The notes under the pieces were generated by a model. The model searched no databases. It was not told the DNA's origin and saw nothing but the letters and a program-made list of their open reading frames with translations. Source: Bacteroidota bacterium (GTDB taxonomy: Bacteria > Bacteroidota > Bacteroidia > Chitinophagales > Chitinophagaceae). Taken from it: a stretch of 64,000 nt of DNA. Positions 1 through 64,000 of the stretch are shown one piece after another (the stretch's first letter is position 1; each line of letters starts with the position of its first letter). The stretch is taken from NCBI GenBank assembly GCA_030706605.1, contig JAUZOE010000004.1, positions 124,001-188,000 of the forward strand, given 5' to 3'. A program made the translations under genes and the position numbers.

Positions 1-3000
1 CCGACGACAGAAAAGCCATCTCCGGATTTTAGTTATTCTTCATTAAGCAATAGTAAAAAAAGTGTCGATTTTAAAATTTCAGAAGATGATCGCGGAGGTT
101 TTGGAGTAAACCAGTTTTTTGTAAAAGACAATCGCTTTTATGTTATGTCCACTGCAGTATTTGTTCCCTGGGATAATAAACAACTCAATATTTCTTTTGG
201 CACCTACCGTAATAAAATATTGCCGGGAAGCAAGGAAAAATGGAAAGTAAAAATTACCGGAAACAAAGGAAAAAAAGTGGCTGCGGAAATGCTGGCAAGT
301 ATGTATGATGCATCGCTCGACCAGTTTAAACCACATTCATGGAATAACCTGGATAATATATGGCCCACTTATTCGGAATATAATAGCTGGGGAGGCGGAC
401 AAAATTTTTCCACAGCCCGGTCTTTTGAAAAATATTGGAATGAAAAATATATTGAACAAAAAGAAAAAAGATATGATGCATTGAATTATTTGCAAGGAGG
501 AATAGCAGGAGTTCAAATTAGAGGAAATTCATCTACCATATACAATAGAACTATGGCACCTTCTCCAGCTCTAAATGAAGTTGTAACTACAGGCTATGGT
601 CTAAAAAAAATAGTCGAAACTAAAGAATTAATGAGTGCAACTGTAGATATAGAAAGTTCTAAAGTTGCTACACCACTTGACCAATCTCAAATTCAAATTC
701 GTAAAAACTTCAACGAAACTGCTTTCTTTTTTCCTGATCTGAGAACCGATAAAGACGGCAATATTGAGTTCAGTTTTACGATGCCGGAAGCGCTTACCCA
801 ATGGAAACTAATGACGCTGGCACACACGAAAGATTTGGCAAGTGCGTATACAGAAAGAACCATAGTAACTCAAAAAGATTTAATGGTGCAGCCCAATCCG
901 CCGCGCTTTTTGAGAGAAGGCGACAGCATGGCGTTTACAGCCAAAATAGTAAACCTTAGCAATAAAATAGTAAATGGTAAGGCCGAATTTCATTTATTAG
1001 ATGCATCCACTATGAATCCTGTAGATGGCTGGTTTAAAAATACAATTCCCTCACAAAATTTTACGGCAGAGGCCGGACAAAGCACTTTGGTAAAATTCAA
1101 TATTGATGTTCCAATAAATTTCAATAATGCGGTTTTTTACAGAATAGTAGCGAAAGCCTCCCCCCATGGAGAAGGCTTGGAGGTAGCCTCTGATGGCGAA
1201 GAAGCCGCTATTCCTGTAGTGACCAACAGGATGTTGGTAACAGAAACAATGCCCTTACCAATGAGAGGCGATGGCACTAAAAATTTTAAATTTGAAAAGT
1301 TGCTTCAATCTTCTTCATCACCTTCACTCACTAATTATGGCTTAACGGTTGAATACACCACCAATCCTGCATGGTATGCCATACAGGTTCTTCCTTACCT
1401 GATGGAATATCCTTATGAATGTGCGGAGCAAACTTTTAACCGCTATTATGCCAATGCACTCGCTACAGAAATCGTAAATTCATCACCTAAAATAAAATCC
1501 ATTTTTGAGAAATGGGCAACGAGTGATACTTCTGCTTTGCTTTCCGATTTGCAAAAAAATGAAGAATTAAAATCTGTTTTATTAGAAGAAACACCCTGGG
1601 TTTTGCAGGCAAAAAGCGAAACGCAGCAGAAGAAAAATATTGCTCTGCTTTTTGATTTGGCAAAAATGAGCCTGAAGTTACAATCTTCACTTGATAAATT
1701 AACAGGGATGCAGTCGCCTGATGGTGGCTTTGTGTGGTTCAAAGGCGGACAGGATGACCGTTATATAACCCAATATATTATTTCAGGAATCGGGCATCTC
1801 AAAAAATTAAACGCACTGCCTGGGTTTCAGCAAAATGAATTAAAAAATATTTTGGATAAAGCTATCCCTTACCTGGATAAAATGCTGAAAAGAGATTACG
1901 ATAATTTAATAAAAAACAAAACAAAACTCGACCAGGACAATCTTTCAGCTATCGCTATTCAATATTTATACATGCGCAGCTTTTTTCCTGATTTCCCGAT
2001 TGCAAAAGAATTAGAAACTGCATATAACTATTACCGTGATCAGTCAAAAAAATACTGGCCTGGCCAAAGTAAATATACGCAGGCAATGATCGCTTTGGAA
2101 CTCTATCGCACTAAAGACGAAATAATAGCAAAAGCCATTATGCAATCTTTAAAAGAAAATTCAATTGATAATGAAGAGTTGGGAATGTACTGGAAAGAAT
2201 GGAACAATCATGGATATTGGTGGTACCAGCAGCCGATAGAATCGCAATCACTAATGATAGAAGCTTTTTCTGAAATTGATGACAATTCAAAAACCGTTGG
2301 AGATTTAAAAACATGGTTATTAAAAAATAAACAAACCAATAATTGGAAAACCACCAAGGCCACAGCAGATGCCTGCTATGCGCTTTTATTACAAGGAACT
2401 GACTGGCTTTCTGAAGAAAAAAATGTTACTATAAAATTGGGATCTTCAATCATTAGCAGCAAAGATGAAAAACAGGAAGCAGGTACCGGTTATTTCAAAA
2501 AAAGAATTGAAGGTGATAATATAAACCCCAGGATGGGAAATATATCTGTAACAGTTTCCTCTCAAAAGGGAAATTCGAAGGCCTCCGCCTTTGGAGGAGG
2601 TTTGGAGAAGGCCGCTTCCTGGGGCTCTGTCTATTGGCAATACTTTGAAAATTTAGACAAAATCACTTTTTCAGAAACTCCATTAAAGCTTTCAAAAAAA
2701 TTATTCATAGAAAAAAATACAGCTAACGGGCCGGTGCTTATTCCTGTTAAGGATGATGATCAGTTACATATTGGCGATAAAATAAAAGTGCGCATTGAAC
2801 TTCGTGCAGACAGGGATATGGAATATGTTCACATGAAAGATATGCGAGCCTCCTGCATGGAACCTACCAATGTGATCAGCACCTATAAATACCAGGATGC
2901 TCTTGGATATTATGAATCCACAAAAGACGTAAGCACCAATTTCTTTTTTAGTTATTTACCAAAGGGAACTTACGTTTTTGAATACCCGATGTTTGTAACG

Positions 3001-3102
3001 CATAGCGGTGATTTCAGTAACGGTATTACCACCATCCAGTGTATGTATGCTCCGGAATTTACCTCGCATAGCGAAGGAGTAAGAGTAAATGTGATCCCAT
3101 AA
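1..3102 (+). CDS. Alpha-2-macroglobulin family protein, 5' partial
   Basis: The frame is open at base 1, so the start lies outside the window; 1,033 residues remain. Bacterial alpha-2-macroglobulins are large exported proteins that trap proteases through a bait region and a thioester. The macroglobulin core begins near base 700 (ETAFFFPDLRTD). The thioester motif is PYECAEQ, with the Cys codon at 1420-1422 and the Gln codon at 1429-1431. Glu stands before the Cys where many homologues have Gly. A helical thioester domain follows to about 2400, then a beta-rich C-terminus. Between the upstream macroglobulin part and the core (480-650) is a linker with SusC-like peptides (IAGVQIRGNS, LNEVVTTGYG). 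Two related 41-base repeats lie inside the frame. The family call is firm; the true target is unknown. Confidence 0.9.
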   Translation, partial: PTTEKPSPDFSYSSLSNSKKSVDFKISEDDRGGFGVNQFFVKDNRFYVMSTAVFVPWDNKQLNISFGTYRNKILPGSKEKWKVKITGNKGKKVAAEMLASMYDASLDQFKPHSWNNLDNIWPTYSEYNSWGGGQNFSTARSFEKYWNEKYIEQKEKRYDALNYLQGGIAGVQIRGNSSTIYNRTMAPSPALNEVVTTGYGLKKIVETKELMSATVDIESSKVATPLDQSQIQIRKNFNETAFFFPDLRTDKDGNIEFSFTMPEALTQWKLMTLAHTKDLASAYTERTIVTQKDLMVQPNPPRFLREGDSMAFTAKIVNLSNKIVNGKAEFHLLDASTMNPVDGWFKNTIPSQNFTAEAGQSTLVKFNIDVPINFNNAVFYRIVAKASPHGEGLEVASDGEEAAIPVVTNRMLVTETMPLPMRGDGTKNFKFEKLLQSSSSPSLTNYGLTVEYTTNPAWYAIQVLPYLMEYPYECAEQTFNRYYANALATEIVNSSPKIKSIFEKWATSDTSALLSDLQKNEELKSVLLEETPWVLQAKSETQQKKNIALLFDLAKMSLKLQSSLDKLTGMQSPDGGFVWFKGGQDDRYITQYIISGIGHLKKLNALPGFQQNELKNILDKAIPYLDKMLKRDYDNLIKNKTKLDQDNLSAIAIQYLYMRSFFPDFPIAKELETAYNYYRDQSKKYWPGQSKYTQAMIALELYRTKDEIIAKAIMQSLKENSIDNEELGMYWKEWNNHGYWWYQQPIESQSLMIEAFSEIDDNSKTVGDLKTWLLKNKQTNNWKTTKATADACYALLLQGTDWLSEEKNVTIKLGSSIISSKDEKQEAGTGYFKKRIEGDNINPRMGNISVTVSSQKGNSKASAFGGGLEKAASWGSVYWQYFENLDKITFSETPLKLSKKLFIEKNTANGPVLIPVKDDDQLHIGDKIKVRIELRADRDMEYVHMKDMRASCMEPTNVISTYKYQDALGYYESTKDVSTNFFFSYLPKGTYVFEYPMFVTHSGDFSNGITTIQCMYAPEFTSHSEGVRVNVIP
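1151..1191 (+). repeat. Intragenic 41-bp repeat, copy A
   Basis: GC-richer, partly self-complementary segment (gcctcc ... ggagaaggcttggagg) inside the macroglobulin gene. It encodes KASPHGEGLEVAS. By my alignment it matches copy B at 2576-2616 in 31 of 41 positions without gaps, and it is read in the same frame. It resembles an in-frame inserted palindromic element. Confidence 0.6.
2576..2616 (+). repeat. Intragenic 41-bp repeat, copy B
   Basis: Second copy of the repeat at 1151-1191, encoding KASAFGGGLEKAA in the same frame. The segment is visibly richer in G and C than the flanking AT-rich coding sequence and can fold on itself (gcctccgcc against ggaggaggt). Confidence 0.6.
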
Positions 3103-3174
3103 ATAAAACTACAAAATTTAGAAAATTTAAAATATTACATAGTTTTTAACTACTTCAGAAAGACTGATAAGCTA

Positions 3175-3182
3175 TATCTTTG
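3175..3182 (+). promoter_or_regulatory. -7 promoter box of aspS
   Basis: TATCTTTG fits the Bacteroidota -7 consensus TAnnTTTG and lies 24 bases before the aspS ATG. No clear TTTG -33 element at the usual distance was found. Confidence 0.5.
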
Positions 3183-3206
3183 CTGCCGTTTAAAAAATAA
3201 ATAATT

Positions 3207-5015
3207 ATGTATAGAACGCATACCTGTGGGGAATTGAGAATGAACCATCTGAATAAAGAAACCACCCTGGCCGGCTGGGTACAAACTATTCGCAAATTTG
3301 GAAGTATTACATTTATTGACTTACGTGACAGGTATGGTATCACTCAATTATTACTCAATGAAAAACTTACCGAACAGCTTGACAATACACCATTAGGCAG
3401 AGAATTTGTAATAACTGTCAAAGGGAAAGTGAGTGAGCGCAGTAATAAAAATATCAATATCCCAACCGGCGATATTGAAATTCTTGTATCAGAATTTAAA
3501 GTGCTCAACAAATCAGCAGTACCCCCATTTACGATACAGGACGATACAGATGGTGGCGAAGACATCCGGATGAAATATCGTTTCCTGGATCTCAGAAGAA
3601 ATGCAGTAAAGAAAAATATTGAACTACGGTATGCGGTAAACCGCGCTGCAAGAAATTATCTGCACCAACAGAATTTTATTGACATCGAAACTCCTTTCTT
3701 AATAAAATCAACACCTGAGGGAGCACGCGATTTTGTGGTGCCCAGCCGCATGAATAGCGGTGAATTTTATGCCCTACCCCAATCTCCACAAACTTTTAAA
3801 CAATTGCTGATGGTAAGTGGATACGACCGTTATTATCAAATTGTAAAATGCTTTCGCGATGAAGATTTGCGGGCTGACAGACAACCGGAATTTACCCAAA
3901 TAGATTGTGAAATGTCATTCGTAGACCAGGAAGATATTTTACAAATGTTTGAAGGAATGATAAAATCAATATTCAAAGAAGTAAAAAATATTGATTATGC
4001 TGAAACCGTGCAAAGAATGAGTTGGGAAGATGCTATGTGGAATTATGGAAATGATAAGCCAGACATCAGGTTCGATCTAAAAATTGCCAATTTAAAAGTA
4101 GAGGGAAAAAATCATTTTGAAGGATTGGACCATAGCGAATTTGCCGTTTTCAATAACGCAGAAACTATCTTAGCTATATCCATTCCGGGCTGTAGCGACT
4201 ATTCAAGAAAACAAACTGATGAATTAATTGAATGGGTAAAACGCCCCCAGATAGGAATGGGCGGACTTGCTTTCATAAAATATAATACTGACGGAACATT
4301 AAAAAGCAGTTTTGATAAATTCTTTAATGCCGACCAGCTAAAATCATTTGCAGAATTCTGCAAAGCCAATCCCGGAGATCTCATTTTAATTTTAGCGGGA
4401 AGAGAAGAGCGTACCCGAAAAGCGATAAGCGATTTACGCTTGTACATGGCCGACAGGCTGGGTCTGCGTAAAGCTGATGAATTCAGGCTTTTGTGGGTTA
4501 CTGATTTTCCATTGTTTGAGTATGATGAAGAAGGCAATCGCTGGGTAGCACGTCATCACCCGTTTACTTCACCCAAACCCGAAGATATTGAAGTGATGAT
4601 CGGTAATAATCCATTAATTGAAAATGCAGAAAAATACCTGGAGCATCCTTATTCAAAAATAAAAGCCAATGCTTATGATATGGTTCTAAACGGGAATGAA
4701 ATTGGCGGAGGTTCTATCAGAATATTCCAGAGAGAATTGCAGGAAAAAATGTTTGCGGCACTGGGCATGAGCAAAGAAGAATCGCAACATAAATTTGGAT
4801 TTTTATTAGGCGCTTTTGAATATGGAGCTCCACCTCATGGTGGTATTGCTTTTGGTTTCGACAGGCTTTGTGCTATTCTCGGCGGAAGTGAATCCATCCG
4901 TGATTTTATTGCTTTTCCTAAAAATAACAGCGGAAGAGATGTAATGATAGATGCGCCCTCAACCATTGATGAAAAACAATTGGCGGAACTGCAGATAAAA
5001 TTGGATTTGAAATAA
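3207..5015 (+). CDS. aspS: Aspartate--tRNA ligase
   Basis: Class II aminoacyl-tRNA synthetase that charges tRNA-Asp in the cytoplasm. The 602 residues have the bacterial AspRS length. An N-terminal OB-fold anticodon-binding domain ([20 protein letters not shown]) is followed by the catalytic domain with motif 2 ([15 protein letters not shown]216-R217 onward) and motif 3 (GIAFGFDRL, residues 546-554). The bacterial GAD insertion lies between. The ATG at 3207 gives the usual N-terminus [10 protein letters not shown]. It is preceded by a -7 box and appears to be transcribed alone. Whether it also charges tRNA-Asn was not judged. Confidence 0.97.
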
Positions 5016-5112
5016 ATGAGCCCGGATTACAGGTGTGTATGTTTCAATAAAGGAAAATATTTTTCACTTCCTTTAAACATTATCTTTCTTACTTTTCAGC
5101 ATAAAAACTTTT

Positions 5113-5976
5113 ATGAAAGTAATCCATCTGCTTACTGCTGTTACAATTTCAGTTGCTATTTTTTCCTGCAAAAAAAATGTTGATGTTGTTGCATCTGGCA
5201 ATGCAGTTGCCAAAACTATGTTGAATGTTTCTTATGGGGCAGATCCTTTAGAAAACATGGATGTTTATCTTCCGACAAACAGATCAGTAACCACTACCAA
5301 AGTTTTAATTATGATTCACGGAGGCGCATGGGAAAGCGGTGATAAAACTGACCTCACCAGTTATGTTGATACTATGAAAAACAGATTACCGGGCTATGCA
5401 ATATTCAACATTAATTACAGGCTTTCAGTAAATAGCATCAATGTATTTCCGGCTCAGGAAAATGACGTGAAAGCAGCATTCGATTTTATTATGAATAAGG
5501 CTGCTGATTATATTATTTCTCAAAAAGTTGTTTTGTTAGGCGTAAGTGCCGGAGGACACCTGGCCTTATTACAAGGCTATAAATATGATTCAAATGTAAA
5601 GCCTGAGGCAATCGTTTCTTTTTTTGGGCCAACAGATTTAATAGATATGTATAACAACCCGGCAAGCCCGATAGTATCTTCTTCACTGCTTGCATCAATT
5701 ATTGGTACTACACCTTCGCAGGATTCACTTTTATATGCCAATTCCAGTCCTATAAATTTTGTTTCATCATCTTCTCCTCCAACGATACTTTTGCATGGAG
5801 GTCTTGATCTACTGGTAAGGCCACAGCAGGCAATGTCTTTACAATCAAAACTTCAGGCCTCAGGCGTGATCAATGAATTTGTTTTTTACCCAACAGAAGG
5901 GCATGGGTGGACGGATGCAAACCTTACTGATTCATTCGATAAAATACAAGCTTTCTTATCAGCAAATGTGCAGTAG
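5113..5976 (+). CDS. Alpha/beta-hydrolase lipoprotein (esterase-like)
   Basis: A 287-residue exported hydrolase. The N-terminus is a lipoprotein signal ending in SC with Cys19, so membrane anchoring in the periplasm or outer membrane is expected. The oxyanion motif HGGAW starts at His69, and the nucleophile elbow GVSAGG places the catalytic serine near residue 145. A terminal EGHGW supplies the probable catalytic histidine near 264. This order fits the carboxylesterase/BD-FAE-like group acting on acyl or acetyl esters. The substrate cannot be read from sequence. It follows aspS by about 100 bases and precedes the next gene by 29. Confidence 0.82.
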   Translation: MKVIHLLTAVTISVAIFSCKKNVDVVASGNAVAKTMLNVSYGADPLENMDVYLPTNRSVTTTKVLIMIHGGAWESGDKTDLTSYVDTMKNRLPGYAIFNINYRLSVNSINVFPAQENDVKAAFDFIMNKAADYIISQKVVLLGVSAGGHLALLQGYKYDSNVKPEAIVSFFGPTDLIDMYNNPASPIVSSSLLASIIGTTPSQDSLLYANSSPINFVSSSSPPTILLHGGLDLLVRPQQAMSLQSKLQASGVINEFVFYPTEGHGWTDANLTDSFDKIQAFLSANVQ

Positions 5977-6005
5977 AAATTTGATCAGATTTAAAAAATA
6001 TTATC

Positions 6006-7289
6006 ATGTTGTGCAATAAAAAAAAATTCATTTTCATAATTCTTTCCTTTTTCTGCCAACAAATTTTTGCCCAGTATGATGTCCCTTTATATACGTCCTA
6101 TACTACAGTTGTACAACGTGACAAATTATATAACAGGCTCACCAATTATTCCATTTTAAGAAACCTTTCATTGCCACTCAGCGATTCAACAGAAGAAAAC
6201 TGGGAAGAAGCATTTGATGCAATGGAAGTGTTGGATTATAAAACCCCATTCACTAAAGCAAAAGTTTATATTGCTTTTGACAGTATTGAAAGAAGAAGCA
6301 TTCCTTTTCAACGGGCCTTATTGGAACTTGCCTATACTAATTACCCGGGAGAATTTCTCTTACAAGCCCAGGCTTTATTGGATAAAACTTTGGCTCCTAA
6401 AATATTTGCTATGTGTGCTGAATACCTGGTTCAGCAGAAAAAAGACCTTCAGTTAGAAAATAAAATCTCAAAAACACTTTTTGCAAAATTTGATGACAGT
6501 ATTATATCTGTCAATCCAATTTTAAAGATGCTGCAAGCGCGGTTAGAAAGTCCAAAATCAAATCCTGCTTACCCCGTGAAAAAAGTATTAAAAGAAATTT
6601 TGACTAAAGATTTTCTTCCCAACCAGATAGTAATGTATAGCTTCCAGAGGAAAAACCGGGATTATCCGGGCCTAGTTTTGATAAGAAATGCCGATGGAGA
6701 TTTTATTACCGATTCCTCCGGAAATATTTTTAATATACCTCAACTTGCCAGAAGCATTACCAATTTACCCGGATACTTAACCAACGGAAATACACCCCAG
6801 GGAATTTTTAGAATGTATGGCTTTGGAGTATCAATGAGTAGTTTTATCGGACCTACAGCAAATGTACAGTTAGGAATGCCGGCTGAAATAAGCATAAAAA
6901 AGTTTTTTGATGATACTACCATCCCGGATTCTACATGGACCATTGATCGTTATCAAAAATTAATTCCATACAAAATCAGAGATTATCAACCACTCTATTA
7001 TTCCTATTATTCCGGGCTTGCCGGCAGAAGTGATATCATTGCACATGGAACTACCATAGACCCTAAATTTTACGTTGGCAAACCTTATTATCCTTTAACA
7101 CCAACCGAAGGGTGCCTCTGTACCAAAGAAATATGGGATGGGAAACGCCTGGAAAGTGATCAACAAAAGCTGGTAAATGCTTTGCTCAGGGCAGGTGGGG
7201 CTAATGGATATTGTGTTGTAATCGAATTGGATGACAAACAATCTGCAGTAACTTTGAAGGATATTCTTCCCTTTATAATGGGAAAATGA
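6006..7289 (+). CDS. Exported L,D-transpeptidase-like (YkuD-type) protein
   Basis: A 427-residue protein with an N-terminal signal peptide ending near FAQ. The C-terminal third carries His347 in AHGTT and Cys370 in PTEGCLC, with the spacing of the YkuD catalytic H...[ST]xGC motif. YkuD enzymes cross-link or tailor peptidoglycan in the periplasm. The usual Arg or Asn after the Cys is missing, and Thr-Glu replaces the common Ser-x, so the assignment is tentative. The N-terminal 200 residues are helical and unrecognised. It lies between the esterase and rarA on the same strand, 33 bases before rarA. Confidence 0.5.
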   Translation: MLCNKKKFIFIILSFFCQQIFAQYDVPLYTSYTTVVQRDKLYNRLTNYSILRNLSLPLSDSTEENWEEAFDAMEVLDYKTPFTKAKVYIAFDSIERRSIPFQRALLELAYTNYPGEFLLQAQALLDKTLAPKIFAMCAEYLVQQKKDLQLENKISKTLFAKFDDSIISVNPILKMLQARLESPKSNPAYPVKKVLKEILTKDFLPNQIVMYSFQRKNRDYPGLVLIRNADGDFITDSSGNIFNIPQLARSITNLPGYLTNGNTPQGIFRMYGFGVSMSSFIGPTANVQLGMPAEISIKKFFDDTTIPDSTWTIDRYQKLIPYKIRDYQPLYYSYYSGLAGRSDIIAHGTTIDPKFYVGKPYYPLTPTEGCLCTKEIWDGKRLESDQQKLVNALLRAGGANGYCVVIELDDKQSAVTLKDILPFIMGK

Positions 7290-7322
7290 TAAAATGGTTT
7301 TTGATGTAACAAATTTTTTCCT

Positions 7323-8591
7323 ATGGCATTTCCTCCTTTAGCAGAAAGGCTTCGGCCTAATACATTAGATGAATTGATAGGCCAGGAACACCTTGCCGGC
7401 ATAGGAAGTATTTTGCGTAATTCGCTGGAGAATGGTAAAATCCCTTCAATGATATTGTGGGGGCCACCTGGCGTAGGCAAAACTACTATTGCTAATATAA
7501 TCGCTCACACTTTACAAGTCCCTTTCTACACTTTAAGCGCTATTTCTTCCGGAGTAAAAGAAGTTCGGGAAGTAATAGAAGAATCCAGGAAAAAAGAAAA
7601 TGCTATTTTATTTATTGATGAAATTCATCGTTTTAATAAAGGACAGCAGGATGCTTTATTGGGCGCTGTAGAAAAAGGAATTATCACATTGATTGGTGCC
7701 ACAACAGAAAATCCATCTTTTGAAGTAAACGGAGCTTTGCTAAGCAGGTGCCAGGTATATATTTTAAAGCCGCTCAATAAAAATGTGCTGGTTGCTTTAC
7801 TCAATCATGCCTTAGAAAAGGATCCTTTTCTCTCAAAGAAAAATATTGAATTACAGGAAACAGAAGCATTAATAAATCTATCGGGTGGCGATGCACGAAA
7901 ATTATTGAACCTGCTGGAACTTGTTACTTCTCAGGAAGCTTCAGAAAATTCTAAAATCCTGATAACTGATGAGTTTGTTATGAAGATTGCTCAGCAAAAA
8001 GTTGCCCTTTATGATAAAAAAGGCGAACAACACTATGATATCATTTCCGCATTCATAAAATCAATACGTGGCAGCGATCCGAATGCTGCTGTTTATTGGC
8101 TGGCACGCATGATTGAAGGTGGAGAAGACGTAAAATTTATTGCGAGAAGACTTGTGATTCTTGCAAGTGAGGATATAGGCAATGCCAATCCCACAGCACT
8201 TGTGCTGGCTACAAATACCTTCCAGGCGGTGAACATGATCGGCTATCCTGAAGCAAACATCATTTTATCGCAGTGCGTAACGTATCTTGCTTCTTCACCT
8301 AAAAGCAATGCCGCAGTTGCAGCTATCGGTAAGGCACAAATGCTGGTAAAACAATATGGAGATTTGCCGGTACCACTCGCGATTCGCAATGCACCAACGA
8401 AGCTGATGAAAGAATTGGATTATGGGAAAGATTATAAATATGCGCATAGCTATGAAAATAATTTTATAGCTATGGAATTTCTTCCCGAAGAAATAAAAAA
8501 TTCAGTTATATACAATCCGGGAAAAAATGCAAGAGAAGAAGAATTAAGAAAATTCTTAAGAGAAAAATGGAAGGAAAAGTATGGATATTAA
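7323..8591 (+). CDS. rarA: Replication-associated recombination protein A (AAA+ ATPase)
   Basis: RarA/MgsA acts at stalled replication forks and is related to clamp-loader ATPases. The 422-residue protein has Walker A GPPGVGKTT (residues 47-55), Walker B with the family-typical FIDEIHRFNKGQQD near 98-111, and a sensor region GATTENPSF. The C-terminal tetramerisation part includes the conserved GGEDVKFIARR and SEDIGNANP. The length is normal. The start ATG gives MAFPPLAERLRP, the usual N-terminus. Confidence 0.95.
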   Translation: MAFPPLAERLRPNTLDELIGQEHLAGIGSILRNSLENGKIPSMILWGPPGVGKTTIANIIAHTLQVPFYTLSAISSGVKEVREVIEESRKKENAILFIDEIHRFNKGQQDALLGAVEKGIITLIGATTENPSFEVNGALLSRCQVYILKPLNKNVLVALLNHALEKDPFLSKKNIELQETEALINLSGGDARKLLNLLELVTSQEASENSKILITDEFVMKIAQQKVALYDKKGEQHYDIISAFIKSIRGSDPNAAVYWLARMIEGGEDVKFIARRLVILASEDIGNANPTALVLATNTFQAVNMIGYPEANIILSQCVTYLASSPKSNAAVAAIGKAQMLVKQYGDLPVPLAIRNAPTKLMKELDYGKDYKYAHSYENNFIAMEFLPEEIKNSVIYNPGKNAREEELRKFLREKWKEKYGY

Positions 8592-8627
8592 AAAAATCAT
8601 TAGTAATAAGCATATTCATTATTTTTT

Positions 8628-9098
8628 ATGATCAAATGGGAATGCCAATCATTTAATGAACTCGCAGGTGAAGAATTATATAAAATAATTCAATTAAGAA
8701 TTGAAGTTTTTGCTGTAGAACAGAATATAGTTTACCAGGATTGCGATAATAAAGATATGTATTCATGGCACCTGACCGGCTCTCTAAATAATAAAATCGT
8801 TGCATATAGCCGCATTATTCCACCTGGCATTTCTTATCCCGAAGCAGCTTCTATTGGCCGCGTCGTAACATCTCCCGAAATAAGGAGTAAATCTATCGGA
8901 AAACTACTATTTAAAAAATCTCTCGAAGAACTCTACAATCTATTTGGCGACATCCCTGTTACACTAAGCGCACAACTTTACCTGGTAAAATTTTACGAAT
9001 CTTTTTCTTTTAATCAAAAAGGATCTGTTTATATTGAAGATAACGTCAGGCATATTAAGATGGAAAGACCGCGTATAGTTCCTGAAACAAAACAATAA
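8628..9098 (+). CDS. GNAT family N-acetyltransferase, ElaA-like
   Basis: The 156-residue protein matches the ElaA group of GNAT acetyltransferases. The N-terminus LYKIIQLRIEVFAVEQ and the acetyl-CoA pyrophosphate-loop region IGRVVTSPEIRSKSIGKLL near residues 84-102 are characteristic. ElaA-type enzymes transfer acetyl groups from acetyl-CoA, but their physiological acceptor is not established. It follows rarA by 36 bases and may be co-transcribed. Confidence 0.82.
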   Translation: MIKWECQSFNELAGEELYKIIQLRIEVFAVEQNIVYQDCDNKDMYSWHLTGSLNNKIVAYSRIIPPGISYPEAASIGRVVTSPEIRSKSIGKLLFKKSLEELYNLFGDIPVTLSAQLYLVKFYESFSFNQKGSVYIEDNVRHIKMERPRIVPETKQ

Positions 9099-9190
9099 AG
9101 TTTATTTTGAAGCGTTATTGACCTGTTATCCTGAAAACAAGAGATAATACAAAATTCGATATCCGTTGTAAAAATAAATCTGACAATTCC

Positions 9191-10192
9191 ATGAAAAAAC
9201 GTTTACATGCTACATGGATTACGTGCTTCATATCAATATTTTTAAGTTTTGTACTTTTTTCAAAAAGCTATTCCCAATCATTGGTTTTTAGTACCGGAAA
9301 AGCAAAAGTGGAAGTGGGCATCAATATTGGTCCCTCATTTTTCCTGGGAGATTTAGGCGGACACAGGGGAAAAGGCAAACGATTTATAAAAGACCTTAAT
9401 CTTCCCCTTACCGAAATAATGGTTGGAGGTTTTATAGCAGTATACCCTAACGAATGGTTAGGAATTCGTGCTGCTGCGCAATATGGAAAATTGCAAGCTG
9501 CCGACAATGTTATTAATACCAAGGGAGTAGATGAATTATGGAGGAAACAAAGAAACCTTGATTTCAGAACAAATATTGCAGAGGGATATGTTGCAGCAGA
9601 AGTATTCCCTTTGATGTTCTTAAATCAATATAATGAAGATTACAAACCCCGCTTAAGACCTTATGGCGTGGTAGGTGTAGGGATTTTTCATTTTAATCCG
9701 CAAGGTTCTTTAACTGATTCTACCGGTAAAAAGACATGGTATTATCTCAGACCTTTACATACTGAAGGTGAAGGATTTCCCGAATATCCCAATAGAAAAG
9801 AATACTCTTTAACACAAATAAATTTCCCAATGGGTGTTGGTTTAAAATATGTTATTTCAGATAGAGTCAATGTTAGTTTTGAAATATTACTTAGAAAATC
9901 TTTGACTGATTATATTGATGATGTAAGTACCAACTATATTGATCCTGCTTTATTTGATAAGTACCTGTCACCTCAAAATGCCATTATTGCAAGAAAAATT
10001 TCTGACAAGGTTATTGGAATAGTTACTCCGTCAGTTACCAGATATACACCAGGCACTCAAAGAGGAAATCCTAGGCAAAATGATTCCTATTTTACAACAT
10101 TCTTAAAAATTGGAGTTCGCTTAGGCCCCATATTTAAAAATAATTATAGCAGGCATGTTGCCAGTAGAATGCGCTGCCCTTCAAGATTTTAA
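9191..10192 (+). CDS. Outer-membrane beta-barrel protein
   Basis: A 333-residue protein with a signal peptide (hydrophobic residues 12-25, cleavage near SYSQ). It then alternates short amphipathic strands such as VEVGINIGPSFFLGDLGG, GIRAAAQYGKL and FLKIGVRLGPIF, with glycine turns, as in small outer-membrane barrels of Bacteroidota. The PorG/DUF6089-like group is a possibility, but I cannot confirm it. The last residues (ASRMRCPSRF) do not form the usual terminal strand, so the barrel probably closes before them. No operon partner is apparent. Confidence 0.65.
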   Translation: MKKRLHATWITCFISIFLSFVLFSKSYSQSLVFSTGKAKVEVGINIGPSFFLGDLGGHRGKGKRFIKDLNLPLTEIMVGGFIAVYPNEWLGIRAAAQYGKLQAADNVINTKGVDELWRKQRNLDFRTNIAEGYVAAEVFPLMFLNQYNEDYKPRLRPYGVVGVGIFHFNPQGSLTDSTGKKTWYYLRPLHTEGEGFPEYPNRKEYSLTQINFPMGVGLKYVISDRVNVSFEILLRKSLTDYIDDVSTNYIDPALFDKYLSPQNAIIARKISDKVIGIVTPSVTRYTPGTQRGNPRQNDSYFTTFLKIGVRLGPIFKNNYSRHVASRMRCPSRF

Positions 10193-10264
10193 AATGATAC
10201 TATTTTAAATTAAAGTTTTACCTCTGAAACATGGCAAAGTATATAATAAAAGTTAATCCGGAAA

Positions 10265-10288
10265 ACGTTGCACATTCCTGTGCAATGT
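10265..10288 (-). terminator. Weak hairpin downstream of uvrA
   Basis: A ten-pair inverted repeat with one G-U pair (core TTGCACA / TGTGCAA, loop TTCC). Read on the minus strand it is followed by only four T. It lies between two convergent genes and could end uvrA transcription weakly. Confidence 0.35.
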
Positions 10289-10323
10289 ATACCCCTGAAA
10301 CCATAAAATTTTTAACTTTGTTA

Positions 10324-13239
10324 CTATGCTTTGTCTTTTTTTTGGTCTCTCAATTCATCTTTTAAAAATGCAGCAGTAAAACTTTTTTTATTTTCTGCTA
10401 ATAACTCCGGTGTTCCTTCAAATAAAATTCTTCCCCCGCCTTCTCCACCTTCAGGCCCCAGGTCAATAATATAATCTGCAATTTTTATGATGTCCATATT
10501 GTGTTCAATAACCAAAACCGTGTTTCCCCTGTCAACAAGTTTGTTTAATACATCCGCCAAGTGTTGAATATCCTGAAAATGAAGTCCGGTTGTTGGTTCA
10601 TCAAGAATATAAAAAGTTTTTCCTGTATCTCTTTTACTAAGTTCTGTAGAAAGCTTAACTCTTTGAGCTTCACCCCCGCTTAATGTTACTGCACTTTGAC
10701 CTAGAGTTATATAGCCAAGACCAACTTCTCGTAACACTTTTATTTTTCGATAGAGATAGGGAACATTTTTAAAAAAATCTACTGATTCATCTACCGTCAT
10801 CTCCAAAACATCACTAATAGATTTACCCTTGTACCTGATCTCAAGTGTTTCCCGGTTATACCGTTTTCCATTACATTTTTCACAATGAACATATACATCC
10901 GGTAAAAAATTCATTTCTATTACTCTCATTCCGCCGCCTTCACATACATCACACCTACCACTTTTTACATTAAATGAAAATCTTCCTGCTTTATATCCTC
11001 TTATTTTAGCTTCCGGAACAGATGCAAATAAGGTACGTATATCAGTAAAAAATCCACAATAAGTGGCTGGGTTACTCCTCGGTGTTCTGCCAATAGGTGA
11101 TTGGTCAATTTCTACTACTTTATCAATATTCTCCAGTCCTTTTACTTTTTTATAAGGCAGGGGCGTCATTTTACTCTTGTAAGCATGGATGCTTAAAATA
11201 GGGTAAAGAGTTTCGTTGATTAAAGTTGATTTACCACTCCCGCTTACACCTGTTACACTAATAAATTTTCCTAAAGGAAATTTTACATTTACATTTTTTA
11301 AATTATTCCCTGAGGCACCGCTTAACTCCAAAAACTGGCCATTACCATTTCTCCTTTCTAATGGAATTCCTATCTGTAATTTCCCATTCAAATAGGATGA
11401 AGTAACCGTATCAAGCTTTAAAAGGTCTTGAGGAATTCCACTGGCGACTACCTCTCCTCCATGTTTGCCTGCTTTTGGGCCTATATCAATCAGGTAATCA
11501 GCAGCCAGCATTATATCTTTATCATGCTCTACTACCAAAACACTATTTCCAATATCTCTTAAATTTTTTAAAGCTTTTATTAATTGGTGATTATCCCTTT
11601 GGTGAAGACCAATACTGGGTTCATCTAATATATAAGTAATCCCCTGGAGTTGGGAGCCTATCTGCGAAGCCAGCCTGATACGCTGAGATTCCCCACCGCT
11701 AAGACTTTTAGACGACCTGCTTAATGTAAGATACTTTAGCCCGACATCCAATAAGAATTGAATTCGTTCTTTTAATTCTTTTAATATATCTTTTGCAATA
11801 ATATTTTGTCTTTTATCTAACCGGCTTTCAATACCTTCAAACCAATTTAATAATTTATCTAAATCAAAATCGCTTAATTCTCCAATATTTTCCCCATCCA
11901 CTTTAAACCAAAGACTTTCTTTTTTTAGGCGTTTCCCTCCACACGAAGGGCAGGTTTTTAAAAGCATAAATTTTTCAACCCATGTTCTTAAAGCATCATT
12001 GGTAGTTGACGAACTAAACCAGCGTCGGATCATATTTACCACTCCTTCATATTCTCCGGTTGCATTAATGGTTTCTTCTTCTACATCCATTGCTACTTCC
12101 ATTACTTGTGCATTGTCATCACCATTTTCTTTTCCTATATCTTCTTTACCATATAAAAGAATGTTTAATACCGCCGCCGGGAGATTAGCAATGGGTTTAT
12201 CAAGACTAAATTTATGTTTCCTGGCAAGTTGCTGTACCTGCTTAAAAACAAATGCTTCCCTCTCTTCTCCAAGGGGAGCAATACCCCCTTCATTAATACT
12301 TAATTTTTTATCTGGAATAATAGCTTCTGGATTTACCTGGTAAACATTTCCGAGTCCTTTACAAACTGGGCAAGCTCCATAAGGCGAATTAAATGAAAAT
12401 GCGTTGGGTGATGGTTCTTCATAACTAATGCCGGTGTCTTCGCACATAAGCTGTCGGCTATACTGAATCTGTTCATTATTCCTGTTCAGAACTAAGAAAA
12501 GTAACCCATTCCCTATCTGCAAACCTTTTTGCACGCTTTCACTCAGCCTTACTCTTTGTTCTATGTTAGCCACTAATCTGTCTATTACCAATTCAATATT
12601 ATGAATTTTATAACGGTCGACCTGCATCTTTGCCACCAGGTCTTTTATTTCTCCATCAATTCTTACTTTCAAAAACCCTTTTTTTCTTACATCTTCAAAT
12701 AATTCGCGATAATGACCTTTTCTTCCTCGAACAAGTGGAGCCAGAAGACTTATTTTTTCGCCCGGAAACTTCAACAATATATTTTCCACAATTTCTTCTT
12801 CGCTCCATTTCACCATTTTTTTCTCGGTATTGTAACTGAAAGCCTCCCCTATACGGGCAAAAAGCAAGCGCAAAAAGTCATATACTTCTGTAACAGTTCC
12901 CACAGTACTCCGGGGATTTTTATTGGTGGTCTTTTGTTCAATGGATATAACAGGAGAAAGTCCCGTTATTTTATCCACATCCGGTCTTTCCATATCCCCC
13001 ATAAATTGTCGGGAATAGGCAGAAAAACTTTCCATATAACGGCGCTGGCCTTCTGCAAAGATGGTATCAAATGCAAGGGAAGATTTGCCACTACCACTAA
13101 TACCGGTTATTACCACTAACTGATTTTTGGGTATAGAAATATCTATATTCTTCAGGTTATGTTCTCTTGCCCCAAAGACTTCAATAAATCCATTTTCTAT
13201 GATAATATCAACTGATTTTTGCTGCTTTGATTTCGCCAT
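10324..13239 (-). CDS. uvrA: UvrABC excinuclease subunit A
   Basis: UvrA is the damage-recognising ATPase of nucleotide excision repair and loads UvrB. Two ABC ATPase halves are seen. Each has a Walker A (GISGSGKSSL and GVSGSGKSTL) and a signature (LSGGESQR and LSGGEAQR). The zinc-binding CxxC pairs CPVC/CPSC and CDVC/CEKC are intact. The length is about 971 residues from the start chosen here. A start 24 bases upstream at 13263 is open, but a TAnnTTTG -7 box lies between the two ATGs, so MAKSKQQKS is preferred. uvrC lies on the same strand at 18.8 kb, in a separate transcription unit. Confidence 0.97.
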   Translation of the reverse strand: MAKSKQQKSVDIIIENGFIEVFGAREHNLKNIDISIPKNQLVVITGISGSGKSSLAFDTIFAEGQRRYMESFSAYSRQFMGDMERPDVDKITGLSPVISIEQKTTNKNPRSTVGTVTEVYDFLRLLFARIGEAFSYNTEKKMVKWSEEEIVENILLKFPGEKISLLAPLVRGRKGHYRELFEDVRKKGFLKVRIDGEIKDLVAKMQVDRYKIHNIELVIDRLVANIEQRVRLSESVQKGLQIGNGLLFLVLNRNNEQIQYSRQLMCEDTGISYEEPSPNAFSFNSPYGACPVCKGLGNVYQVNPEAIIPDKKLSINEGGIAPLGEEREAFVFKQVQQLARKHKFSLDKPIANLPAAVLNILLYGKEDIGKENGDDNAQVMEVAMDVEEETINATGEYEGVVNMIRRWFSSSTTNDALRTWVEKFMLLKTCPSCGGKRLKKESLWFKVDGENIGELSDFDLDKLLNWFEGIESRLDKRQNIIAKDILKELKERIQFLLDVGLKYLTLSRSSKSLSGGESQRIRLASQIGSQLQGITYILDEPSIGLHQRDNHQLIKALKNLRDIGNSVLVVEHDKDIMLAADYLIDIGPKAGKHGGEVVASGIPQDLLKLDTVTSSYLNGKLQIGIPLERRNGNGQFLELSGASGNNLKNVNVKFPLGKFISVTGVSGSGKSTLINETLYPILSIHAYKSKMTPLPYKKVKGLENIDKVVEIDQSPIGRTPRSNPATYCGFFTDIRTLFASVPEAKIRGYKAGRFSFNVKSGRCDVCEGGGMRVIEMNFLPDVYVHCEKCNGKRYNRETLEIRYKGKSISDVLEMTVDESVDFFKNVPYLYRKIKVLREVGLGYITLGQSAVTLSGGEAQRVKLSTELSKRDTGKTFYILDEPTTGLHFQDIQHLADVLNKLVDRGNTVLVIEHNMDIIKIADYIIDLGPEGGEGGGRILFEGTPELLAENKKSFTAAFLKDELRDQKKDKA

Positions 13240-13251
13240 AATTAAGAATTG

Positions 13252-13259
13252 CAAATTTA
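13252..13259 (-). promoter_or_regulatory. -7 promoter box of uvrA
   Basis: TAAATTTG read on the minus strand, ending 12 bases before the preferred ATG at 13239. It lies downstream of the alternative ATG at 13263 and so decides the start. Confidence 0.5.
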
Positions 13260-13345
13260 GCATTTAATCAATGCCCGCAGAAAAGTTAGCAAATCATTAT
13301 AGAAAGTAATAAAACATCTTAACCACAGAAATAATCTGAAAAACC

Positions 13346-13373
13346 ATGAATATTATCATAATATAATATTCAT
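13346..13373. repeat. Perfect 11-bp inverted repeat upstream of gldK
   Basis: ATGAATATTAT and its exact complement ATAATATTCAT are separated by six bases. There is no T tract, so it is not an intrinsic terminator. It lies about 350 bases before the gldK promoter and 110 bases from uvrA. An operator or a chance AT-rich palindrome are both possible. Confidence 0.5.
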
Positions 13374-13726
13374 AAAAATTTAAATACCTTCATGGATTGA
13401 CTTGAACTCTTTAGAAAGATGGCTTAAAAATGAGAACAATATTTTAAGCAAAATTAAGACTGGAATGGCTTTTGTGAAACAAAGTTTATATTATTTTAAC
13501 GCAATTTCAGGAATTTTAATTTTATAATTTGGCTTTTATAAAATGTTTTTTCGTAGTTTTATTTTTCATTTTACTCAACCCTATCATTATTCTTTTATAA
13601 AGCTAATTCTGAATATTTGACACTTCTTTACAATAATTAAAATATTTGCTCGTTTGATAATGATAATAATCGCTTTTTTTTAAAGGAAGGCGAGAAGAAC
13701 GAAATATTTTTTTTAAAATAAATTAT

Positions 13727-13734
13727 TATTTTTG
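13727..13734 (+). promoter_or_regulatory. -7 promoter box of gldK
   Basis: TATTTTTG fits TAnnTTTG and ends 24 bases before the gldK ATG at 13759. It overlaps a possible in-frame TTG at 13732, which therefore cannot be the start. Confidence 0.5.
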
Positions 13735-13758
13735 TCCTTACCCTCAAAGTTAAAAACA

Positions 13759-15045
13759 ATGAAGAACAAGTTGTTCACTGCTGTAGCTGTATTAGCTATC
13801 ATCACATCCGGTTGTGGCAAATTCGGAAAATCCAAAGGCCTTCCTAATGATGGACAGGTACACGGGATAGCCCCTACGGGTAAATATATTTTACCCAAAC
13901 CGCCGGGCATGGTTTACATTCCACCAGGCACCTTTCACATGGGGCCAAGCGATGAGGATGTGAACTATGCTTTTACTGCAAGAAACAAACAGGTTTCTAT
14001 CAGTGGATTTTGGATGGATGCTACTGAAATTACCAATAATGAATATCGCCAATTTACCAAATGGGTTACGGATTCTATTGCCGGTAAACTATTGGGATAT
14101 GTAAAACAAGGACCTGATGGTAACGAATATCTTGATTGGAAAAAAGTGGCCACCATTAAATGGAATGACAAAGCTACTATTGAAAAAATAGATGCAATGA
14201 TAGTAACTCCTGATAACAGAATTTTTGGCAGAAAAGAAATAGATCCTTTGAAAGTTGTATATCATTCAGAAGTATTTGATTTTAAAGAAGCAGCTAAACG
14301 TGAAAATGCAAATGTTCCCAGGGGTAAGTTTATTACAAGATATGATATCCCGATTTATCCGGATACTTTGTGCTGGGTAAGAGATTTTACTTACTCCTAT
14401 AACGAGCCAATGGCAAAAGAATATTTTAGTCATCCGGCATTTGGTAATTACCCGGTAGTTGGTGTCAACTGGAAACAAGCAACCGCATTTTGTGAATGGA
14501 GAACACAATATTTAAACTCCTATTTAAGTGATAGGAACAGGGCAACAGAATCTCCATTCCGTTTACCTACCGAAGCCGAGTGGGAATATGCTGCAAGAGG
14601 TGGAAGATCTCAATCTCCATACCCATGGGGTGGCCCTTATCTTAGAAACAGGAAAGGTTGTTTACTAGCCAATTTCAAACCAGGCCGTGGAAATTATCCT
14701 GAAGATGGCGGTTTCTATACCGTTCGTGCTGATGCTTATTGGCCTAATGATTTTGGCTTATACAACATGGCGGGGAATGTATCAGAATGGACATCATCCT
14801 TATATTATGAAGGCGGCTATAATTTCCAACATGATATGAATCCTGATATTCGTTGGAATGCGAAAGATCAGGATCCTCCGCGCATGAAACGTAAAGTAAT
14901 ACGTGGCGGAAGTTGGAAAGATGTTGGATACTTTTTACAGGTAAGTACACGTGATTATGAATACCAGGATACATCAAAATCCTATATTGGTTTCCGTTGC
15001 GTAATAGATTTACCACCAGCTTCAAGTAAAAAAGGTAAAAAATAA
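13759..15045 (+). CDS. gldK: Gliding motility lipoprotein GldK
   Basis: GldK (PorK) is an outer-membrane lipoprotein that forms a periplasmic ring with GldN in the type IX secretion/gliding machine. The ATG at 13759 gives a lipoprotein signal with Cys19 (ITSGCGK). The rest has the formylglycine-generating-enzyme-like fold common to GldK: PGMVYIPPGTFHMG, FWMDATEITNNEY, RLPTEAEWEYAARGG, GNVSEWT and RGGSWKD. The 428 residues are a normal length. It heads the gldKLMN cluster. An in-frame TTG 27 bases upstream is excluded by the promoter box. Confidence 0.95.
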   Translation: MKNKLFTAVAVLAIITSGCGKFGKSKGLPNDGQVHGIAPTGKYILPKPPGMVYIPPGTFHMGPSDEDVNYAFTARNKQVSISGFWMDATEITNNEYRQFTKWVTDSIAGKLLGYVKQGPDGNEYLDWKKVATIKWNDKATIEKIDAMIVTPDNRIFGRKEIDPLKVVYHSEVFDFKEAAKRENANVPRGKFITRYDIPIYPDTLCWVRDFTYSYNEPMAKEYFSHPAFGNYPVVGVNWKQATAFCEWRTQYLNSYLSDRNRATESPFRLPTEAEWEYAARGGRSQSPYPWGGPYLRNRKGCLLANFKPGRGNYPEDGGFYTVRADAYWPNDFGLYNMAGNVSEWTSSLYYEGGYNFQHDMNPDIRWNAKDQDPPRMKRKVIRGGSWKDVGYFLQVSTRDYEYQDTSKSYIGFRCVIDLPPASSKKGKK

Positions 15046-15089
15046 TAGTACTCCTCCAAAATAAAAATAACTACATAGAAAATAATTTT

Positions 15090-15159
15090 AGCTAAAAATC
15101 TTACTGCCTGTATTAATTAATTATTAATATGGGCATTTTATTGCCCCAAGCTAAAAATC
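15090..15159. repeat. Direct repeat pair in the gldK-gldL gap
   Basis: AGCTAAAAATC occurs at 15090-15100 and again at 15149-15159. Between them is a short hairpin (GGGCA at 15131-15135 and TGCCC at 15142-15146) without a T tract. The hairpin could modulate transcription between gldK and gldL but is too weak for a firm terminator call. Confidence 0.4.
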
Positions 15160-15167
15160 AAAAAATC

Positions 15168-15188
15168 AAAATCTAAAATCTAAAATCT
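15168..15188 (+). repeat. Three tandem heptamers before gldL
   Basis: Three perfect copies of AAAATCT end eight bases before the gldL ATG. They make an unstructured A-rich leader, which in this phylum can aid ribosome binding in place of a Shine-Dalgarno site. Confidence 0.5.
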
Positions 15189-15196
15189 AAACTATC

Positions 15197-15955
15197 ATGG
15201 CCAAACCAAAAAGAACTTTTTTAACGCTTGTAGATGTATTAGTAAGTGCTGGAGCTGCTGTAGTAATTTTCGCTGCATGGGCCAAACTAACTCACCAGTT
15301 TTTTGCCGATTCTATGCTTACTATTGGTATGTGGACAGAAACTGCCATCTTCCTGGTATACGCTTGTATTGAATGGGTAAAGCCCCAGCCAAAACATGAG
15401 CATGCGCCTGTTGCACAAAGCCCGGAAGGTAACCAGGCTTTGCACGCAATGGAACAAATGTTAAAAGAAGCAGACATTACGCCTGCAAATATGAAAAGAC
15501 TTGGTGATAATTTCCAGAAATTGGGAACTACTGTATCCCAAATAGGAGAAGTAGGAGATGTGGTAAAATCAACCGGCGATTTCTCTGCAAAAACCAAGGA
15601 AGCCACCAATGCACTTGGTTTAATGAAAGATGCTTATGTAAATTCTGCAAATACCATGAGCAACTTTAACTCAGCAGCAGACAGTGCCAAAGGCTTTCAC
15701 GAACAGGTTCAGGTGCTTACCAAAAACCTCGGGTCGCTCAATACTATTTATGAATTAGAATTGACCGAAAGTAACAATCACCTTAAAGCTTTAAACAATT
15801 TCTATGGTAAAATGGCCCAGGCAAGTGAAGTAATGGTATCAAGTGTAGAAGATGCTCAATCAACAAAAGAACAAATAAGTATATTATCAAATAATCTTGG
15901 CAAGCTAAATCAAGTATATGGAAACATGTTGAGTGCAATGCAAGGAAGACAATAA
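15197..15955 (+). CDS. gldL: Gliding motility protein GldL
   Basis: GldL (PorL) is the inner-membrane stator-like subunit that, with GldM, forms the proton-driven motor of type IX secretion and gliding. The N-terminus has two transmembrane helices (about residues 10-28 and 39-58). The first contains LVDVLVSAGAAVVIFAAW, typical of the family, and the second ends with the conserved acidic CIEW. The remaining 190 residues form a cytoplasmic helical region. The length of 252 is normal. It is followed by gldM after 48 bases. Confidence 0.95.
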   Translation: MAKPKRTFLTLVDVLVSAGAAVVIFAAWAKLTHQFFADSMLTIGMWTETAIFLVYACIEWVKPQPKHEHAPVAQSPEGNQALHAMEQMLKEADITPANMKRLGDNFQKLGTTVSQIGEVGDVVKSTGDFSAKTKEATNALGLMKDAYVNSANTMSNFNSAADSAKGFHEQVQVLTKNLGSLNTIYELELTESNNHLKALNNFYGKMAQASEVMVSSVEDAQSTKEQISILSNNLGKLNQVYGNMLSAMQGRQ

Positions 15956-16003
15956 TAATCGAAAAATCCAAATTCTAAAAACTAACAGTAAATTTAAAAT
16001 ATC

Positions 16004-17539
16004 ATGGCATTACCCAGAGAACCACGGCAAAAGATGATCAACGTCATGTACCTGGTACTTACAGCTATCCTCGCCCTGAATGTATCTAATGAGGTAATTA
16101 ATGCATTTAAAGTTGTAGATAAAAGTTTAATAACTTCCAACGAAAACATTACTACTTCTAATGAAACTCTTTATAAATCACTTGAAGCAAAACTCAATGA
16201 CCCTCAGTCTGAAGAAAAAGCTAAAATTTGGGAGCCAAAAGCAATGTTGGCAAAGAATTATTCTGCAGAGATGATGACTTATATCGACAGTTTGAAATTA
16301 GCTTTAAAAAAAGCAGCCGATCTTAGAATGAGGTGGGATGAAATCAAAAAAGACAGTGTTGAAGATTATAGAGAAGATAACCTGGATGCTTCTACAAGAT
16401 TATTTGAAACAAAAGGCGAAGGGGAAAAACTTGAAGCACGGCTAAAACAATACAAGCTGGATATGCTTGCTATTGACCCAACAATCAAAGCACAATTTGA
16501 AACAAATTTTCCGGTAAATACAGTTCCGCCTATTTCACAGGATGGAAAGAAAAAAGATTTTACACAGTCATTTTTTCACATGACACCTACTGTAGCTGCG
16601 TTAACTATGCTCAGTAAGTTTCAAAATAACATTAAGAATTCCGAAAGTGAGATTGTTACTTATTGTCATAGCCAAATTGGAGCTGTAAAAGTTATTTATG
16701 ATCAATTTGTTCCACTTGTTAGTCAGTCATCTAATTATGTGATGCCTGGACAAACCATCACAGTAAGTGCAGGAGTTGGTGCATTTAATTCGCAGGCTAC
16801 TCCTACTGTTAGTATTAATGGCCAAACTGTTAATGCCTCAAAAGGTTATGGGGAAACAACCATTACTGCATCAGGAGCAGGAGCCCACAGCGTCCCGATT
16901 CATATTACCTATTTGGACCAAAATAAAGTTCAGAAAACCCTGGACACAAAAATTGATTATGTTGTAGGAACACCGGGAGGCGCAGCTGTAATGCTTGATA
17001 AAATGAATGTATTCTATATTGGCGTTGATAATCCGGTAACTATTTCTTCTGGTACAGGTTGGGATAAAACACATGTCTCTATTACCTCTGGAAGTTTGAA
17101 ACCCGCAGGAGGCCCTGGTAAATATACCGTTAAAGTTAGTGAAATTGGTAAAACAACTATTAATGTAAATGCTGATGGCAAAAACAGTTCTTATGATTTC
17201 AGGATAAAAAGGATTCCTGATCCTATAATAAAAGTAGGACCAAGCAGCGGTGGCAGAATTCAATCAGTTGTATTTAAAAATCAGAGTTTTGCCAGAGCAG
17301 ATCTTGAAAACTTTGATTTTGACGCAAGATTTAATATTGTAAGTGCTACTTTGTATTTTTCGGGAGCCAATTTTCCTAATGTACAGGAAGGACATATTAC
17401 CGGTGGTACTTTGGCTCCTGTTCAGGGACAATTAGCAAAATGTATTCCCGGAACTTCAGTAACTTTCGACAATGTAAAGGTGCAAGGACCCGATGGTGTA
17501 GTAAGAAGCATTCCAGGACCTGGGTTTATATTATACTAA
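16004..17539 (+). CDS. gldM: Gliding motility protein GldM
   Basis: GldM (PorM) crosses the inner membrane once and extends through the periplasm to the GldK/GldN ring, carrying motor energy to the type IX secretion machine. The N-terminus MALPREPRQKMINVMYLVLTA, with a single membrane helix at about 10-28, is diagnostic. A helical bundle (30-220) and repeated beta domains (VSAGVGAFNSQATPTVSING onward) follow. The length of 511 matches the family. It is spaced 19 bases from gldN. Confidence 0.96.
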   Translation: MALPREPRQKMINVMYLVLTAILALNVSNEVINAFKVVDKSLITSNENITTSNETLYKSLEAKLNDPQSEEKAKIWEPKAMLAKNYSAEMMTYIDSLKLALKKAADLRMRWDEIKKDSVEDYREDNLDASTRLFETKGEGEKLEARLKQYKLDMLAIDPTIKAQFETNFPVNTVPPISQDGKKKDFTQSFFHMTPTVAALTMLSKFQNNIKNSESEIVTYCHSQIGAVKVIYDQFVPLVSQSSNYVMPGQTITVSAGVGAFNSQATPTVSINGQTVNASKGYGETTITASGAGAHSVPIHITYLDQNKVQKTLDTKIDYVVGTPGGAAVMLDKMNVFYIGVDNPVTISSGTGWDKTHVSITSGSLKPAGGPGKYTVKVSEIGKTTINVNADGKNSSYDFRIKRIPDPIIKVGPSSGGRIQSVVFKNQSFARADLENFDFDARFNIVSATLYFSGANFPNVQEGHITGGTLAPVQGQLAKCIPGTSVTFDNVKVQGPDGVVRSIPGPGFILY

Positions 17540-17558
17540 AGAATAAATTAAAATAGCT

Positions 17559-18593
17559 ATGAAAACAATTATTGCAAAATTTTTGGTGGTTGTTATTTGC
17601 TTTGGGGTATTGGGAAATGCAGCAAATGCGCAAACAAAGAAAAAACGTTCAGTAAAAAAACGTACTACTGCAAAAAAGACAACTAATGCGCAGACAAAAG
17701 CAAATATTAACCCGACAGATACCGCTATGGTAATAGCACCTACTCCGCCACCGCCGCTTGTGGATAGTCTTCCTATGCAGACTGTAAAAAAGTCATTACG
17801 TAATGATGCTGCCATAGAGCGTAACCTTGTAAAGGACAGAACACCACTTCCATATGAAAATCTCCGTGAAGATGATGCGATTTACCGACAGAAACTATGG
17901 CTGGAAATTGATACCCGAGAGAAGATTAATCTTCCTTTTAGATATTCAGCGAATGAAGACAACGGTAATCAACGTTTTATTTCTATCTTATTCAAAGCCA
18001 TACAAGATGGCCCGGATAATGGCGGTGTTACTGCTTTCAGCGCTGTTGACGATAGATTTACTACTCCCATGACTGTTGCCGAAGTTGCAAAAGTGGTATC
18101 TGGAGGAACTGTGGAAGTGCCAATTACTGATTCTTTAGGAAATGTCACTTCTTATAAAACAGTTACAGCAGAAGTAAACCTGGATTCGTTTTATAAATTC
18201 AGAATAAAAGAAGAGGTAATTTTTGATAAGGAAAGCTCAAGATTATTCTTTAGAATTTTGGGGATAGCTCCTTTAAAAAGAGTGATCACTTCAGCGGGTG
18301 TTGATCTCGGAGAAACAGAACTTTTTTGGGTCTATTACCCTGACATGCGTCCTATTTTTGCTAAATATGAAGTTTATAACGGGAAAAATTATGGTGCCAG
18401 GATGAGTTGGGAAGAGCTTTTTGAAAGCAGGATGTTTCATGGCCGCATTATCAAGAGCACATTAGACAATCCATATGATCAATATTTAAACCAGGAAACA
18501 GGACTGAAACAAAGTCCTATGCTACAACTATTACAAGGCGAAAAAATTAAAAATAAAATATTTAACTATGAACAGAATTTGTGGAGCTACTAA
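17559..18593 (+). CDS. gldN: Gliding motility protein GldN
   Basis: GldN (PorN) is the periplasmic ring partner of GldK in type IX secretion. The 344-residue product has a signal peptide ending NANAQ near residue 24, followed by a lysine-rich linker. The conserved domain includes YENLREDDAIYRQKLW, LFWVYYPDMRPIFAKYEVY and SWEELFESRMFHGRI, all characteristic. It ends the gldKLMN cluster and is followed by a strong terminator. No gldO paralogue follows. Confidence 0.95.
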   Translation: MKTIIAKFLVVVICFGVLGNAANAQTKKKRSVKKRTTAKKTTNAQTKANINPTDTAMVIAPTPPPPLVDSLPMQTVKKSLRNDAAIERNLVKDRTPLPYENLREDDAIYRQKLWLEIDTREKINLPFRYSANEDNGNQRFISILFKAIQDGPDNGGVTAFSAVDDRFTTPMTVAEVAKVVSGGTVEVPITDSLGNVTSYKTVTAEVNLDSFYKFRIKEEVIFDKESSRLFFRILGIAPLKRVITSAGVDLGETELFWVYYPDMRPIFAKYEVYNGKNYGARMSWEELFESRMFHGRIIKSTLDNPYDQYLNQETGLKQSPMLQLLQGEKIKNKIFNYEQNLWSY

Positions 18594-18620
18594 TTCAATT
18601 TCAAAAAATTAAAAATATAA

Positions 18621-18648
18621 AAAAGGGAAGCAAATGCTTCCCTTTTTT
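18621..18648 (+). terminator. Rho-independent terminator after gldN
   Basis: Eleven-pair stem (AAAAGGGAAGC / GCTTCCCTTTT, loop AAAT) running into a tract of six T, 28 bases after the gldN stop codon. Confidence 0.9.
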
Positions 18649-18716
18649 ATTTACTGTATTCTTTTTAGGTATTTAAAAATTCCAAAAAATGTTACCAATG
18701 GTTAGTTTATTTTCTC

Positions 18717-18724
18717 TATATTTG
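18717..18724 (+). promoter_or_regulatory. Orphan -7 promoter box
   Basis: TATATTTG fits TAnnTTTG and lies after the gldN terminator with no gene downstream on this strand. It could start the short transcript ending at the hairpin 18758-18788. Confidence 0.35.
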
Positions 18725-18728
18725 CCAT

Positions 18729-18788
18729 GGTTTTTCATAGGATATTGGATTTTAAACGGGGCTGGATATCAATCCGGGCCCCTTTTTT
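18729..18788 (+). ncRNA. Candidate small RNA between gldN and uvrC
   Basis: About 60 bases bounded by an orphan -7 box and a GC-rich terminator hairpin. The space is otherwise empty because the next gene, uvrC, is convergent. No known RNA family is recognised. The call rests only on promoter-plus-terminator architecture and could be a chance box next to a second gldN terminator. Confidence 0.3.
18758..18788 (+). terminator. GC-rich terminator hairpin
   Basis: GGGGCTGGAT pairs with ATCCGGGCCCC with one bulged base around loop ATCA, followed by six T. It lies 110 bases beyond the first gldN terminator. Confidence 0.7.
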
Positions 18789-18821
18789 ATTATAATTAAT
18801 CTCTCCCTAAATTGAATATTT

Positions 18822-20633
18822 TCACTTTTCATCTGTATGAAAATATTCATAAATAATACCAGCTTTCGATTTACCAATATTTTCTGCAAGTTCTGCCACA
18901 GATAATACTCTTACATTTTTTACAGATTTAAATTTTTTCAATAAAATATCTGCAGTGCTTTTGCCAATGCCTTTTATTTTTTCCAACTCATTTATAAATG
19001 TACCACAACTCCTCTGGTTACGATGAAAAGTAATTCCAAACCTGTGTACTTCATCTCTTATTCGCCTTATCAGTTTCAGGCTTTCACTATCCCATGGCAA
19101 TTTAATTGACTCCCGATCACCGGTAAAAAATATCTCCTCCTCATTTTTTGCCAGACCTATCGTTGTGGTTTTTCCCTGCATTCCTATTTCATTCAGCCCT
19201 TCAACTGCAGCATTCAACTGCCCTTTTCCGCCATCTATAATAATTAATTGAGGTATCGGACTCTTTTCTTTTAAAAGCCTGCTGTATCTTCTTGACACAA
19301 TTTCTTTCATACTGGCAAAATCATTGATTCCTTTAATCGTTTTAATATTAAATTTCCGATATTGACTTTTATCAGGTAATCCATTTTTGAAATATACCAT
19401 GGCGGCTACGGGATAGCTACCCTGGAAATTAGAATTATCAAAGCATTCAATATGTTCAGGTAATCCCGGTAAATGGAGATCCTTTTGCAATTTCAATAAT
19501 ACTTTTTCTTTTTCTTTATCCGATTTCCCTTCTAAGCGAAGCATTTTTTTTCGCTTCAATTCTTCAATAAAATAATTAACATTCTTTTCTGAAAGTGCCA
19601 GTAATTTTCTTTTATCCCCTGCCCTGGGAATGGTAATGGCTATTTCTTTCTGAGGATAGTCTATTTCAAATGGCACTAAAATTTCGGAGGATTCGCTGCT
19701 AAAAGTGGCTCTCATTTGTGCAATTGCAAACACTAATACTTCTTCTGGTGTTTCATCCAATTTCTGCTCCAGAACAATTGTTTTAGTAAGAATAATAGTA
19801 CCTGCACTCACCATTAAATAATTGACAAAAGCAATATCTCCATCTTTTAATATCGAGAACACATCTAAGTTACCCATATGGTTATTAATTACCTTTGATT
19901 TTGAGCGATACTCACGCAGATGTTCGATTTTTTTTCTAAAGATTTCAGCTTTTTCAAATTTCATTTCAATTGCACATTGCTCCATTTCATTTTTAAAATG
20001 CTGGATCACCGGGTTTAGATTCCCTTTCATCAGACTACGCAACTGAGACAATCCATCTGCATAATCCCCGGCTGTTTGTAGCCCTTCACAAGGACCTTTA
20101 CAATTACCTAAATGATATTCCAGGCAAACCTTAAATTTCTTCTTCCCTATGTTCGTATCTGTCAGATTGAGTTTACAAGTTCGTAACGGAATATTTTGCT
20201 TTATAAATTCCAGCAGCTCGCGAACTTTACCGACAGAAGTAAAAGGTCCGAGATATTGCGATCCATCATTAATTTTTGTACGGGTTAAAAAAACCCTGGG
20301 GAAAGGTTCATTTTTAATTACCAGGTAAGGATAGGTCTTATCATCTTTCAGATTAATATTAAATTTGGGCTGAAACTGCTTAATAAGCGAGTTTTCAAGA
20401 AGAAATGCATCCTGCTCACTATCTACTATAGTAAACTCAATTTTGTCAATTCTTTTTACAAGCTCATTTGTCTTGTAACCGGTAAAAGTTTTTGTAAAAT
20501 ATGAACTTACTCTCTTCCTGATATTTTTTGCCTTCCCAACATAAAGCAAATCATTGTTATCATCATAGTATTTGTAGATACCTGGCTGATTGGGCAAGGT
20601 TTTCATTATTGTTTGAAAAAATTCGGAGGTCAT
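18822..20633 (-). CDS. uvrC: UvrABC excinuclease subunit C
   Basis: UvrC makes both incisions in nucleotide excision repair. The 603-residue protein starts with the GIY-YIG nuclease domain (GIYKYYD...LYVGKAKNIRKRV, residues 18-43). It then has the cysteine cluster CLEYHLGNCKGPC, a UVR region, the RNase H-like second nuclease domain (ECFDNSNFQGS, IIDGGKGQLNAA), and a C-terminal helix-hairpin-helix (LEKIKGIGKSTADILLKKF). All domains are complete. A second Met nine residues in (MKTLPNQPG) is an equally good start. It lies 39 bases upstream of nothing on its own strand and is read toward gldN. Confidence 0.96.
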   Translation of the reverse strand: MTSEFFQTIMKTLPNQPGIYKYYDDNNDLLYVGKAKNIRKRVSSYFTKTFTGYKTNELVKRIDKIEFTIVDSEQDAFLLENSLIKQFQPKFNINLKDDKTYPYLVIKNEPFPRVFLTRTKINDGSQYLGPFTSVGKVRELLEFIKQNIPLRTCKLNLTDTNIGKKKFKVCLEYHLGNCKGPCEGLQTAGDYADGLSQLRSLMKGNLNPVIQHFKNEMEQCAIEMKFEKAEIFRKKIEHLREYRSKSKVINNHMGNLDVFSILKDGDIAFVNYLMVSAGTIILTKTIVLEQKLDETPEEVLVFAIAQMRATFSSESSEILVPFEIDYPQKEIAITIPRAGDKRKLLALSEKNVNYFIEELKRKKMLRLEGKSDKEKEKVLLKLQKDLHLPGLPEHIECFDNSNFQGSYPVAAMVYFKNGLPDKSQYRKFNIKTIKGINDFASMKEIVSRRYSRLLKEKSPIPQLIIIDGGKGQLNAAVEGLNEIGMQGKTTTIGLAKNEEEIFFTGDRESIKLPWDSESLKLIRRIRDEVHRFGITFHRNQRSCGTFINELEKIKGIGKSTADILLKKFKSVKNVRVLSVAELAENIGKSKAGIIYEYFHTDEK

Positions 20634-20672
20634 CTTAAGAATAGATTTTCATGCTTTACGGAAATTTATAAA

Positions 20673-21260
20673 TCAATTATCAAAATTCCATTGCATTTTT
20701 TCTTTTCGTATCTCAGGTTCTTTTCCCGGTTTTTGGGTTATGATAACAATACTGCAGTCACGACCTGATTTCCAGGTCAATTGAGTAGTGATAGTACCTT
20801 CTCCCACGACTTTCTCTTTAACCATATAAATTCGCTCAACGGTACTTTGCTGAGGATTAATATACACATCCCAATGATTTAGACTAATGCTATCGGGTAA
20901 TTGCTTTTTAGGATCATATGAAAAAGTAAATGCATTGATCGTTTGATCAAGAAAAGATTTTACTGAAAAAAAGGAAGACATTGAAACTGAATCAATTACC
21001 GGAGTTAAAAATGGCATAGCAAAACGTCTTATACTTTCTCTTTTTACCCATTCAGAATCTGTTTTACGATTAATAGTTATAGTTTTTAAAGGGGTTATGG
21101 GCATACTATCTAATTCTTTCAACTGCCCTTTCAAATAATCAGTAACGGGGAAAAATGTTTGAGTCGACTCACGAGTAGAATCGTTTACTTTTTCATATGA
21201 CGAATGGCAGGAACCGAAAAAAAACGAACCAATAAGGAGAAATGTAACTATTTTTTGCAT
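20673..21260 (-). CDS. Putative lipoprotein of unknown function
   Basis: Not recognised. The ATG at 21260 gives a clear lipoprotein signal (IGSFFFGSCHSS, Cys18) and a 195-residue product. A longer TTG-initiated frame from 21305 is rejected because a -7 box lies three bases before the ATG. The mature part is beta-rich and polar, with DVYINPQQSTVERIYM and LTWKSGRDCSIVII as recognisable strands. It precedes uvrC on the same strand with 39 bases between, so the two may be co-transcribed. Confidence 0.7.
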   Translation of the reverse strand: MQKIVTFLLIGSFFFGSCHSSYEKVNDSTRESTQTFFPVTDYLKGQLKELDSMPITPLKTITINRKTDSEWVKRESIRRFAMPFLTPVIDSVSMSSFFSVKSFLDQTINAFTFSYDPKKQLPDSISLNHWDVYINPQQSTVERIYMVKEKVVGEGTITTQLTWKSGRDCSIVIITQKPGKEPEIRKEKMQWNFDN

Positions 21261-21263
21261 TTG

Positions 21264-21271
21264 CAAATTTA
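21264..21271 (-). promoter_or_regulatory. -7 promoter box of the 20673-21260 lipoprotein
   Basis: TAAATTTG on the minus strand, only three bases (CAA) before the ATG, which implies a leaderless or almost leaderless transcript. Confidence 0.45.
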
Positions 21272-21375
21272 CAAATAAAAAAAGCCGTTGCAGGGTACGA
21301 AGCAACGACTGGAATTAATTTTAGAAAAAAATAAAACCGATTAAAAAATATTTATAATGTCGATTTTTTCAATTC

Positions 21376-22989
21376 TTATTTACTAATTCCAATTCTTATG
21401 CCATAATCTATCAAATGCTCTTTTATTGGATAATTTTTTTGATATGTTGATAACAACTGATAACGGATACTAGGCCCTATATGCCAATTTAGTTTATTAG
21501 ATTTAAAAGTAATAAAAGTGCCAAAATTACCACTTACGTTTACTTTACGCAACAAATCTGGATCATTAATATAATACCTTTCATCAGAAGAAATGATAAA
21601 TGCATTGCTTTTCAATATTAAAGAAGGGCCAATGGTAGAAGCTAAATTTATCTTTATTATACGATTTTCAAATAAAGAATATTGCAAGCCTACAGGTAAA
21701 GAAAACTGCAAGCTATAATTTGACAAAGAAATCTGATTTTGCCCCTGTCCGTTGCCATAATGAGTAATATAGCTACGGCTGTAAGGTAGTCCGGTAGATT
21801 CATCTTTTAACAATAAAGTAGCAAAGGTTGGATGTACCTGGTTTGAAATGACATTATACCCAGAATAAGATAAGTTAGCGCCGATAATAAATTGCCATTC
21901 ATTTGTGAAATTATACGCTATTTGCGTTCCAATCTCAAATCCCATATTGGCATTATAAATCATGCCATTTTTATTCTGATTAGTCTGTACAATAATTGGC
22001 GAAGGATTGGGGTCAACAGAAGGCTGAAAGCCTTTTCCTATAAAGGACACAGTACTTATTGTAGGAGTCACAAAATAAAGCCAGTTAGCTTTTGAATTTC
22101 TTTTTTTAGTAGCCAGTACGGTATTTTTCAGATCAGATTGATTCTCTTTATTTTCCGTGATATTATCAATTTGCAAAGAAGGTTCAATGGTAGCATTTTT
22201 GATTGAATGAATCGGAGAAATCTTATCCTCATTATTCAAAGAAAATATTTCTCTTAAATTATTGAAATACTCATCGTTAATATCAAAGGTTAAACCATTA
22301 TTTTTAAGAAAATCGCTTTCCAAAAATTCAAAATTATCAATAGAAGAGTGAATTCCTAAATCATTATCAGTAACCAGGTTATTTTCATTGCCAAAATTAT
22401 GAATAGAAGTGTTTTCGAAAATGTCATTATTAGCGCTTTTTTTAATTGTAGAATTCCCCGTTACTAAATTTTCATTTTTCTGAATACCCGATTTTTTTGA
22501 ATGAATTCCATCCGGATAAAGGTTAACTATTCTCGCTCCTTTATGAGATGCAGTAGAACTCACTGCTTTTTCTTCCTGGGTTTCAGAAATTATTTCATTC
22601 CCTGAAACTGAAATACTATTCCTTTTTACTTTTTCCCCGGAGAAATCCGCATCCTGCTGAGAAATTGATAAAGACTGACCAACCTGATTGGCTGATGAAG
22701 AATTAGTATTTAGCGAAATAATATTATTATCATTAGAACTTACTGTTGCATTTTCCCCGAAAGTGGAATTCACACCAACAGAACGTTTCTCCGTGTTATT
22801 TAAATGGCCTATCCCGAACAAAGTAAATAAAAAGACTAGTGTCATGGCAATAGACGGCCACTTGCTGCCCGGATGCAAATCGTTATAAATTCCATGCCAT
22901 ACCCTCCTTGACGGAATCATTTTAAATTGATCAGCCTGATTTTTCAAGACTTCCTCAAAATTGGTCATATCAAAATCTCTTTCCTTCAT
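21376..22989 (-). CDS. Membrane-anchored protein with anti-sigma-like N-terminus and outer-membrane barrel-like C-terminus
   Basis: A 537-residue protein in three parts. Residues 1-43 are cytoplasmic and contain PSRRVWHGIYNDL. A membrane helix spans about 45-62. A long polar Asn/Ser-rich stretch (63-290) leads to a C-terminal 240 residues of alternating strands (ANMGFEIGTQIAYNF, WQFIIGANLSYSGYN, LINYGIRIGISK-like end DYGIRIGISK), typical of small outer-membrane barrels. It follows the ECF sigma gene by 67 bases on the same strand, which suggests a sigma/regulator pair. It has no zinc-binding anti-sigma motif. Its N-terminus resembles that of the protein at 47706. Met8 is an alternative start. 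Confidence 0.6.
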   Translation of the reverse strand: MKERDFDMTNFEEVLKNQADQFKMIPSRRVWHGIYNDLHPGSKWPSIAMTLVFLFTLFGIGHLNNTEKRSVGVNSTFGENATVSSNDNNIISLNTNSSSANQVGQSLSISQQDADFSGEKVKRNSISVSGNEIISETQEEKAVSSTASHKGARIVNLYPDGIHSKKSGIQKNENLVTGNSTIKKSANNDIFENTSIHNFGNENNLVTDNDLGIHSSIDNFEFLESDFLKNNGLTFDINDEYFNNLREIFSLNNEDKISPIHSIKNATIEPSLQIDNITENKENQSDLKNTVLATKKRNSKANWLYFVTPTISTVSFIGKGFQPSVDPNPSPIIVQTNQNKNGMIYNANMGFEIGTQIAYNFTNEWQFIIGANLSYSGYNVISNQVHPTFATLLLKDESTGLPYSRSYITHYGNGQGQNQISLSNYSLQFSLPVGLQYSLFENRIIKINLASTIGPSLILKSNAFIISSDERYYINDPDLLRKVNVSGNFGTFITFKSNKLNWHIGPSIRYQLLSTYQKNYPIKEHLIDYGIRIGISK

Positions 22990-23056
22990 TGAATCATTTC
23001 AGTTAGTGGTAATTGAGCCAACTTCTTTCCAACTCCTATAATAGCTATATATTAAA

Positions 23057-23632
23057 TTAATTACTGACACCTGCCATCCTCACATTCTCTCTTGGCTTTT
23101 GCAATATTTTCTTTTTAACAAGAATATCTTCAAGCAATGCCTTTGCCCTCGTATATTGTGACCTACTTGTACTCTCTTCAATATCTAAAATAGCTCCAAT
23201 CTCTTTATGCGAAAACCCTTCAATGGCATACAAATTAAGTACTGTCCGATAACCAATCGGTAATAATCTAATACACTCTACCACTTGCTTTGCCTGCAAC
23301 ATGGATGGAATATTATTTTCATTAATCTGAATACTGGATGCATGAACAAGATCAACACTATCAGAGAACTTTTTATTCTTTTTTAAAACATTTATACAAG
23401 TGTGCACAATTATTCTTCTGATCCAACCTTCAAGAGCTCCTATTCCACGAAACTGAAGAATTTGTGAATACACTTTTATAAATCCTTCCTGCAACATATC
23501 TTCAGCATCTTCACGATTACGGGCATAACGATAGCAAACACCAAGCATCCGCGGGCTAAAACGATTATATAAAGCCTCCTGCGCAGTTGCAAGGTTATCC
23601 CGACAGCCTTGAAGCATTATCTCTTCTGTCAT
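23057..23632 (-). CDS. RNA polymerase sigma factor, ECF subfamily
   Basis: A 191-residue sigma-70 family factor containing only regions 2 and 4. Region 2 has the DAEDMLQEGFIKVY motif (residues 42-55) that binds core polymerase and the -10 element. Region 4 has GYRTVLNLYAIEGFSHKEIGAIL, with its helix-turn-helix. The order and length fit ECF sigma factors of Bacteroidota. It is followed by the membrane-anchored barrel protein, which may control it. It is clearly a paralogue of the factor at 47118 (shared EDA/EDAND..LQ.GFIKV and EGW.RRI). Confidence 0.93.
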   Translation of the reverse strand: MTEEIMLQGCRDNLATAQEALYNRFSPRMLGVCYRYARNREDAEDMLQEGFIKVYSQILQFRGIGALEGWIRRIIVHTCINVLKKNKKFSDSVDLVHASSIQINENNIPSMLQAKQVVECIRLLPIGYRTVLNLYAIEGFSHKEIGAILDIEESTSRSQYTRAKALLEDILVKKKILQKPRENVRMAGVSN

Positions 23633-23745
23633 ATTTGCGTGGTTTAACCCTACTAAGATAGGACAATTTTTTACGAAATTAGCTGCACTTCAAAAATAAA
23701 TTTAAATATAAAATACTTACAAACATTTCATAGTCTGTAAATTTT

Positions 23746-24250
23746 TTACTTAAACCCTTGTTTCTTTTTCTGTAAACTATCAACGGGGAATTTATTCTCC
23801 ATAGTATTTAAGGAAGCGACTTCCCAATTATGGATAACCTCCTTTTGATCTTCAGCTAAAACAGTATCCGGATGAATAAAAGCATATAGAAATAAGGGCA
23901 TATCACCGGATTTTACTTCTTTGACCGTGGCTTTAATTTTAGATAGTTTTCTTCCTGTCAGGATAAGTAGAAAATCTAGTAAAATTTAATTCATGCTTTT
24001 CTTCTTGTATGTGAGTATTTAGAAATCAGACTACTAGCTGAATTCACCAATACTAAAGGTATTATAGTAGTATTACTGTGGCAATCATAACAGTATCCTT
24101 TCAGAATTTCATGTACCTCTTCGGGCACAATATATTACTCACTTTAATTACCCGCGATTTCTATTTCTTCATTTTTTTGAGGTCTGAAAAGCTAAATTAC
24201 AATTAAAGCAAATAGTAAAATGATCAGTTTGATCCTTAAAAATTCACTAG
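23746..24250 (-). pseudogene. Decayed haem-binding domain (Haem_bd) protein
   Basis: Reading the minus strand gives fragments of a small c-type haem-binding family in three frames. First come a membrane segment KLIILLFALIVI, a stop, then LFRPQKN. YIVPEEVHEILKGYCYDCHSNT follows in the same frame after two more stops, with the CxxCH motif coded at 24092-24078. Then ELNFTRFSTYPDRKK appears in another frame. Last is KIKATVKEVKSGDMPL...LAEDQKEVIHNWE in a third frame, ending at the TAA at 23746. At least three in-frame stops and two frameshifts make it a relic. The start region is eroded. It lies directly after gpmI. Confidence 0.8.
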
Positions 24251-24270
24251 TCAATTTAGTTTGGTTGTCA

Positions 24271-25791
24271 TTATAAATCAATTAACAAATCACCTGTCAT
24301 TTCTTTGGGTATTGGCAACTTCATCATAGTCAAAATAGTTGGTCCCAAATCTCCAAGTTTTCCGGGCTTGACTGTCCCTTTCCATTCTTTATCAATTATA
24401 AAAAGCGGAACTAGGTTTTTGGTATGAGCTGTATTAGGGGTGCCATCTTCATTGATGATATAATCAGCATTTCCATGATCTGCAGTCAGGAAAATAGTAT
24501 ATCCGTTCTCTAGTGCGGAGGTTACAATTTTTTCCACACATTTATCTACTGTTTCAACTGCTTTTACTACGGCTTTCCAAACCCCAGTATGACCTACCAT
24601 ATCCGCATTTGCATAATTCAAACAAATAAAATCTGCCGATTGCTTTTTTATTTCCGGCAATAATGCTTCGGTTAGTTCATTAGCGCTCATTTCAGGCTGA
24701 AGATCATAAGTTGCTACTTTGGGAGAAGGTACCATAATTCTTTTTTCACCCTCAAAAGGCGTTTCTCTTCCTCCACTAAAGAAAAATGTCACATGCGGAT
24801 ATTTTTCTGTTTCGGCTATTCGAATTTGAGTTTTATGAGCATTAGCCAATACTTCTCCGAGCGTATTTACAAGATCATCTTTCTGAAAAATGACATGAAT
24901 ATTCTTGAATTTATGATCATAAAGAGTCATTGTGGTATAATTAAGCTGCAAGGGCTTCAAATTATAGTCAGGAAATGCAGTTTGGGTAAGCACTTCTGTA
25001 ATTTCCCTGCACCGGTCCGTTCTGAAGTTGAAACAAATTACGGCATCATCATCTTTTATTCCTGAATCCGGAGTTTCCGCATTAATGATGGGCATTAAAA
25101 ATTCATCAGAAATATCCTTTTGATAAGAGTTGGATATTGCAGAAAAAATGTCTTTTGTTACCTCGCCGGTTCTGCTAACCAATGCATCATAAGCCACTTT
25201 AATTCTTTCCCATCTTTTATCACGATCCATTGCATAATATCTTCCGGTTATTGTTGCAATTTTACCGGTAGTAATATCAAGGTGTTGTTGCAAATCTTTC
25301 AGCAAATAAATTCCACTTTTAGGATCAGTATCGCGGCCATCAGTAAATGCATGGATATATACTTTTTCAAGTCCGTGTTTTTTACAAATTGAAGTGAGTG
25401 CTTTCACATGATTAATATGAGAATGAACTCCTCCATCACTTACCAACCCCATAAGATGGAGAGGTTTGTTATACTCTTTTGCATAATTAATACTATTAAG
25501 TAATGCTGGATTTTTCTCAAATTCCCCATTTTCAATCGCAACTTTTATTCTTTCCAATTCCTGGTATACTATTCGGCCGGCTCCCAGGTTCAAATGCCCC
25601 ACTTCACTATTACCCATTTGACCATCAGGGAGACCAACAGCCCTTCCAAACGTAACTAAAGTGGTATGAGGATATTTATCATAAAGGGAACTTACAAAGG
25701 GAGTATTCGCATTTTGTATCGCATCACTTTCTTTTTTGGTACCAAGACCCCATCCATCCATAATTAATAAAATAACTTTTTTTGTTTCCAT
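24271..25791 (-). CDS. gpmI: 2,3-bisphosphoglycerate-independent phosphoglycerate mutase
   Basis: GpmI interconverts 3- and 2-phosphoglycerate in glycolysis using two manganese ions and a phosphoserine. The 506-residue protein has the N-terminal metal motif MDGWG and the active-site serine motif MGNSEVGHLN. It also has VHSHINHV, FTDGRDTDP, CLNYANADMVGHTG and TADHGNAD, all of alkaline-phosphatase-like mutases. The length is normal. The -7 promoter box stands four bases before the ATG. Confidence 0.97.
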   Translation of the reverse strand: METKKVILLIMDGWGLGTKKESDAIQNANTPFVSSLYDKYPHTTLVTFGRAVGLPDGQMGNSEVGHLNLGAGRIVYQELERIKVAIENGEFEKNPALLNSINYAKEYNKPLHLMGLVSDGGVHSHINHVKALTSICKKHGLEKVYIHAFTDGRDTDPKSGIYLLKDLQQHLDITTGKIATITGRYYAMDRDKRWERIKVAYDALVSRTGEVTKDIFSAISNSYQKDISDEFLMPIINAETPDSGIKDDDAVICFNFRTDRCREITEVLTQTAFPDYNLKPLQLNYTTMTLYDHKFKNIHVIFQKDDLVNTLGEVLANAHKTQIRIAETEKYPHVTFFFSGGRETPFEGEKRIMVPSPKVATYDLQPEMSANELTEALLPEIKKQSADFICLNYANADMVGHTGVWKAVVKAVETVDKCVEKIVTSALENGYTIFLTADHGNADYIINEDGTPNTAHTKNLVPLFIIDKEWKGTVKPGKLGDLGPTILTMMKLPIPKEMTGDLLIDL

Positions 25792-25795
25792 GTTT

Positions 25796-25803
25796 CAAAG
25801 CTA
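25796..25803 (-). promoter_or_regulatory. -7 promoter box of gpmI
   Basis: TAGCTTTG on the minus strand, four bases upstream of the gpmI ATG. This predicts a leaderless or nearly leaderless mRNA. Confidence 0.45.
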
Positions 25804-25899
25804 ATTATTAGCTTTAACATATTCAGTAAAATTTGTTTTATTTAGCATTATTTTTCATTTGGCACGTTTTTCGCAAAATGAAGTTCAAATCATTTCATT

Positions 25900-26274
25900 A
25901 TGAAAAAATTTTTACTCCCTATAGCTATTGTAGCGTTACTATCTTCATTTATGATTGTATCATTTACCGAAGTTGTAAATGCCATTAAGTCCGGCGATGC
26001 TACTGAAGTTGCTAAATATTTTGATAACACAGTTGAAATCACCCTTCCTGAAAAAAGTAATTCATATAGTAAACACCAGGCAGAACTTGTGTTACGTGAT
26101 TTTTTTAATACAAATGGTGTAAAGAATTTTGAGGTGATTCATAAAAGCGAAAATGTAGGTTCACAATTTTGCATTGGAAACCTTACCACCAATAATGGCA
26201 TATTCCGGACTACTATTTACATGAAACAAAATGGCAATAAGGAAGTAATACAGGAACTTCGTTTTGAAAAATAA
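25900..26274 (+). CDS. DUF4783 domain-containing exported protein
   Basis: A 124-residue protein with an N-terminal hydrophobic signal (residues 4-20) and the DUF4783 pattern: SFTEVVNAIKSGDATEVAKYFDNTVEITL, then FFNTNGVKNFEVIHKSE and a C-terminal QELRFEK. The fold is NTF2-like, suited to binding a small ligand, but the function is not known. In Bacteroidota this family is often found just upstream of nadC, as here (132 bases). Confidence 0.8.
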   Translation: MKKFLLPIAIVALLSSFMIVSFTEVVNAIKSGDATEVAKYFDNTVEITLPEKSNSYSKHQAELVLRDFFNTNGVKNFEVIHKSENVGSQFCIGNLTTNNGIFRTTIYMKQNGNKEVIQELRFEK

Positions 26275-26394
26275 TCATTCTCTTTTTAAATCCAAATATT
26301 TTTTGCCACCCTCAATTTTTCGGACTTACTACTAATAAACAGAAAGCCATAATGCGATAATTTTTGTTTTAGAAAAAGTTCTTCTATCATTTTA

Positions 26395-26402
26395 TATTTT
26401 TG
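26395..26402 (+). promoter_or_regulatory. -7 promoter box of nadC
   Basis: TATTTTTG fits TAnnTTTG and lies four bases before the nadC ATG. Confidence 0.4.
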
Positions 26403-26406
26403 TTTC

Positions 26407-27273
26407 ATGAAACACACTGAAAATTATCAGTTTCAACTTGAAAAATTAATTTCAAATGCCTTTGAAGAAGATATCGGGGATGGAGATCACTCAACTTTGT
26501 CATGTATAGACGCAAATGTAAGAGGGAAAGCAATCCTGAAAATAAAAGACACAGGAATTATAGCAGGTATAGACGTTGCAGAAAAAATATTCTCTTATGC
26601 TGAACCCAAATCCGCTTTAAAAAAATTAAAAAATGATGGCGATGAAATGCATTTTGGAGAAATCGCATTTGAAGTAGAAGCCAAGGTATATACCATTCTT
26701 ACCTGCGAAAGGCTTTTACTTAATTGTATGCAAAGAATGAGTGGCATTGCCACACTCACAAAAGAATATACCGATAAACTAAAAGGATATTCTACAAAAT
26801 TATTAGACACCCGGAAAACAACACCCAATTTCAGGCTGCTGGAAAAAGAAGCAGTACACATTGGCGGAGGGGTAAATCATCGCTTTGGACTGTATGATAT
26901 GATTATGCTGAAAGATAATCATATTGATTATTGTGGCGGCATCGAAAAAGCCATTGAAAAAGCATGGCAATACGTACAAGATAAAAAACCGGGATTAAAA
27001 ATTGAAATAGAAACCAGATCAATTGATGATGTAAAAAAAGTAATGCTAACAGGCAAAGTAGACAGGATTATGCTTGATAATTTCACCCCTGAAAAAATGA
27101 AAGAAGCGCTTGCTATCATCAATGGGAAATATGAAACTGAAGCAAGTGGTGGTATTAACCTTGACAATATTGAATTATATGCTGCTACAGGAGTTGATTT
27201 CATTTCAAGCGGGGCAATTATTCACCAGGCAAAAAGTTTGGACCTTAGTTTAAAAGCCGAAATACAACAATAA
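26407..27273 (+). CDS. nadC: Nicotinate-nucleotide pyrophosphorylase (carboxylating)
   Basis: Quinolinate phosphoribosyltransferase converts quinolinate and PRPP to nicotinate mononucleotide in de novo NAD synthesis. The 288 residues include the start EDIGDGDHSTL, CERLLLNCMQRMSGIATLT, KLLDTRKTTPNFRLLEKEAV with the substrate-binding Arg and Lys, GGGVNHRFGLYDMIMLKDNH, and the closing SGGI and GVDFISSGAI phosphate-binding segments. The next gene starts one base after the stop, so they are co-transcribed. nadE for the last NAD step lies 2 kb away; no nadA or nadB is in the window. Confidence 0.96.
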   Translation: MKHTENYQFQLEKLISNAFEEDIGDGDHSTLSCIDANVRGKAILKIKDTGIIAGIDVAEKIFSYAEPKSALKKLKNDGDEMHFGEIAFEVEAKVYTILTCERLLLNCMQRMSGIATLTKEYTDKLKGYSTKLLDTRKTTPNFRLLEKEAVHIGGGVNHRFGLYDMIMLKDNHIDYCGGIEKAIEKAWQYVQDKKPGLKIEIETRSIDDVKKVMLTGKVDRIMLDNFTPEKMKEALAIINGKYETEASGGINLDNIELYAATGVDFISSGAIIHQAKSLDLSLKAEIQQ

Positions 27274-27274
27274 T

Positions 27275-27616
27275 ATGTCAAAGAAAAAGTTATATAATAC
27301 AAATGGCATCGTTTACTCCACGAATTCTGATTTTAATTATTCAGAAGAAAAAAACTCAAGAGAAACTTTGCCTCCGAATGAGCAATTATTAAAAATAAAA
27401 CTTGACAAAAAACATCGTGGGGGTAAAGTAGTTACAATTATTGAAGGATTTGCTATGGGAGAATCAGCGATTGGAAGCATGTCAAAACAATTAAAAACTT
27501 TTTGCGGAAGTGGAGGTTCGGCTAAGAATAATGAGATCATTATCCAGGGCGATCATAAAGAAAAAATATGGCAATGGCTTATAAAGAATGGATATATAAA
27601 ATCAAAAAAAATATAA
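27275..27616 (+). CDS. SUI1-family translation factor (YciH-like)
   Basis: A 113-residue protein whose second half is the SUI1/eIF1 fold: LKIKLDKKHRGGKVVTIIEGF, then LKTFCGSGGSAKNNEIIIQGDH and a C-terminal W-rich helix. YciH-type factors influence start-codon choice on the ribosome. The N-terminal 40 residues are a polar extension. It is tightly coupled to nadC (one base). Confidence 0.88.
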   Translation: MSKKKLYNTNGIVYSTNSDFNYSEEKNSRETLPPNEQLLKIKLDKKHRGGKVVTIIEGFAMGESAIGSMSKQLKTFCGSGGSAKNNEIIIQGDHKEKIWQWLIKNGYIKSKKI

Positions 27617-27722
27617 TCTCATATAACAATCAATATGCCTTTAAGAATAATAAATAGTTTACATAAATATCTTTAACTTACTTCCTCTGGTTTTAATAAC
27701 TTTAACATCAACTTTAAAAGCC

Positions 27723-28109
27723 ATGATATCTAAAATTTCTGAAGGGGTAACCATAAGCATTGAAACTTTTTATCAACCCGAATATAGTAATCCCCTCACC
27801 AGTGAGTTTACTTTCGCCTACCGCATTACCCTTGAAAATAATAATAATTTTCCTGTAAAATTATTAAGAAGACACTGGTATATTTTTGACAGTAATGCCG
27901 AACATCGTGAGGTGGAAGGAGAAGGTGTAATAGGAGTGCAACCCAAAATAAATCCAGGAGAAAAATATCAATATACCAGCGGATGCAATTTAAGAAGTGA
28001 AATGGGTAAAATGCATGGCATGTACTTTATGGAAAACTGCTATAATAAACAGACTTTTATTATTAATATCCCCGCATTTGAAATGGTAGTTCCTACCAAA
28101 CTGAACTAA
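27723..28109 (+). CDS. apaG: ApaG domain protein
   Basis: The 128-residue protein has the ApaG (DUF525) fold: TISIETFYQPEYSNP, FAYRITLENNNNFPVKLLRRHW, the GVIGVQPKINPGEKYQYTSGC core and GKMHGMYFM. ApaG is a small fibronectin-type III-like protein linked to cobalt/magnesium efflux phenotypes in enterobacteria; its mechanism here is unknown. Its last four bases overlap the end of convergent gldB. Confidence 0.92.
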   Translation: MISKISEGVTISIETFYQPEYSNPLTSEFTFAYRITLENNNNFPVKLLRRHWYIFDSNAEHREVEGEGVIGVQPKINPGEKYQYTSGCNLRSEMGKMHGMYFMENCYNKQTFIINIPAFEMVVPTKLN

Positions 28110-29158
28110 CCCCTTGGCTTATATTTTGCAAGATTAAAAATCTCTCTCGGCTCCATTTTCATCAGGTCAGGAAGTTTCGTTTCCGGGAATTTCTCCATAT
28201 ACTTTCTCACAATCTGCAATCCTGAAAAAGTTCCCAAATTTCCAGGCGCACCTTCGCCCAATTCCGGGGTCTTGGGGCTTTCGCCAATATAATTTTTTAT
28301 GATGTTCTGATCACTATTATTGAGCAGATTATTATTCAAAAAGAAATCCCAGATTACCGCTTCATTTTTATATACATCCTTCATTTGATCGCTGGTATAC
28401 CCTATACACACATTATCAGGAGTATAAGGCAAAAATTTTGTAAGAAGAAATAATCGTCTTCCTTTTTCCACCATTTCCTCTATCAATGGTTTACCATCGC
28501 TATTGTCATGATACATATCGTCAATAATATTCCTCATGCAGTTTACCGGAATATGTTCCGCATCAAAATTATTGGCAAGATAATCGGGGTATTGCTCTCG
28601 TCCTTCCCTGCTTTTATAAAACGAAAAATTACTCCCCAAATGAAGTTGAAGCCCGATACCCAAACCATAAGTTGTAAGAATATCGCCCTGCGTACCAAAT
28701 GAAGTCTCAAAATTGGCATTGATAGGGCCAATAAAAGTAATGACTGCGTTGGGTAATTTGTATTTAGGAAAATAATATTTCACATATTGCAGTCCATTCC
28801 TTATAGCTTGTGTTTCTTTATTAAAATTCTTATAAATTAAATCAGAAGAATCTTTTATAGGCGTATAATCATGAATAAATAAACGTATCGCTTTATCCTG
28901 TGGATTGCCGGGGATTAAAAGACTATCCATATCAAGACCCAAAATATTTTCAACAAAATCAGGCATAAAATGAGGATATTTTTGAAAAACTATTTTTAGC
29001 GATTCAGCAACCTTCATAGTATCAATTTCAAAAAAATCCTGCTCAAACCTTTTCGTTTCTATATTTATTTTGATAGAGGAAACATCAGGAATATTTTTTT
29101 TGCTGCCACAGGAAAATAAAAAGATAATGGTAGCCAGGGGAAATAAAATTTTCTTCAT
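28106..29158 (-). CDS. gldB: Gliding motility lipoprotein GldB
   Basis: GldB is a lipoprotein needed for gliding in Flavobacterium; its biochemical role is unresolved. The 350-residue product has a lipoprotein signal with Cys17 (IFLFSCGSKK). The GldB core has KRFEQDFFEIDT, YPHFMPDFVENILG, FIGPINANFETSFG and EHIPVNCMRNI. The region PEILNLLIEEMVEKGRR-like (PLIEEMVEKGRRLFLL) recalls metalloprotease-type DUF2268 relatives. It is divergent from nadE across 81 bases, a neighbourhood known for gldB. It overlaps apaG convergently by four bases. Confidence 0.9.
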   Translation of the reverse strand: MKKILFPLATIIFLFSCGSKKNIPDVSSIKINIETKRFEQDFFEIDTMKVAESLKIVFQKYPHFMPDFVENILGLDMDSLLIPGNPQDKAIRLFIHDYTPIKDSSDLIYKNFNKETQAIRNGLQYVKYYFPKYKLPNAVITFIGPINANFETSFGTQGDILTTYGLGIGLQLHLGSNFSFYKSREGREQYPDYLANNFDAEHIPVNCMRNIIDDMYHDNSDGKPLIEEMVEKGRRLFLLTKFLPYTPDNVCIGYTSDQMKDVYKNEAVIWDFFLNNNLLNNSDQNIIKNYIGESPKTPELGEGAPGNLGTFSGLQIVRKYMEKFPETKLPDLMKMEPREIFNLAKYKPRG

Positions 29159-29239
29159 ACAACAAATAAAAGGAAAAAATAAATGAGAGATTTGTTAAAT
29201 GGAAAAAATATTAAATTTTTATTCATTTAATTTTACAAT

Positions 29240-30922
29240 ATGAAAATTATTCTTGCACAGCAAAATTACCATATTGGCAATTTTGATAAAAATATTCATA
29301 AAATTATTGAAGCCATTAATGAGGCAAAAAGCCGGGATGCTGATCTCATCGTATTTAGCGAAATGTGTATCTGTGGCTATCCCGCCAGGGATTTTTTAGA
29401 TTTCAATGATTTTATCAATAAATGTTTTAAAAGTATTGATACTTTAAAACAACACGCAGATACTATTGGTGTTATTGTAGGCTCTCCCGACCGGAACCCT
29501 GTACGTGAAGGAAAAGATCTTTTTAATGCTGCATTTTTTTTATATGAAAAAGAAATAAAAAGCATCGCACACAAAACCTGCCTGCCTAATTACGACGTAT
29601 TTGACGAATATCGCTATTTTGAACCGGCATATGATTGGAATGTTATTGAATTTAAAGGGAAAAAAATTGCGCTTACTATTTGTGAAGATATCTGGAACCT
29701 GGGTGATAATCCGCTATACCGTATTTGCCCAATGGATATTTTAATGAAACAGGAACCCGATTTTATGATCAATATTTCTGCTTCGCCTTTTGATTATACT
29801 CATGATGAAGACAGGAAAGCAACTATCAAATCGAATGTAATCAAATACAAAATACCTCTTTTTTATTGCAATGCAGTTGGCAGTCAGACAGAAATCATTT
29901 TTGACGGCGCTTCTTTGGTTTTTGATAAAGAGGCCAACCTTTGTTGCCAGCTTCCTCAATTTAAAGAGGAACTGAAAGAAGTTGTTTTAAATAATGACGG
30001 CAGTATCAATCTTCCGGTATTAGAAACTGCGGCAGTAGTACCCAGCCACCCTTTAGACCCTTTACATTTTATTCCCGGCTTAAATATTTCACAAGTATAT
30101 GAAGCTATCGTTTTGGGCATAAAAGATTATTTTGATAAAATGGGATTCACAAAAGCCATCATTGGCAGCAGTGGCGGCATTGACAGCGCCGTAACACTGG
30201 CACTTGCCTGTGCCGCTTTAGGAAAAGAAAATGTAAGAGCCATTTTAATGCCTTCGGAATATTCAACTTCTCATTCCATAGATGATGCAGAAAAACTTAG
30301 TAAAAATATTGGAAATCCTTATGACATTATTCCGATAAAAAAAATATACAACCAGTTTTTAAATGAACTTGAACCGGTTTTCAACGGACTCCCGTTTAGC
30401 GTCGCAGAAGAAAATATCCAGAGTAGGACAAGAGGCAACTTACTAATGGCTATCGCCAATAAATTCGGTTATATTTTATTGAATACTTCCAATAAAAGTG
30501 AACTGGCCACAGGTTATGGAACACTATATGGAGATATGGCCGGAGGCCTGGGTGTGCTTGGCGATTGTTATAAACTCCAGGTATATGAACTGGCAAAATA
30601 TATCAATGCTGAGAAAGAAATTATCCCGTCAAATATTATTACTAAAGCGCCTTCTGCAGAATTAAGACCAGACCAAAAGGATATTGATAGTCTTCCTCCT
30701 TATGAAATTCTTGATAAAATTTTGTATCAATATATTGAAAAGGTACAAGGGCCTGCCTTAATAAAATCAAAAGGGTTTGATGCTGCACTTGTAGATAGAA
30801 TATTGAGAATGGTAAACAAAAACGAATATAAAAGGAATCAATTTTGTCCCATCATTCGTATTTCTCCAAAAGCATTTGGTGTAGGAAGAAGAGTACCTAT
30901 TGTCGCTAATTATTTGGATTAA
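29240..30922 (+). CDS. nadE: Glutamine-dependent NAD(+) synthetase
   Basis: NadE amidates nicotinate adenine dinucleotide in the last step of NAD synthesis. The 560-residue protein joins an N-terminal nitrilase-type glutaminase (residues 1-265) to the ATP-pyrophosphatase synthetase (290-560). In the glutaminase, Glu of VFSEMCICGYPARD, Lys of HKTCLPNY and Cys of LTICEDIWNLG form the catalytic triad. The synthetase has the P-loop SSGGIDSAVT, followed by SNKSELATGYGTLYGDMAGG. Both domains are complete, so ammonia can be generated internally. Confidence 0.96.
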   Translation: MKIILAQQNYHIGNFDKNIHKIIEAINEAKSRDADLIVFSEMCICGYPARDFLDFNDFINKCFKSIDTLKQHADTIGVIVGSPDRNPVREGKDLFNAAFFLYEKEIKSIAHKTCLPNYDVFDEYRYFEPAYDWNVIEFKGKKIALTICEDIWNLGDNPLYRICPMDILMKQEPDFMINISASPFDYTHDEDRKATIKSNVIKYKIPLFYCNAVGSQTEIIFDGASLVFDKEANLCCQLPQFKEELKEVVLNNDGSINLPVLETAAVVPSHPLDPLHFIPGLNISQVYEAIVLGIKDYFDKMGFTKAIIGSSGGIDSAVTLALACAALGKENVRAILMPSEYSTSHSIDDAEKLSKNIGNPYDIIPIKKIYNQFLNELEPVFNGLPFSVAEENIQSRTRGNLLMAIANKFGYILLNTSNKSELATGYGTLYGDMAGGLGVLGDCYKLQVYELAKYINAEKEIIPSNIITKAPSAELRPDQKDIDSLPPYEILDKILYQYIEKVQGPALIKSKGFDAALVDRILRMVNKNEYKRNQFCPIIRISPKAFGVGRRVPIVANYLD

Positions 30923-31025
30923 AAAGTTTTTTATAAAATCGTAGTTTTAAAAAACTGTAAACATAATATCCGGGGGATAAAGCTTAAATTGCTAAAGTCA
31001 AACATATTTAAAATCATTTCTTTTT

Positions 31026-32198
31026 ATGGAAGCATATATTATAGCAGGATTCAGAACAGCGGTTACCAAATCAAAACGAGGAGGATTCAGATTTTATCGC
31101 CCCGACGATTTAGCCGTAGATGTCATCAAAGGGTTACTGGCATCTGTTCCAGAACTGGAAAGTAAAAGAGTAGATGACCTGATAGTTGGAAACGCAGTGC
31201 CGGAAGCCGAGCAAGGCTTGCAGGTAGGACGTATGATAAGTGTAAGAGCATTAGGTATTTCTGTTCCCGGCATGACAGTAAACCGATATTGTGCCAGCGG
31301 TTTGGAAACAATTGCGATTGCTACTGCAAAAATCAGAAGTGGAATGGCAGATTGTATTATTGCCGGAGGTACAGAAAGTATGACTATGGTGCCAACGGCT
31401 GGGTGGAAACCTGTGCCAGCCTATTCTGTAACATCAGAAACTCCTGATTATTATCTAGGTATGGGGCTAACTGCTGAATCTGTAGCAAAAGAATATAGAG
31501 TTACCCGCGAACAGCAGGATGAATTCAGCTTTTATTCTCATCAGAAAGCACTGAACGCGATCAACAACGGATATTTTAAAAGTGGTATTTTACCAATGCC
31601 GGTAGAAGAAATTTATGTTGACAAAAACAACAAAAAACAAAAGAAAAGTTTTGTGGTAGATACTGATGAAGGCGTACGGGCAGATACTTCAATAGAAGCC
31701 CTTGCAAAATTAAAACCAGCCTTCGCTTTAGGTGGTACAGTTACCGCCGGGAACTCTTCGCAAACTAGTGATGGTGCTGCTTTCGTAATTGTGATGAGTG
31801 AAAAAATGATGAATGAATTAAAACTAAAACCCATTGCCCGTTTGGTTTCCTGCGTTAGCGCAGGTGTACATCCCCGAATAATGGGCATAGGTCCTGTGGA
31901 GGCAGTTCCAAAAGTATTGAAGCAGGCAGGAATGAATCTTTCGCAAATAGATTTAATTGAACTAAATGAAGCATTTGCTTCGCAATCTCTTGCAGTAATT
32001 AAGACCCTTGAACTGGATTCTTCAAAAGTAAATATCAATGGCGGCGCTATTGCACTTGGTCATCCGCTGGGATGCACAGGTGCTAAACTTACCATTCAGA
32101 TCATTAATGACATGAAGCGACTCAATAAAAAATATGGAATTGTGACTGCCTGTGTTGGTGGTGGACAAGGCGTTGCCGGAATTATTGAAAATTTGTAG
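31026..32198 (+). CDS. Acetyl-CoA C-acyltransferase (thiolase)
   Basis: A thiolase that cleaves 3-ketoacyl-CoA or condenses two acetyl-CoA. In the 390-residue chain Cys89 (NRYCASGLETIA) is the acyl-accepting nucleophile. His in LNEAFASQ..INGGAIALGHPLGCTGA and the second Cys in VTACVGGGQG complete the site. The sequence is closer to the FadA/FadI-type degradative enzymes than to PhaA, judging by the EAYIIAGFRTAV start. An acyl-CoA dehydrogenase and a crotonase elsewhere in the window serve the same pathway but are not in one operon. Confidence 0.92.
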   Translation: MEAYIIAGFRTAVTKSKRGGFRFYRPDDLAVDVIKGLLASVPELESKRVDDLIVGNAVPEAEQGLQVGRMISVRALGISVPGMTVNRYCASGLETIAIATAKIRSGMADCIIAGGTESMTMVPTAGWKPVPAYSVTSETPDYYLGMGLTAESVAKEYRVTREQQDEFSFYSHQKALNAINNGYFKSGILPMPVEEIYVDKNNKKQKKSFVVDTDEGVRADTSIEALAKLKPAFALGGTVTAGNSSQTSDGAAFVIVMSEKMMNELKLKPIARLVSCVSAGVHPRIMGIGPVEAVPKVLKQAGMNLSQIDLIELNEAFASQSLAVIKTLELDSSKVNINGGAIALGHPLGCTGAKLTIQIINDMKRLNKKYGIVTACVGGGQGVAGIIENL

Positions 32199-32235
32199 CC
32201 TTTTTTAAAAACCAACAATCATTTTCTAATTCAAA

Positions 32236-33189
32236 TTATAACTTCACACTAAGACCTACTGCTATCAATGATTTCAATTGCAACCCAGGAGAATTATGAT
32301 TCGGACCAAACAATTTTACATCATCATCATAAATTAAATTAAGTCCAAGGCTGGCTGTAAGTACTTTAGAAAGTTTGGCTGTAAACATATTATTCATCAT
32401 CACATCCACATTTTGTGGATTATGCTCATAATTTGAAAAAAGATCAAGCCTTCCGTTATAACCAATTACTTTACTCAATTTCGCAATATAAGTTGCACTT
32501 AAAAAAGCGGCAATTTCTTTTTTTACCTGTTCGCCCGGGATTACACCATAGGCTCCCTTTGCTGATAAACTGTCATCTCTTACAACAGTCCAGCGTGAAG
32601 TGATAGGTGAAATAAAAATCGATAATCCTTTTGCAGGTTTAAAATCCAGCCCCAGACTTAATAGAAAATAACCGGGGGCAAGAAAATTAGATAAAAGATC
32701 CCGGGAACTATCTCCATTGTAATTATATCCTTTAGAAAACTGAGAATGAAAATTAAATAAGCCTGCCAGGTTTAGTTTTGGATTCAACTCATAGCCAACT
32801 TTAGATAAAAGATCAATTCTGTCATCATTTTTCCTAGTACCAAGGCTGGTTGTGTTAACCAAACCATAATTAAGATCCAGTGTATTATCCCAGCTATACC
32901 TGCTTTTTTTATAAAAAGCATAAACTCCCAGGTAAGAAGCTATAGACAAAGAAAAATCGTCTCCGCCAGCTGCCCAGTTACTTTGACTTCCCTGCCCAAA
33001 ATTTAGATTAAAAATGCCACCGGTTTTCCATGTTTTGCCACTGTCAACTTTTGGTTTTTTAATTTCCCGGGTAGCCTCGGCCTTCAGTTCATTCACGCTT
33101 TGATCCTGTCCAAAACAGAGAGAAGGAATGAAGAAAATGAAAATAAAAAAAATAGTAAAAATACAAGATCGCGAAAAATAAGTTCTCAT
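32236..33189 (-). CDS. DUF3078 outer-membrane protein
   Basis: A 317-residue exported protein with a signal peptide (residues 8-27, ending CFGQ). The DUF3078 signature is TWKTGGIFNLNFGQGSQSNWAAGGDDF, followed by strand-rich sequence (YSWDNTLDLNYGLVNT, DRIDLLSKVGYEL) and a barrel-like end, IAVGLSVKL. The family is widespread in Bacteroidota and its function is unknown. It is convergent with the thiolase gene (37 bases). Confidence 0.85.
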   Translation of the reverse strand: MRTYFSRSCIFTIFFIFIFFIPSLCFGQDQSVNELKAEATREIKKPKVDSGKTWKTGGIFNLNFGQGSQSNWAAGGDDFSLSIASYLGVYAFYKKSRYSWDNTLDLNYGLVNTTSLGTRKNDDRIDLLSKVGYELNPKLNLAGLFNFHSQFSKGYNYNGDSSRDLLSNFLAPGYFLLSLGLDFKPAKGLSIFISPITSRWTVVRDDSLSAKGAYGVIPGEQVKKEIAAFLSATYIAKLSKVIGYNGRLDLFSNYEHNPQNVDVMMNNMFTAKLSKVLTASLGLNLIYDDDVKLFGPNHNSPGLQLKSLIAVGLSVKL

Positions 33190-33226
33190 TTAAATAGTGC
33201 TTTATTCATTTACATTTACGGGAAAG

Positions 33227-33234
33227 CAAAAATA
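33227..33234 (-). promoter_or_regulatory. -7 promoter box of the DUF3078 gene
   Basis: TATTTTTG on the minus strand, fitting TAnnTTTG, about 37 bases before the ATG at 33189. Confidence 0.4.
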
Positions 33235-33355
33235 ACAATACAATTAATTGTTCAAATATGTTTAGCTATTATATGAAAAGTAATTTTTTATGATTTACCA
33301 AATTTCTAACAGAAATCCATTACTTTGTAAATCAATAAATTTAAAATATCCTTCT

Positions 33356-33652
33356 ATGGAAGAATTAATCCAAAAATTGCAAAATACTCATGGTCTTAGT
33401 GCTGAACAATCACAAAGTATTTTAAATACAATAACAAGCTATGTAAAGGAAAAATTCCCAATGGTCGGCGGGGCAATAGACAATCTTTTTCAATCCGGTA
33501 GCACACCAGCAGGTGCAAATAACGCTGCACAAAATAATGGAGATTTCCTTAATAAGATTTCAGATTTCATTCCCGGCGCTACCGGCGAAAAAATTGAAGA
33601 AATTGCAAAAAAAAAATTGGGCGGTTTTTTTGGAGAAAATAAAACAGACTGA
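33356..33652 (+). CDS. Small helical protein, function unknown
   Basis: Not recognised. From the ATG at 33356 the product has 98 residues; an upstream ATG at 33290 would add 22 residues with an unlike, polar composition. Residues 1-45 form amphipathic helices (MEELIQKLQNTHGLSAEQ). A Gly/Asn/Ala-rich linker and a second helical segment (GEKIEEIAKKKLGGFFG) follow. No signal or membrane segment is present. It resembles small DUF937/DUF2267-like helical proteins only superficially. It stands alone between divergent DUF3078 and convergent acyl-CoA dehydrogenase. Confidence 0.6.
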   Translation: MEELIQKLQNTHGLSAEQSQSILNTITSYVKEKFPMVGGAIDNLFQSGSTPAGANNAAQNNGDFLNKISDFIPGATGEKIEEIAKKKLGGFFGENKTD

Positions 33653-33725
33653 TATTTTCAAATGCCAGTATAATAGCAATTAATTTTTGAATTATTTTAA
33701 CCGGGGTGGGACGGAAAATTGCATC

Positions 33726-34865
33726 TTAATTTAAAACTTCTCTTGCAATTACTATCTTTTGTATTTCGCTGGTACCTTCTCCTATAGTACACAATTTCGA
33801 ATCCCGGTAAAATTTTTCAACCGGGAAATCTTTTGTATAACCATATCCTCCAAAAATCTGAACAGCATCCGTAGCAATTTTCACAGCTATCTCACTTGAA
33901 TAATATTTTGCCATTGCAGATTCTTTAGTCACATTTTCGCCACGCTCTTTTAGATCACAAGCCTGGTTTATCAATAATTCTGCAGCCATTATTTCAGTAG
34001 CCATATCAGCTAACTTGAATGAAATTGCCTGAAATTCGGCAATAGGTTTACCAAACTGGTGTCTCTCTTTTGCATATTGCAATGATGCTTCATAAGCTCC
34101 CATGGCAATTCCTAATCCTAATGAAGCTATAGAAATCCGGCCGCCATCAAGCACATACATTGCCTGCCTGAACCCATCCCCCACATCGCCCATTCTTGCA
34201 GAATCCGGTATCCGGCAATTATCAAATATCATTTCTGCCGTCTCACTTGCGCGCATTCCTAATTTATTTTCCTTTCTACCACCGGTAAATCCTTTAGTAT
34301 CACGAGTAACAATAAACGAAGTTGAATTATCCCTGGTATGTGGCTCACCGGTACGGCAAATGACCACGGCTACATCACCGCTTTTGCCGTGTGTTATCCA
34401 GTTTTTTGTCCCATTGATTACCCAGTCGGATCCTTCTTTAATAGCCACACATTGTATATTCCCCGCATCACTTCCTGTATTCGCTTCTGTCAATCCCCAG
34501 GCACCGATCAATTCTGCAGAAGCTAATTTTGGCAGAAATTCGTTTTTCTGTTCCACATTTCCAAATGCAAGAATATGACCCACACAAAGCGAATTGTGAG
34601 CGGCAAGTGATAGTCCTATTGATCCGCAAACTTTAGATATTTCCTGTATTATAGCGGTGTATTCAAAATACCCTAATCCTGCTCCACCGTATTCCTGTGG
34701 AATCAAAATTCCCATCATACCAATTTTCCCCAGTTCTTTAAAAATGTGCACAGGAAATTCCTGGCTTTCATCCCACTCCATTAAATGAGGTTTAATGTGT
34801 AATAAAGCAAAATCTTTAGCTGTTTGAGCTACCTGTTTTGTCAACTCATTTCTGGAAAAATTCAT
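33726..34865 (-). CDS. Acyl-CoA dehydrogenase
   Basis: A 379-residue FAD enzyme that introduces the first double bond in acyl-CoA oxidation. It has the N-terminal helical domain with GGAGLGYFEYTAIIQEI, the beta domain with AWGLTEANTGSDAG and NWITHGKSGDVAVV (FAD-binding), and the C-terminal domain with QIFGGYGYTKDFPVEKFYRDSK and the terminal catalytic-base region IGEGTSEIQKIVIAREVL. The pattern fits short- or branched-chain acyl-CoA dehydrogenases; the substrate length is not readable. It has no adjacent electron-transfer genes. Confidence 0.93.
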   Translation of the reverse strand: MNFSRNELTKQVAQTAKDFALLHIKPHLMEWDESQEFPVHIFKELGKIGMMGILIPQEYGGAGLGYFEYTAIIQEISKVCGSIGLSLAAHNSLCVGHILAFGNVEQKNEFLPKLASAELIGAWGLTEANTGSDAGNIQCVAIKEGSDWVINGTKNWITHGKSGDVAVVICRTGEPHTRDNSTSFIVTRDTKGFTGGRKENKLGMRASETAEMIFDNCRIPDSARMGDVGDGFRQAMYVLDGGRISIASLGLGIAMGAYEASLQYAKERHQFGKPIAEFQAISFKLADMATEIMAAELLINQACDLKERGENVTKESAMAKYYSSEIAVKIATDAVQIFGGYGYTKDFPVEKFYRDSKLCTIGEGTSEIQKIVIAREVLN

Positions 34866-34965
34866 AGTTCATTCTTAATACTGCAATATAAATCTAATTT
34901 AATAAATGATTATAAAATTGAATAACTAGCAATGTAACAACCTTTACGGATACAAAATTTAGAAA

Positions 34966-35916
34966 TTATTTAATAGTAAGATAAGGAAATACTTTGTGAT
35001 ACAAATCATCAGTTACCATCATTATTTTCTTTATGTCATCTACAGAAATAAAATTTCCATGCTGATTTCTATATTGAAAAATGGCATTAGCCAGATTATA
35101 ATTAATGTAAGGATGCAATTTCATTTCATCAATAGTAGCTTTATTGATATTGATCTTTTTTAGCGGCTCATCATTTAAGACCAAATATGGTTTTATTTTT
35201 TGAAATGTAGAATCAGGAAGAAAATACGTCTCAGCCACCTGGTCTATTGAATAAAACCCTCCTAATTGATCTCTAAAAGCAATGATTCTTTTAGAAAGTT
35301 TACTTCCAATTCCGGGGAGTACAATATAATCATCAGCATCGCCCAGATTAATATCAACAAGTTGATATGTTTTCGTGACTTGCTTAAATTCATTCTTTTG
35401 GGAGTTGCTTTTCGCAGGCTGAGTATATTCTTTTACAACATCTTTTATTCTTATATGAGGCAGTAAACGCGTTACATCAGCCGGAGATAAGCCCCATATT
35501 TTCTTGATATCTTCAGGCTTATAAAATTTTCCTCCCTTCGAAATATATTTCCTGATAGTCCTTGCCGTTTTCTCCCTAATGCCTAATCTTATCCAATCAT
35601 TTACAGATATGGTATTGGGATCAAATAAAAAATAATCAGCCTGTACAGGCTGAAATTTTTTACCTGTATTAAAATTCTCGTTGTACCCATTTTCTCTGGA
35701 AAACTCAGAGCCATTTTTACTGGTTGAATCTATTTTCAACTGAGCTATCTCATTCTTAAATTTTGAATAATTAAATTTTTTCTCTTTTACAAAAAAAGAA
35801 AAAAACAAGGGTGCAAGGGTCAATACTAATATCAATATTAGAAGAGTTAAGATTCCAGACCTTTCCTTTTTTGTATAATTGAAATAATCTTTTAAAAACT
35901 GTTGCCACATAAGCAA
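34966..35916 (-). CDS. Membrane-anchored helix-hairpin-helix (ComEA-like) protein
   Basis: A 316-residue protein with an N-terminal membrane helix (about 21-42) and four helix-hairpin-helix DNA-binding motifs. Examples are IRLGIREKTARTIRKYISKGGKFY, DYIVLPGIGSKLSKRIIAFRDQLGGFY and ININKATIDEMKLHPYINYNLANAIFQYRNQHGNF. ComEA-type proteins bind incoming DNA in natural transformation, and this arrangement is common in Bacteroidota. Whether it functions in uptake here is inference; no other competence gene is nearby. Confidence 0.85.
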   Translation of the reverse strand: MLMWQQFLKDYFNYTKKERSGILTLLILILVLTLAPLFFSFFVKEKKFNYSKFKNEIAQLKIDSTSKNGSEFSRENGYNENFNTGKKFQPVQADYFLFDPNTISVNDWIRLGIREKTARTIRKYISKGGKFYKPEDIKKIWGLSPADVTRLLPHIRIKDVVKEYTQPAKSNSQKNEFKQVTKTYQLVDINLGDADDYIVLPGIGSKLSKRIIAFRDQLGGFYSIDQVAETYFLPDSTFQKIKPYLVLNDEPLKKININKATIDEMKLHPYINYNLANAIFQYRNQHGNFISVDDIKKIMMVTDDLYHKVFPYLTIK

Positions 35917-36028
35917 ATGTGATTATAAGATAGTGAGAATATCAAGCGGCTACTCTTGTCAACAGTTTAAATTTAGCGAATTTTCAGTAAAATGAATTTC
36001 AAAATAATTTCAACAAAGACATCTAATG

Positions 36029-36805
36029 TTAAACATTGAGTTTCAATCCGTCCCATGCCAATTTCATACCAGGGTTTAATTCATTATTTATTTCTTCGTG
36101 CAGGCCAAGTTGGTGGCTTATATGGGTAAACCAGGCATTAGGAATTTCCAATTCTTCTACAATCCCGATAGCCTCCCCAAGACTAAAATGAGAAATATGT
36201 TCAGTTTTACGGAGTGCATTCAGCACAAGCACTTTACTTCCCCTGATTTTTTCTTTTTCAACTTTGTCAATTCTATTAGCATCAGTAATGTAAGTAAAAT
36301 CGCCAAATCTAAATCCTAATACAGGCATGTTTGAATGGAAAACAAGGATAGGGGTTACCGGGATATCACCTACCATAAATGTTTTATCAGAAATAGTATT
36401 TAGGTTTACACTTGGTATACCAGGATATTTATCTTTCTCAAAAATATAATGAAACTCCCGGCGCAAAGCCTCCTGCGTAAGTGTATTAGCATATACTTCC
36501 ATCGTTTTTTGTTGAAAATAATTATAGGCTTTTATGTCGTCAAGTCCTGCTATATGATCCTTATGAGGATGCGTAAAGATAACTGCATCCAATTTTTTGA
36601 CATCCTCTCTCAACATCTGGGTTCTAAAATCAGGAGTAGTATCAACAACTAAAGTAGTAGTCTTGCTTTGTACTAAAATACTGCTTCTCAGTCTTTTATC
36701 TTTTATATTTGTCGATGTACATACACGGCAGCTACAGGCTATCATAGGTACTCCGCCACTGGTGCCTGTGCCAAGAAAAGTAATTCGAAGATCGGGATAA
36801 CTCAC
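36029..36805 (-). CDS. MBL-fold metallo-hydrolase (PhnP-like)
   Basis: A 258-residue metallo-beta-lactamase-fold hydrolase. The metal ligands are visible in FTHPHKDHIAGLDD (HxHxDH), with later HSNMPVLGFRFGDFTYITDAN and WFTHISHQLG. The N-terminus LGTGTSGGVPMIACSCRVCTS is characteristic of the PhnP/cyclic phosphodiesterase-like subgroup. It probably cleaves a phosphodiester, but the substrate is unknown. It is 34 bases downstream of the 91-residue gene and probably co-transcribed with it. Confidence 0.85.
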   Translation of the reverse strand: MSYPDLRITFLGTGTSGGVPMIACSCRVCTSTNIKDKRLRSSILVQSKTTTLVVDTTPDFRTQMLREDVKKLDAVIFTHPHKDHIAGLDDIKAYNYFQQKTMEVYANTLTQEALRREFHYIFEKDKYPGIPSVNLNTISDKTFMVGDIPVTPILVFHSNMPVLGFRFGDFTYITDANRIDKVEKEKIRGSKVLVLNALRKTEHISHFSLGEAIGIVEELEIPNAWFTHISHQLGLHEEINNELNPGMKLAWDGLKLNV

Positions 36806-36839
36806 TTTTCAAAGGTAATTATGAATTCTGAATTATAGT

Positions 36840-37115
36840 TTATTTTTCCAGGTTATGAATCCGGGCATTCACCTCATCATAGATTTTTTGCGAATCTTTT
36901 GTGAGTAAATCGTAATTAATATCTATAGAAGGAATAATATCTATCAAAGTATTGATTCGCCCTTCCGGAGTTAAAAATTTATTTAGTACAACTACTTTTT
37001 TATCTTCCAGGATGCAATAACCACTTTGAAAAGAACCTCTTTCATACCGCACTACATATCCCCCCTCTTCCAGAATTTTTTCTAATTTATTTAATGTCGA
37101 TTGATTGAATTTCAA
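36840..37115 (-). CDS. Conserved 91-residue protein of unknown function
   Basis: Not assigned. The 91 residues have no signal or membrane segment. The sequence GGYVVRYERGSFQSGYCILEDKKVVVLNKFLTPEGRINTL is of a type I associate with small conserved Bacteroidota proteins next to the MBL hydrolase gene. It has its own -7 box (37146-37153) and precedes the hydrolase by 34 bases, so the two may act together. Confidence 0.75.
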   Translation of the reverse strand: MKFNQSTLNKLEKILEEGGYVVRYERGSFQSGYCILEDKKVVVLNKFLTPEGRINTLIDIIPSIDINYDLLTKDSQKIYDEVNARIHNLEK

Positions 37116-37145
37116 AAAATAGTTTTTAAGTTATCCGAATAGGCA

Positions 37146-37153
37146 CAAAAGTA
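37146..37153 (-). promoter_or_regulatory. -7 promoter box of the 91-residue gene
   Basis: TACTTTTG on the minus strand, fitting TAnnTTTG, about 30 bases before the ATG at 37115. Confidence 0.45.
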
Positions 37154-37346
37154 CATTAATCCTTATAAATTAATATAGAAGATTTCGGTTTTCAGCCTTT
37201 CTGTAAATTCAAAATGCCCACAAGGGCACCTTGAACAACTATAGAAAAACCACCTCGCTAATGATATTATTTCATATATGAATTATAAAACACCTAAGTC
37301 CCTTTTTATCATTTGTCACCCAACGAATGTGAAGAAACAAAAAATT

Positions 37347-37377
37347 GGAAAAACCTCGTCCTTTTCAGGACGAGGTT
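37347..37377 (-). terminator. Rho-independent terminator of fusA
   Basis: Perfect ten-pair stem (AACCTCGTCC / GGACGAGGTT) around a six-base loop. Read on the minus strand it is followed by a T run. It lies 41 bases after the fusA stop. Confidence 0.85.
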
Positions 37378-37417
37378 ATATTAATTAGATCTTATATTTT
37401 GTAAAACTCAAAGAGAA

Positions 37418-39565
37418 TTAATCTTCGACTTTCATTTTTCCTTTTTGTTTTGCTACTATTTCTTCAGCAATATTATTAGGAGCGGGCGCATAATGGCTAA
37501 ATTCCATAGTGGAAGTTGCACGGCCACTTGTTAATGAACGCAATTGAGTTACATAGCCAAACATCTCACTTAACGGCACTTTTGCTTTAATTACCTGCAC
37601 TCCATGTTTACTATCCATTCCTTCCAACATACCACGTCGACGGTTAAGATCACCAGTTACGTCTCCCATATATTGGTCAGGAGTCAAAACTTCCACTTTC
37701 ATAATAGGCTCAAGTAATACCGGTTTTGCTTTACGACCAGCTTCACGATAACCTTGCTTGGCACACATTTCAAAAGAAACTGCATCGGAATCCACCTGGT
37801 GAAATGATCCATCATATACTCTCACTTTCATACTTTCCATCGGGTAACTGGCTAATACGCCCGTAGTCATAGCAGTTTCAAAACCTTTCTGTATAGCGGG
37901 AACAAATTCTTTAGGAATTGAACCTCCAAATAAACCATTTACAAATTGGAAATTACCTTTACCTTCTTTCAAAAACTCTTCATCTGCAGGTCCGATTTCA
38001 AAAATAATATCAGCAAACTTTCCTCGTCCACCCGTTTGCTTTTTAAGTACTTCTCTATGTTCTACATTCTGTCTGAATGCTTCTTTATAAGCAACCTGGG
38101 GGGCTCCCTGGTTAATTTCTACCTTGAATTCACGCTTTAACCTGTCAATAATAATCTCAAGATGCAACTCGCCCATTCCTCTAAGAATTGTTTGTCCTGT
38201 TTCTTCGTCTGTATTAACCTTCAGGGTAGGATCTTCCTCTACTAACTTAGATACAGCCATTCCCATTTTATCAACATCTGCCTGAGTTTTAGGTTCAATA
38301 GCTATAGCAATAACCGGTTCAGGAAATGTCATTGCTTCCAAAATTATAGGGGCCTTTTCATCACATAAGGTATCACCTGTTTTAATATCTTTAAAACCAA
38401 CTGCTGCTCCTATATCACCTGCCTGAATAAAATCCACAGGATTTTGTTTGTTGGCATGCATTTGCATTATCCTTGAAATTCTTTCATTTTTGCCCGTACG
38501 GGTATTTAATACATATGAACCTGAATTAAGACGGCCACTATACGCACGAAAGAATGCCAAACGCCCCACAAAAGGATCAGTTGCAATTTTAAATGCCAAT
38601 CCGCTAAAAGGTTCATTTGGATCACAATGGCGTTCTACATCTTCACCAGTATCAGGATTAATTCCTTTTACCGCTTCAATATCCATTGGCCCGGGCAAAT
38701 AGCGCACAATAGCATCAAGCGCCGCCTGTACTCCTTTATTCTTAAAAGAAGAGCCGCACATCATTGGAATAATAGAAATATCAATTGTTGCTTTACGGAT
38801 TGCATCGTGCATTTCATCTTCAGTAATCGTATTGGGATCATCAAAAAATTTCTCCAATAATTTCTCATCATAATCTGCCACAGCTTCTATCAGATGTTGC
38901 CTCCATTCTGCCACATCTTCTTTCATATCTTCCGGAATTGGCACTTCCTGAAAAGTCATTCCCTGGGTAGCATCATCCCATACAATTGCCTTTAATGTAA
39001 TAAGATCTACTACTCCTTTAAAATCATCTTCTGCACCAATTGGCAATTGCAAAGGCACTGCTTTAGCACCCAACATTTCCTTAACCTGTTTTACAACATT
39101 TAAAAAATCGGCACCTGAACGATCCATTTTATTTACAAATCCAATTCGGGGAACTTTATATTTATTTGCCTGGCGCCAAACGGTTTCACTCTGTGGTTCA
39201 ACGCCGCTCACTGCACAAAATAATGACAACAATCCATCCAGTACACGAAGCGAACGCTCTACTTCCACCGTAAAATCTACGTGACCCGGAGTATCAATAA
39301 TATTAAATTTATATTGATGAGTATCCGGAGTTTTTTGCCCCTGAACCATAGGGAAATTCCAGAAGCATGTAGTAGCAGCAGAGGTAATAGTAATACCTCT
39401 TTCCTGCTCCTGTGCCATCCAGTCCATAGTAGCAGCACCATCATGCACTTCACCAATTTTATGGTTAACACCCGTATAATACAAAATACGCTCTGTAGTG
39501 GTAGTTTTCCCTGCATCAATATGAGCAGCAATACCAAAGTTTCTTTGAAATCTTAAATCGGCCAT
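37418..39565 (-). CDS. fusA: Elongation factor G
   Basis: EF-G is the GTPase that drives ribosomal translocation. The 715-residue protein has G1 [10 protein letters not shown] (residues 14-23), DTPGHVDF, and [10 protein letters not shown]. Domains II-V follow, including [16 protein letters not shown] and [22 protein letters not shown]. All are complete. In most Bacteroidota fusA follows rpsL-rpsG directly; here two carbohydrate/glutaminase genes and 420 bases separate them. It has its own promoter box at 39698-39705 and a terminator after the stop. Confidence 0.97.
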
Positions 39566-39983
39566 ATGGCTTGTTTTTATTTAATTATTAATTATTGCCT
39601 CTTAAATTTGTTATTTTATATCAAAAAAGAGACCGTTTATTTATATAAATCCAGCTCAATCCCAAATCTGTTTTCGATACACTAAATTTAGAGGGCGCAA
39701 AGGTACGAAGATTCTACAAAAAATATTAGCCTTTAAAAGAGTAATTCCTAAAAATAATAATGATGTTTAATAAAAAAATAATTTTATTAAATCGTGGAGC
39801 ACTTAAAATTCCTTTTTTAAAGAAGTGGGGGGAAGTTAATTTTAATTTCTTTTTAGCGGCATCAATTAGGAAAGTCTAAAAATTCTTTCAAGAAAATAAA
39901 AAAAGATCAAACATTAAAAAAAAATATAATAATCGAAATAATTGCTATTAGAAGGCAATTATTCACCTCCTTTGCAAAAGAAA
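39566..39983. other. 418-bp region upstream of fusA
   Basis: It contains the fusA -7 box (39698-39705) and a leader of about 130 bases. The part from 39720 to 39983 is AT-rich and shows no gene, RNA gene or convincing hairpin. Confidence 0.55.
39698..39705 (-). promoter_or_regulatory. -7 promoter box of fusA
   Basis: TACCTTTG on the minus strand, identical to the boxes of rpsL and the L25 gene. It gives fusA an independent promoter with a leader of about 130 bases. Confidence 0.5.
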
Positions 39984-42491
39984 TTATTTGCCATGAAAAT
40001 GATCATTCAGCATTTTCATAAAATAACCACCCACTACGCTTCTTGCCTGGAAACCTATTTTTTTACCATTAGTAGTTTCGTGCCAATCGCTTAAAGGAAC
40101 GCGGTCAGTTGTTTCAGTTGCGAATTTATAAACCGGTGTTACAAATTTTTCAAATTCATTTTTGGAGGATGATAAAGTGGCTGTCCACATAATCCAATCA
40201 GATTTTGTATATGTTTTCCTGCTATCAAGCGGAAGCCCGAATTCATTTTGTTTGGTCAGATAAAAAGCCACTTCTTTTTTATAAACACTTGGCGGGAAAA
40301 TATTTAAATCCAAAACTTTATCCCATACCAAATTATATTTTTGACTCCAGGTATTTTTATCATTGAATGTAAGTGCATAATGATCTCCGGCATCTGCCAA
40401 CTGCATCCATTTTTTGGCCATACTTTTTGACATCGCCGTATATTTTGCTGCTATATCATTTTTGCCCAACATCCTTGCCATCATTCCATAAGAGCCAATC
40501 GCCACAATGGCCTTAACAGAAAGGTTGGCGTTGCGGGCCAAATGCCCCGCAAAATCATCAGTGCACAATTGGTTGGCCGGATCCAATCCTTCTTTTGAAA
40601 GATACTCTACCCATTTCGTAAGTTCTTTCCAGTGCTTTTGAGCATATTTCGCGTTGCCTTCCACCTTGGCGATTGCTCCAGTCAAAATCACCATATTACC
40701 AGCTTCTTCTACCGGCATATCCTCGCCATAAGTTTGGCCATTAGCCAATGGATATGTCCCTAAATCATGTGCTGGAAAAGGTTTCCCCCATTTTCCACTC
40801 TCGCTATAATAAAATATTCCATTCAACATACCCTTAAGAAATTCAGGATTATATAATAAATAAAGGGGGGCCGATGGATAAGTTACATCTACAGTATTGA
40901 TAGAGCCATTACTGAAATTCTCTTTAGATAAAAATAAAATATCTCCACCGGGACTTTTTACGAGAGCATGAGCTGCAATGCTTTGCCTGTATGCGAGTTC
41001 ACAAAGTTTAGCATAATCTTCTCCACCTGAAATTTTTGCTTTTGAATATAAACCTTTATCAAAAATATCACATTTTTTCAGAATTGATTGATAGCTATTA
41101 TAGGCCATATCCAATTGTTTCTGGATATCACTTTTCCCATCTTTATTCCACCAGGACCTCAAATTATTATGAAAATATTGAACAGAATATTCTTCATCAT
41201 AAGCCAGTTCTAAAAAATTTTCTTTTGCAATTGCAGATACAGAACCAAAATTTAAAATCGTATTCAACATCAAACTTTTGCCGGAAAGCTCTTGTTGCTG
41301 ATTGTCTTTATCACTCAAAAAAGAAGCGATACCCTCTTCAGCGTTGTTTGTAATAAATTGTTTTGTTTCAGCATCATTTTTTGCTGCTACATAAAAATAT
41401 CCCCAATCAATTCTCAAATCATCTCCTTTCTTTTGTAAAACCGGCTGATCTATTGTTCCCACTTTCAAAAACTTCATACTTTTCGTATTCAATGACGCTG
41501 CTTCCACCTTCTGAGAAGAAATATTTACAGCAATATCGGATGAAGCTCCCAAATAAATTTTTACATTATGCGATTTGACATCCCTGGATTTTACCTTATA
41601 AGATATATAGGAAACTGGCCGTGCCAAAATATCTATTTCATTTAATAACAATGGAGAAATAAATTTTAAATTTAAATCCACAGGTCCACAGGTGAAATTA
41701 TATATAGTTTGTGTGGCATTTACCTTCACATTATTTTGATGCGCCAACTCTATTCTTCCATTATTCTCAGACTTTTCTTTTTTTACAATCCCCGCGTCCA
41801 AATATGCTCCGCCAGCAGTATTTTCACAATGAATTGCCAAAACATTTTTTCCCTTTTTCAGACTGTTTTTAATAGCCTCATTTAAATCTATAAAAACAAA
41901 TTTATGAACCCACCCCTTATTGCTATAGATATTATTTCCATTTAGAAAAACTTCTACATTATCATCGTGATTTATTTTAAGGAATAAATCGTTCAAATCG
42001 ATATTATTTATTTCAAACTCACGCCGTATCCACAAATCCTTTGATTTCCATAAAGTTTTTACCTCTGACTGATTATCACCAAACGGAGCTTCCCCAGATT
42101 TCCAATCCCGGTCATTAAACTCCAAAGTATTCCAATCACTGCCGGGCAATTGTTCTGTATATTTTACATCATAACTGCTTTCATCAGACGTAGGCAATAT
42201 ACTTTCATATTTTTCCTCAGGTTTACCAAGGAAACGAAAGTAATTTTCATCTACTTTGATAATCCCCAGCAAAGATTGATTGGCTCCTGTCCAATGTTTG
42301 GTAGTAGATTGGTTCAAATTATCAGTCATAGACCAAATACTGAAATAGGTATTATGCGTAATAAGCGGATATGCAGGGGCAACTTGCTTTTGAGAAAAAG
42401 CTGATAAACAAATCAGCATTACAAAAAAATAAGAAAATAGTTTCTGAATCAAACTTCTCTTTTGTTTAATAATTTTTATCAGGTCAATCAT
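39984..42491 (-). CDS. Exported glutaminase-family protein (DUF4964/DUF5127/DUF4965/DUF1793)
   Basis: An 835-residue exported protein with a signal peptide (hydrophobic 18-32, ending AFSQ). The start PAYPLITHNTYFSIWSMTDNL is the DUF4964 head. Residues about 80-245 form an inserted galactose-binding-like jelly roll (WIRREFEINNIDLNDLFLK, INHDDNVEVFLNGNNIY, NVLAIHCENTAGGAYLD). The glutaminase body follows, with NGQTYGEDMPVEEAGNMVIL and W..YL as in GtaA-type alpha/alpha barrels. The family includes fungal glutaminase A and many uncharacterised Bacteroidota proteins; the substrate is not proven. It is 15 bases from the mutarotase stop... on the same strand, so the two form a pair. Confidence 0.8.
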   Translation of the reverse strand: MIDLIKIIKQKRSLIQKLFSYFFVMLICLSAFSQKQVAPAYPLITHNTYFSIWSMTDNLNQSTTKHWTGANQSLLGIIKVDENYFRFLGKPEEKYESILPTSDESSYDVKYTEQLPGSDWNTLEFNDRDWKSGEAPFGDNQSEVKTLWKSKDLWIRREFEINNIDLNDLFLKINHDDNVEVFLNGNNIYSNKGWVHKFVFIDLNEAIKNSLKKGKNVLAIHCENTAGGAYLDAGIVKKEKSENNGRIELAHQNNVKVNATQTIYNFTCGPVDLNLKFISPLLLNEIDILARPVSYISYKVKSRDVKSHNVKIYLGASSDIAVNISSQKVEAASLNTKSMKFLKVGTIDQPVLQKKGDDLRIDWGYFYVAAKNDAETKQFITNNAEEGIASFLSDKDNQQQELSGKSLMLNTILNFGSVSAIAKENFLELAYDEEYSVQYFHNNLRSWWNKDGKSDIQKQLDMAYNSYQSILKKCDIFDKGLYSKAKISGGEDYAKLCELAYRQSIAAHALVKSPGGDILFLSKENFSNGSINTVDVTYPSAPLYLLYNPEFLKGMLNGIFYYSESGKWGKPFPAHDLGTYPLANGQTYGEDMPVEEAGNMVILTGAIAKVEGNAKYAQKHWKELTKWVEYLSKEGLDPANQLCTDDFAGHLARNANLSVKAIVAIGSYGMMARMLGKNDIAAKYTAMSKSMAKKWMQLADAGDHYALTFNDKNTWSQKYNLVWDKVLDLNIFPPSVYKKEVAFYLTKQNEFGLPLDSRKTYTKSDWIMWTATLSSSKNEFEKFVTPVYKFATETTDRVPLSDWHETTNGKKIGFQARSVVGGYFMKMLNDHFHGK

Positions 42492-42505
42492 AATAATTTT
42501 TGAGA

Positions 42506-43696
42506 TTAATCTTTTTTTACCGAAAATACATAAGTTGATTTAGAATGATAGGTTTCTCCTGGTTTTAAAACCGTATTGGGGAAAGAAATTTCATTGGGAG
42601 AGTCAGGAAAATGTTGCGTTTCCATCGCAAATGCTGTACGAGGCTCATCCTTACTACCGTCGTTAAAAGTGTTTTTTCCAAACATGAAATTTCCGCTATA
42701 AAATTGCAATCCAGGTTGATCCGTATAAATACTCATTTCAATTCCAGACTTATCTCCAATTACTTTTGCAGCAAGATGCTGGCTATCATTTTTACTGCTA
42801 TCCAAAACGAAATTAATATCGTATCCTTTTCCATTTATCAATTGCTGATTTTTTTCATTAATTCTGGAACCGATTGTTGCAAATTGTCTAAAATCAAATG
42901 GAGTATTCATAACAGGTTCTATTTTCCCCGTAGGAATTAAAGTAGAATCAACCGGGGTAAAGGTATTTGAAAAAATCTGCACTTCATGATTCAAAATTGT
43001 TCCGGATCCTTCGCCATTTAAATTAAAGAAAGCATGATTGGTCAGGTTGAGAATTGTTTCCTTATCTGTTGTTGCTTCGTATTCCATTTCCAAAGCATTA
43101 TTATCATTAAGTGTGTAAGTTACTTTTACATTCAGATTTCCAGGGAATCCTTCTTCCATATTTGGTGAAATTCTTGTAAAGATTACAGAATTACTATCAG
43201 GTTGAATGGCGTTCCAAACCTGGTATTGGAATCCTTTTTTACCACCATGCAAAGTATTAGGGCCATTATTTAAAAACAATGAATAGCTTTTTCCATCCAA
43301 AGTAAATTTTCCTTTAGCAATTCTATTCCCAAATCTTCCTATAGTTGCACCGAAATAAGGTTCAGTGGATTTTTGGTAATCTTCCACACTTTTAAACCCG
43401 CAAACGACATTTACAAGGCTATCATTTTTATCCGGCACCTGCAGGCTTACAATTCTACCTCCGTAATTGGTAAAAGTTGCAATGGCCCCCTTGTTGTTTC
43501 GCAAAATATAGAGATCTGTTTTTTGACTGTCAACGGTCGTTTGAAAACCGGATTTATCCATTAAATAAGAAGCAGATGAACTACTAATCGGCTTTTGAAT
43601 TTCGTCTTTTGAATTTTCATTATTATCACAGGAATACAAAATGAGACTGAGAATTATTCCCAGGGCAACAACAGATATTTTTTTAGAGAACAACAT
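42506..43696 (-). CDS. galM: Aldose 1-epimerase (mutarotase) lipoprotein
   Basis: Interconverts the alpha and beta anomers of aldoses. The start at 43696 gives a lipoprotein signal with Cys23 (LILYSCDNN) and a 396-residue product. A longer frame from 43774 would run through the rpsG terminator and is rejected. GalM motifs are FTNYGGRIVSLQVPDKN, ATIGRFGNRIAKGKF, NNGPNTLHGG with substrate-binding His, LTNHAFFNLNG with catalytic His, and YSGNFMFG; AMETQHFPDSPN carries the catalytic Glu side. It is located outside the cytoplasm and paired with the glutaminase-family gene 14 bases downstream. Confidence 0.9.
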   Translation of the reverse strand: MLFSKKISVVALGIILSLILYSCDNNENSKDEIQKPISSSSASYLMDKSGFQTTVDSQKTDLYILRNNKGAIATFTNYGGRIVSLQVPDKNDSLVNVVCGFKSVEDYQKSTEPYFGATIGRFGNRIAKGKFTLDGKSYSLFLNNGPNTLHGGKKGFQYQVWNAIQPDSNSVIFTRISPNMEEGFPGNLNVKVTYTLNDNNALEMEYEATTDKETILNLTNHAFFNLNGEGSGTILNHEVQIFSNTFTPVDSTLIPTGKIEPVMNTPFDFRQFATIGSRINEKNQQLINGKGYDINFVLDSSKNDSQHLAAKVIGDKSGIEMSIYTDQPGLQFYSGNFMFGKNTFNDGSKDEPRTAFAMETQHFPDSPNEISFPNTVLKPGETYHSKSTYVFSVKKD

Positions 43697-43741
43697 ACAC
43701 TTTAATTTTTTTTGGAAAAGTACAGTAATTCTGCTAAAATC

Positions 43742-43771
43742 AAAAAACCCTTTCTGTTTCACAGAAAGGGT
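43742..43771 (-). terminator. Rho-independent terminator after rpsG
   Basis: Eleven-pair stem (ACCCTTTCTGT / ACAGAAAGGGT, loop TTC on the plus strand). Read on the minus strand it is followed by a run of T. It lies 25 bases after the rpsG stop and separates the ribosomal genes from the mutarotase gene. Confidence 0.9.
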
Positions 43772-43795
43772 CAATAATTTATATTTCTATTTTAA

Positions 43796-44263
43796 TTAGA
43801 TTCTGAAATGTGCAAATGCTTTATTAGCATCAGCCATACGATGTGTATCTTCTTTCTTCTTATAAGCTGCGCCTTCACCTTTGCTGGCAGCAACTATTTC
43901 ATTGGCTAATTTTTCAGCCATGCTACGGCCATTTCTGTCACGGCTGTATTTGATAAGCCATTTAATGCTTAATGATGTTTTCCTGTCTGCACGAACTTCT
44001 GATGGTATCTGGAAAGTAGCGCCACCAATACGACGGCTCTTTACTTCCACACCCGGAGTCACATTTGCCAATGCTTTTTTCCAAACTTCATATCCATCTT
44101 CACCGGAAATTTTAGAAACCTTTTCAATGGCATCATAAAAAATAGTAAAAGCTCCGCTTTTTTTACCCTGCCACATCAAATTGTTTACAAAACGGGTAAC
44201 TAATTTATCCTGAAATTTTGGATCAGGAGCTAATGGAAGTTTTTTTGCTTGTGCTTTACGCAT
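43796..44263 (-). CDS. rpsG: 30S ribosomal protein S7
   Basis: S7 nucleates the head of the small ribosomal subunit by binding 16S rRNA. The 155 residues are a full bacterial S7: [39 protein letters not shown] and the C-terminal [22 protein letters not shown]. It follows rpsL by 46 bases in the same transcript and is closed by a strong terminator. Confidence 0.97.
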
Positions 44264-44309
44264 TTTTCTTTTTATTTTTTCATCATACCAAAAAGTATGA
44301 CAGGATTAA

Positions 44310-44690
44310 TTATTTCTTAGCTTTTTCTTTTTTTGTTCCGTATTTAGAACGGCTTTGTTTCCGATCTTTAACACCTGCTGTATCGAGGCTTCCACGGATA
44401 ATGTGGTAACGTACACCAGGTAAATCTTTTACTCTGCCTCCACGAAGCAAAACGATTGAGTGCTCCTGCAGGTTATGCCCTTCTCCGGGAATATAAGCGA
44501 TAACTTCTATTTTATTGGTAAGCCTTACTTTAGCAACTTTACGCAAAGCTGAGTTTGGTTTCTTAGGCGTTGTAGTATACACTCTTGTGCACACACCACG
44601 ACGCTGAGGACAACTATCAAGTGCTCTTGATTTGCTTTTTGCCCTGATTATTGTTCTTCCTTTTCTTACTAATTGTTGTATTGTAGGCAT
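44310..44690 (-). CDS. rpsL: 30S ribosomal protein S12
   Basis: S12 lies at the decoding centre and controls translational accuracy. The ATG at 44690 gives the universal N-terminus [12 protein letters not shown] and 126 residues. A start at 44720 would lie inside the promoter -7 box. The loop [13 protein letters not shown] keeps the lysine whose change gives streptomycin resistance in other bacteria, so the wild-type form is present. The C-terminal [14 protein letters not shown] is normal. Confidence 0.97.
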
Positions 44691-44717
44691 TATTTTTACC
44701 CTGATTTTTTTGGACGG

Positions 44718-44749
44718 CAAAGGTAAGTGTAGGATTGTAAAATACCAAA
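44718..44749 (-). promoter_or_regulatory. Promoter of rpsL-rpsG
   Basis: On the minus strand TTTG (44749-44746), a 20-base spacer and TACCTTTG (44725-44718) make a full Bacteroidota housekeeping promoter. The leader to the rpsL ATG is about 25 bases. Confidence 0.75.
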
Positions 44750-44841
44750 ATTATTTGACCAATGAAAAAAAATGACTTCTTTTAGCCAAAGATGAAAAAT
44801 AAATTGACAGGCCTGAACTTTGATGAAGCTATATTTTTCAA

Positions 44842-45906
44842 TCAAACTTTAAGCATCCAACCGTATTTATCCACTGCAACACCCGCCTTTATATCATCCA
44901 TTCTATTTTTAATTTTCGGAGCAATTGTCCATGAATCTGTATCCAGGCGCATGATAAAATCTTTATGACATAATTCCCTTATCATAGAAATAGTAGCCGC
45001 TGTACCGGTTCCAAACACTTCGCGCAAAGTTCCTTTAGTATAAGCATCTTCTACCTCATCAATGCTCAAGCGCCTTTCTTCTACTTCAAGGCCCAATTCA
45101 TTTAAAAGTTGAATAGTGCAATCACGGGTAATCCCTGCAAGAATAGTTCCCTCTTCCAATCCCGGCGTTATTGCTTTATTTCCAATAATAAAAAAGACAT
45201 TCATAGTACCACATTCCTGCACATACTTATGCTCAATAGCATCAGTCCAAAGCACCTGGTCATAACCTTTCCTTTTTGCCTCTGCGGTAGGAAACATAGC
45301 TGATCCATAATTACCCGCAGTTTTTGCATAGCCCACACCACCTTCAACCGCTCTTACATATTTTTCTTCTACATAAAGCCTCATGGGGGCACTATAGTAT
45401 GGTCCCGTTGGACTTAAAATAATCATAAATTTATAGGTATCACAAGGCTTCACCCCTATCATTTCATCACAACCAAACATAAAAGGCCTGATATATAAGG
45501 CATGATCCGGCTTATTGGGAATCCAACCTTCATCCAATTTCACCAATTGCTTCATTCCTTCTATAAAAATTTCTTCAGGTACTTCCGGCATTTCCATTCT
45601 CCTGGCCGAAATATTAAATCTCTTAAAATTTTCTTCCGGCCTGAAAATAAATGCGTCACCATCCTGGTTTTTATAGGCTTTTACGCCTTCAAAAATTGCC
45701 TGTCCATAATGCAGCGCCGCGCAAGAAGGAGCAATAGAAAAAGACTGATACGGCTTTATTTCAACAGTTTTCCATTCACCATCTGCATATTCCACTTCAA
45801 GCATATGATCTGTAAAATATTTTCCAAAGGAGATATTCTCCAGGCTCATTGAACTCAGTTTACTTCTTTCAGCTTTTGTAATAATAAAATCTGCTGCTGC
45901 GATCAT
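44842..45906 (-). CDS. ilvE: Branched-chain amino acid aminotransferase
   Basis: A PLP enzyme that makes or breaks leucine, isoleucine and valine with 2-oxoglutarate. The 354-residue protein belongs to the eukaryotic-like/long BCAT type. Markers are FTDHMLEVEYADGEW, LHYGQAIFEGVKAYKN, the PLP-lysine region GYAKTAGNYGS, QVLWTDAIEHKYVQECGTMNVFF and FGTGTAATISMI. The N-terminal ITKAERSKL stretch is common in relatives, which supports the start at 45906. It is divergent from the next gene, 53 bases away. Confidence 0.95.
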   Translation of the reverse strand: MIAAADFIITKAERSKLSSMSLENISFGKYFTDHMLEVEYADGEWKTVEIKPYQSFSIAPSCAALHYGQAIFEGVKAYKNQDGDAFIFRPEENFKRFNISARRMEMPEVPEEIFIEGMKQLVKLDEGWIPNKPDHALYIRPFMFGCDEMIGVKPCDTYKFMIILSPTGPYYSAPMRLYVEEKYVRAVEGGVGYAKTAGNYGSAMFPTAEAKRKGYDQVLWTDAIEHKYVQECGTMNVFFIIGNKAITPGLEEGTILAGITRDCTIQLLNELGLEVEERRLSIDEVEDAYTKGTLREVFGTGTAATISMIRELCHKDFIMRLDTDSWTIAPKIKNRMDDIKAGVAVDKYGWMLKV

Positions 45907-45911
45907 ATCGT

Positions 45912-45919
45912 TATTTTTG
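45912..45919 (+). promoter_or_regulatory. -7 promoter box of the 45960 gene cluster
   Basis: TATTTTTG fits TAnnTTTG about 40 bases before the ATG at 45960. It would drive the rdgB/sigma cluster. Confidence 0.4.
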
Positions 45920-45959
45920 TTGCAAAGGAACGAAAAAAAAGAATCGAAAAATACTTAAA

Positions 45960-46493
45960 ATGAGCATAGACAACATCCAATTACCCGGCCATTTATGCCA
46001 ACTCATGTTTACAAAAAGCTTACTGGATACATCGCTGTACCATAATAACGAACCGATTTCTATACAGATTGATGAAATAAAAGATGCTCCTGAAAAAATA
46101 AAAATTAACAGCCTGGGTGAAAACAGGGGAAACATTCTCTTTTTGGTTAATAATGCACAACACAAATTTCTTGCTGATGATGAGATGAAATTATTATCTA
46201 ATCTTTTAACGGCCTGCAAAATTTCCATGGCAGATATAGTATTGACCAATTATAATCAAAATCCTACAATCAATTATCAGCTATTAATTGACCAATTTCA
46301 TCCTAAAAAGATTTTAATATTTGGAGTTACTTCTTCAGATTTAGCATTACCTTTTAATATTCCTTTTTTTCAAATACAAAAATTCCAGGACCAACAATAT
46401 ATGATCAGCCCGACATTATCTGATTTTTTAAATAATACAAAATTGAAAAAAGAATTGTGGGATAGCCTTCAAAAAATATTTCTGCTTCAATAA
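45960..46493 (+). CDS. Hypothetical protein, possibly uracil-glycosylase-like fold (HolD-like)
   Basis: Not firmly recognised. The 177-residue cytoplasmic protein has a Rossmann-like alternation: NILFLVNNAQHKFLADDE, then LLTACKISMADIVLTNYN and HPKKILIFGVTSSDLALP. That order (L[FV]V, helix, then ILIFG) recalls the psi subunit (HolD) of DNA polymerase III and other uracil-glycosylase-like folds, but similarity is too weak for a gene name. It is six bases upstream of rdgB and clearly co-transcribed with it. Confidence 0.55.
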   Translation: MSIDNIQLPGHLCQLMFTKSLLDTSLYHNNEPISIQIDEIKDAPEKIKINSLGENRGNILFLVNNAQHKFLADDEMKLLSNLLTACKISMADIVLTNYNQNPTINYQLLIDQFHPKKILIFGVTSSDLALPFNIPFFQIQKFQDQQYMISPTLSDFLNNTKLKKELWDSLQKIFLLQ

Positions 46494-46499
46494 TAAAAT

Positions 46500-47075
46500 A
46501 TGAAAACATTAATTTTTGCAACCAACAACAGCAATAAGGTAACTGAAGTAAGAAGCATTTTGGGAGAAAAGTTCAAAATAATATCACTTGCCGAAGCTGG
46601 AATCAACATTGATATTCCTGAGCCTTATGATACACTGGAAGAAAATGCCTGCGAAAAAGCAAGAGTTATTAATTCGATTACCAGGGGAAATTGTTTTGCA
46701 GAAGATACAGGATTAGAAACAGATGCATTAAACGGAGAGCCCGGCGTAAAAAGTGCCCGCTATGCCGGAGAAGGAAGATCTTTTGAAAAAAATATTGATA
46801 AGTTATTAACCAGGTTAAAAGATTTAGAAAATCGAAAAGCACAATTCAAAACGGTGATTTGCGTTATCCTTAACGGCGAACAAACTGTTTTTGAAGGCAT
46901 CTGCAAAGGCACTATTATCAAAGAAAGAAGAGGTAATTCTGGCTTTGGATATGATCCGGTTTTTATTCCTGAAGGTTCAGATAAAACATTTGCCGAAATG
47001 ACACTTGCTGAAAAAAATATTTTCAGCCATAGAAAAAAGGCAATTGAAAAATTAACTACTTTTTTAAAAATCTGA
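46500..47075 (+). CDS. rdgB: XTP/dITP diphosphatase (Ham1 family)
   Basis: RdgB hydrolyses non-canonical purine triphosphates (dITP, XTP) to monophosphates and so keeps them out of DNA. The 191 residues show FATNNSNKVTEVRSIL with the triphosphate-binding TNN.NK, EDTGLETDALNGEPGVKSARYAGEG, and SGFGYDPVFIPEG; the terminal FSHRKKAI is also conserved. The length is standard. It lies between the 45960 gene (six bases) and the sigma factor gene (42 bases). Confidence 0.96.
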   Translation: MKTLIFATNNSNKVTEVRSILGEKFKIISLAEAGINIDIPEPYDTLEENACEKARVINSITRGNCFAEDTGLETDALNGEPGVKSARYAGEGRSFEKNIDKLLTRLKDLENRKAQFKTVICVILNGEQTVFEGICKGTIIKERRGNSGFGYDPVFIPEGSDKTFAEMTLAEKNIFSHRKKAIEKLTTFLKI

Positions 47076-47117
47076 TTACAAGACTTTTCTTCAATAAGAA
47101 AAAACATTAATAATTTT

Positions 47118-47696
47118 TTGGCAGAACAAAGCAACCATATCCCCCCCGAATCCTACTTAATACAAGCGTGCATTGATGGTGACCGTCAGATGCAGAAAGT
47201 TTTGTACAAAAAATTTGCAGCAAAAATGTATGGCATCTGTCTCAGATATGCAGGCAACACCGAAGATGCCAATGATATTTTGCAGGATGGCTTTATAAAG
47301 GTATTTAAGAATTTAAGTAAATTTAGAGGAGAAGGTTCTTTTGAAGGTTGGGTAAGAAGAATTTTTGTAAATACCTCTATCGAGCATTTTAGAAAAAAAG
47401 TGAAATTATATAATGTTACAGAAGTTCAGGAAAATACGATAGAAGATAAAGAATTCAATGCGCTGGATTTACTGGCTACAAAAGATATTATCAGCATTGT
47501 GAATGAATTATCACCAGGATACAAAGCAGTTTTCAACCTGCATGTTATTGAGGGCTACTCGCATAAAGAGATTGCCGATATTTTGGGCATTACTGAAGGC
47601 ACCAGTAAATCGCAATTAGCCAGGGCAAAAGGTGTTTTGAAAAAAATGACAGATGTCAGGATGAATAAAATAAAAAACGATTCCAATATTTCTTAA
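47118..47696 (+). CDS. RNA polymerase sigma factor, ECF subfamily
   Basis: A 192-residue ECF sigma factor. Region 2 includes RYAGNTEDANDILQDGFIKVF and GEGSFEGWVRRIF; region 4 includes GYKAVFNLHVIEGYSHKEIADILGI, followed by TEGTSKSQLARAK. The start must be TTG at 47118 (or ATT 12 bases before). The frame has no ATG between an upstream stop and the sigma-2 region. It is a paralogue of the factor at 23057-23632. The next gene, nine bases later, encodes a single-pass protein that may control it. Confidence 0.93.
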   Translation: MAEQSNHIPPESYLIQACIDGDRQMQKVLYKKFAAKMYGICLRYAGNTEDANDILQDGFIKVFKNLSKFRGEGSFEGWVRRIFVNTSIEHFRKKVKLYNVTEVQENTIEDKEFNALDLLATKDIISIVNELSPGYKAVFNLHVIEGYSHKEIADILGITEGTSKSQLARAKGVLKKMTDVRMNKIKNDSNIS

Positions 47697-47705
47697 GCAT
47701 CCACA

Positions 47706-48293
47706 ATGGAAAATTTTAAAACCAGGCTCTTTAATTATGAAGTTCCTCCACCAGAAAAAACATGGAGTAACATTGCAGCCGATTTGGATAATGAAAAAGT
47801 GATTAAAATACCTGGCTTAAGAAAAAAATCCAAATTACTTTTTTATAGTTTAACCGCAGCCGCTTCGTTGATCATTATTTTTGTTGGCACTTTTTTTTTC
47901 AATAAAAATACTGGGATAAAATCGATAGCAAATAATACTGTATTGAAAATAAATAATCCTATAAGCCAAAAAACAAAAGACTCCATCACACGTAACTACC
48001 AGATTTTAGAAGCCATTATTAATGCCCCACAGGATAAAAAACTATTGGCTTCCAATTTTGAAAAAGAAGACGGGGTTCCCAAAAAATATATTACCATAGC
48101 CGGACCCGAAGGACAGCCCGTTAAAATTTCTCCTAAGGCAGCCACTCTTATTCTATCCGCCGATAATGAATACCCCCCAAGACCCGTGTGGAATAAGAAA
48201 ATAGAGAAATGGAAACAAATTATGATGAACAAAATGACCTCTCCTACTTCTACTAATCTTGTTGATATATTACAACTTGCCAGTATTAATTAA
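47706..48293 (+). CDS. Single-pass membrane protein, anti-sigma-like
   Basis: A 195-residue protein with a short cytoplasmic segment containing PPPEKTWSNIAADL, a basic stretch RKKSK, one membrane helix (about 44-65) and a periplasmic tail of 130 residues with no known domain. Its place nine bases after an ECF sigma gene, and its similarity in the cytoplasmic motif to the partner at 21376-22989, suggest an anti-sigma or sigma-regulating role. It has no zinc-binding HxxxCxxC. The function is inferred from context only. Confidence 0.65.
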   Translation: MENFKTRLFNYEVPPPEKTWSNIAADLDNEKVIKIPGLRKKSKLLFYSLTAAASLIIIFVGTFFFNKNTGIKSIANNTVLKINNPISQKTKDSITRNYQILEAIINAPQDKKLLASNFEKEDGVPKKYITIAGPEGQPVKISPKAATLILSADNEYPPRPVWNKKIEKWKQIMMNKMTSPTSTNLVDILQLASIN

Positions 48294-48315
48294 AACTGAA
48301 TAAAAGAATATATCT

Positions 48316-48747
48316 ATGGCCAGGATAAAGATTCAACTACCACAAAAAGTAATTGCTTCATTTACAATCCCCGTAAGGATTACTGATATAAACTATGGTA
48401 ATCACGTTGGTAATCATGCCATGGTAGAGATTATACATGAAACTCGTGTACAGTTTTTACAAAAACATAATTTTACTGAATTAAATGCGGGAGGAACTTC
48501 ACTTATCATGAATGAACTTTTAGTTGAGTTTAAGAATGAAGCGTTTTATAATGATTCGCTGGAAGTAAAAATATTTTCAGGAGAAATTTCAAGGAAAAGC
48601 TTTGAACTGTTCTACCTTTTAACTACCCGGAGAAATGGGGCAACTGTGGTTATTGCACATGCTAAAACAGGAATAGTTTGTTATGATTACCAGGAGAAAA
48701 AAGTAGATCTGCTTCCGGAAAAATTAAAATTGATTTTACTCAATTAA
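48316..48747 (+). CDS. Acyl-CoA thioesterase, hotdog fold
   Basis: A 143-residue single-hotdog protein of the 4HBT family. The active-site region VRITDINYGNHVGNHAMVEIIHETR has Asp in the usual catalytic position followed by the helix-binding segment. VEFKNEAFYNDSLEVKI and AKTGIVCYDY are family strands. It probably hydrolyses short acyl-CoAs. It follows the anti-sigma-like gene by 22 bases. Its stop overlaps convergent aroE by eight bases. Confidence 0.85.
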   Translation: MARIKIQLPQKVIASFTIPVRITDINYGNHVGNHAMVEIIHETRVQFLQKHNFTELNAGGTSLIMNELLVEFKNEAFYNDSLEVKIFSGEISRKSFELFYLLTTRRNGATVVIAHAKTGIVCYDYQEKKVDLLPEKLKLILLN

Positions 48748-49480
48748 TTGAATTCCATATTTTCCAACTTTCCTCAGCCTGGATTACCAGCATTTTTTCA
48801 CCATTTTCAATCACTGCACCTTTTTCTTCTGCTTTGGTAAGAAATTGAGTTTTGGGCGGATTATAGATCAAATCAAAAAAATAATGTTGGTCTGTAATGT
48901 ATTGATAAGGTATATTAGGATACGCATATATGTTAGGAAACATCCCAACCGGAGTCGTATTAATAACAACTGTATATTCTTCCATCATTTTTTCAGAAAT
49001 ATGTTCGTAATCAATTAAAGACGAATTGACGACTTTTCTTGTAACTTTTAAAAATTGAATTCCCAGTTTTTTTAAAACAAAAGCCACCGCCATAGAAGAG
49101 CCACCTGTACCCAGTATTAATGCTTTTTTATGAAATGGTTTTAGATGGGGAAGAAATGATTTTTCAAAACCTGTGACATCTGTATTGTATCCAATCCATT
49201 TTCCATTATCGATTTTGATACAATTACACGCATTCATTTCCCGGCATTCATCAGTTAAGCCATCTAAATAAGAAATAATCCGGGATTTATAAGGAATGGT
49301 AATATTTAATCCTGAAAGATTAGATAGTTTTTTTAGCCCTGATACTTCTTTATCCAGTTCTTTCAATTCAAAATTTTGATATTGACAATCTGTAATATTT
49401 TCCTCTAGGAATTTACTGGTAAAATATTTTTGGGAAAATGAATGGCCCAATGTGAGGCCAATCAATCCATAAATTTTCAT
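48740..49480 (-). CDS. aroE: Shikimate dehydrogenase
   Basis: AroE reduces 3-dehydroshikimate with NADPH in aromatic amino-acid synthesis. The 246 residues include the substrate site GHSFSQKYF and NITIPYKSRI with the catalytic Lys. NTDVTGFEKSF and the nucleotide loop LGTGGSSMAVAFVLKKLG follow, then NTTPVGMFP and FDLIYNPPKTQFL. Slightly short, as in Bacteroidota. It is translationally coupled to the preceding gene, whose stop codon shares a base with the aroE ATG. Confidence 0.95.
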   Translation of the reverse strand: MKIYGLIGLTLGHSFSQKYFTSKFLEENITDCQYQNFELKELDKEVSGLKKLSNLSGLNITIPYKSRIISYLDGLTDECREMNACNCIKIDNGKWIGYNTDVTGFEKSFLPHLKPFHKKALILGTGGSSMAVAFVLKKLGIQFLKVTRKVVNSSLIDYEHISEKMMEEYTVVINTTPVGMFPNIYAYPNIPYQYITDQHYFFDLIYNPPKTQFLTKAEEKGAVIENGEKMLVIQAEESWKIWNSIN

Positions 49481-50250
49481 TACGATTTTTCTTTATCAAG
49501 ATATAAATGAAATGTATCCCCTCTAAGTCCAATACGCATTGCTTCTAAAGGAATCACTTCTGTAGGGGCGATGTTACCAAGGTTTGCATTACAACCTACC
49601 AGTTCGAGAAAATAAAGCTGCTGCGCTTTTTGTGGCGCCTCCCAAAGAATTTTTTCACCTGGTATTTGAGTTAATATTTCCTGTACCAACCCCTCTCTTA
49701 CCTCTCCGGAACCCCGATAAATGCCTACATTACCTGCTTCACGAGCCTCTGCAATTACATAAGTAGCGCCGGCTTCCAACTCCGCTTTCATTTGTTCTAT
49801 CCACTTGTAAGGAGGGATAATATGAGCAGCATCTTTACTTCCTACTTCACTGAGAACAATGCCATGCTTAGTTAGTTTTTCAATATAACCACATTTTTCA
49901 GCATGAGGAATAATAATAGAACCGTCACTCACTTCCATATAGTGGATATCAAAATCTTTACACAGTTGGATGTAATCATTAAATTGGTTTCTTATTAGAA
50001 ATGCTTCAAATAAAGTACCACCAAAGTAAACAGGAATATCAAAAGACTGATATAGGTCAATCTTTTCGCGAAGATTGGGAGTCACAAAAGCAGTTCCAAA
50101 ACCGAGTTTGACAATATCAATGTGAGGACGGGCAGCACTTATTAAATTCCGGCTTTCTTCAAGGCTTAACCCTTTATCCATTACCATGGTTAAACCATTT
50201 TTGCGTGGCTTCGCAACCCTATCAGGGATTTGACTGAGTTTAAAATTCAT
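49480..50250 (-). CDS. Phosphosulfolactate synthase family protein
   Basis: A 256-residue TIM-barrel protein of the ComA family. ComA joins sulfite to phosphoenolpyruvate to give phosphosulfolactate, the first step of coenzyme M synthesis in methanogens. The family is also found in Bacteroidota without coenzyme M. Signatures are TMVMDKGLSLEESRNLI, DIVKLGFGTAF, IPVYFGGTLFEAFL, MEVSDGSIIIPHAEKCGYI, VIAEAREAGNVGIY and WEAPQKAQQLYFLELVG. The role could be sulfonate or sulfonolipid-precursor synthesis, but this is inference. It precedes aroE with one-base overlap. Confidence 0.85.
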   Translation of the reverse strand: MNFKLSQIPDRVAKPRKNGLTMVMDKGLSLEESRNLISAARPHIDIVKLGFGTAFVTPNLREKIDLYQSFDIPVYFGGTLFEAFLIRNQFNDYIQLCKDFDIHYMEVSDGSIIIPHAEKCGYIEKLTKHGIVLSEVGSKDAAHIIPPYKWIEQMKAELEAGATYVIAEAREAGNVGIYRGSGEVREGLVQEILTQIPGEKILWEAPQKAQQLYFLELVGCNANLGNIAPTEVIPLEAMRIGLRGDTFHLYLDKEKS

Positions 50251-50421
50251 TAATTGACATTTGAGATGCGCAAATATAGTTTGGTGTAATCAAAATATGG
50301 TCAAAAAATATTGTGAATATATCTTCACATTTTAATTTTTAAAATTTTTTGAACTTTTTAAACTTATTTATCTGGGATCAATTTAAGTGCGTTTATCCCT
50401 TTTAACCTATCTGTTATAATG

Positions 50422-51852
50422 CTACTTTTTATATTTCTTCTTCAAATCTTTATTTAGGCTAATAGTTTCAACAACCAATGAATTTTGTAACAAGGAAGGG
50501 TTTAAATCTATAAACTGTTTAGTCAATCCAGGGGCTCTATGTATTCCATTTTCAAGATGCAAAAGTGCTTCCTTTGATTTGCCAAGAGCAAAAAGTACTG
50601 CAGCTTTATAAAAAACAAACAAAGGTTTATCATCTGTATTTTTTTGAGCATTATAAATCTGCTCAAGAGCTTCTTCATAATATTCAAAATCATAAAGGCT
50701 TTTTATTAGTTCTTTCCATCCTTTCACATTCCTGGGACGAGCCTTAATAAAATGAGTGAAGTGAACAACAGCTTCTTTAATTCTCTCCAATTGCACTAAA
50801 CATTGCGCCAAAGCCAAATGATAATCTGGCTTTGACTTATTAATACTCATTGCCTGGCTTAGGTTTTTTACTGCACTTTCCCAATAGCCTTCTTTCATAT
50901 ATGTTCCGGCAATTTTATAATATAAATGACTATCTGTTGAATTTAAATGCACTGCTTTTCGATAATGGAATCTTGCTTGTGCCGGATTTTTTAATTTTTC
51001 AAAACAATAACCTATTGCTTCATAAATTACGGCTTCAGGCATAGTAAGTTCCAAGACCTTTTGCAATACCTCGATAGCTTCACGGTATTTACGAAGCCGT
51101 AAATAAGCATCCCCAAGGTTGCGATACGCATAATCAAATTTTTCATCAATCGCAATTGCATATTGATAGGCGTCGATTGATTTCTCATATAATTTTAATC
51201 CCTGGAAAGCTGCTCCCAGGTTAAACCAGGCTAATTGTGTATATGGATATTCATCTATTATTTTTTGATGAAGTAGTACACTTTCCTCATTTTTACCCGT
51301 ATAGTCAGTCCAAAAGCAAATTTTATATAAAGCCTCTTCATTAGTAGGGTCTTGCTCAAGAATTAATTTCAGGCAATTGAAAACTTTATTGAAATCTTCA
51401 TAATCATCATATACATCCGCCAGTTCAAAAAGTAATTCTGTTTTTTCTACGCCATCAAATACTATGATGGCCTCTTCCAAAAGCATTGCCGCTTTTTCCT
51501 GGTTATCCAAAGCGAGATAAGCATCCGTTTTAAGAATATAAAGATTAATATCATTGCTATCAAGTACTTCTGCTTTTTCAAGTATGGAAAGCGCCTCAAG
51601 ATATCTTTGCGAAGCAATTAATATATCTGCCTTTTTAATAAACAACGATGATGAATACGGATATTGTTCTACCCCAAAATTAACAGCTTCGAGCGCTAAA
51701 GGAATATTATCATTTTCATCAAAATAATCGATAATACGCTCAAAAGATTCTTCTTCTATAAAATTGAATTTTTTACCGGTCTTAAAATTCTGATACTGCT
51801 TCAATAACTCCTTCATTTCATCCCTTTCCTGCCTAAATGGATTTTCTTTCAT
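50422..51852 (-). CDS. Tetratricopeptide repeat protein
   Basis: A 476-residue cytoplasmic protein made almost entirely of TPR helices. Clear repeats are YPYTQLAWFNLGAAFQGLKLYEKSID, FDYAYRNLGDAYLRLRKYREAIEVL, PEAVIYEAIGYCFEKLKNPAQA and SDSHLYYKIAGTYMKEGYWESA-like. The N-terminal 50 residues are charged. It has no signal peptide. TPR proteins are protein-binding scaffolds; the partner is unknown. Confidence 0.88.
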   Translation of the reverse strand: MKENPFRQERDEMKELLKQYQNFKTGKKFNFIEEESFERIIDYFDENDNIPLALEAVNFGVEQYPYSSSLFIKKADILIASQRYLEALSILEKAEVLDSNDINLYILKTDAYLALDNQEKAAMLLEEAIIVFDGVEKTELLFELADVYDDYEDFNKVFNCLKLILEQDPTNEEALYKICFWTDYTGKNEESVLLHQKIIDEYPYTQLAWFNLGAAFQGLKLYEKSIDAYQYAIAIDEKFDYAYRNLGDAYLRLRKYREAIEVLQKVLELTMPEAVIYEAIGYCFEKLKNPAQARFHYRKAVHLNSTDSHLYYKIAGTYMKEGYWESAVKNLSQAMSINKSKPDYHLALAQCLVQLERIKEAVVHFTHFIKARPRNVKGWKELIKSLYDFEYYEEALEQIYNAQKNTDDKPLFVFYKAAVLFALGKSKEALLHLENGIHRAPGLTKQFIDLNPSLLQNSLVVETISLNKDLKKKYKK

Positions 51853-51950
51853 AGTTGATTAAACTTATACTACAATATACTAATTATTTCAAAATAATCG
51901 TTATACTAAAAAATATATCCCGGCAAAGAATAAAAAAAATGATGAGTGGC

Positions 51951-51980
51951 TTGCATTATCATATTAATTTCTTACCTTTG
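51951..51980 (+). promoter_or_regulatory. Promoter of the 52007 gene
   Basis: TTG (51951-51953), a 19-base spacer and TACCTTTG (51973-51980) give a good Bacteroidota promoter. It ends 26 bases before the ATG at 52007. Confidence 0.65.
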
Positions 51981-52006
51981 TTAAAATAAATTAACATTTT
52001 TTACAA

Positions 52007-52354
52007 ATGAATAAATATTCCAAAATAATATCGGTTACGTTACTGGTTTGCGGAGTATGCCTATTTGCTTTCGCAAACAGAGGTGGTTTTGTAAAAAAAG
52101 ACAAACCTCATCTTAACATTAGCACTTCCGGAAATTTAAAAAATTCTATTTCTTTTAATTTAAAATCAGGACTCACTTATCGCGGTAGCGCTTTATTAAA
52201 CAGACAACAAATTGGTAACAATATAATCAGTGAAGAATTAATTTCATACAAAAAAGGAAATACTGTATATATTTTACCTTACAAGCAAAAAGTATTTATT
52301 CCTGAATATAACCAAAAAGATGGATACAAATTAATAATCAGATCCAGAAAATAA
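52007..52354 (+). CDS. Small exported protein, function unknown
   Basis: Not recognised. The 115 residues begin with a signal or anchor helix (about 7-23, ending AFANRGG). A compact beta-rich part follows, with NSISFNLKSGLTYRGSALLNR and basic strands to the end (YKLIIRSRK). The gene stands alone, with its own good promoter and a strong terminator, so it is probably an abundant short transcript. Its composition matches its neighbours, with no sign of transfer. Confidence 0.65.
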   Translation: MNKYSKIISVTLLVCGVCLFAFANRGGFVKKDKPHLNISTSGNLKNSISFNLKSGLTYRGSALLNRQQIGNNIISEELISYKKGNTVYILPYKQKVFIPEYNQKDGYKLIIRSRK

Positions 52355-52373
52355 AAGCTAAAAAGTATTATAT

Positions 52374-52405
52374 AAAAAAACCTGCTATAAAAGCAGGTTT
52401 TTTTT
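52374..52405 (+). terminator. Rho-independent terminator after the 52007 gene
   Basis: AAAAAAACCTGC pairs with GCAGGTTTTTTT around loop TATAAAA, ending in eight T. It lies 20 bases after the stop and may act on both strands. Confidence 0.9.
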
Positions 52406-52515
52406 ATGCTTGTAAAGTTCAAAATATTCGCAATAATCTTGAAACGAACCAGCAGAAATCTTCTTCGGAGAAAATGAAAAGTGGCTAACTTTTTTTATAA
52501 AAATTATACCCTATT

Positions 52516-53166
52516 TTATTTCTTAGTTTCTTCGTAAGTTAAAATCCTATAGCCTGACTTTGGAATTTCAAATACAGACAAAGGCACCGTATCAAAACTA
52601 ATCTTCGCTAATGTGAATTTAAATTTCATTTTACCTGATTGCATTTCATATTGCACGGCAAGACCGGGTAATGTTTTGAATTGTGCATCGTACGATTTAT
52701 TATTTATCTTAACATCAGTAGTGTAGAAAACAGTAAATGTAGTTCCGTTTGTTAATTTCGCAATTGCTTTCTGGCAACTATAGCCGGAAATATCACTCGT
52801 TTCACCCGTATTTTCAAATACAATTCCATTATATTTTTTATTATTAGCCTCCCAGTCCTTTGGAGTAAGAGTAATCATTAATTTTTGCCCGCTATAATCT
52901 TTTAAAATAACTCCATTCTGAGTCCCGGCATTATAAATAGTGGCTTCCCGGCCCAGACCACTAACTAATTCTACTTTACTTTGATTTCCCTTAATAGAAA
53001 TAGTAGTAGTAGCACCATCAAGCATATCTGCCATTTTTGGGGCATCATTGCCCGTTTCTACTGACATATTATACACCAGGGTACCTTCATTCAATGTTCG
53101 CTGCGCTCTAGTACTAACTGTAATAAAAAAGCAGCAAATAAATAATATTATAGCATTCCGTTTCAT
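52516..53166 (-). CDS. Exported DUF4412/GLPGLI-like protein
   Basis: A 216-residue exported protein with a signal peptide ending TRAQ near residue 22. The start NEGTLVYNMSVE, a middle ISGYSCQKAIAKLTNGTTFTVFYTTD and the short motif KTLPGLAVQYEM recall the GLPGLI/DUF4412 group, which is frequent in Bacteroidota and of unknown function. No operon partner is apparent; yidC lies 75 bases upstream on the same strand. Confidence 0.65.
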   Translation of the reverse strand: MKRNAIILFICCFFITVSTRAQRTLNEGTLVYNMSVETGNDAPKMADMLDGATTTISIKGNQSKVELVSGLGREATIYNAGTQNGVILKDYSGQKLMITLTPKDWEANNKKYNGIVFENTGETSDISGYSCQKAIAKLTNGTTFTVFYTTDVKINNKSYDAQFKTLPGLAVQYEMQSGKMKFKFTLAKISFDTVPLSVFEIPKSGYRILTYEETKK

Positions 53167-53241
53167 ATTATACCTATAGAACTTTAAATGAATGATTCCA
53201 TACTAAAGATAATAATGGACCAAAATAGTTGCAGCCAACTT

Positions 53242-55092
53242 TTATTTACTTTTTTTCCTGGTGGAGTCTGTCTTTTGTTTCATACTTTTTAACTTTTCAT
53301 TACTTTCCTGCATTGCAGTTATTCGCTCCTGCCATTTACTTTGACTAGCGGGCTTCTTTTTATTCTCTTGTAATTTTGCTAATATTTTATCATGATCAAT
53401 AATATATTTTTGAATCACAAGCTGGATCAGAAGTGTAATCGTATTTGAAACGGTATAATACCAGGTAAGGGCTGCCGGCATACGATTAAAAACTCCGATC
53501 AGGACAACAGGAAAAATAAAAGGAAGATATTTCATCACAGGATTACTGTTATCCTGCATATTACTCATCCCATATAATGAAATCAACATGCTTGTGATGG
53601 CCGCAGTAATAGTAAACAAACTGATATGATTGCCATAAAAAGGAATGCTGAAGGGAAGATTATAAATAGAATCATAAGTTGATAGATCTTTAGCCCACCA
53701 AAAACTTTGCTGACGCAATGCTATGTTAGAATTAAAGAAGTCATATAAAGCAAAAAAGATAGGTATTTGAAATACTGCCGGAATACAACCTCCTAAGGGA
53801 TTAACACCAGCGCTTTTATACAATTTCATTTGTTCCATCCCAAAGGCCTGCTTATCATCTTTAAATTTTGTTTTGAGCACTTCCAATTCAGGCTTTAATA
53901 ATTTCATTTTAGCACCACTCAAATAACTTTGATAGGTAAGTGGGGAAATAAGTAACCGGATAATAATGGTAAGTAACGCAATTACCAATCCATAGCTGGC
54001 AATTTTGCTTGAAAGAAAATTAAAAACAGGCATGATAAAACCCCTGTTTATATATTTTACAAATGCAAGAATACCGCTTCCAAGAGGAACCATATTATAC
54101 ATTTGGTTACCATAAGATTTAAGAATTTTATAGTTACTTGGCCCATATAGAAGTTGTAAAGGAATTACTGAATTTGCACCAGCCGGCACATCTAGCCTGA
54201 GGTTGGCAGTTGCCTCTCCTATAACATGCAAGCTAGTATCTTTAGGCACATCCCATTTTATTTCTCCATCAGTAAATTTATTCTTTGCTACGATAGAAGC
54301 TGCGAAAAATTGCTGATTTAATGCAATCCAGTCAACTGGCTTTTCAAATTTCTTATCATCAGTTTTTCCAGCAATTAGGTGCTCAAAGTCATATTCGCCA
54401 TTATCAACAAAAGAAATATGTGATTGCTGAATTTCCCAGCTAATATCTTTTTCCTGCTTGTCAGCTTTTGCCTGCCAAATAAGGTTCAGTTTATTTTGAG
54501 TAACTAATTTATCGGCGCCGGTAAACTTAATATTGAAATCAATCATATAATCATCAGGCTTTATGATATACTGATGTTCGATTGTTTCTCCATTAACAGT
54601 TTGCAAACTAAAACTAATGGTCTCACTTCCGTCAGCACTTTTTTGAATTAGAGAAGGCGTAAAAAGAAGTTCAGATGTTTGAGCAGTTTGGTTATTTCCT
54701 GTATTAATAGCATAGGAAATATTATTAAAAGTACCATCCTCCAGGATAAGAGGGTTACCATTAAAAGTCTTAAAATTTTTAAGTTCTATTATTTTAGGCT
54801 GTCCCCCTTTATTGGTAAAAGTAATTTTAAGTACTTTATTTTCAAGGGTAACCATCTGTTCTTTTCCGGTCGTATCCTGTTTTATTGCCGAAAATGCAGA
54901 TGTTTTTTTAGAATCTGAAACTTTTGTTGCTATATGAAGTGTAGTATCAATTTGAGGTTTGAGTTTGTTGAGTGAATCCTGGATATGTACCTTTTGCTTT
55001 TCTAAAGCCAATTGCCCCTGTCGGGTATAATAAAAATATCCAAAAAAAAGTGCAGCCAATAAACCAAATCCTATTATAGTATTCCTATCCAT
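53242..55092 (-). CDS. yidC: Membrane protein insertase YidC
   Basis: YidC inserts and folds inner-membrane proteins. The protein (616 residues from Met at 55092; two residues more from 55098) begins with the signal-anchor helix NTIIGFGLLAALFFGYFYY. It has a large periplasmic domain (about 70-350). The five-helix core follows, with MKLLKPELEVLKTKFKDDKQ, GVNPLGGCIPAVFQIPIFFALY and the conserved hydrophilic-groove Arg in IRLLISPLTYQS. A basic C-terminal tail (KKPASQSKWQERITAMQ) follows. Typical of Bacteroidota. Confidence 0.96.
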   Translation of the reverse strand: MDRNTIIGFGLLAALFFGYFYYTRQGQLALEKQKVHIQDSLNKLKPQIDTTLHIATKVSDSKKTSAFSAIKQDTTGKEQMVTLENKVLKITFTNKGGQPKIIELKNFKTFNGNPLILEDGTFNNISYAINTGNNQTAQTSELLFTPSLIQKSADGSETISFSLQTVNGETIEHQYIIKPDDYMIDFNIKFTGADKLVTQNKLNLIWQAKADKQEKDISWEIQQSHISFVDNGEYDFEHLIAGKTDDKKFEKPVDWIALNQQFFAASIVAKNKFTDGEIKWDVPKDTSLHVIGEATANLRLDVPAGANSVIPLQLLYGPSNYKILKSYGNQMYNMVPLGSGILAFVKYINRGFIMPVFNFLSSKIASYGLVIALLTIIIRLLISPLTYQSYLSGAKMKLLKPELEVLKTKFKDDKQAFGMEQMKLYKSAGVNPLGGCIPAVFQIPIFFALYDFFNSNIALRQQSFWWAKDLSTYDSIYNLPFSIPFYGNHISLFTITAAITSMLISLYGMSNMQDNSNPVMKYLPFIFPVVLIGVFNRMPAALTWYYTVSNTITLLIQLVIQKYIIDHDKILAKLQENKKKPASQSKWQERITAMQESNEKLKSMKQKTDSTRKKSK

Positions 55093-55115
55093 GCCCATAT
55101 TTAAAAATTAGGTGG

Positions 55116-55123
55116 CAAATGTA
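55116..55123 (-). promoter_or_regulatory. -7 promoter box of yidC
   Basis: TACATTTG on the minus strand, about 24 bases before the preferred ATG at 55092. Confidence 0.5.
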
Positions 55124-55166
55124 CGCAAACTTTATAGTTTCCTTACCTGCAAAAATGGATCTCAAA

Positions 55167-55199
55167 ATGCAAATGCCCTCTTTTTGAGGGCATTTGCAT
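55167..55199 (-). terminator. Hairpin after the L25 gene
   Basis: A perfect 14-pair stem (ATGCAAATGCCCTC and its complement, loop of five) lying 22 bases after the L25 stop. On the minus strand it is followed by only four T, so termination may be incomplete. Confidence 0.75.
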
Positions 55200-55220
55200 A
55201 ATTATATGAATATATAAGTT

Positions 55221-55850
55221 TTATTTTTTTGCTGGAGCCGTTTCTACTTTAGCTTCTGTAGTCTTTGCGGCAGCACCTGGAGCTGCTTTAGCTTCTTCCT
55301 GCTTCAATTGTCTTGTCATAGTAACTGAAGCGACTGGAATACGTGGAGAATTCAGAATTTCCATATTAGGTGCTTTAACATCCTGCACCCGCACATTCTC
55401 ATTGATCTTAAGGTCAGTAAGATCCATTTCAATATGCTCAAGCAAAAATTCCGGAAGAGTTTTTACTTTTAATGATTTCATCTTCACAGCTAATTTTCCA
55501 CCCTCTTTTACACCCACCGGGACTCCGGTAAATTTGATAGGGATGTTAACGGTAATTTTTTTGCTTCCAACGAGTTCAAGAAAATCGACGTGAATAAGGC
55601 GATCGCTTACTTTGTCAAATTGAACATCCTTCAATACACATTTGTATGAAATACCGTCTATTTTCACTTCAGTCAACATAAAATCCGGTGTATAAATGAT
55701 GTTTTTAAAAGCTGATGCCGGAGCAGAAAAATTAATTTCTTTTGCACCTCCGTAAATTACAGCTGGCACTTTTAACTCAGAGCGAAGTTGGCGGGTGGCT
55801 GCTTTGCCAAATTCGGTCCTGATTTGTCCTTCGATTGTAATTGTTTTCAT
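55221..55850 (-). CDS. 50S ribosomal protein L25 (general stress protein Ctc type)
   Basis: L25/Ctc binds 5S rRNA. The ATG at 55850 gives MKTITIEGQIRTEFGKAA and 209 residues. A longer frame from 55901 crosses the promoter box and is not used. The first 95 residues are the L25 domain (LRSELKVPAVIYGG, HVDFLELV); the rest is the Ctc extension (KITVNIPIKFTGVPVGVKEGG, LLEHIEMDLTDLKINENVRV). The Ala/Lys-rich C-terminal tail is disordered. It lies downstream of prs on the same strand, as often seen. Confidence 0.94.
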   Translation of the reverse strand: MKTITIEGQIRTEFGKAATRQLRSELKVPAVIYGGAKEINFSAPASAFKNIIYTPDFMLTEVKIDGISYKCVLKDVQFDKVSDRLIHVDFLELVGSKKITVNIPIKFTGVPVGVKEGGKLAVKMKSLKVKTLPEFLLEHIEMDLTDLKINENVRVQDVKAPNMEILNSPRIPVASVTMTRQLKQEEAKAAPGAAAKTTEAKVETAPAKK

Positions 55851-55870
55851 TATAAATATTTTTTGAGGCG

Positions 55871-55878
55871 CAAAGGTA
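55871..55878 (-). promoter_or_regulatory. -7 promoter box of the L25 gene
   Basis: TACCTTTG on the minus strand, 20 bases before the ATG at 55850. It shows that the ORF start at 55901 is not used from this promoter. Confidence 0.5.
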
Positions 55879-56023
55879 GGAAAATTGTTGGATTGTTGCA
55901 TTGCAAAATTAACGCAAAATTCTGCCTAAGAAATTTTACCTAATCACTTAAGCAGTGAATTGTCTAATCAGTAGGTGTCCAAAGAGTAATAAAAATTATG
56001 CCTTAAATTGAATAAAGTACAAA

Positions 56024-56989
56024 TCAGACCGAAATTTTATTCTTTTTAAATAGTTTACTTCTGATAAACAGGCTATTGATACTTCTGTTTTCAAAAGCAT
56101 TCCGGATGGCAATAGCAAAAAGGTCTGCTACAGTTACTACTTTTAATTTATCTATTTTTCTGGTTACAGGAATAGTATCACAAACTACCAATTCTTCTAA
56201 TACACTGTTTTGAATATTTTCATATGCATTATTACTAAGAACAGGGTGTGTACAAAAAGCCCTTACGCTCCTTGCTCCTTTTTCCATTAATAACCCGGCA
56301 CTTTTGCACAATGTACCCCCTGTATCACAAATATCATCTATCAATACAATGTCCCTGTCTATCACATCCCCTATTACTACCATACTAGCTATTTCATTGG
56401 CTCTTTTACGATGTTTATCGCAAATCACCATATCTACTTCAAAATAACTGGCTATCTCCCTAATACGGTTAGCACTGCCAACATCAGGCGCCGCAAAAGT
56501 TAAATTCTCAAGATTCAGATTTTCTATGTATGGAATATAAATAGCTGAAGAATCCAAATGATCAACAGGGATATCAAAATAACCTTGTATTTGCGGAGCA
56601 TGCAAATCCATTGAAATAATCCTGTCGGCTCCTGCTGCTACCAGCATATTAGCTACTAATTTAGAACCAATGGCTACCCGAGGTTTATCTTTTCGATCTT
56701 GCCTTGCATAACCATAATAAGGGATTACGGCAATCACTTTATAGGCAGAAGCTCTTTTAGCAGCATCAATCATTAACAAAAGCTCCATTAGATTATCTGT
56801 AGGAGAAAACGTACTTTGAATTAAAAAAACGAATTGTCCCCTAATGCTCTCGAGATATTCAACCCCGATTTCTCCATCACTGAATTTTTGAATTTTTATT
56901 TTTCCCAAAGGTTCGCCAAATCTCAATGCTATTTGTTTGGCCAGGTATTGCGATCCTGTTCCTGAAAATAATTTTACGTTTGGATGCAT
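56024..56989 (-). CDS. prs: Ribose-phosphate pyrophosphokinase
   Basis: Prs makes PRPP from ribose 5-phosphate and ATP, feeding nucleotide, histidine and NAD synthesis. The 321-residue protein has KLFSGTGSQYLAKQIA, the flexible loop region YYGYARQDRKDKPRVAIGSKL, RIISMDLHAPQIQGYFDIP and the PRPP-binding loop VLIDDICDTGGTL. The length is standard for class I enzymes. nadC in this window consumes PRPP. It is divergent from radC. Confidence 0.96.
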   Translation of the reverse strand: MHPNVKLFSGTGSQYLAKQIALRFGEPLGKIKIQKFSDGEIGVEYLESIRGQFVFLIQSTFSPTDNLMELLLMIDAAKRASAYKVIAVIPYYGYARQDRKDKPRVAIGSKLVANMLVAAGADRIISMDLHAPQIQGYFDIPVDHLDSSAIYIPYIENLNLENLTFAAPDVGSANRIREIASYFEVDMVICDKHRKRANEIASMVVIGDVIDRDIVLIDDICDTGGTLCKSAGLLMEKGARSVRAFCTHPVLSNNAYENIQNSVLEELVVCDTIPVTRKIDKLKVVTVADLFAIAIRNAFENRSINSLFIRSKLFKKNKISV

Positions 56990-57018
56990 AAAGAATAAAT
57001 TGAAGAGGCAATGATTAG

Positions 57019-57046
57019 TTTGGCGAAATTATAATTAATATTTTTG
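57019..57046 (+). promoter_or_regulatory. Possible promoter of radC
   Basis: TTTG (57019-57022) and TATTTTTG (57039-57046) with a 16-base spacer, slightly shorter than usual, 17 bases before the ATG. Confidence 0.4.
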
Positions 57047-57063
57047 GTTTTAAACACAAAATC

Positions 57064-57765
57064 ATGGAAAGTACTAACAAGTCTTCCACTTCCATAAAAA
57101 ATTGGGCAGTTGATGACAGGCCAAGAGAGAAATTAATGTTAAAAGGAAAAGAAAGTTTGAGCGATTCGGAACTTCTTGCAATTTTAATAAATACCGGTAG
57201 TGGAAAAAAAAGTGCGGTTGATCTTGCGAGAGAACTTTTGAAACTCGGGAAAAATAACCTTGATGAGCTAGGAAAAGTATCCATTAAAGATTTCATGACC
57301 ATTCCCGGAATAGGGAATGCAAAAGCAGTAACCATTACTGCAGCACTTGAGTTAGGAAGACGACGACATGCATCAACATTTTTTAATAAAAGTTTTGTAC
57401 GCTCAAGTAATGAACTTGCCGAATTTTTAAAAGCCTCATTAAAAGATTACGCCTATGAAGTATTTGCTGTCGTTTTCTTAAACAGGTCTAATAAAATAAA
57501 CCATTTTGAAGTATTGAGTAAAGGAGGATTAACACATACCATTGCAGACCCACGAGTTATTTTTAAAAAGGCCATAGAGGTAGATGCTACTTCACTTATC
57601 CTTTGTCACAATCATCCTTCAGGAAACTTAAGGCCAAGCAGGGTAGATGAAGAATTAACTTCCAAACTAAAAGAGGCCGGGAAATTATTAGAAATAAAAG
57701 TACTTGATCACCTTATAGTCAGTGATGAAGGCTATTATAGTTTTGCAGATGAAGGTTTAATCTGA
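57064..57765 (+). CDS. radC: RadC family JAB-domain protein
   Basis: A 233-residue RadC protein: an N-terminal helix-hairpin-helix (SLSDSELLAILINTGSGKKSAVDLA and MTIPGIGNAKAVTITAALELGRR), then a JAMM/MPN+ metalloprotease-like domain. Its zinc motif, CHNHPSGNLRPSRVDEELT (from about residue 181), is intact. RadC was named for DNA repair, but its true role is uncertain. The gene is convergent with the crotonase gene. Confidence 0.94.
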   Translation: MESTNKSSTSIKNWAVDDRPREKLMLKGKESLSDSELLAILINTGSGKKSAVDLARELLKLGKNNLDELGKVSIKDFMTIPGIGNAKAVTITAALELGRRRHASTFFNKSFVRSSNELAEFLKASLKDYAYEVFAVVFLNRSNKINHFEVLSKGGLTHTIADPRVIFKKAIEVDATSLILCHNHPSGNLRPSRVDEELTSKLKEAGKLLEIKVLDHLIVSDEGYYSFADEGLI

Positions 57766-57788
57766 TACAAATGATAATAACAGAATTC

Positions 57789-58568
57789 TTAATTACCCTT
57801 AAAAAGGGGGGTTCTTTTTTCCAAAAATGCAGTGGTACCTTCTTTTTTATCGTTGGAAATAAAAACCTGGGCAAACAAATGTATTTCTTCATTAAACCCA
57901 TCTTTGCCAGACTCGTAAAAAGCGTTCACCGCTTCAATCACTTTAGAAATAGCCAGAGGCGATTTAGTAAGTATTACCTCCAGTATTTCTTTTGTTTTTG
58001 TAATTAAGTTTTCAGGTAATTCTACATAATTAACAAGACCTAACGCCTTCGCTTCTTCGGCGCCAATCATATTCCCGGTCATGATCAATTCCATCGCTTT
58101 TCCTTTACCTACAAGCATTGATAACCGCTGAGTGCCACCATAACCTGGTATTAATCCAAGATTTACTTCTGGCTGGCCAAATTTTGCATTAGCACTGGCC
58201 AATCTAAAATGACAAGCCATGGCCAATTCACAACCTCCACCTAAGGCAAATCCATTAACGGCGGCTACTATAGGCTTTGGGCAATTTTCAATCTGGGAAA
58301 AAATATCCTGTCCTCTTTTTGCTAATGCAGCTCCTTCATCATCTTTTAATTTGATAAATTCAGAAATATCTGCGCCTGCCACAAAAGCTTTTTCTCCCAC
58401 GCCTGTTATAATAACGGCTTTAATACTGTCATCTTCATAAACTATTTTTATTGCTTCTTCAAGCTCATTCAAAACGATTTGATTAAGCGCATTTAACTTT
58501 TCAGGGCGGTTTATGGTAATGGTATAAATTTTATTTTCAAGCGAAGTGATTAATGTAGAAAATGCCAT
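57789..58568 (-). CDS. Enoyl-CoA hydratase/isomerase (crotonase family)
   Basis: A 259-residue crotonase. The first oxyanion-hole segment is AFVAGADISEFIKLKD and the second is AVNGFALGGGCELAMACHFRLAS. Glu residues in the GQPEVNLGLIPGYGGTQRL segment and the following region fit the two catalytic glutamates of hydratases, so 2-enoyl-CoA hydration is likely. The length is normal. It is encoded 110 bases after the B12-domain gene on the same strand. Confidence 0.92.
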   Translation of the reverse strand: MAFSTLITSLENKIYTITINRPEKLNALNQIVLNELEEAIKIVYEDDSIKAVIITGVGEKAFVAGADISEFIKLKDDEGAALAKRGQDIFSQIENCPKPIVAAVNGFALGGGCELAMACHFRLASANAKFGQPEVNLGLIPGYGGTQRLSMLVGKGKAMELIMTGNMIGAEEAKALGLVNYVELPENLITKTKEILEVILTKSPLAISKVIEAVNAFYESGKDGFNEEIHLFAQVFISNDKKEGTTAFLEKRTPLFKGN

Positions 58569-58678
58569 AATTTCTTTATTTTTTATCTTATATCTTTTAT
58601 TTTAACTCAAAAGGACAATTTGCCTGAATTGAAAAATTATTTTCAAATAAAAAAAAGGGAAACCCGGTTAATCATTTT

Positions 58679-59128
58679 TCAAAAACTCCTGTTTTTCTTT
58701 ACCCAGTCTTTTATATACTCGGCTATTGATGCAGTTGGTGTTCCGGGAAGAAATAATTTTCCGACTCCCATTTCATTTAATTTTTTTATATCATCTTCAG
58801 GAATGATGCCACCTCCCGTAAGCAGTACATCTGTCATTCCCATTGCTTGTAACAGGGCTAATATTTTTGGGAAAATAGTATTGTGAGCCCCTGTTAAAAT
58901 ACTTATGCCGATAGCATCTACGTCTTCCTGTAAAGCAGCATTTACAACCATTTCAGGTGTTTGCCTTAGCCCGGTATAGATTACTTCCATCCCCGCATCA
59001 CGCAAAGAAGTTGCAATTACTTTTGCCCCCCTGTCATGGCCATCAAGTCCCACCTTGGCTACTAAAACTCTTATTGGTCTTTGGCCTTGGGAATTTTCTT
59101 GCCGGGAATCAATTGTTGTATCTGTCAT
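58679..59128 (-). CDS. Cobalamin-binding (methylmalonyl-CoA mutase C-terminal type) protein
   Basis: A 149-residue stand-alone B12-binding domain. The cobalamin motif is DGHDRG with His31 as the lower axial ligand; [11 protein letters not shown] and [11 protein letters not shown] are the other conserved loops (SxL and GG). Such domains form the small part of adenosylcobalamin-dependent acyl-CoA mutases when the catalytic half is separate. No catalytic subunit is in the window. A first-15-residue polar extension is present. Confidence 0.88.
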
Positions 59129-59242
59129 TGATATTAATAATGAGTAATTCTATTATAGATATCCTACTCTTTAAAAAAATATTTTATAAATTTTTTATTG
59201 AATCTTAAACCAAGCCACCAATAATGTGCCACTATCCAGTTA

Positions 59243-60775
59243 TTATATTTTTTGATTCAATAAAGATAAAGTATGCTCTATTCTTTTTATAGTTTCTGTT
59301 TTACCTAATAATGAAGCTATATCAAATATGCCCGGGCCAAATTTCCCGCCTACCAGCATGATACGAAACGGCAACATTAATTCACCGGGTTTTAAATGGC
59401 TGGCTGCCGCAATTTCTTTAAAAGTATTTTCCAACTCAACACTTTTCCATGATGGTAGCAATGAATAGGTACGTATTAATTCAACGAAAAATTGATTTTT
59501 ATTTTCATTCCACTTTGAAAGTATGGAAGCTGTGTCAATTTCTGATGGTGAATTATAAAAAAAATGCCCCTGTTCCCAAAAATCTGTAAGCAATGTACAC
59601 CTGTCTTTAATCAATTCAATAATTGATCCGAATTGCTCTTCGTCACTGACCGAAACACCTTTCTTTTCAAATATTTTTTTTACATCGTGCTCCAATCTCT
59701 CAACGCTAGATTTTTTTATCCATTCGTGATTATACCATTTCGCTTTTTCAAAATCAAATTTTGCGCCATGAACATGAATTCTGTCAATAGAAAATTGATC
59801 AATCATTTCATCCAAAGAAAATATTTCCTGTTCAGTACCATTGTTCCAGCCCAGCATTGCCAGCATATTTAAAAAAGCTTCGGGTAAAAAACCAAGTTCT
59901 TTAAATCCTTTAATTTCTCCTTTTACCGGATCGTTCCATTCCATAGCAAACACCGGGAAACCCAGGCGCTCTCCATCTCTTTTACTTAATTTGCCATTTC
60001 CATCTGGTTTTAATATTAATGGAAAATGTGCCCATTCCGGCATGTGTTTTTCCCATCCCAAATATTTCCAGAGTAATACATGTATCGGAGCGCTTGGCAG
60101 CCATTCTTCGCCCCGGAAAGCATGAGTTATCTTCATTAAATAATCATCAACAACTACTGCCAGGTGATAGGTAGGCATTCCATCTGCTTTTAATAATACC
60201 TTATCGTCCAGGCCATTGGTGCTCATTTCAATATCACCACGAATCATATCTTTAAAATAGACAAATTCATCCCGTTCGATTTTGAGTCGTATTACATGTG
60301 GAAAATTTATTTTCAACAAAGCTTCTGTTTCTTCGGGTGAAAGAGACAAAGAATTTTTCATATTAAATCGTACCCGATAATCATATTGAAGGTTATCTTT
60401 CCCCTGCCCTTTCAAGGTTTCCCGCATCGTTTCTATTTCTGCAGGTGTATCAAATGCATAATAAGCATGTCCCAATTTTACCAACTGCTCAGCATATTCT
60501 TTATACAAACTTTTTCTTTCACTCTGGCGATATGGGCCATATTCTCCTTCTCGGTGAGGGCCTTCGTCGGGAGAAATTTTACACCAATTAAGGCAATCAA
60601 TAATATACTCTTCAGCTCCTTTTACATAACGCGTTTGATCAGTATCCTCAACTCTTAAAACAAAATCTCCCATGTATTTTTTTGCAAATAAATAATTATA
60701 CAAGGCTGTTCGGATACCTCCCAAATGTAAACCGCCTGTTGGGCTTGGTGCAAATCTTACTCTTACTTTATTCAT
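59243..60775 (-). CDS. gltX: Glutamate--tRNA ligase
   Basis: Class I synthetase that charges tRNA-Glu. The 510 residues have the HIGH-like region APSPTGGLHLGGIRTALYN, the tRNA-acceptor region, and the KMSKS equivalent GKLSKRDG. The C-terminal anticodon-binding domain is SVERLEHDVKKIFEKKG onward. The length is standard. Its -7 promoter box is four bases before the ATG. Confidence 0.96.
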   Translation of the reverse strand: MNKVRVRFAPSPTGGLHLGGIRTALYNYLFAKKYMGDFVLRVEDTDQTRYVKGAEEYIIDCLNWCKISPDEGPHREGEYGPYRQSERKSLYKEYAEQLVKLGHAYYAFDTPAEIETMRETLKGQGKDNLQYDYRVRFNMKNSLSLSPEETEALLKINFPHVIRLKIERDEFVYFKDMIRGDIEMSTNGLDDKVLLKADGMPTYHLAVVVDDYLMKITHAFRGEEWLPSAPIHVLLWKYLGWEKHMPEWAHFPLILKPDGNGKLSKRDGERLGFPVFAMEWNDPVKGEIKGFKELGFLPEAFLNMLAMLGWNNGTEQEIFSLDEMIDQFSIDRIHVHGAKFDFEKAKWYNHEWIKKSSVERLEHDVKKIFEKKGVSVSDEEQFGSIIELIKDRCTLLTDFWEQGHFFYNSPSEIDTASILSKWNENKNQFFVELIRTYSLLPSWKSVELENTFKEIAAASHLKPGELMLPFRIMLVGGKFGPGIFDIASLLGKTETIKRIEHTLSLLNQKI

Positions 60776-60779
60776 ATGG

Positions 60780-60787
60780 CAAAGATA
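60780..60787 (-). promoter_or_regulatory. -7 promoter box of gltX
   Basis: TATCTTTG on the minus strand, separated from the gltX ATG by only CCAT (four bases). Confidence 0.45.
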
Positions 60788-60953
60788 AAACCTTCCCCTA
60801 AAGAGGAAAATGAAATATTCACTGATTTATTTCATTAACAAATGAAAGCAGCCCAATAAAATACAAATAGCCTGCCGCTAAAGATTCATATTCCAAAATC
60901 TACCAGGGAAAAAGAATAAAAATATTTCATAAAAAAGGTTTTATTTTAACTCT

Positions 60954-61586
60954 ATGTTTTACCTGATAAAATCGCCGTGGCTCTTAAAAAAATATTATCC
61001 GGAATGTATCTGGAATATTAAAACCAAAGAAAAGGTTTTGTACCTGACATTTGATGATGGTCCTCATCCGGAAGCTACTCCTTTTGTTTTGGAACAATTA
61101 AGGCAATATAATGCCAGAGCCACTTTTTTCTGTATTGGCAAAAATGTAAAAGAACATTTTGATATATATGAACAACTAATTTCTGAAGGGCATAAGCCTG
61201 GAAACCATACCTACAATCATTTAAACGGATGGAAAACAGATGACCAGGAATACCTGGAAAATATTGCAAAAGCAAAAAAAATAATAGATAGTGATTTATT
61301 CAGGCCTCCATACGGAAAAATCACAAAATTCCAATTAAAAGCGCTTCAGGGAGAAAAATTAAATTTAAAAACGATCATGTGGGATGTACTTAGCGGCGAC
61401 TTTGATATTTCTATAAACCCGGGAAATTGTTATCTCAATGTAATAAATAATGCAAAGGAAGGGTCGGTAGTCGTATTTCACGATAGCCTAAAAGCCTTAC
61501 CAATATTGAAATACACACTTCCAAGAGTGCTAAAATATTATGCTAAAAAAGGTTTTCAATTTAAAATTTTATTACAGGATGGATAA
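60954..61586 (+). CDS. Polysaccharide deacetylase family protein
   Basis: A 210-residue NodB-fold deacetylase. The catalytic Asp and metal Asp are in LTFDDGPHPEATPF; the metal His pair is in GNHTYNH; RPPYGK and WDVLSGDFD are motifs 3 and 4, and VVFHDS closes the site. NodB enzymes remove acetyl groups from chitin-like or peptidoglycan glycans. There is no classical signal peptide, only a short hydrophobic start. It is monocistronic, with its own terminator. Confidence 0.9.
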   Translation: MFYLIKSPWLLKKYYPECIWNIKTKEKVLYLTFDDGPHPEATPFVLEQLRQYNARATFFCIGKNVKEHFDIYEQLISEGHKPGNHTYNHLNGWKTDDQEYLENIAKAKKIIDSDLFRPPYGKITKFQLKALQGEKLNLKTIMWDVLSGDFDISINPGNCYLNVINNAKEGSVVVFHDSLKALPILKYTLPRVLKYYAKKGFQFKILLQDG

Positions 61587-61594
61587 AAAAAATT

Positions 61595-61624
61595 GGGCCA
61601 GGGTAGATACCCAGGCCCGTTTTT
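61595..61624 (+). terminator. Terminator after the deacetylase gene
   Basis: GGGCC-a-GGG pairs with CCC-a-GGCCC around loop TAGATA and is followed by GTTTTT. It starts nine bases after the stop. Confidence 0.85.
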
Positions 61625-61693
61625 AATCCGTACCCTATGAAAACTGTTGTGAAGATAACATTATTTTTTTAACAAATCAACAACAATTTTTAT

Positions 61694-62602
61694 TTAATGA
61701 AGGGAAATTATATGTGAAACGCCATTTATAGTAATAGTTGCCTTATTGTCGCATGTTCCATCTCCAAAATCAAGAATAGCAGAATTAGCATTCCTGTTTA
61801 TTTTGACCTGTCCTTGGTCAATCCATGGACAGGTGAATTTTCTTATAAGTGGCTGTGTTATAGTTGAACTCCATGAATTGCTATTTGAATTTGCTCCTTT
61901 AGCATTTCCTGTTATTTGATACACATCATCCAATAAATTAAGAGGAGTGCTATTGCCTTCTGTTTGTGTATGTTCTCTTATACCATCCCACTTTCTCCAA
62001 AATCCATTCAATGTATTAGTTATTTTTCCACTATCAACTTTTACGGTCCAGGAAATTGCATTTGCAGTACTGGTATTTTCTACAGAAAGTGTCCCCTCTA
62101 TTTTAAAACTATCTACATTATAATCTTCAAAAGTAGTGCTTACTGTATTCGCAGGTACAAACATAGGACCGGAATAAGTAGATATAATTTTGCCTTTACG
62201 CAATTTCCCATCTTTTCCCAAACATCCGCTGCCAAAGTCAATGGTGACTACTTTGGGAAATACATGTAATGTTTTAGGTTCTACTGTAACAGTAAAGCAT
62301 CGGGCAACAGAATCAGGAGATAAAGTTTGTTCAGAACCAGCAGGTTTGTAAATAATACCAGCACCTGTACCAATTCCAATATCTTCTCCGGCATCTGACG
62401 CCTGCACTCCCATAGTGATATCAAAAACGTCTCCAAATTGTCCATCAGAAACGGCATCACTTTGTGCAGCATCTACTGTTAGTGAAGGATTCGAATCAGT
62501 GCCTGCACCGGTTTTATTATCTTTTTGGCAGGAACTGAAAACCATTAATCCTGCAAAAATGAGAGCCAATGGGTGTTTTGAAAATAAAAAAACCTTTTTC
62601 AT
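61694..62602 (-). CDS. Lipoprotein of unknown function
   Basis: Not recognised. The 302-residue product has a lipoprotein signal with Cys25 (MVFSSCQKDN), a Ser/Thr/Gly-rich linker and a beta-rich mature part (KTLHVFPKVVTIDFGSGCLGKDGKLRKGKII, ILDFGDGTCDNKATITINGV). Such surface lipoproteins are frequent in Chitinophagaceae. It is divergent from tatD-type hydrolase and shows no operon partner. Confidence 0.7.
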   Translation of the reverse strand: MKKVFLFSKHPLALIFAGLMVFSSCQKDNKTGAGTDSNPSLTVDAAQSDAVSDGQFGDVFDITMGVQASDAGEDIGIGTGAGIIYKPAGSEQTLSPDSVARCFTVTVEPKTLHVFPKVVTIDFGSGCLGKDGKLRKGKIISTYSGPMFVPANTVSTTFEDYNVDSFKIEGTLSVENTSTANAISWTVKVDSGKITNTLNGFWRKWDGIREHTQTEGNSTPLNLLDDVYQITGNAKGANSNSNSWSSTITQPLIRKFTCPWIDQGQVKINRNANSAILDFGDGTCDNKATITINGVSHIISLH

Positions 62603-62709
62603 AATGTTTAAAGATTAATTGTGATAAAGTTAACAACGAAGCATATTGACTTTAATTGCATAAAGAAGTTTAAAGTGGAGTTAAAAAATAAATAATTTTC
62701 TTTGTGATT

Positions 62710-63486
62710 ATGAAATTGATAGATACGCATACACATTTAAACCTTGAAGAATTTAATTCAGACATCAATAGTGTAATTCAACGAGCCATAGATGAAGGTG
62801 TGGAAAAATTTTATATCCCAGCAATTGATAGCTCTGAAACAGAATCTTTACTTGCATTGGAAAAAAAATTTCCAGATAATATTTTTGCAATGGCAGGTTT
62901 GCATCCCTGTTCGGTGAAACAAAATTTTAAAGAGGAATTGAACAAAATTCAACACCAGTTATCAGAAAGGAAATTTGCTGCAATAGGAGAAACAGGGCTG
63001 GATTTTTACTGGGACACCACTTTTACAAAAGAACAATATGAAAGTTTGCATTTACATGCGGAATGGGCCATTCAATATAAAAGACCCTTAGTGCTTCACA
63101 CGCGTAATGCTATGCAGGAAACAATTGATGTGGTAAAATCATTTAATGGCAAGAGCCTATTTGGTATTTTTCACTGTTTCAGCGGCTCTTTACAGAATGC
63201 AAAAGATATTATTGATGCGGGTTTTCTTTTAGGCATTGGCGGTGTGCTTACTTTTAAAAATTCCGGACTAGCTGAAGTGATCAAAGAAATTGATTTGAAA
63301 TATCTGGTACTGGAAACTGATGCTCCTTATTTGGCGCCAGCACCGTTTCGTGGCAAAAGGAATGAAAGCAGTTATTTAAAGTATATTGTACAAAAACTGG
63401 CAGAGATAAAAGAAATGCAGGTAGAAGTAGTGGCAAAACAAACTACCAAAAATGCAGAAGCTGTTTTTTCAGAACAGGATTCATAA
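62710..63486 (+). CDS. TatD family metal-dependent hydrolase
   Basis: A 258-residue TIM-barrel hydrolase of the amidohydrolase superfamily. Metal ligands are in DTHTHLNLEEF, in GETGLDFYW, in LVLHTRNA and in GIFHCFSGS; VLETDAPYL carries the final Asp. TatD proteins act as nucleases or D-aminoacyl hydrolases; the substrate here is unknown. The ATG at 62710 is preferred to a GTG two codons earlier. Confidence 0.92.
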   Translation: MKLIDTHTHLNLEEFNSDINSVIQRAIDEGVEKFYIPAIDSSETESLLALEKKFPDNIFAMAGLHPCSVKQNFKEELNKIQHQLSERKFAAIGETGLDFYWDTTFTKEQYESLHLHAEWAIQYKRPLVLHTRNAMQETIDVVKSFNGKSLFGIFHCFSGSLQNAKDIIDAGFLLGIGGVLTFKNSGLAEVIKEIDLKYLVLETDAPYLAPAPFRGKRNESSYLKYIVQKLAEIKEMQVEVVAKQTTKNAEAVFSEQDS

Positions 63487-63564
63487 GAGATGAAATGAGA
63501 ATGCTCCTGGCATTTTATCACCTCATTTAACAAAAAGATATTCATCAAATACAATTTTGTACTA

Positions 63565-63572
63565 TAAGTTTG
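63565..63572 (+). promoter_or_regulatory. -7 promoter box of the last gene
   Basis: TAAGTTTG fits TAnnTTTG and is followed by CAA and then the ATG at 63576, the same layout as at 21264-21260. Confidence 0.45.
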
Positions 63573-63575
63573 CAA

Positions 63576-64000
63576 ATGAAAAAATATCCGCCGAAACTAT
63601 AAAAACACTTTTCCCATATCTACTTTTGGGGTGTCTTCTTTTCTTCATGACAACTAAAATTCATGCCCAGGAAAGAATCATCACTGGAAAAATAACAGAT
63701 GCACAAACGAAGCTTCCATTATTTTCATGCAGCGTTTATTCCCTTAATTCGGGCAATGGTGTGATAACAGATGAAAAAGGCAAATATACTTTCACTATAA
63801 GCGATAAAACAGATTCAATAGCCATTTCAATGATTGGCTATAAAACCATTGTAAAGGCTGTAAGTAAAGCATCTGAACAGGTTATTAATTTTGAAGCCGA
63901 ACCATCTGCTAATGAAATGACGGCTGTTGTTCTTTCCATCAAACCTAGATATACAAGGGCTCAGAGGCTTATCCTAAATGTGATCAAAAATAAGCCCGTC
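63576..64000 (+). CDS. DUF5686/carboxypeptidase-like regulatory-domain protein, 3' partial, with N-terminal frameshift
   Basis: The frame runs off the window end. From 63647 it reads MTTKIHAQERIITGKITDAQ, a signal-peptide end followed by a carboxypeptidase-regulatory-like beta domain (NGVITDEKGKYTFTISD, IAISMIGYKTIV). RYTRAQRLILNVIKNKP then marks the start of the DUF5686 part. Such proteins usually end in an outer-membrane barrel. The expected N-terminus (MKKISAET...) would need seven A after the ATG at 63576, but six are present, so that ATG hits a stop after eight codons. An unlikely TTG at 63557 keeps the frame. Either a sequence error, a slippery or phase-variable start, or the TTG is used. 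Confidence 0.6.

Follow-up and report, generated by a model that had tools for sequence, protein, structure and literature searches.

Proteins encoded behind ECF sigma genes of Bacteroidia share a ~30-residue N-terminal element, a putative sigma clamp

In the window, by which we mean the whole 64 kb stretch of DNA analysed here (positions 124001-188000, in an assembly of 4.27 Mb), a gene for an ECF sigma factor is followed, 9 nt 3′ of its stop codon, by the gene of a partner protein, and a paralogous sigma gene with a partner of its own lies on the reverse strand (Table 1). The genes on either side of the first pair we take to be rdgB-type (upstream) and thioesterase-like (downstream).

Table 1. 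Features of the two sigma/partner pairs and their neighbourhood, in positions of the window
Feature	Position	Strand	Basis or remark
Presumed rdgB-type gene	46500..47075	+	homologue upstream of sigma in 20/80 loci
ECF sigma factor, regions 2 and 4, TTG start, 192 aa	47118..47696	+	Pfam, NCBIfam
Putative anti-sigma factor (partner), 195 aa, barrel-less, single membrane helix	47706..48293	+	ORF, hydropathy
N-terminal element MENFKTRLFNYEVPPPEKTWSNIAADLDNEK, a proposed sigma clamp: predicted helices FKTRLF (short) and TWSNIAADLDNEK with an extended proline stretch between them	47706..47798	+	
Predicted membrane helix LLFYSLTAAASLIIIFVGT, partner residues 44-62	47835..47891	+	hydropathy, mean 2.06
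C-terminal region, predicted periplasmic by orientation, conserved in 11 aligned orthologues	48087..48290	+	
Presumed thioesterase-like gene	48316..48747	+	homologue downstream in 10 closest loci
Paralogous ECF sigma factor	23057..23632	-	Pfam and sequence identity
537-aa partner of the paralogous sigma: element (MIPSRRVWHGIYNDL), membrane helix, C-terminal barrel; Dma-like layout	21376..22989	-	

The product of the gene at 47118 is an ECF sigma factor according to Pfam (Sigma70_r2, 3.1e-16; Sigma70_r4_2, 2.5e-16), and it matches TIGR02937 of NCBIfam at 3.1e-27; among the 25 NCBIfam matches listed, the cut-off was reached by the superfamily model alone. Its TTG start coincides in the alignment with the starts of two relatives (TTG in L024, ATG in L025). 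The initial annotation regarded this protein as a paralogue of the sigma factor at 23057, which is borne out by 44% identity (E 7e-43). The genome holds 21 sigma-like matches, six of which form a close subgroup, namely the window sigma and five others at 43-48% identity; these belong to six mutually related sigma/partner pairs, the window pair being one of them.

As had been annotated, the partner at 47706 is a protein of 195 residues with one membrane helix, judging from its ORF and hydropathy. The 16 residues around the helix start include six K/R and no D/E, which fits an N-in orientation. Searches of Pfam and NCBIfam gave zero family matches for this partner, a C-terminal outer-membrane barrel is absent from its 195 residues, and no barrel gene adjoins it, since the next gene is the thioesterase-like one. 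For the partner at 21376-22989 the Pfam scan likewise returned nothing, and its earlier label as the 'barrel partner' is upheld by the last ~200 residues, which are recognized by a profile derived from the ends of other long partners (E 3e-11, with the database size set to 1000).

The two partners share a motif close to their N-termini, seen in PPPEKTWSNIAADL of the window partner and MIPSRRVWHGIYNDL of the barrel partner. The common motif pointed out in the initial annotation as P..W..I..DL is thus real, but its 'P..W' was imprecise, as the proline lies five residues before the tryptophan (P....W..I..DL), and the final 'DL' is present in both partners although its D is not conserved over the family. 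The consensus of the family reads roughly F...L..[YF]E..P[PS]..vW..I...L and covers ~30 residues. In this genome, the genes that follow the six related sigma genes open with stretches akin to one another, namely PPPEKTWSNIAADL (window), VPSQNFWESVDEQL, MPPPEVWEAIDKKL and IPSRRVWHGIYNDL (the barrel partner at 21376) and two degenerate versions, NKEVTWDKLHARI and GNGDWESISKKI; in the genes shown behind the remaining ECF matches of the genome, no element was visible by eye.

The family was collected from the best 80 of 593 matches of the sigma alignment in genome contigs, all of them Bacteroidota by title. The next gene was taken at 78 of these 80 loci (it was not obtained for L057 and L094, and for L070 a wrong ORF of 54 aa was picked), which together with the six partners of the own genome gave 84 partners. 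None of the 84, a number that includes the wrong ORF of L070 and two partners truncated by contig ends, has HxxxCxxC before the membrane helix, in agreement with the annotated lack of a zinc-type anti-sigma motif. When 81 partners were anchored on the first W..[ILVMFA], so that W was fixed by the alignment procedure, the columns relative to W showed F (60%) at -16, L/F at -12, Y/F at -9, E (52%) at -8, P (75%) at -5, P/S at -4, I (73%) at +3 and L (74%) at +7; true percentages are somewhat higher because another W was counted in at least 7 of the 81. The tryptophan itself is replaced by leucine, with the proline part kept, in five partners labelled Prolixibacteraceae or Odoribacter (L074, L080, L087, L089 and L096).

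A motif profile trained on 14 partners was then applied to the held-out sequences. Of the 70 held-out partners, represented by their first 90 residues, 49 scored above 8 bits and 21 below; none of the 762 other ORFs and none of the 1400 shuffled sequences exceeded this value. Three high-scoring control ORFs had been removed ahead of this test, for they covered the missed partners of L057, L094 and L070. Three weak controls exceeded 5 bits; one of these, L010 with 5.2 bits, follows a different ECF gene of the own genome. In the Mucilaginibacter loci L042, L045 and L048 a further downstream ORF at ~5.2-6.5 kb gave weak element scores of 5.9-7.7 bits.

The initial annotation had proposed to profile the genes that follow ECF genes and to check the profile for enrichment at such positions, and enrichment is what we found. 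The profile used for six-frame searches had 38 positions and 49 rows (four from the own genome and 45 from other public genomes), some of which are possibly of the same species as the searched genomes, a circumstance that affects sensitivity more than adjacency. When 20 genomes (the own genome and relatives) were searched, each of the 52 element matches at E<=0.02 was preceded by a sigma-profile match that ended 14-126 nt before it, and among weaker matches (E 0.1-1) this held for 6 of 15, the other nine lying elsewhere. Seen from the side of the sigma genes in these genomes, a strong element was found behind 50 of the 66 genes scoring >=180 bits (54 of 66 including weak ones), and no element was detectable behind 12/66 genes at >=180 bits, 7/10 at 140-180 bits and 9/10 at 90-140 bits. 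As sigma genes without an element are commoner at lower scores, the element is a trait of one ECF subgroup and its closest relatives and not of ECF sigma factors in general. The 12 genes include L005 of the own genome, behind which a degenerate motif can be recognized by eye.

The same linkage was found in a phylum-wide sample of 198 genomes (>=90% complete, six frames), where 66 of 66 element matches at E<=0.001 lay directly behind an ECF gene. This number comprises 62 matches outside the own genome and four within it, the latter also being among the 52 above, and two of the 66 come from one protein (G110:C15). For 60 of the 62, a sigma match adjoins among the matches listed (the adjacency table used the best 150 sigma matches), and for the other two, L102 and L103, the ECF gene was confirmed by reading the DNA. 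Genomes with an element match at this threshold made up 45 of 49 in the class of the window (Bacteroidia, a count that takes in its own family and order) and other classes had none among 149 genomes, of which 133 were assigned to that group by list order. The short element that the initial annotation supposed to be common to both partners is therefore supported by profile and adjacency, while a sigma-binding role is suggested by modelling (see below). Sigma gene and partner ORF overlap at 54 of the 76 loci that were scored (L058 and L070 left aside), a proportion overstated by taking the longest ORF. At L103 (G141:C95, reverse strand 1096-3001), an element-bearing partner of ~200 aa comes after an ECF gene that is more divergent, and next to the partner lies the gene of a protein with a signal-peptide-like stretch downstream; the element is not confined to the main sigma subgroup.

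Behind the shared N-terminus, partners differ greatly in architecture. Dividing them at 350 residues gave 34 long and 47 short partners (the window partner and L005 included) and left three unlabelled (L070, L081 and L084); one hydrophobic helix was found in 77 of 84. Six of the eight long partners scanned exceeded the cut-off of the barrel family PF13568, L033 reaching 26.7 vs 27 and L034 21.5, and of the long partners of the own genome L002 and L003 (the latter truncated by the locus end) pass and L006 fails. In a split form, found at 24 of 45 short-partner loci, a separate downstream gene matches the barrel profile at a gap of -35 to +100 nt; 21 of these genes are the very family behind the profile, and the three others (L060, L062 and L101) score E<1e-27 against it. 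Seven of eight separate barrel genes scanned pass PF13568 (L101 fails), and the separate barrel proteins that were read open with a signal-peptide-like stretch instead of the element. At eight of the remaining 21 short-partner loci a following ORF was not obtained, for L049 at least because the contig ends there. The three short partners scanned against Pfam (window, L022 and L042) gave no barrel match, and the window partner and its nearest orthologues constitute a form with no adjacent barrel.

A quick phylogeny of 84 sigma proteins unites the window and 20 rdgB-linked loci in one clade (SH-aLRT 86, not starred), in which three partners are long (L033, L034 and L036) and 18 are short. Since long and short partners occur in one clade of rdgB loci, the sensor part has been exchanged at one syntenic locus. 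At least three changes between long and short are needed in this clade and at least eight over the whole sigma tree, these counts being rough because 33 of 81 inner branches of the tree are open.

Two other loci of the own genome have related layouts. At L005/L110 (C48), the sigma gene is followed by a partner of 234 aa with a degenerate element and then by a protein of 372 aa with a signal-peptide-like start, an outer-membrane-like end and no Pfam match. At L111 (C19:22000-25500, reverse strand 508-3019), a distantly related ECF gene precedes an anti-sigma with two tandem copies, by eye, of a different N-terminal part, and a separate protein matching the split-barrel profile follows, so that it looks like an independent second split system; a match like this one was present in 14 of 20 genomes (E<1e-32). 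The idea that the L111 anti-sigma shares the C-terminal tail of split anti-sigmas of the Sphingobacteriaceae type was rejected (tail profile score -2.4).

A barrel stands at the end of many element carriers, and one could suppose that the element is unconnected with sigma factors and is an N-terminal signal that places outer-membrane barrels or inner-membrane proteins. We consider this extremely improbable, as short proteins carry the element too, the matches at E<=0.001 in 198 genomes lie solely behind ECF genes, and the separate barrel proteins start with a different stretch.

The element also occurs in tandem. The W motif is found twice in L023-L031, which are all of the ten closest loci but L022, and also in L037, L041, L100, L075 and L097, mostly at a spacing of 30-35 residues; it occurs three times in L093 and four times in L083, and in L092 three times by a loose pattern and once by a stricter one. 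The W is lost from the middle copy in L023 and L026. The window partner and its sister L022 are single-copy, and the rdgB clade requires at least three switches between single and multiple copies, with copy numbers entered by hand. On a further reading, the element would be a separate class of anti-sigma domain, the prevalent one for this ECF subgroup in Bacteroidia: a repeatable clamp of ~32 residues that became joined in evolution to fused barrels, separate barrels or short tails, with 2-4 copies acting multivalently and the window gene representing a lineage that returned to one copy. We regard this as somewhat unlikely; if it were true, multi-copy partners would hold several sigma factors at once and the copy number would tune the threshold.

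The window sigma and partner genes share a reading frame, so that translation continued past the sigma stop yields a single chain. AlphaFold2 modelled this chain (52 aligned rows; L058 and L090, which have an in-frame stop within the supposed sigma stretch, were left out of the fused alignment and trimmed for the tree) with a mean pLDDT of 88.1 and a pTM of 0.81; by blocks, the linker (191-200) scored 65 and the element 93 and 97 (201-220) and 85 (221-230). The model confidently gives the element as two short helices (200-205 and 215-227) joined by an extended proline linker, next to a compact sigma, the closeness of the two being forced by the fused chain. For L028, a second species with two copies (21 rows), the pTM was 0.71, and the first copy (83/95/88, with its opening residues in a block scoring 51) was placed more confidently than the second (71/81/80).

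In structure comparisons including Foldseek, the modelled sigma aligned over both domains with sigma factors from anti-sigma complexes, namely SigW/RsiW (Z 13.3, rmsd 4.7), SigK/RskA (Z 12.1, rmsd 7.9), CnrH/CnrY (Z 11.5, rmsd 5.6) and a NepR complex (Z 10.9, rmsd 4.9). Polymerase-bound SigH differed by an rmsd of about 26, the RseA complex aligned at rmsd 14 only and AlgU/MucA over one domain. The closed sigma is no proof of a clamp, because SigG1, a structure in whose title an anti-sigma is not mentioned, gives an equally close fit (Z 11.9, rmsd 4.4). The closed form of the model does argue against the partner being a positive co-factor that tethers or activates the sigma factor instead of inhibiting it, and barrel-bearing partners, likened to ours by description, inhibit in two systems (PMC13088901 and PMC9308784, each available in part); such a co-factor is very improbable.

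The resemblance of the modelled sigma to the sigma of the RsiW and RskA complexes brings up the class I anti-sigmas (RseA, RskA, RsiW), of whose domain the element might be a truncated form, the W helix corresponding to helix 4 (on sigma region 2) and the three-helix bundle being lost. HHalign sets the element on the helix-4 part of RskA-type proteins of the same genomes, proline on proline, helix 4 being our own reading, and a contact of an aromatic residue (W or Y) with proline is conserved in several groups according to the accessible part of PMC7406223. Moreover, NCBIfam NF052375 weakly matches L074 (residues 19-93, E 0.0028), and its matches overlap element matches in the relatives G003 and G005. 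The HHalign probability is only 5.3%, however, the W helix aligns but weakly, and the 49 element sequences searched alone against Pfam and NCBIfam gave scattered chance-level matches and no anti-sigma model. Unlike a class I domain, the element has just ~30 residues, no zinc motif and a weak profile score, and we judge truncation unlikely.

The two helices and extended linker of the AlphaFold2 model recall the class II anti-sigma CnrY of C. metallidurans, which, as far as PMC7406223 and PMC4598750 are available, also has a short two-helix cytoplasmic part that wraps a closed sigma. The modelled sigma lies near the CnrH of that complex, and convergence with, or kinship to, a class II clamp can tentatively be entertained, at rather less than an even chance. 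On the other side, SigW/RsiW of class I scores higher, and a search of solved chains with the element profile returned three chance-level matches (E 0.8-0.91), CnrY not being among them; a sequence match of CnrY to the element was not seen.

We conclude that the partner is very probably an anti-sigma factor whose N-terminal element of ~30 residues holds the cognate ECF sigma closed, the remainder being an exchangeable sensor. In the mechanism we propose, the first ~30 residues of the partner would face the cytoplasm and act as a minimal anti-sigma element, keeping the sigma factor closed at the inner membrane. If known complexes are a guide, sigma region 4 would be contacted by one of the two helices and region 2, the place where RNA polymerase binds, by the one that carries the tryptophan (W..I...L). 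The sensor part would be a barrel in the same chain (the Dma type), a neighbouring barrel protein (the split form) or a short periplasmic tail (the window), and an envelope signal that alters or cleaves this part would set the sigma free.

According to the part of a 2020 survey at our disposal (PMC7406223), 6% of Bacteroidetes ECF sigmas adjoin a class I anti-sigma domain, and anti-sigmas other than class I may dominate there. For one ECF subgroup, the element is a concrete and searchable answer: ~30 residues suffice to recognize barrel, split and barrel-less partners as one functional family. Moreover, it makes three questions testable, i.e. whether a barrel signals via a separate chain, what replaces the barrel where it is missing, and whether tandem copies hold more than one sigma.

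Among known systems, cell-surface signalling by FecI/FecR also links an inner-membrane anti-sigma to an outer-membrane protein, but its N-terminal part differs; among the neighbouring genes that were read, no TonB-dependent receptor was seen. The barrel-bearing form is the already published Dma type, of which the initial annotation was unaware, as it was of the split and tandem forms. New here are the definition of the short element, its linkage to ECF genes across the class, and the variants in which the partner is split, lacks a barrel or has tandem copies. In the literature searched, we did not find the motif, the barrel-less, split and tandem forms or the long/short exchange at one locus, some of which the PNAS 2024 Dma and EcfO papers may cover.

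P. vulgatus M0N98_03760-61 and B. fragilis EcfO, compared by description from the part of PMC9308784 available, likewise have an ECF gene followed by a partner anti-sigma; those anti-sigmas bear a barrel, whereas the window partner is barrel-less. The same source shows sigma-dependent protection in P. vulgatus strains that have the sigma and lack a working barrel anti-sigma.

The closest likeness in layout is to the Dma anti-sigmas of Bacteroides, which, in the available part of PMC13088901, consist of an N-terminal anti-sigma part, a membrane helix, a disordered tether and a C-terminal barrel; the ECF sigma of Dma1 is released from repression when Dma1 is mutated, and Dma3 of B. theta carries its own sigma domain at the N-terminus, a natural counterpart of our folded sigma-partner chain. 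Compared by description, the window partner resembles Dma in its putative N-terminal anti-sigma part, its single membrane helix (by hydropathy) and the ECF sigma gene alongside, and the paralogue at 21376-22989 has the C-terminal barrel as well. Unlike Dma, the window partner has neither a barrel nor an adjacent barrel gene, and is therefore not filed as Dma, and other element carriers are split over two genes or have 2-4 copies of the element. At its cytoplasmic end, the window partner probably works like Dma.
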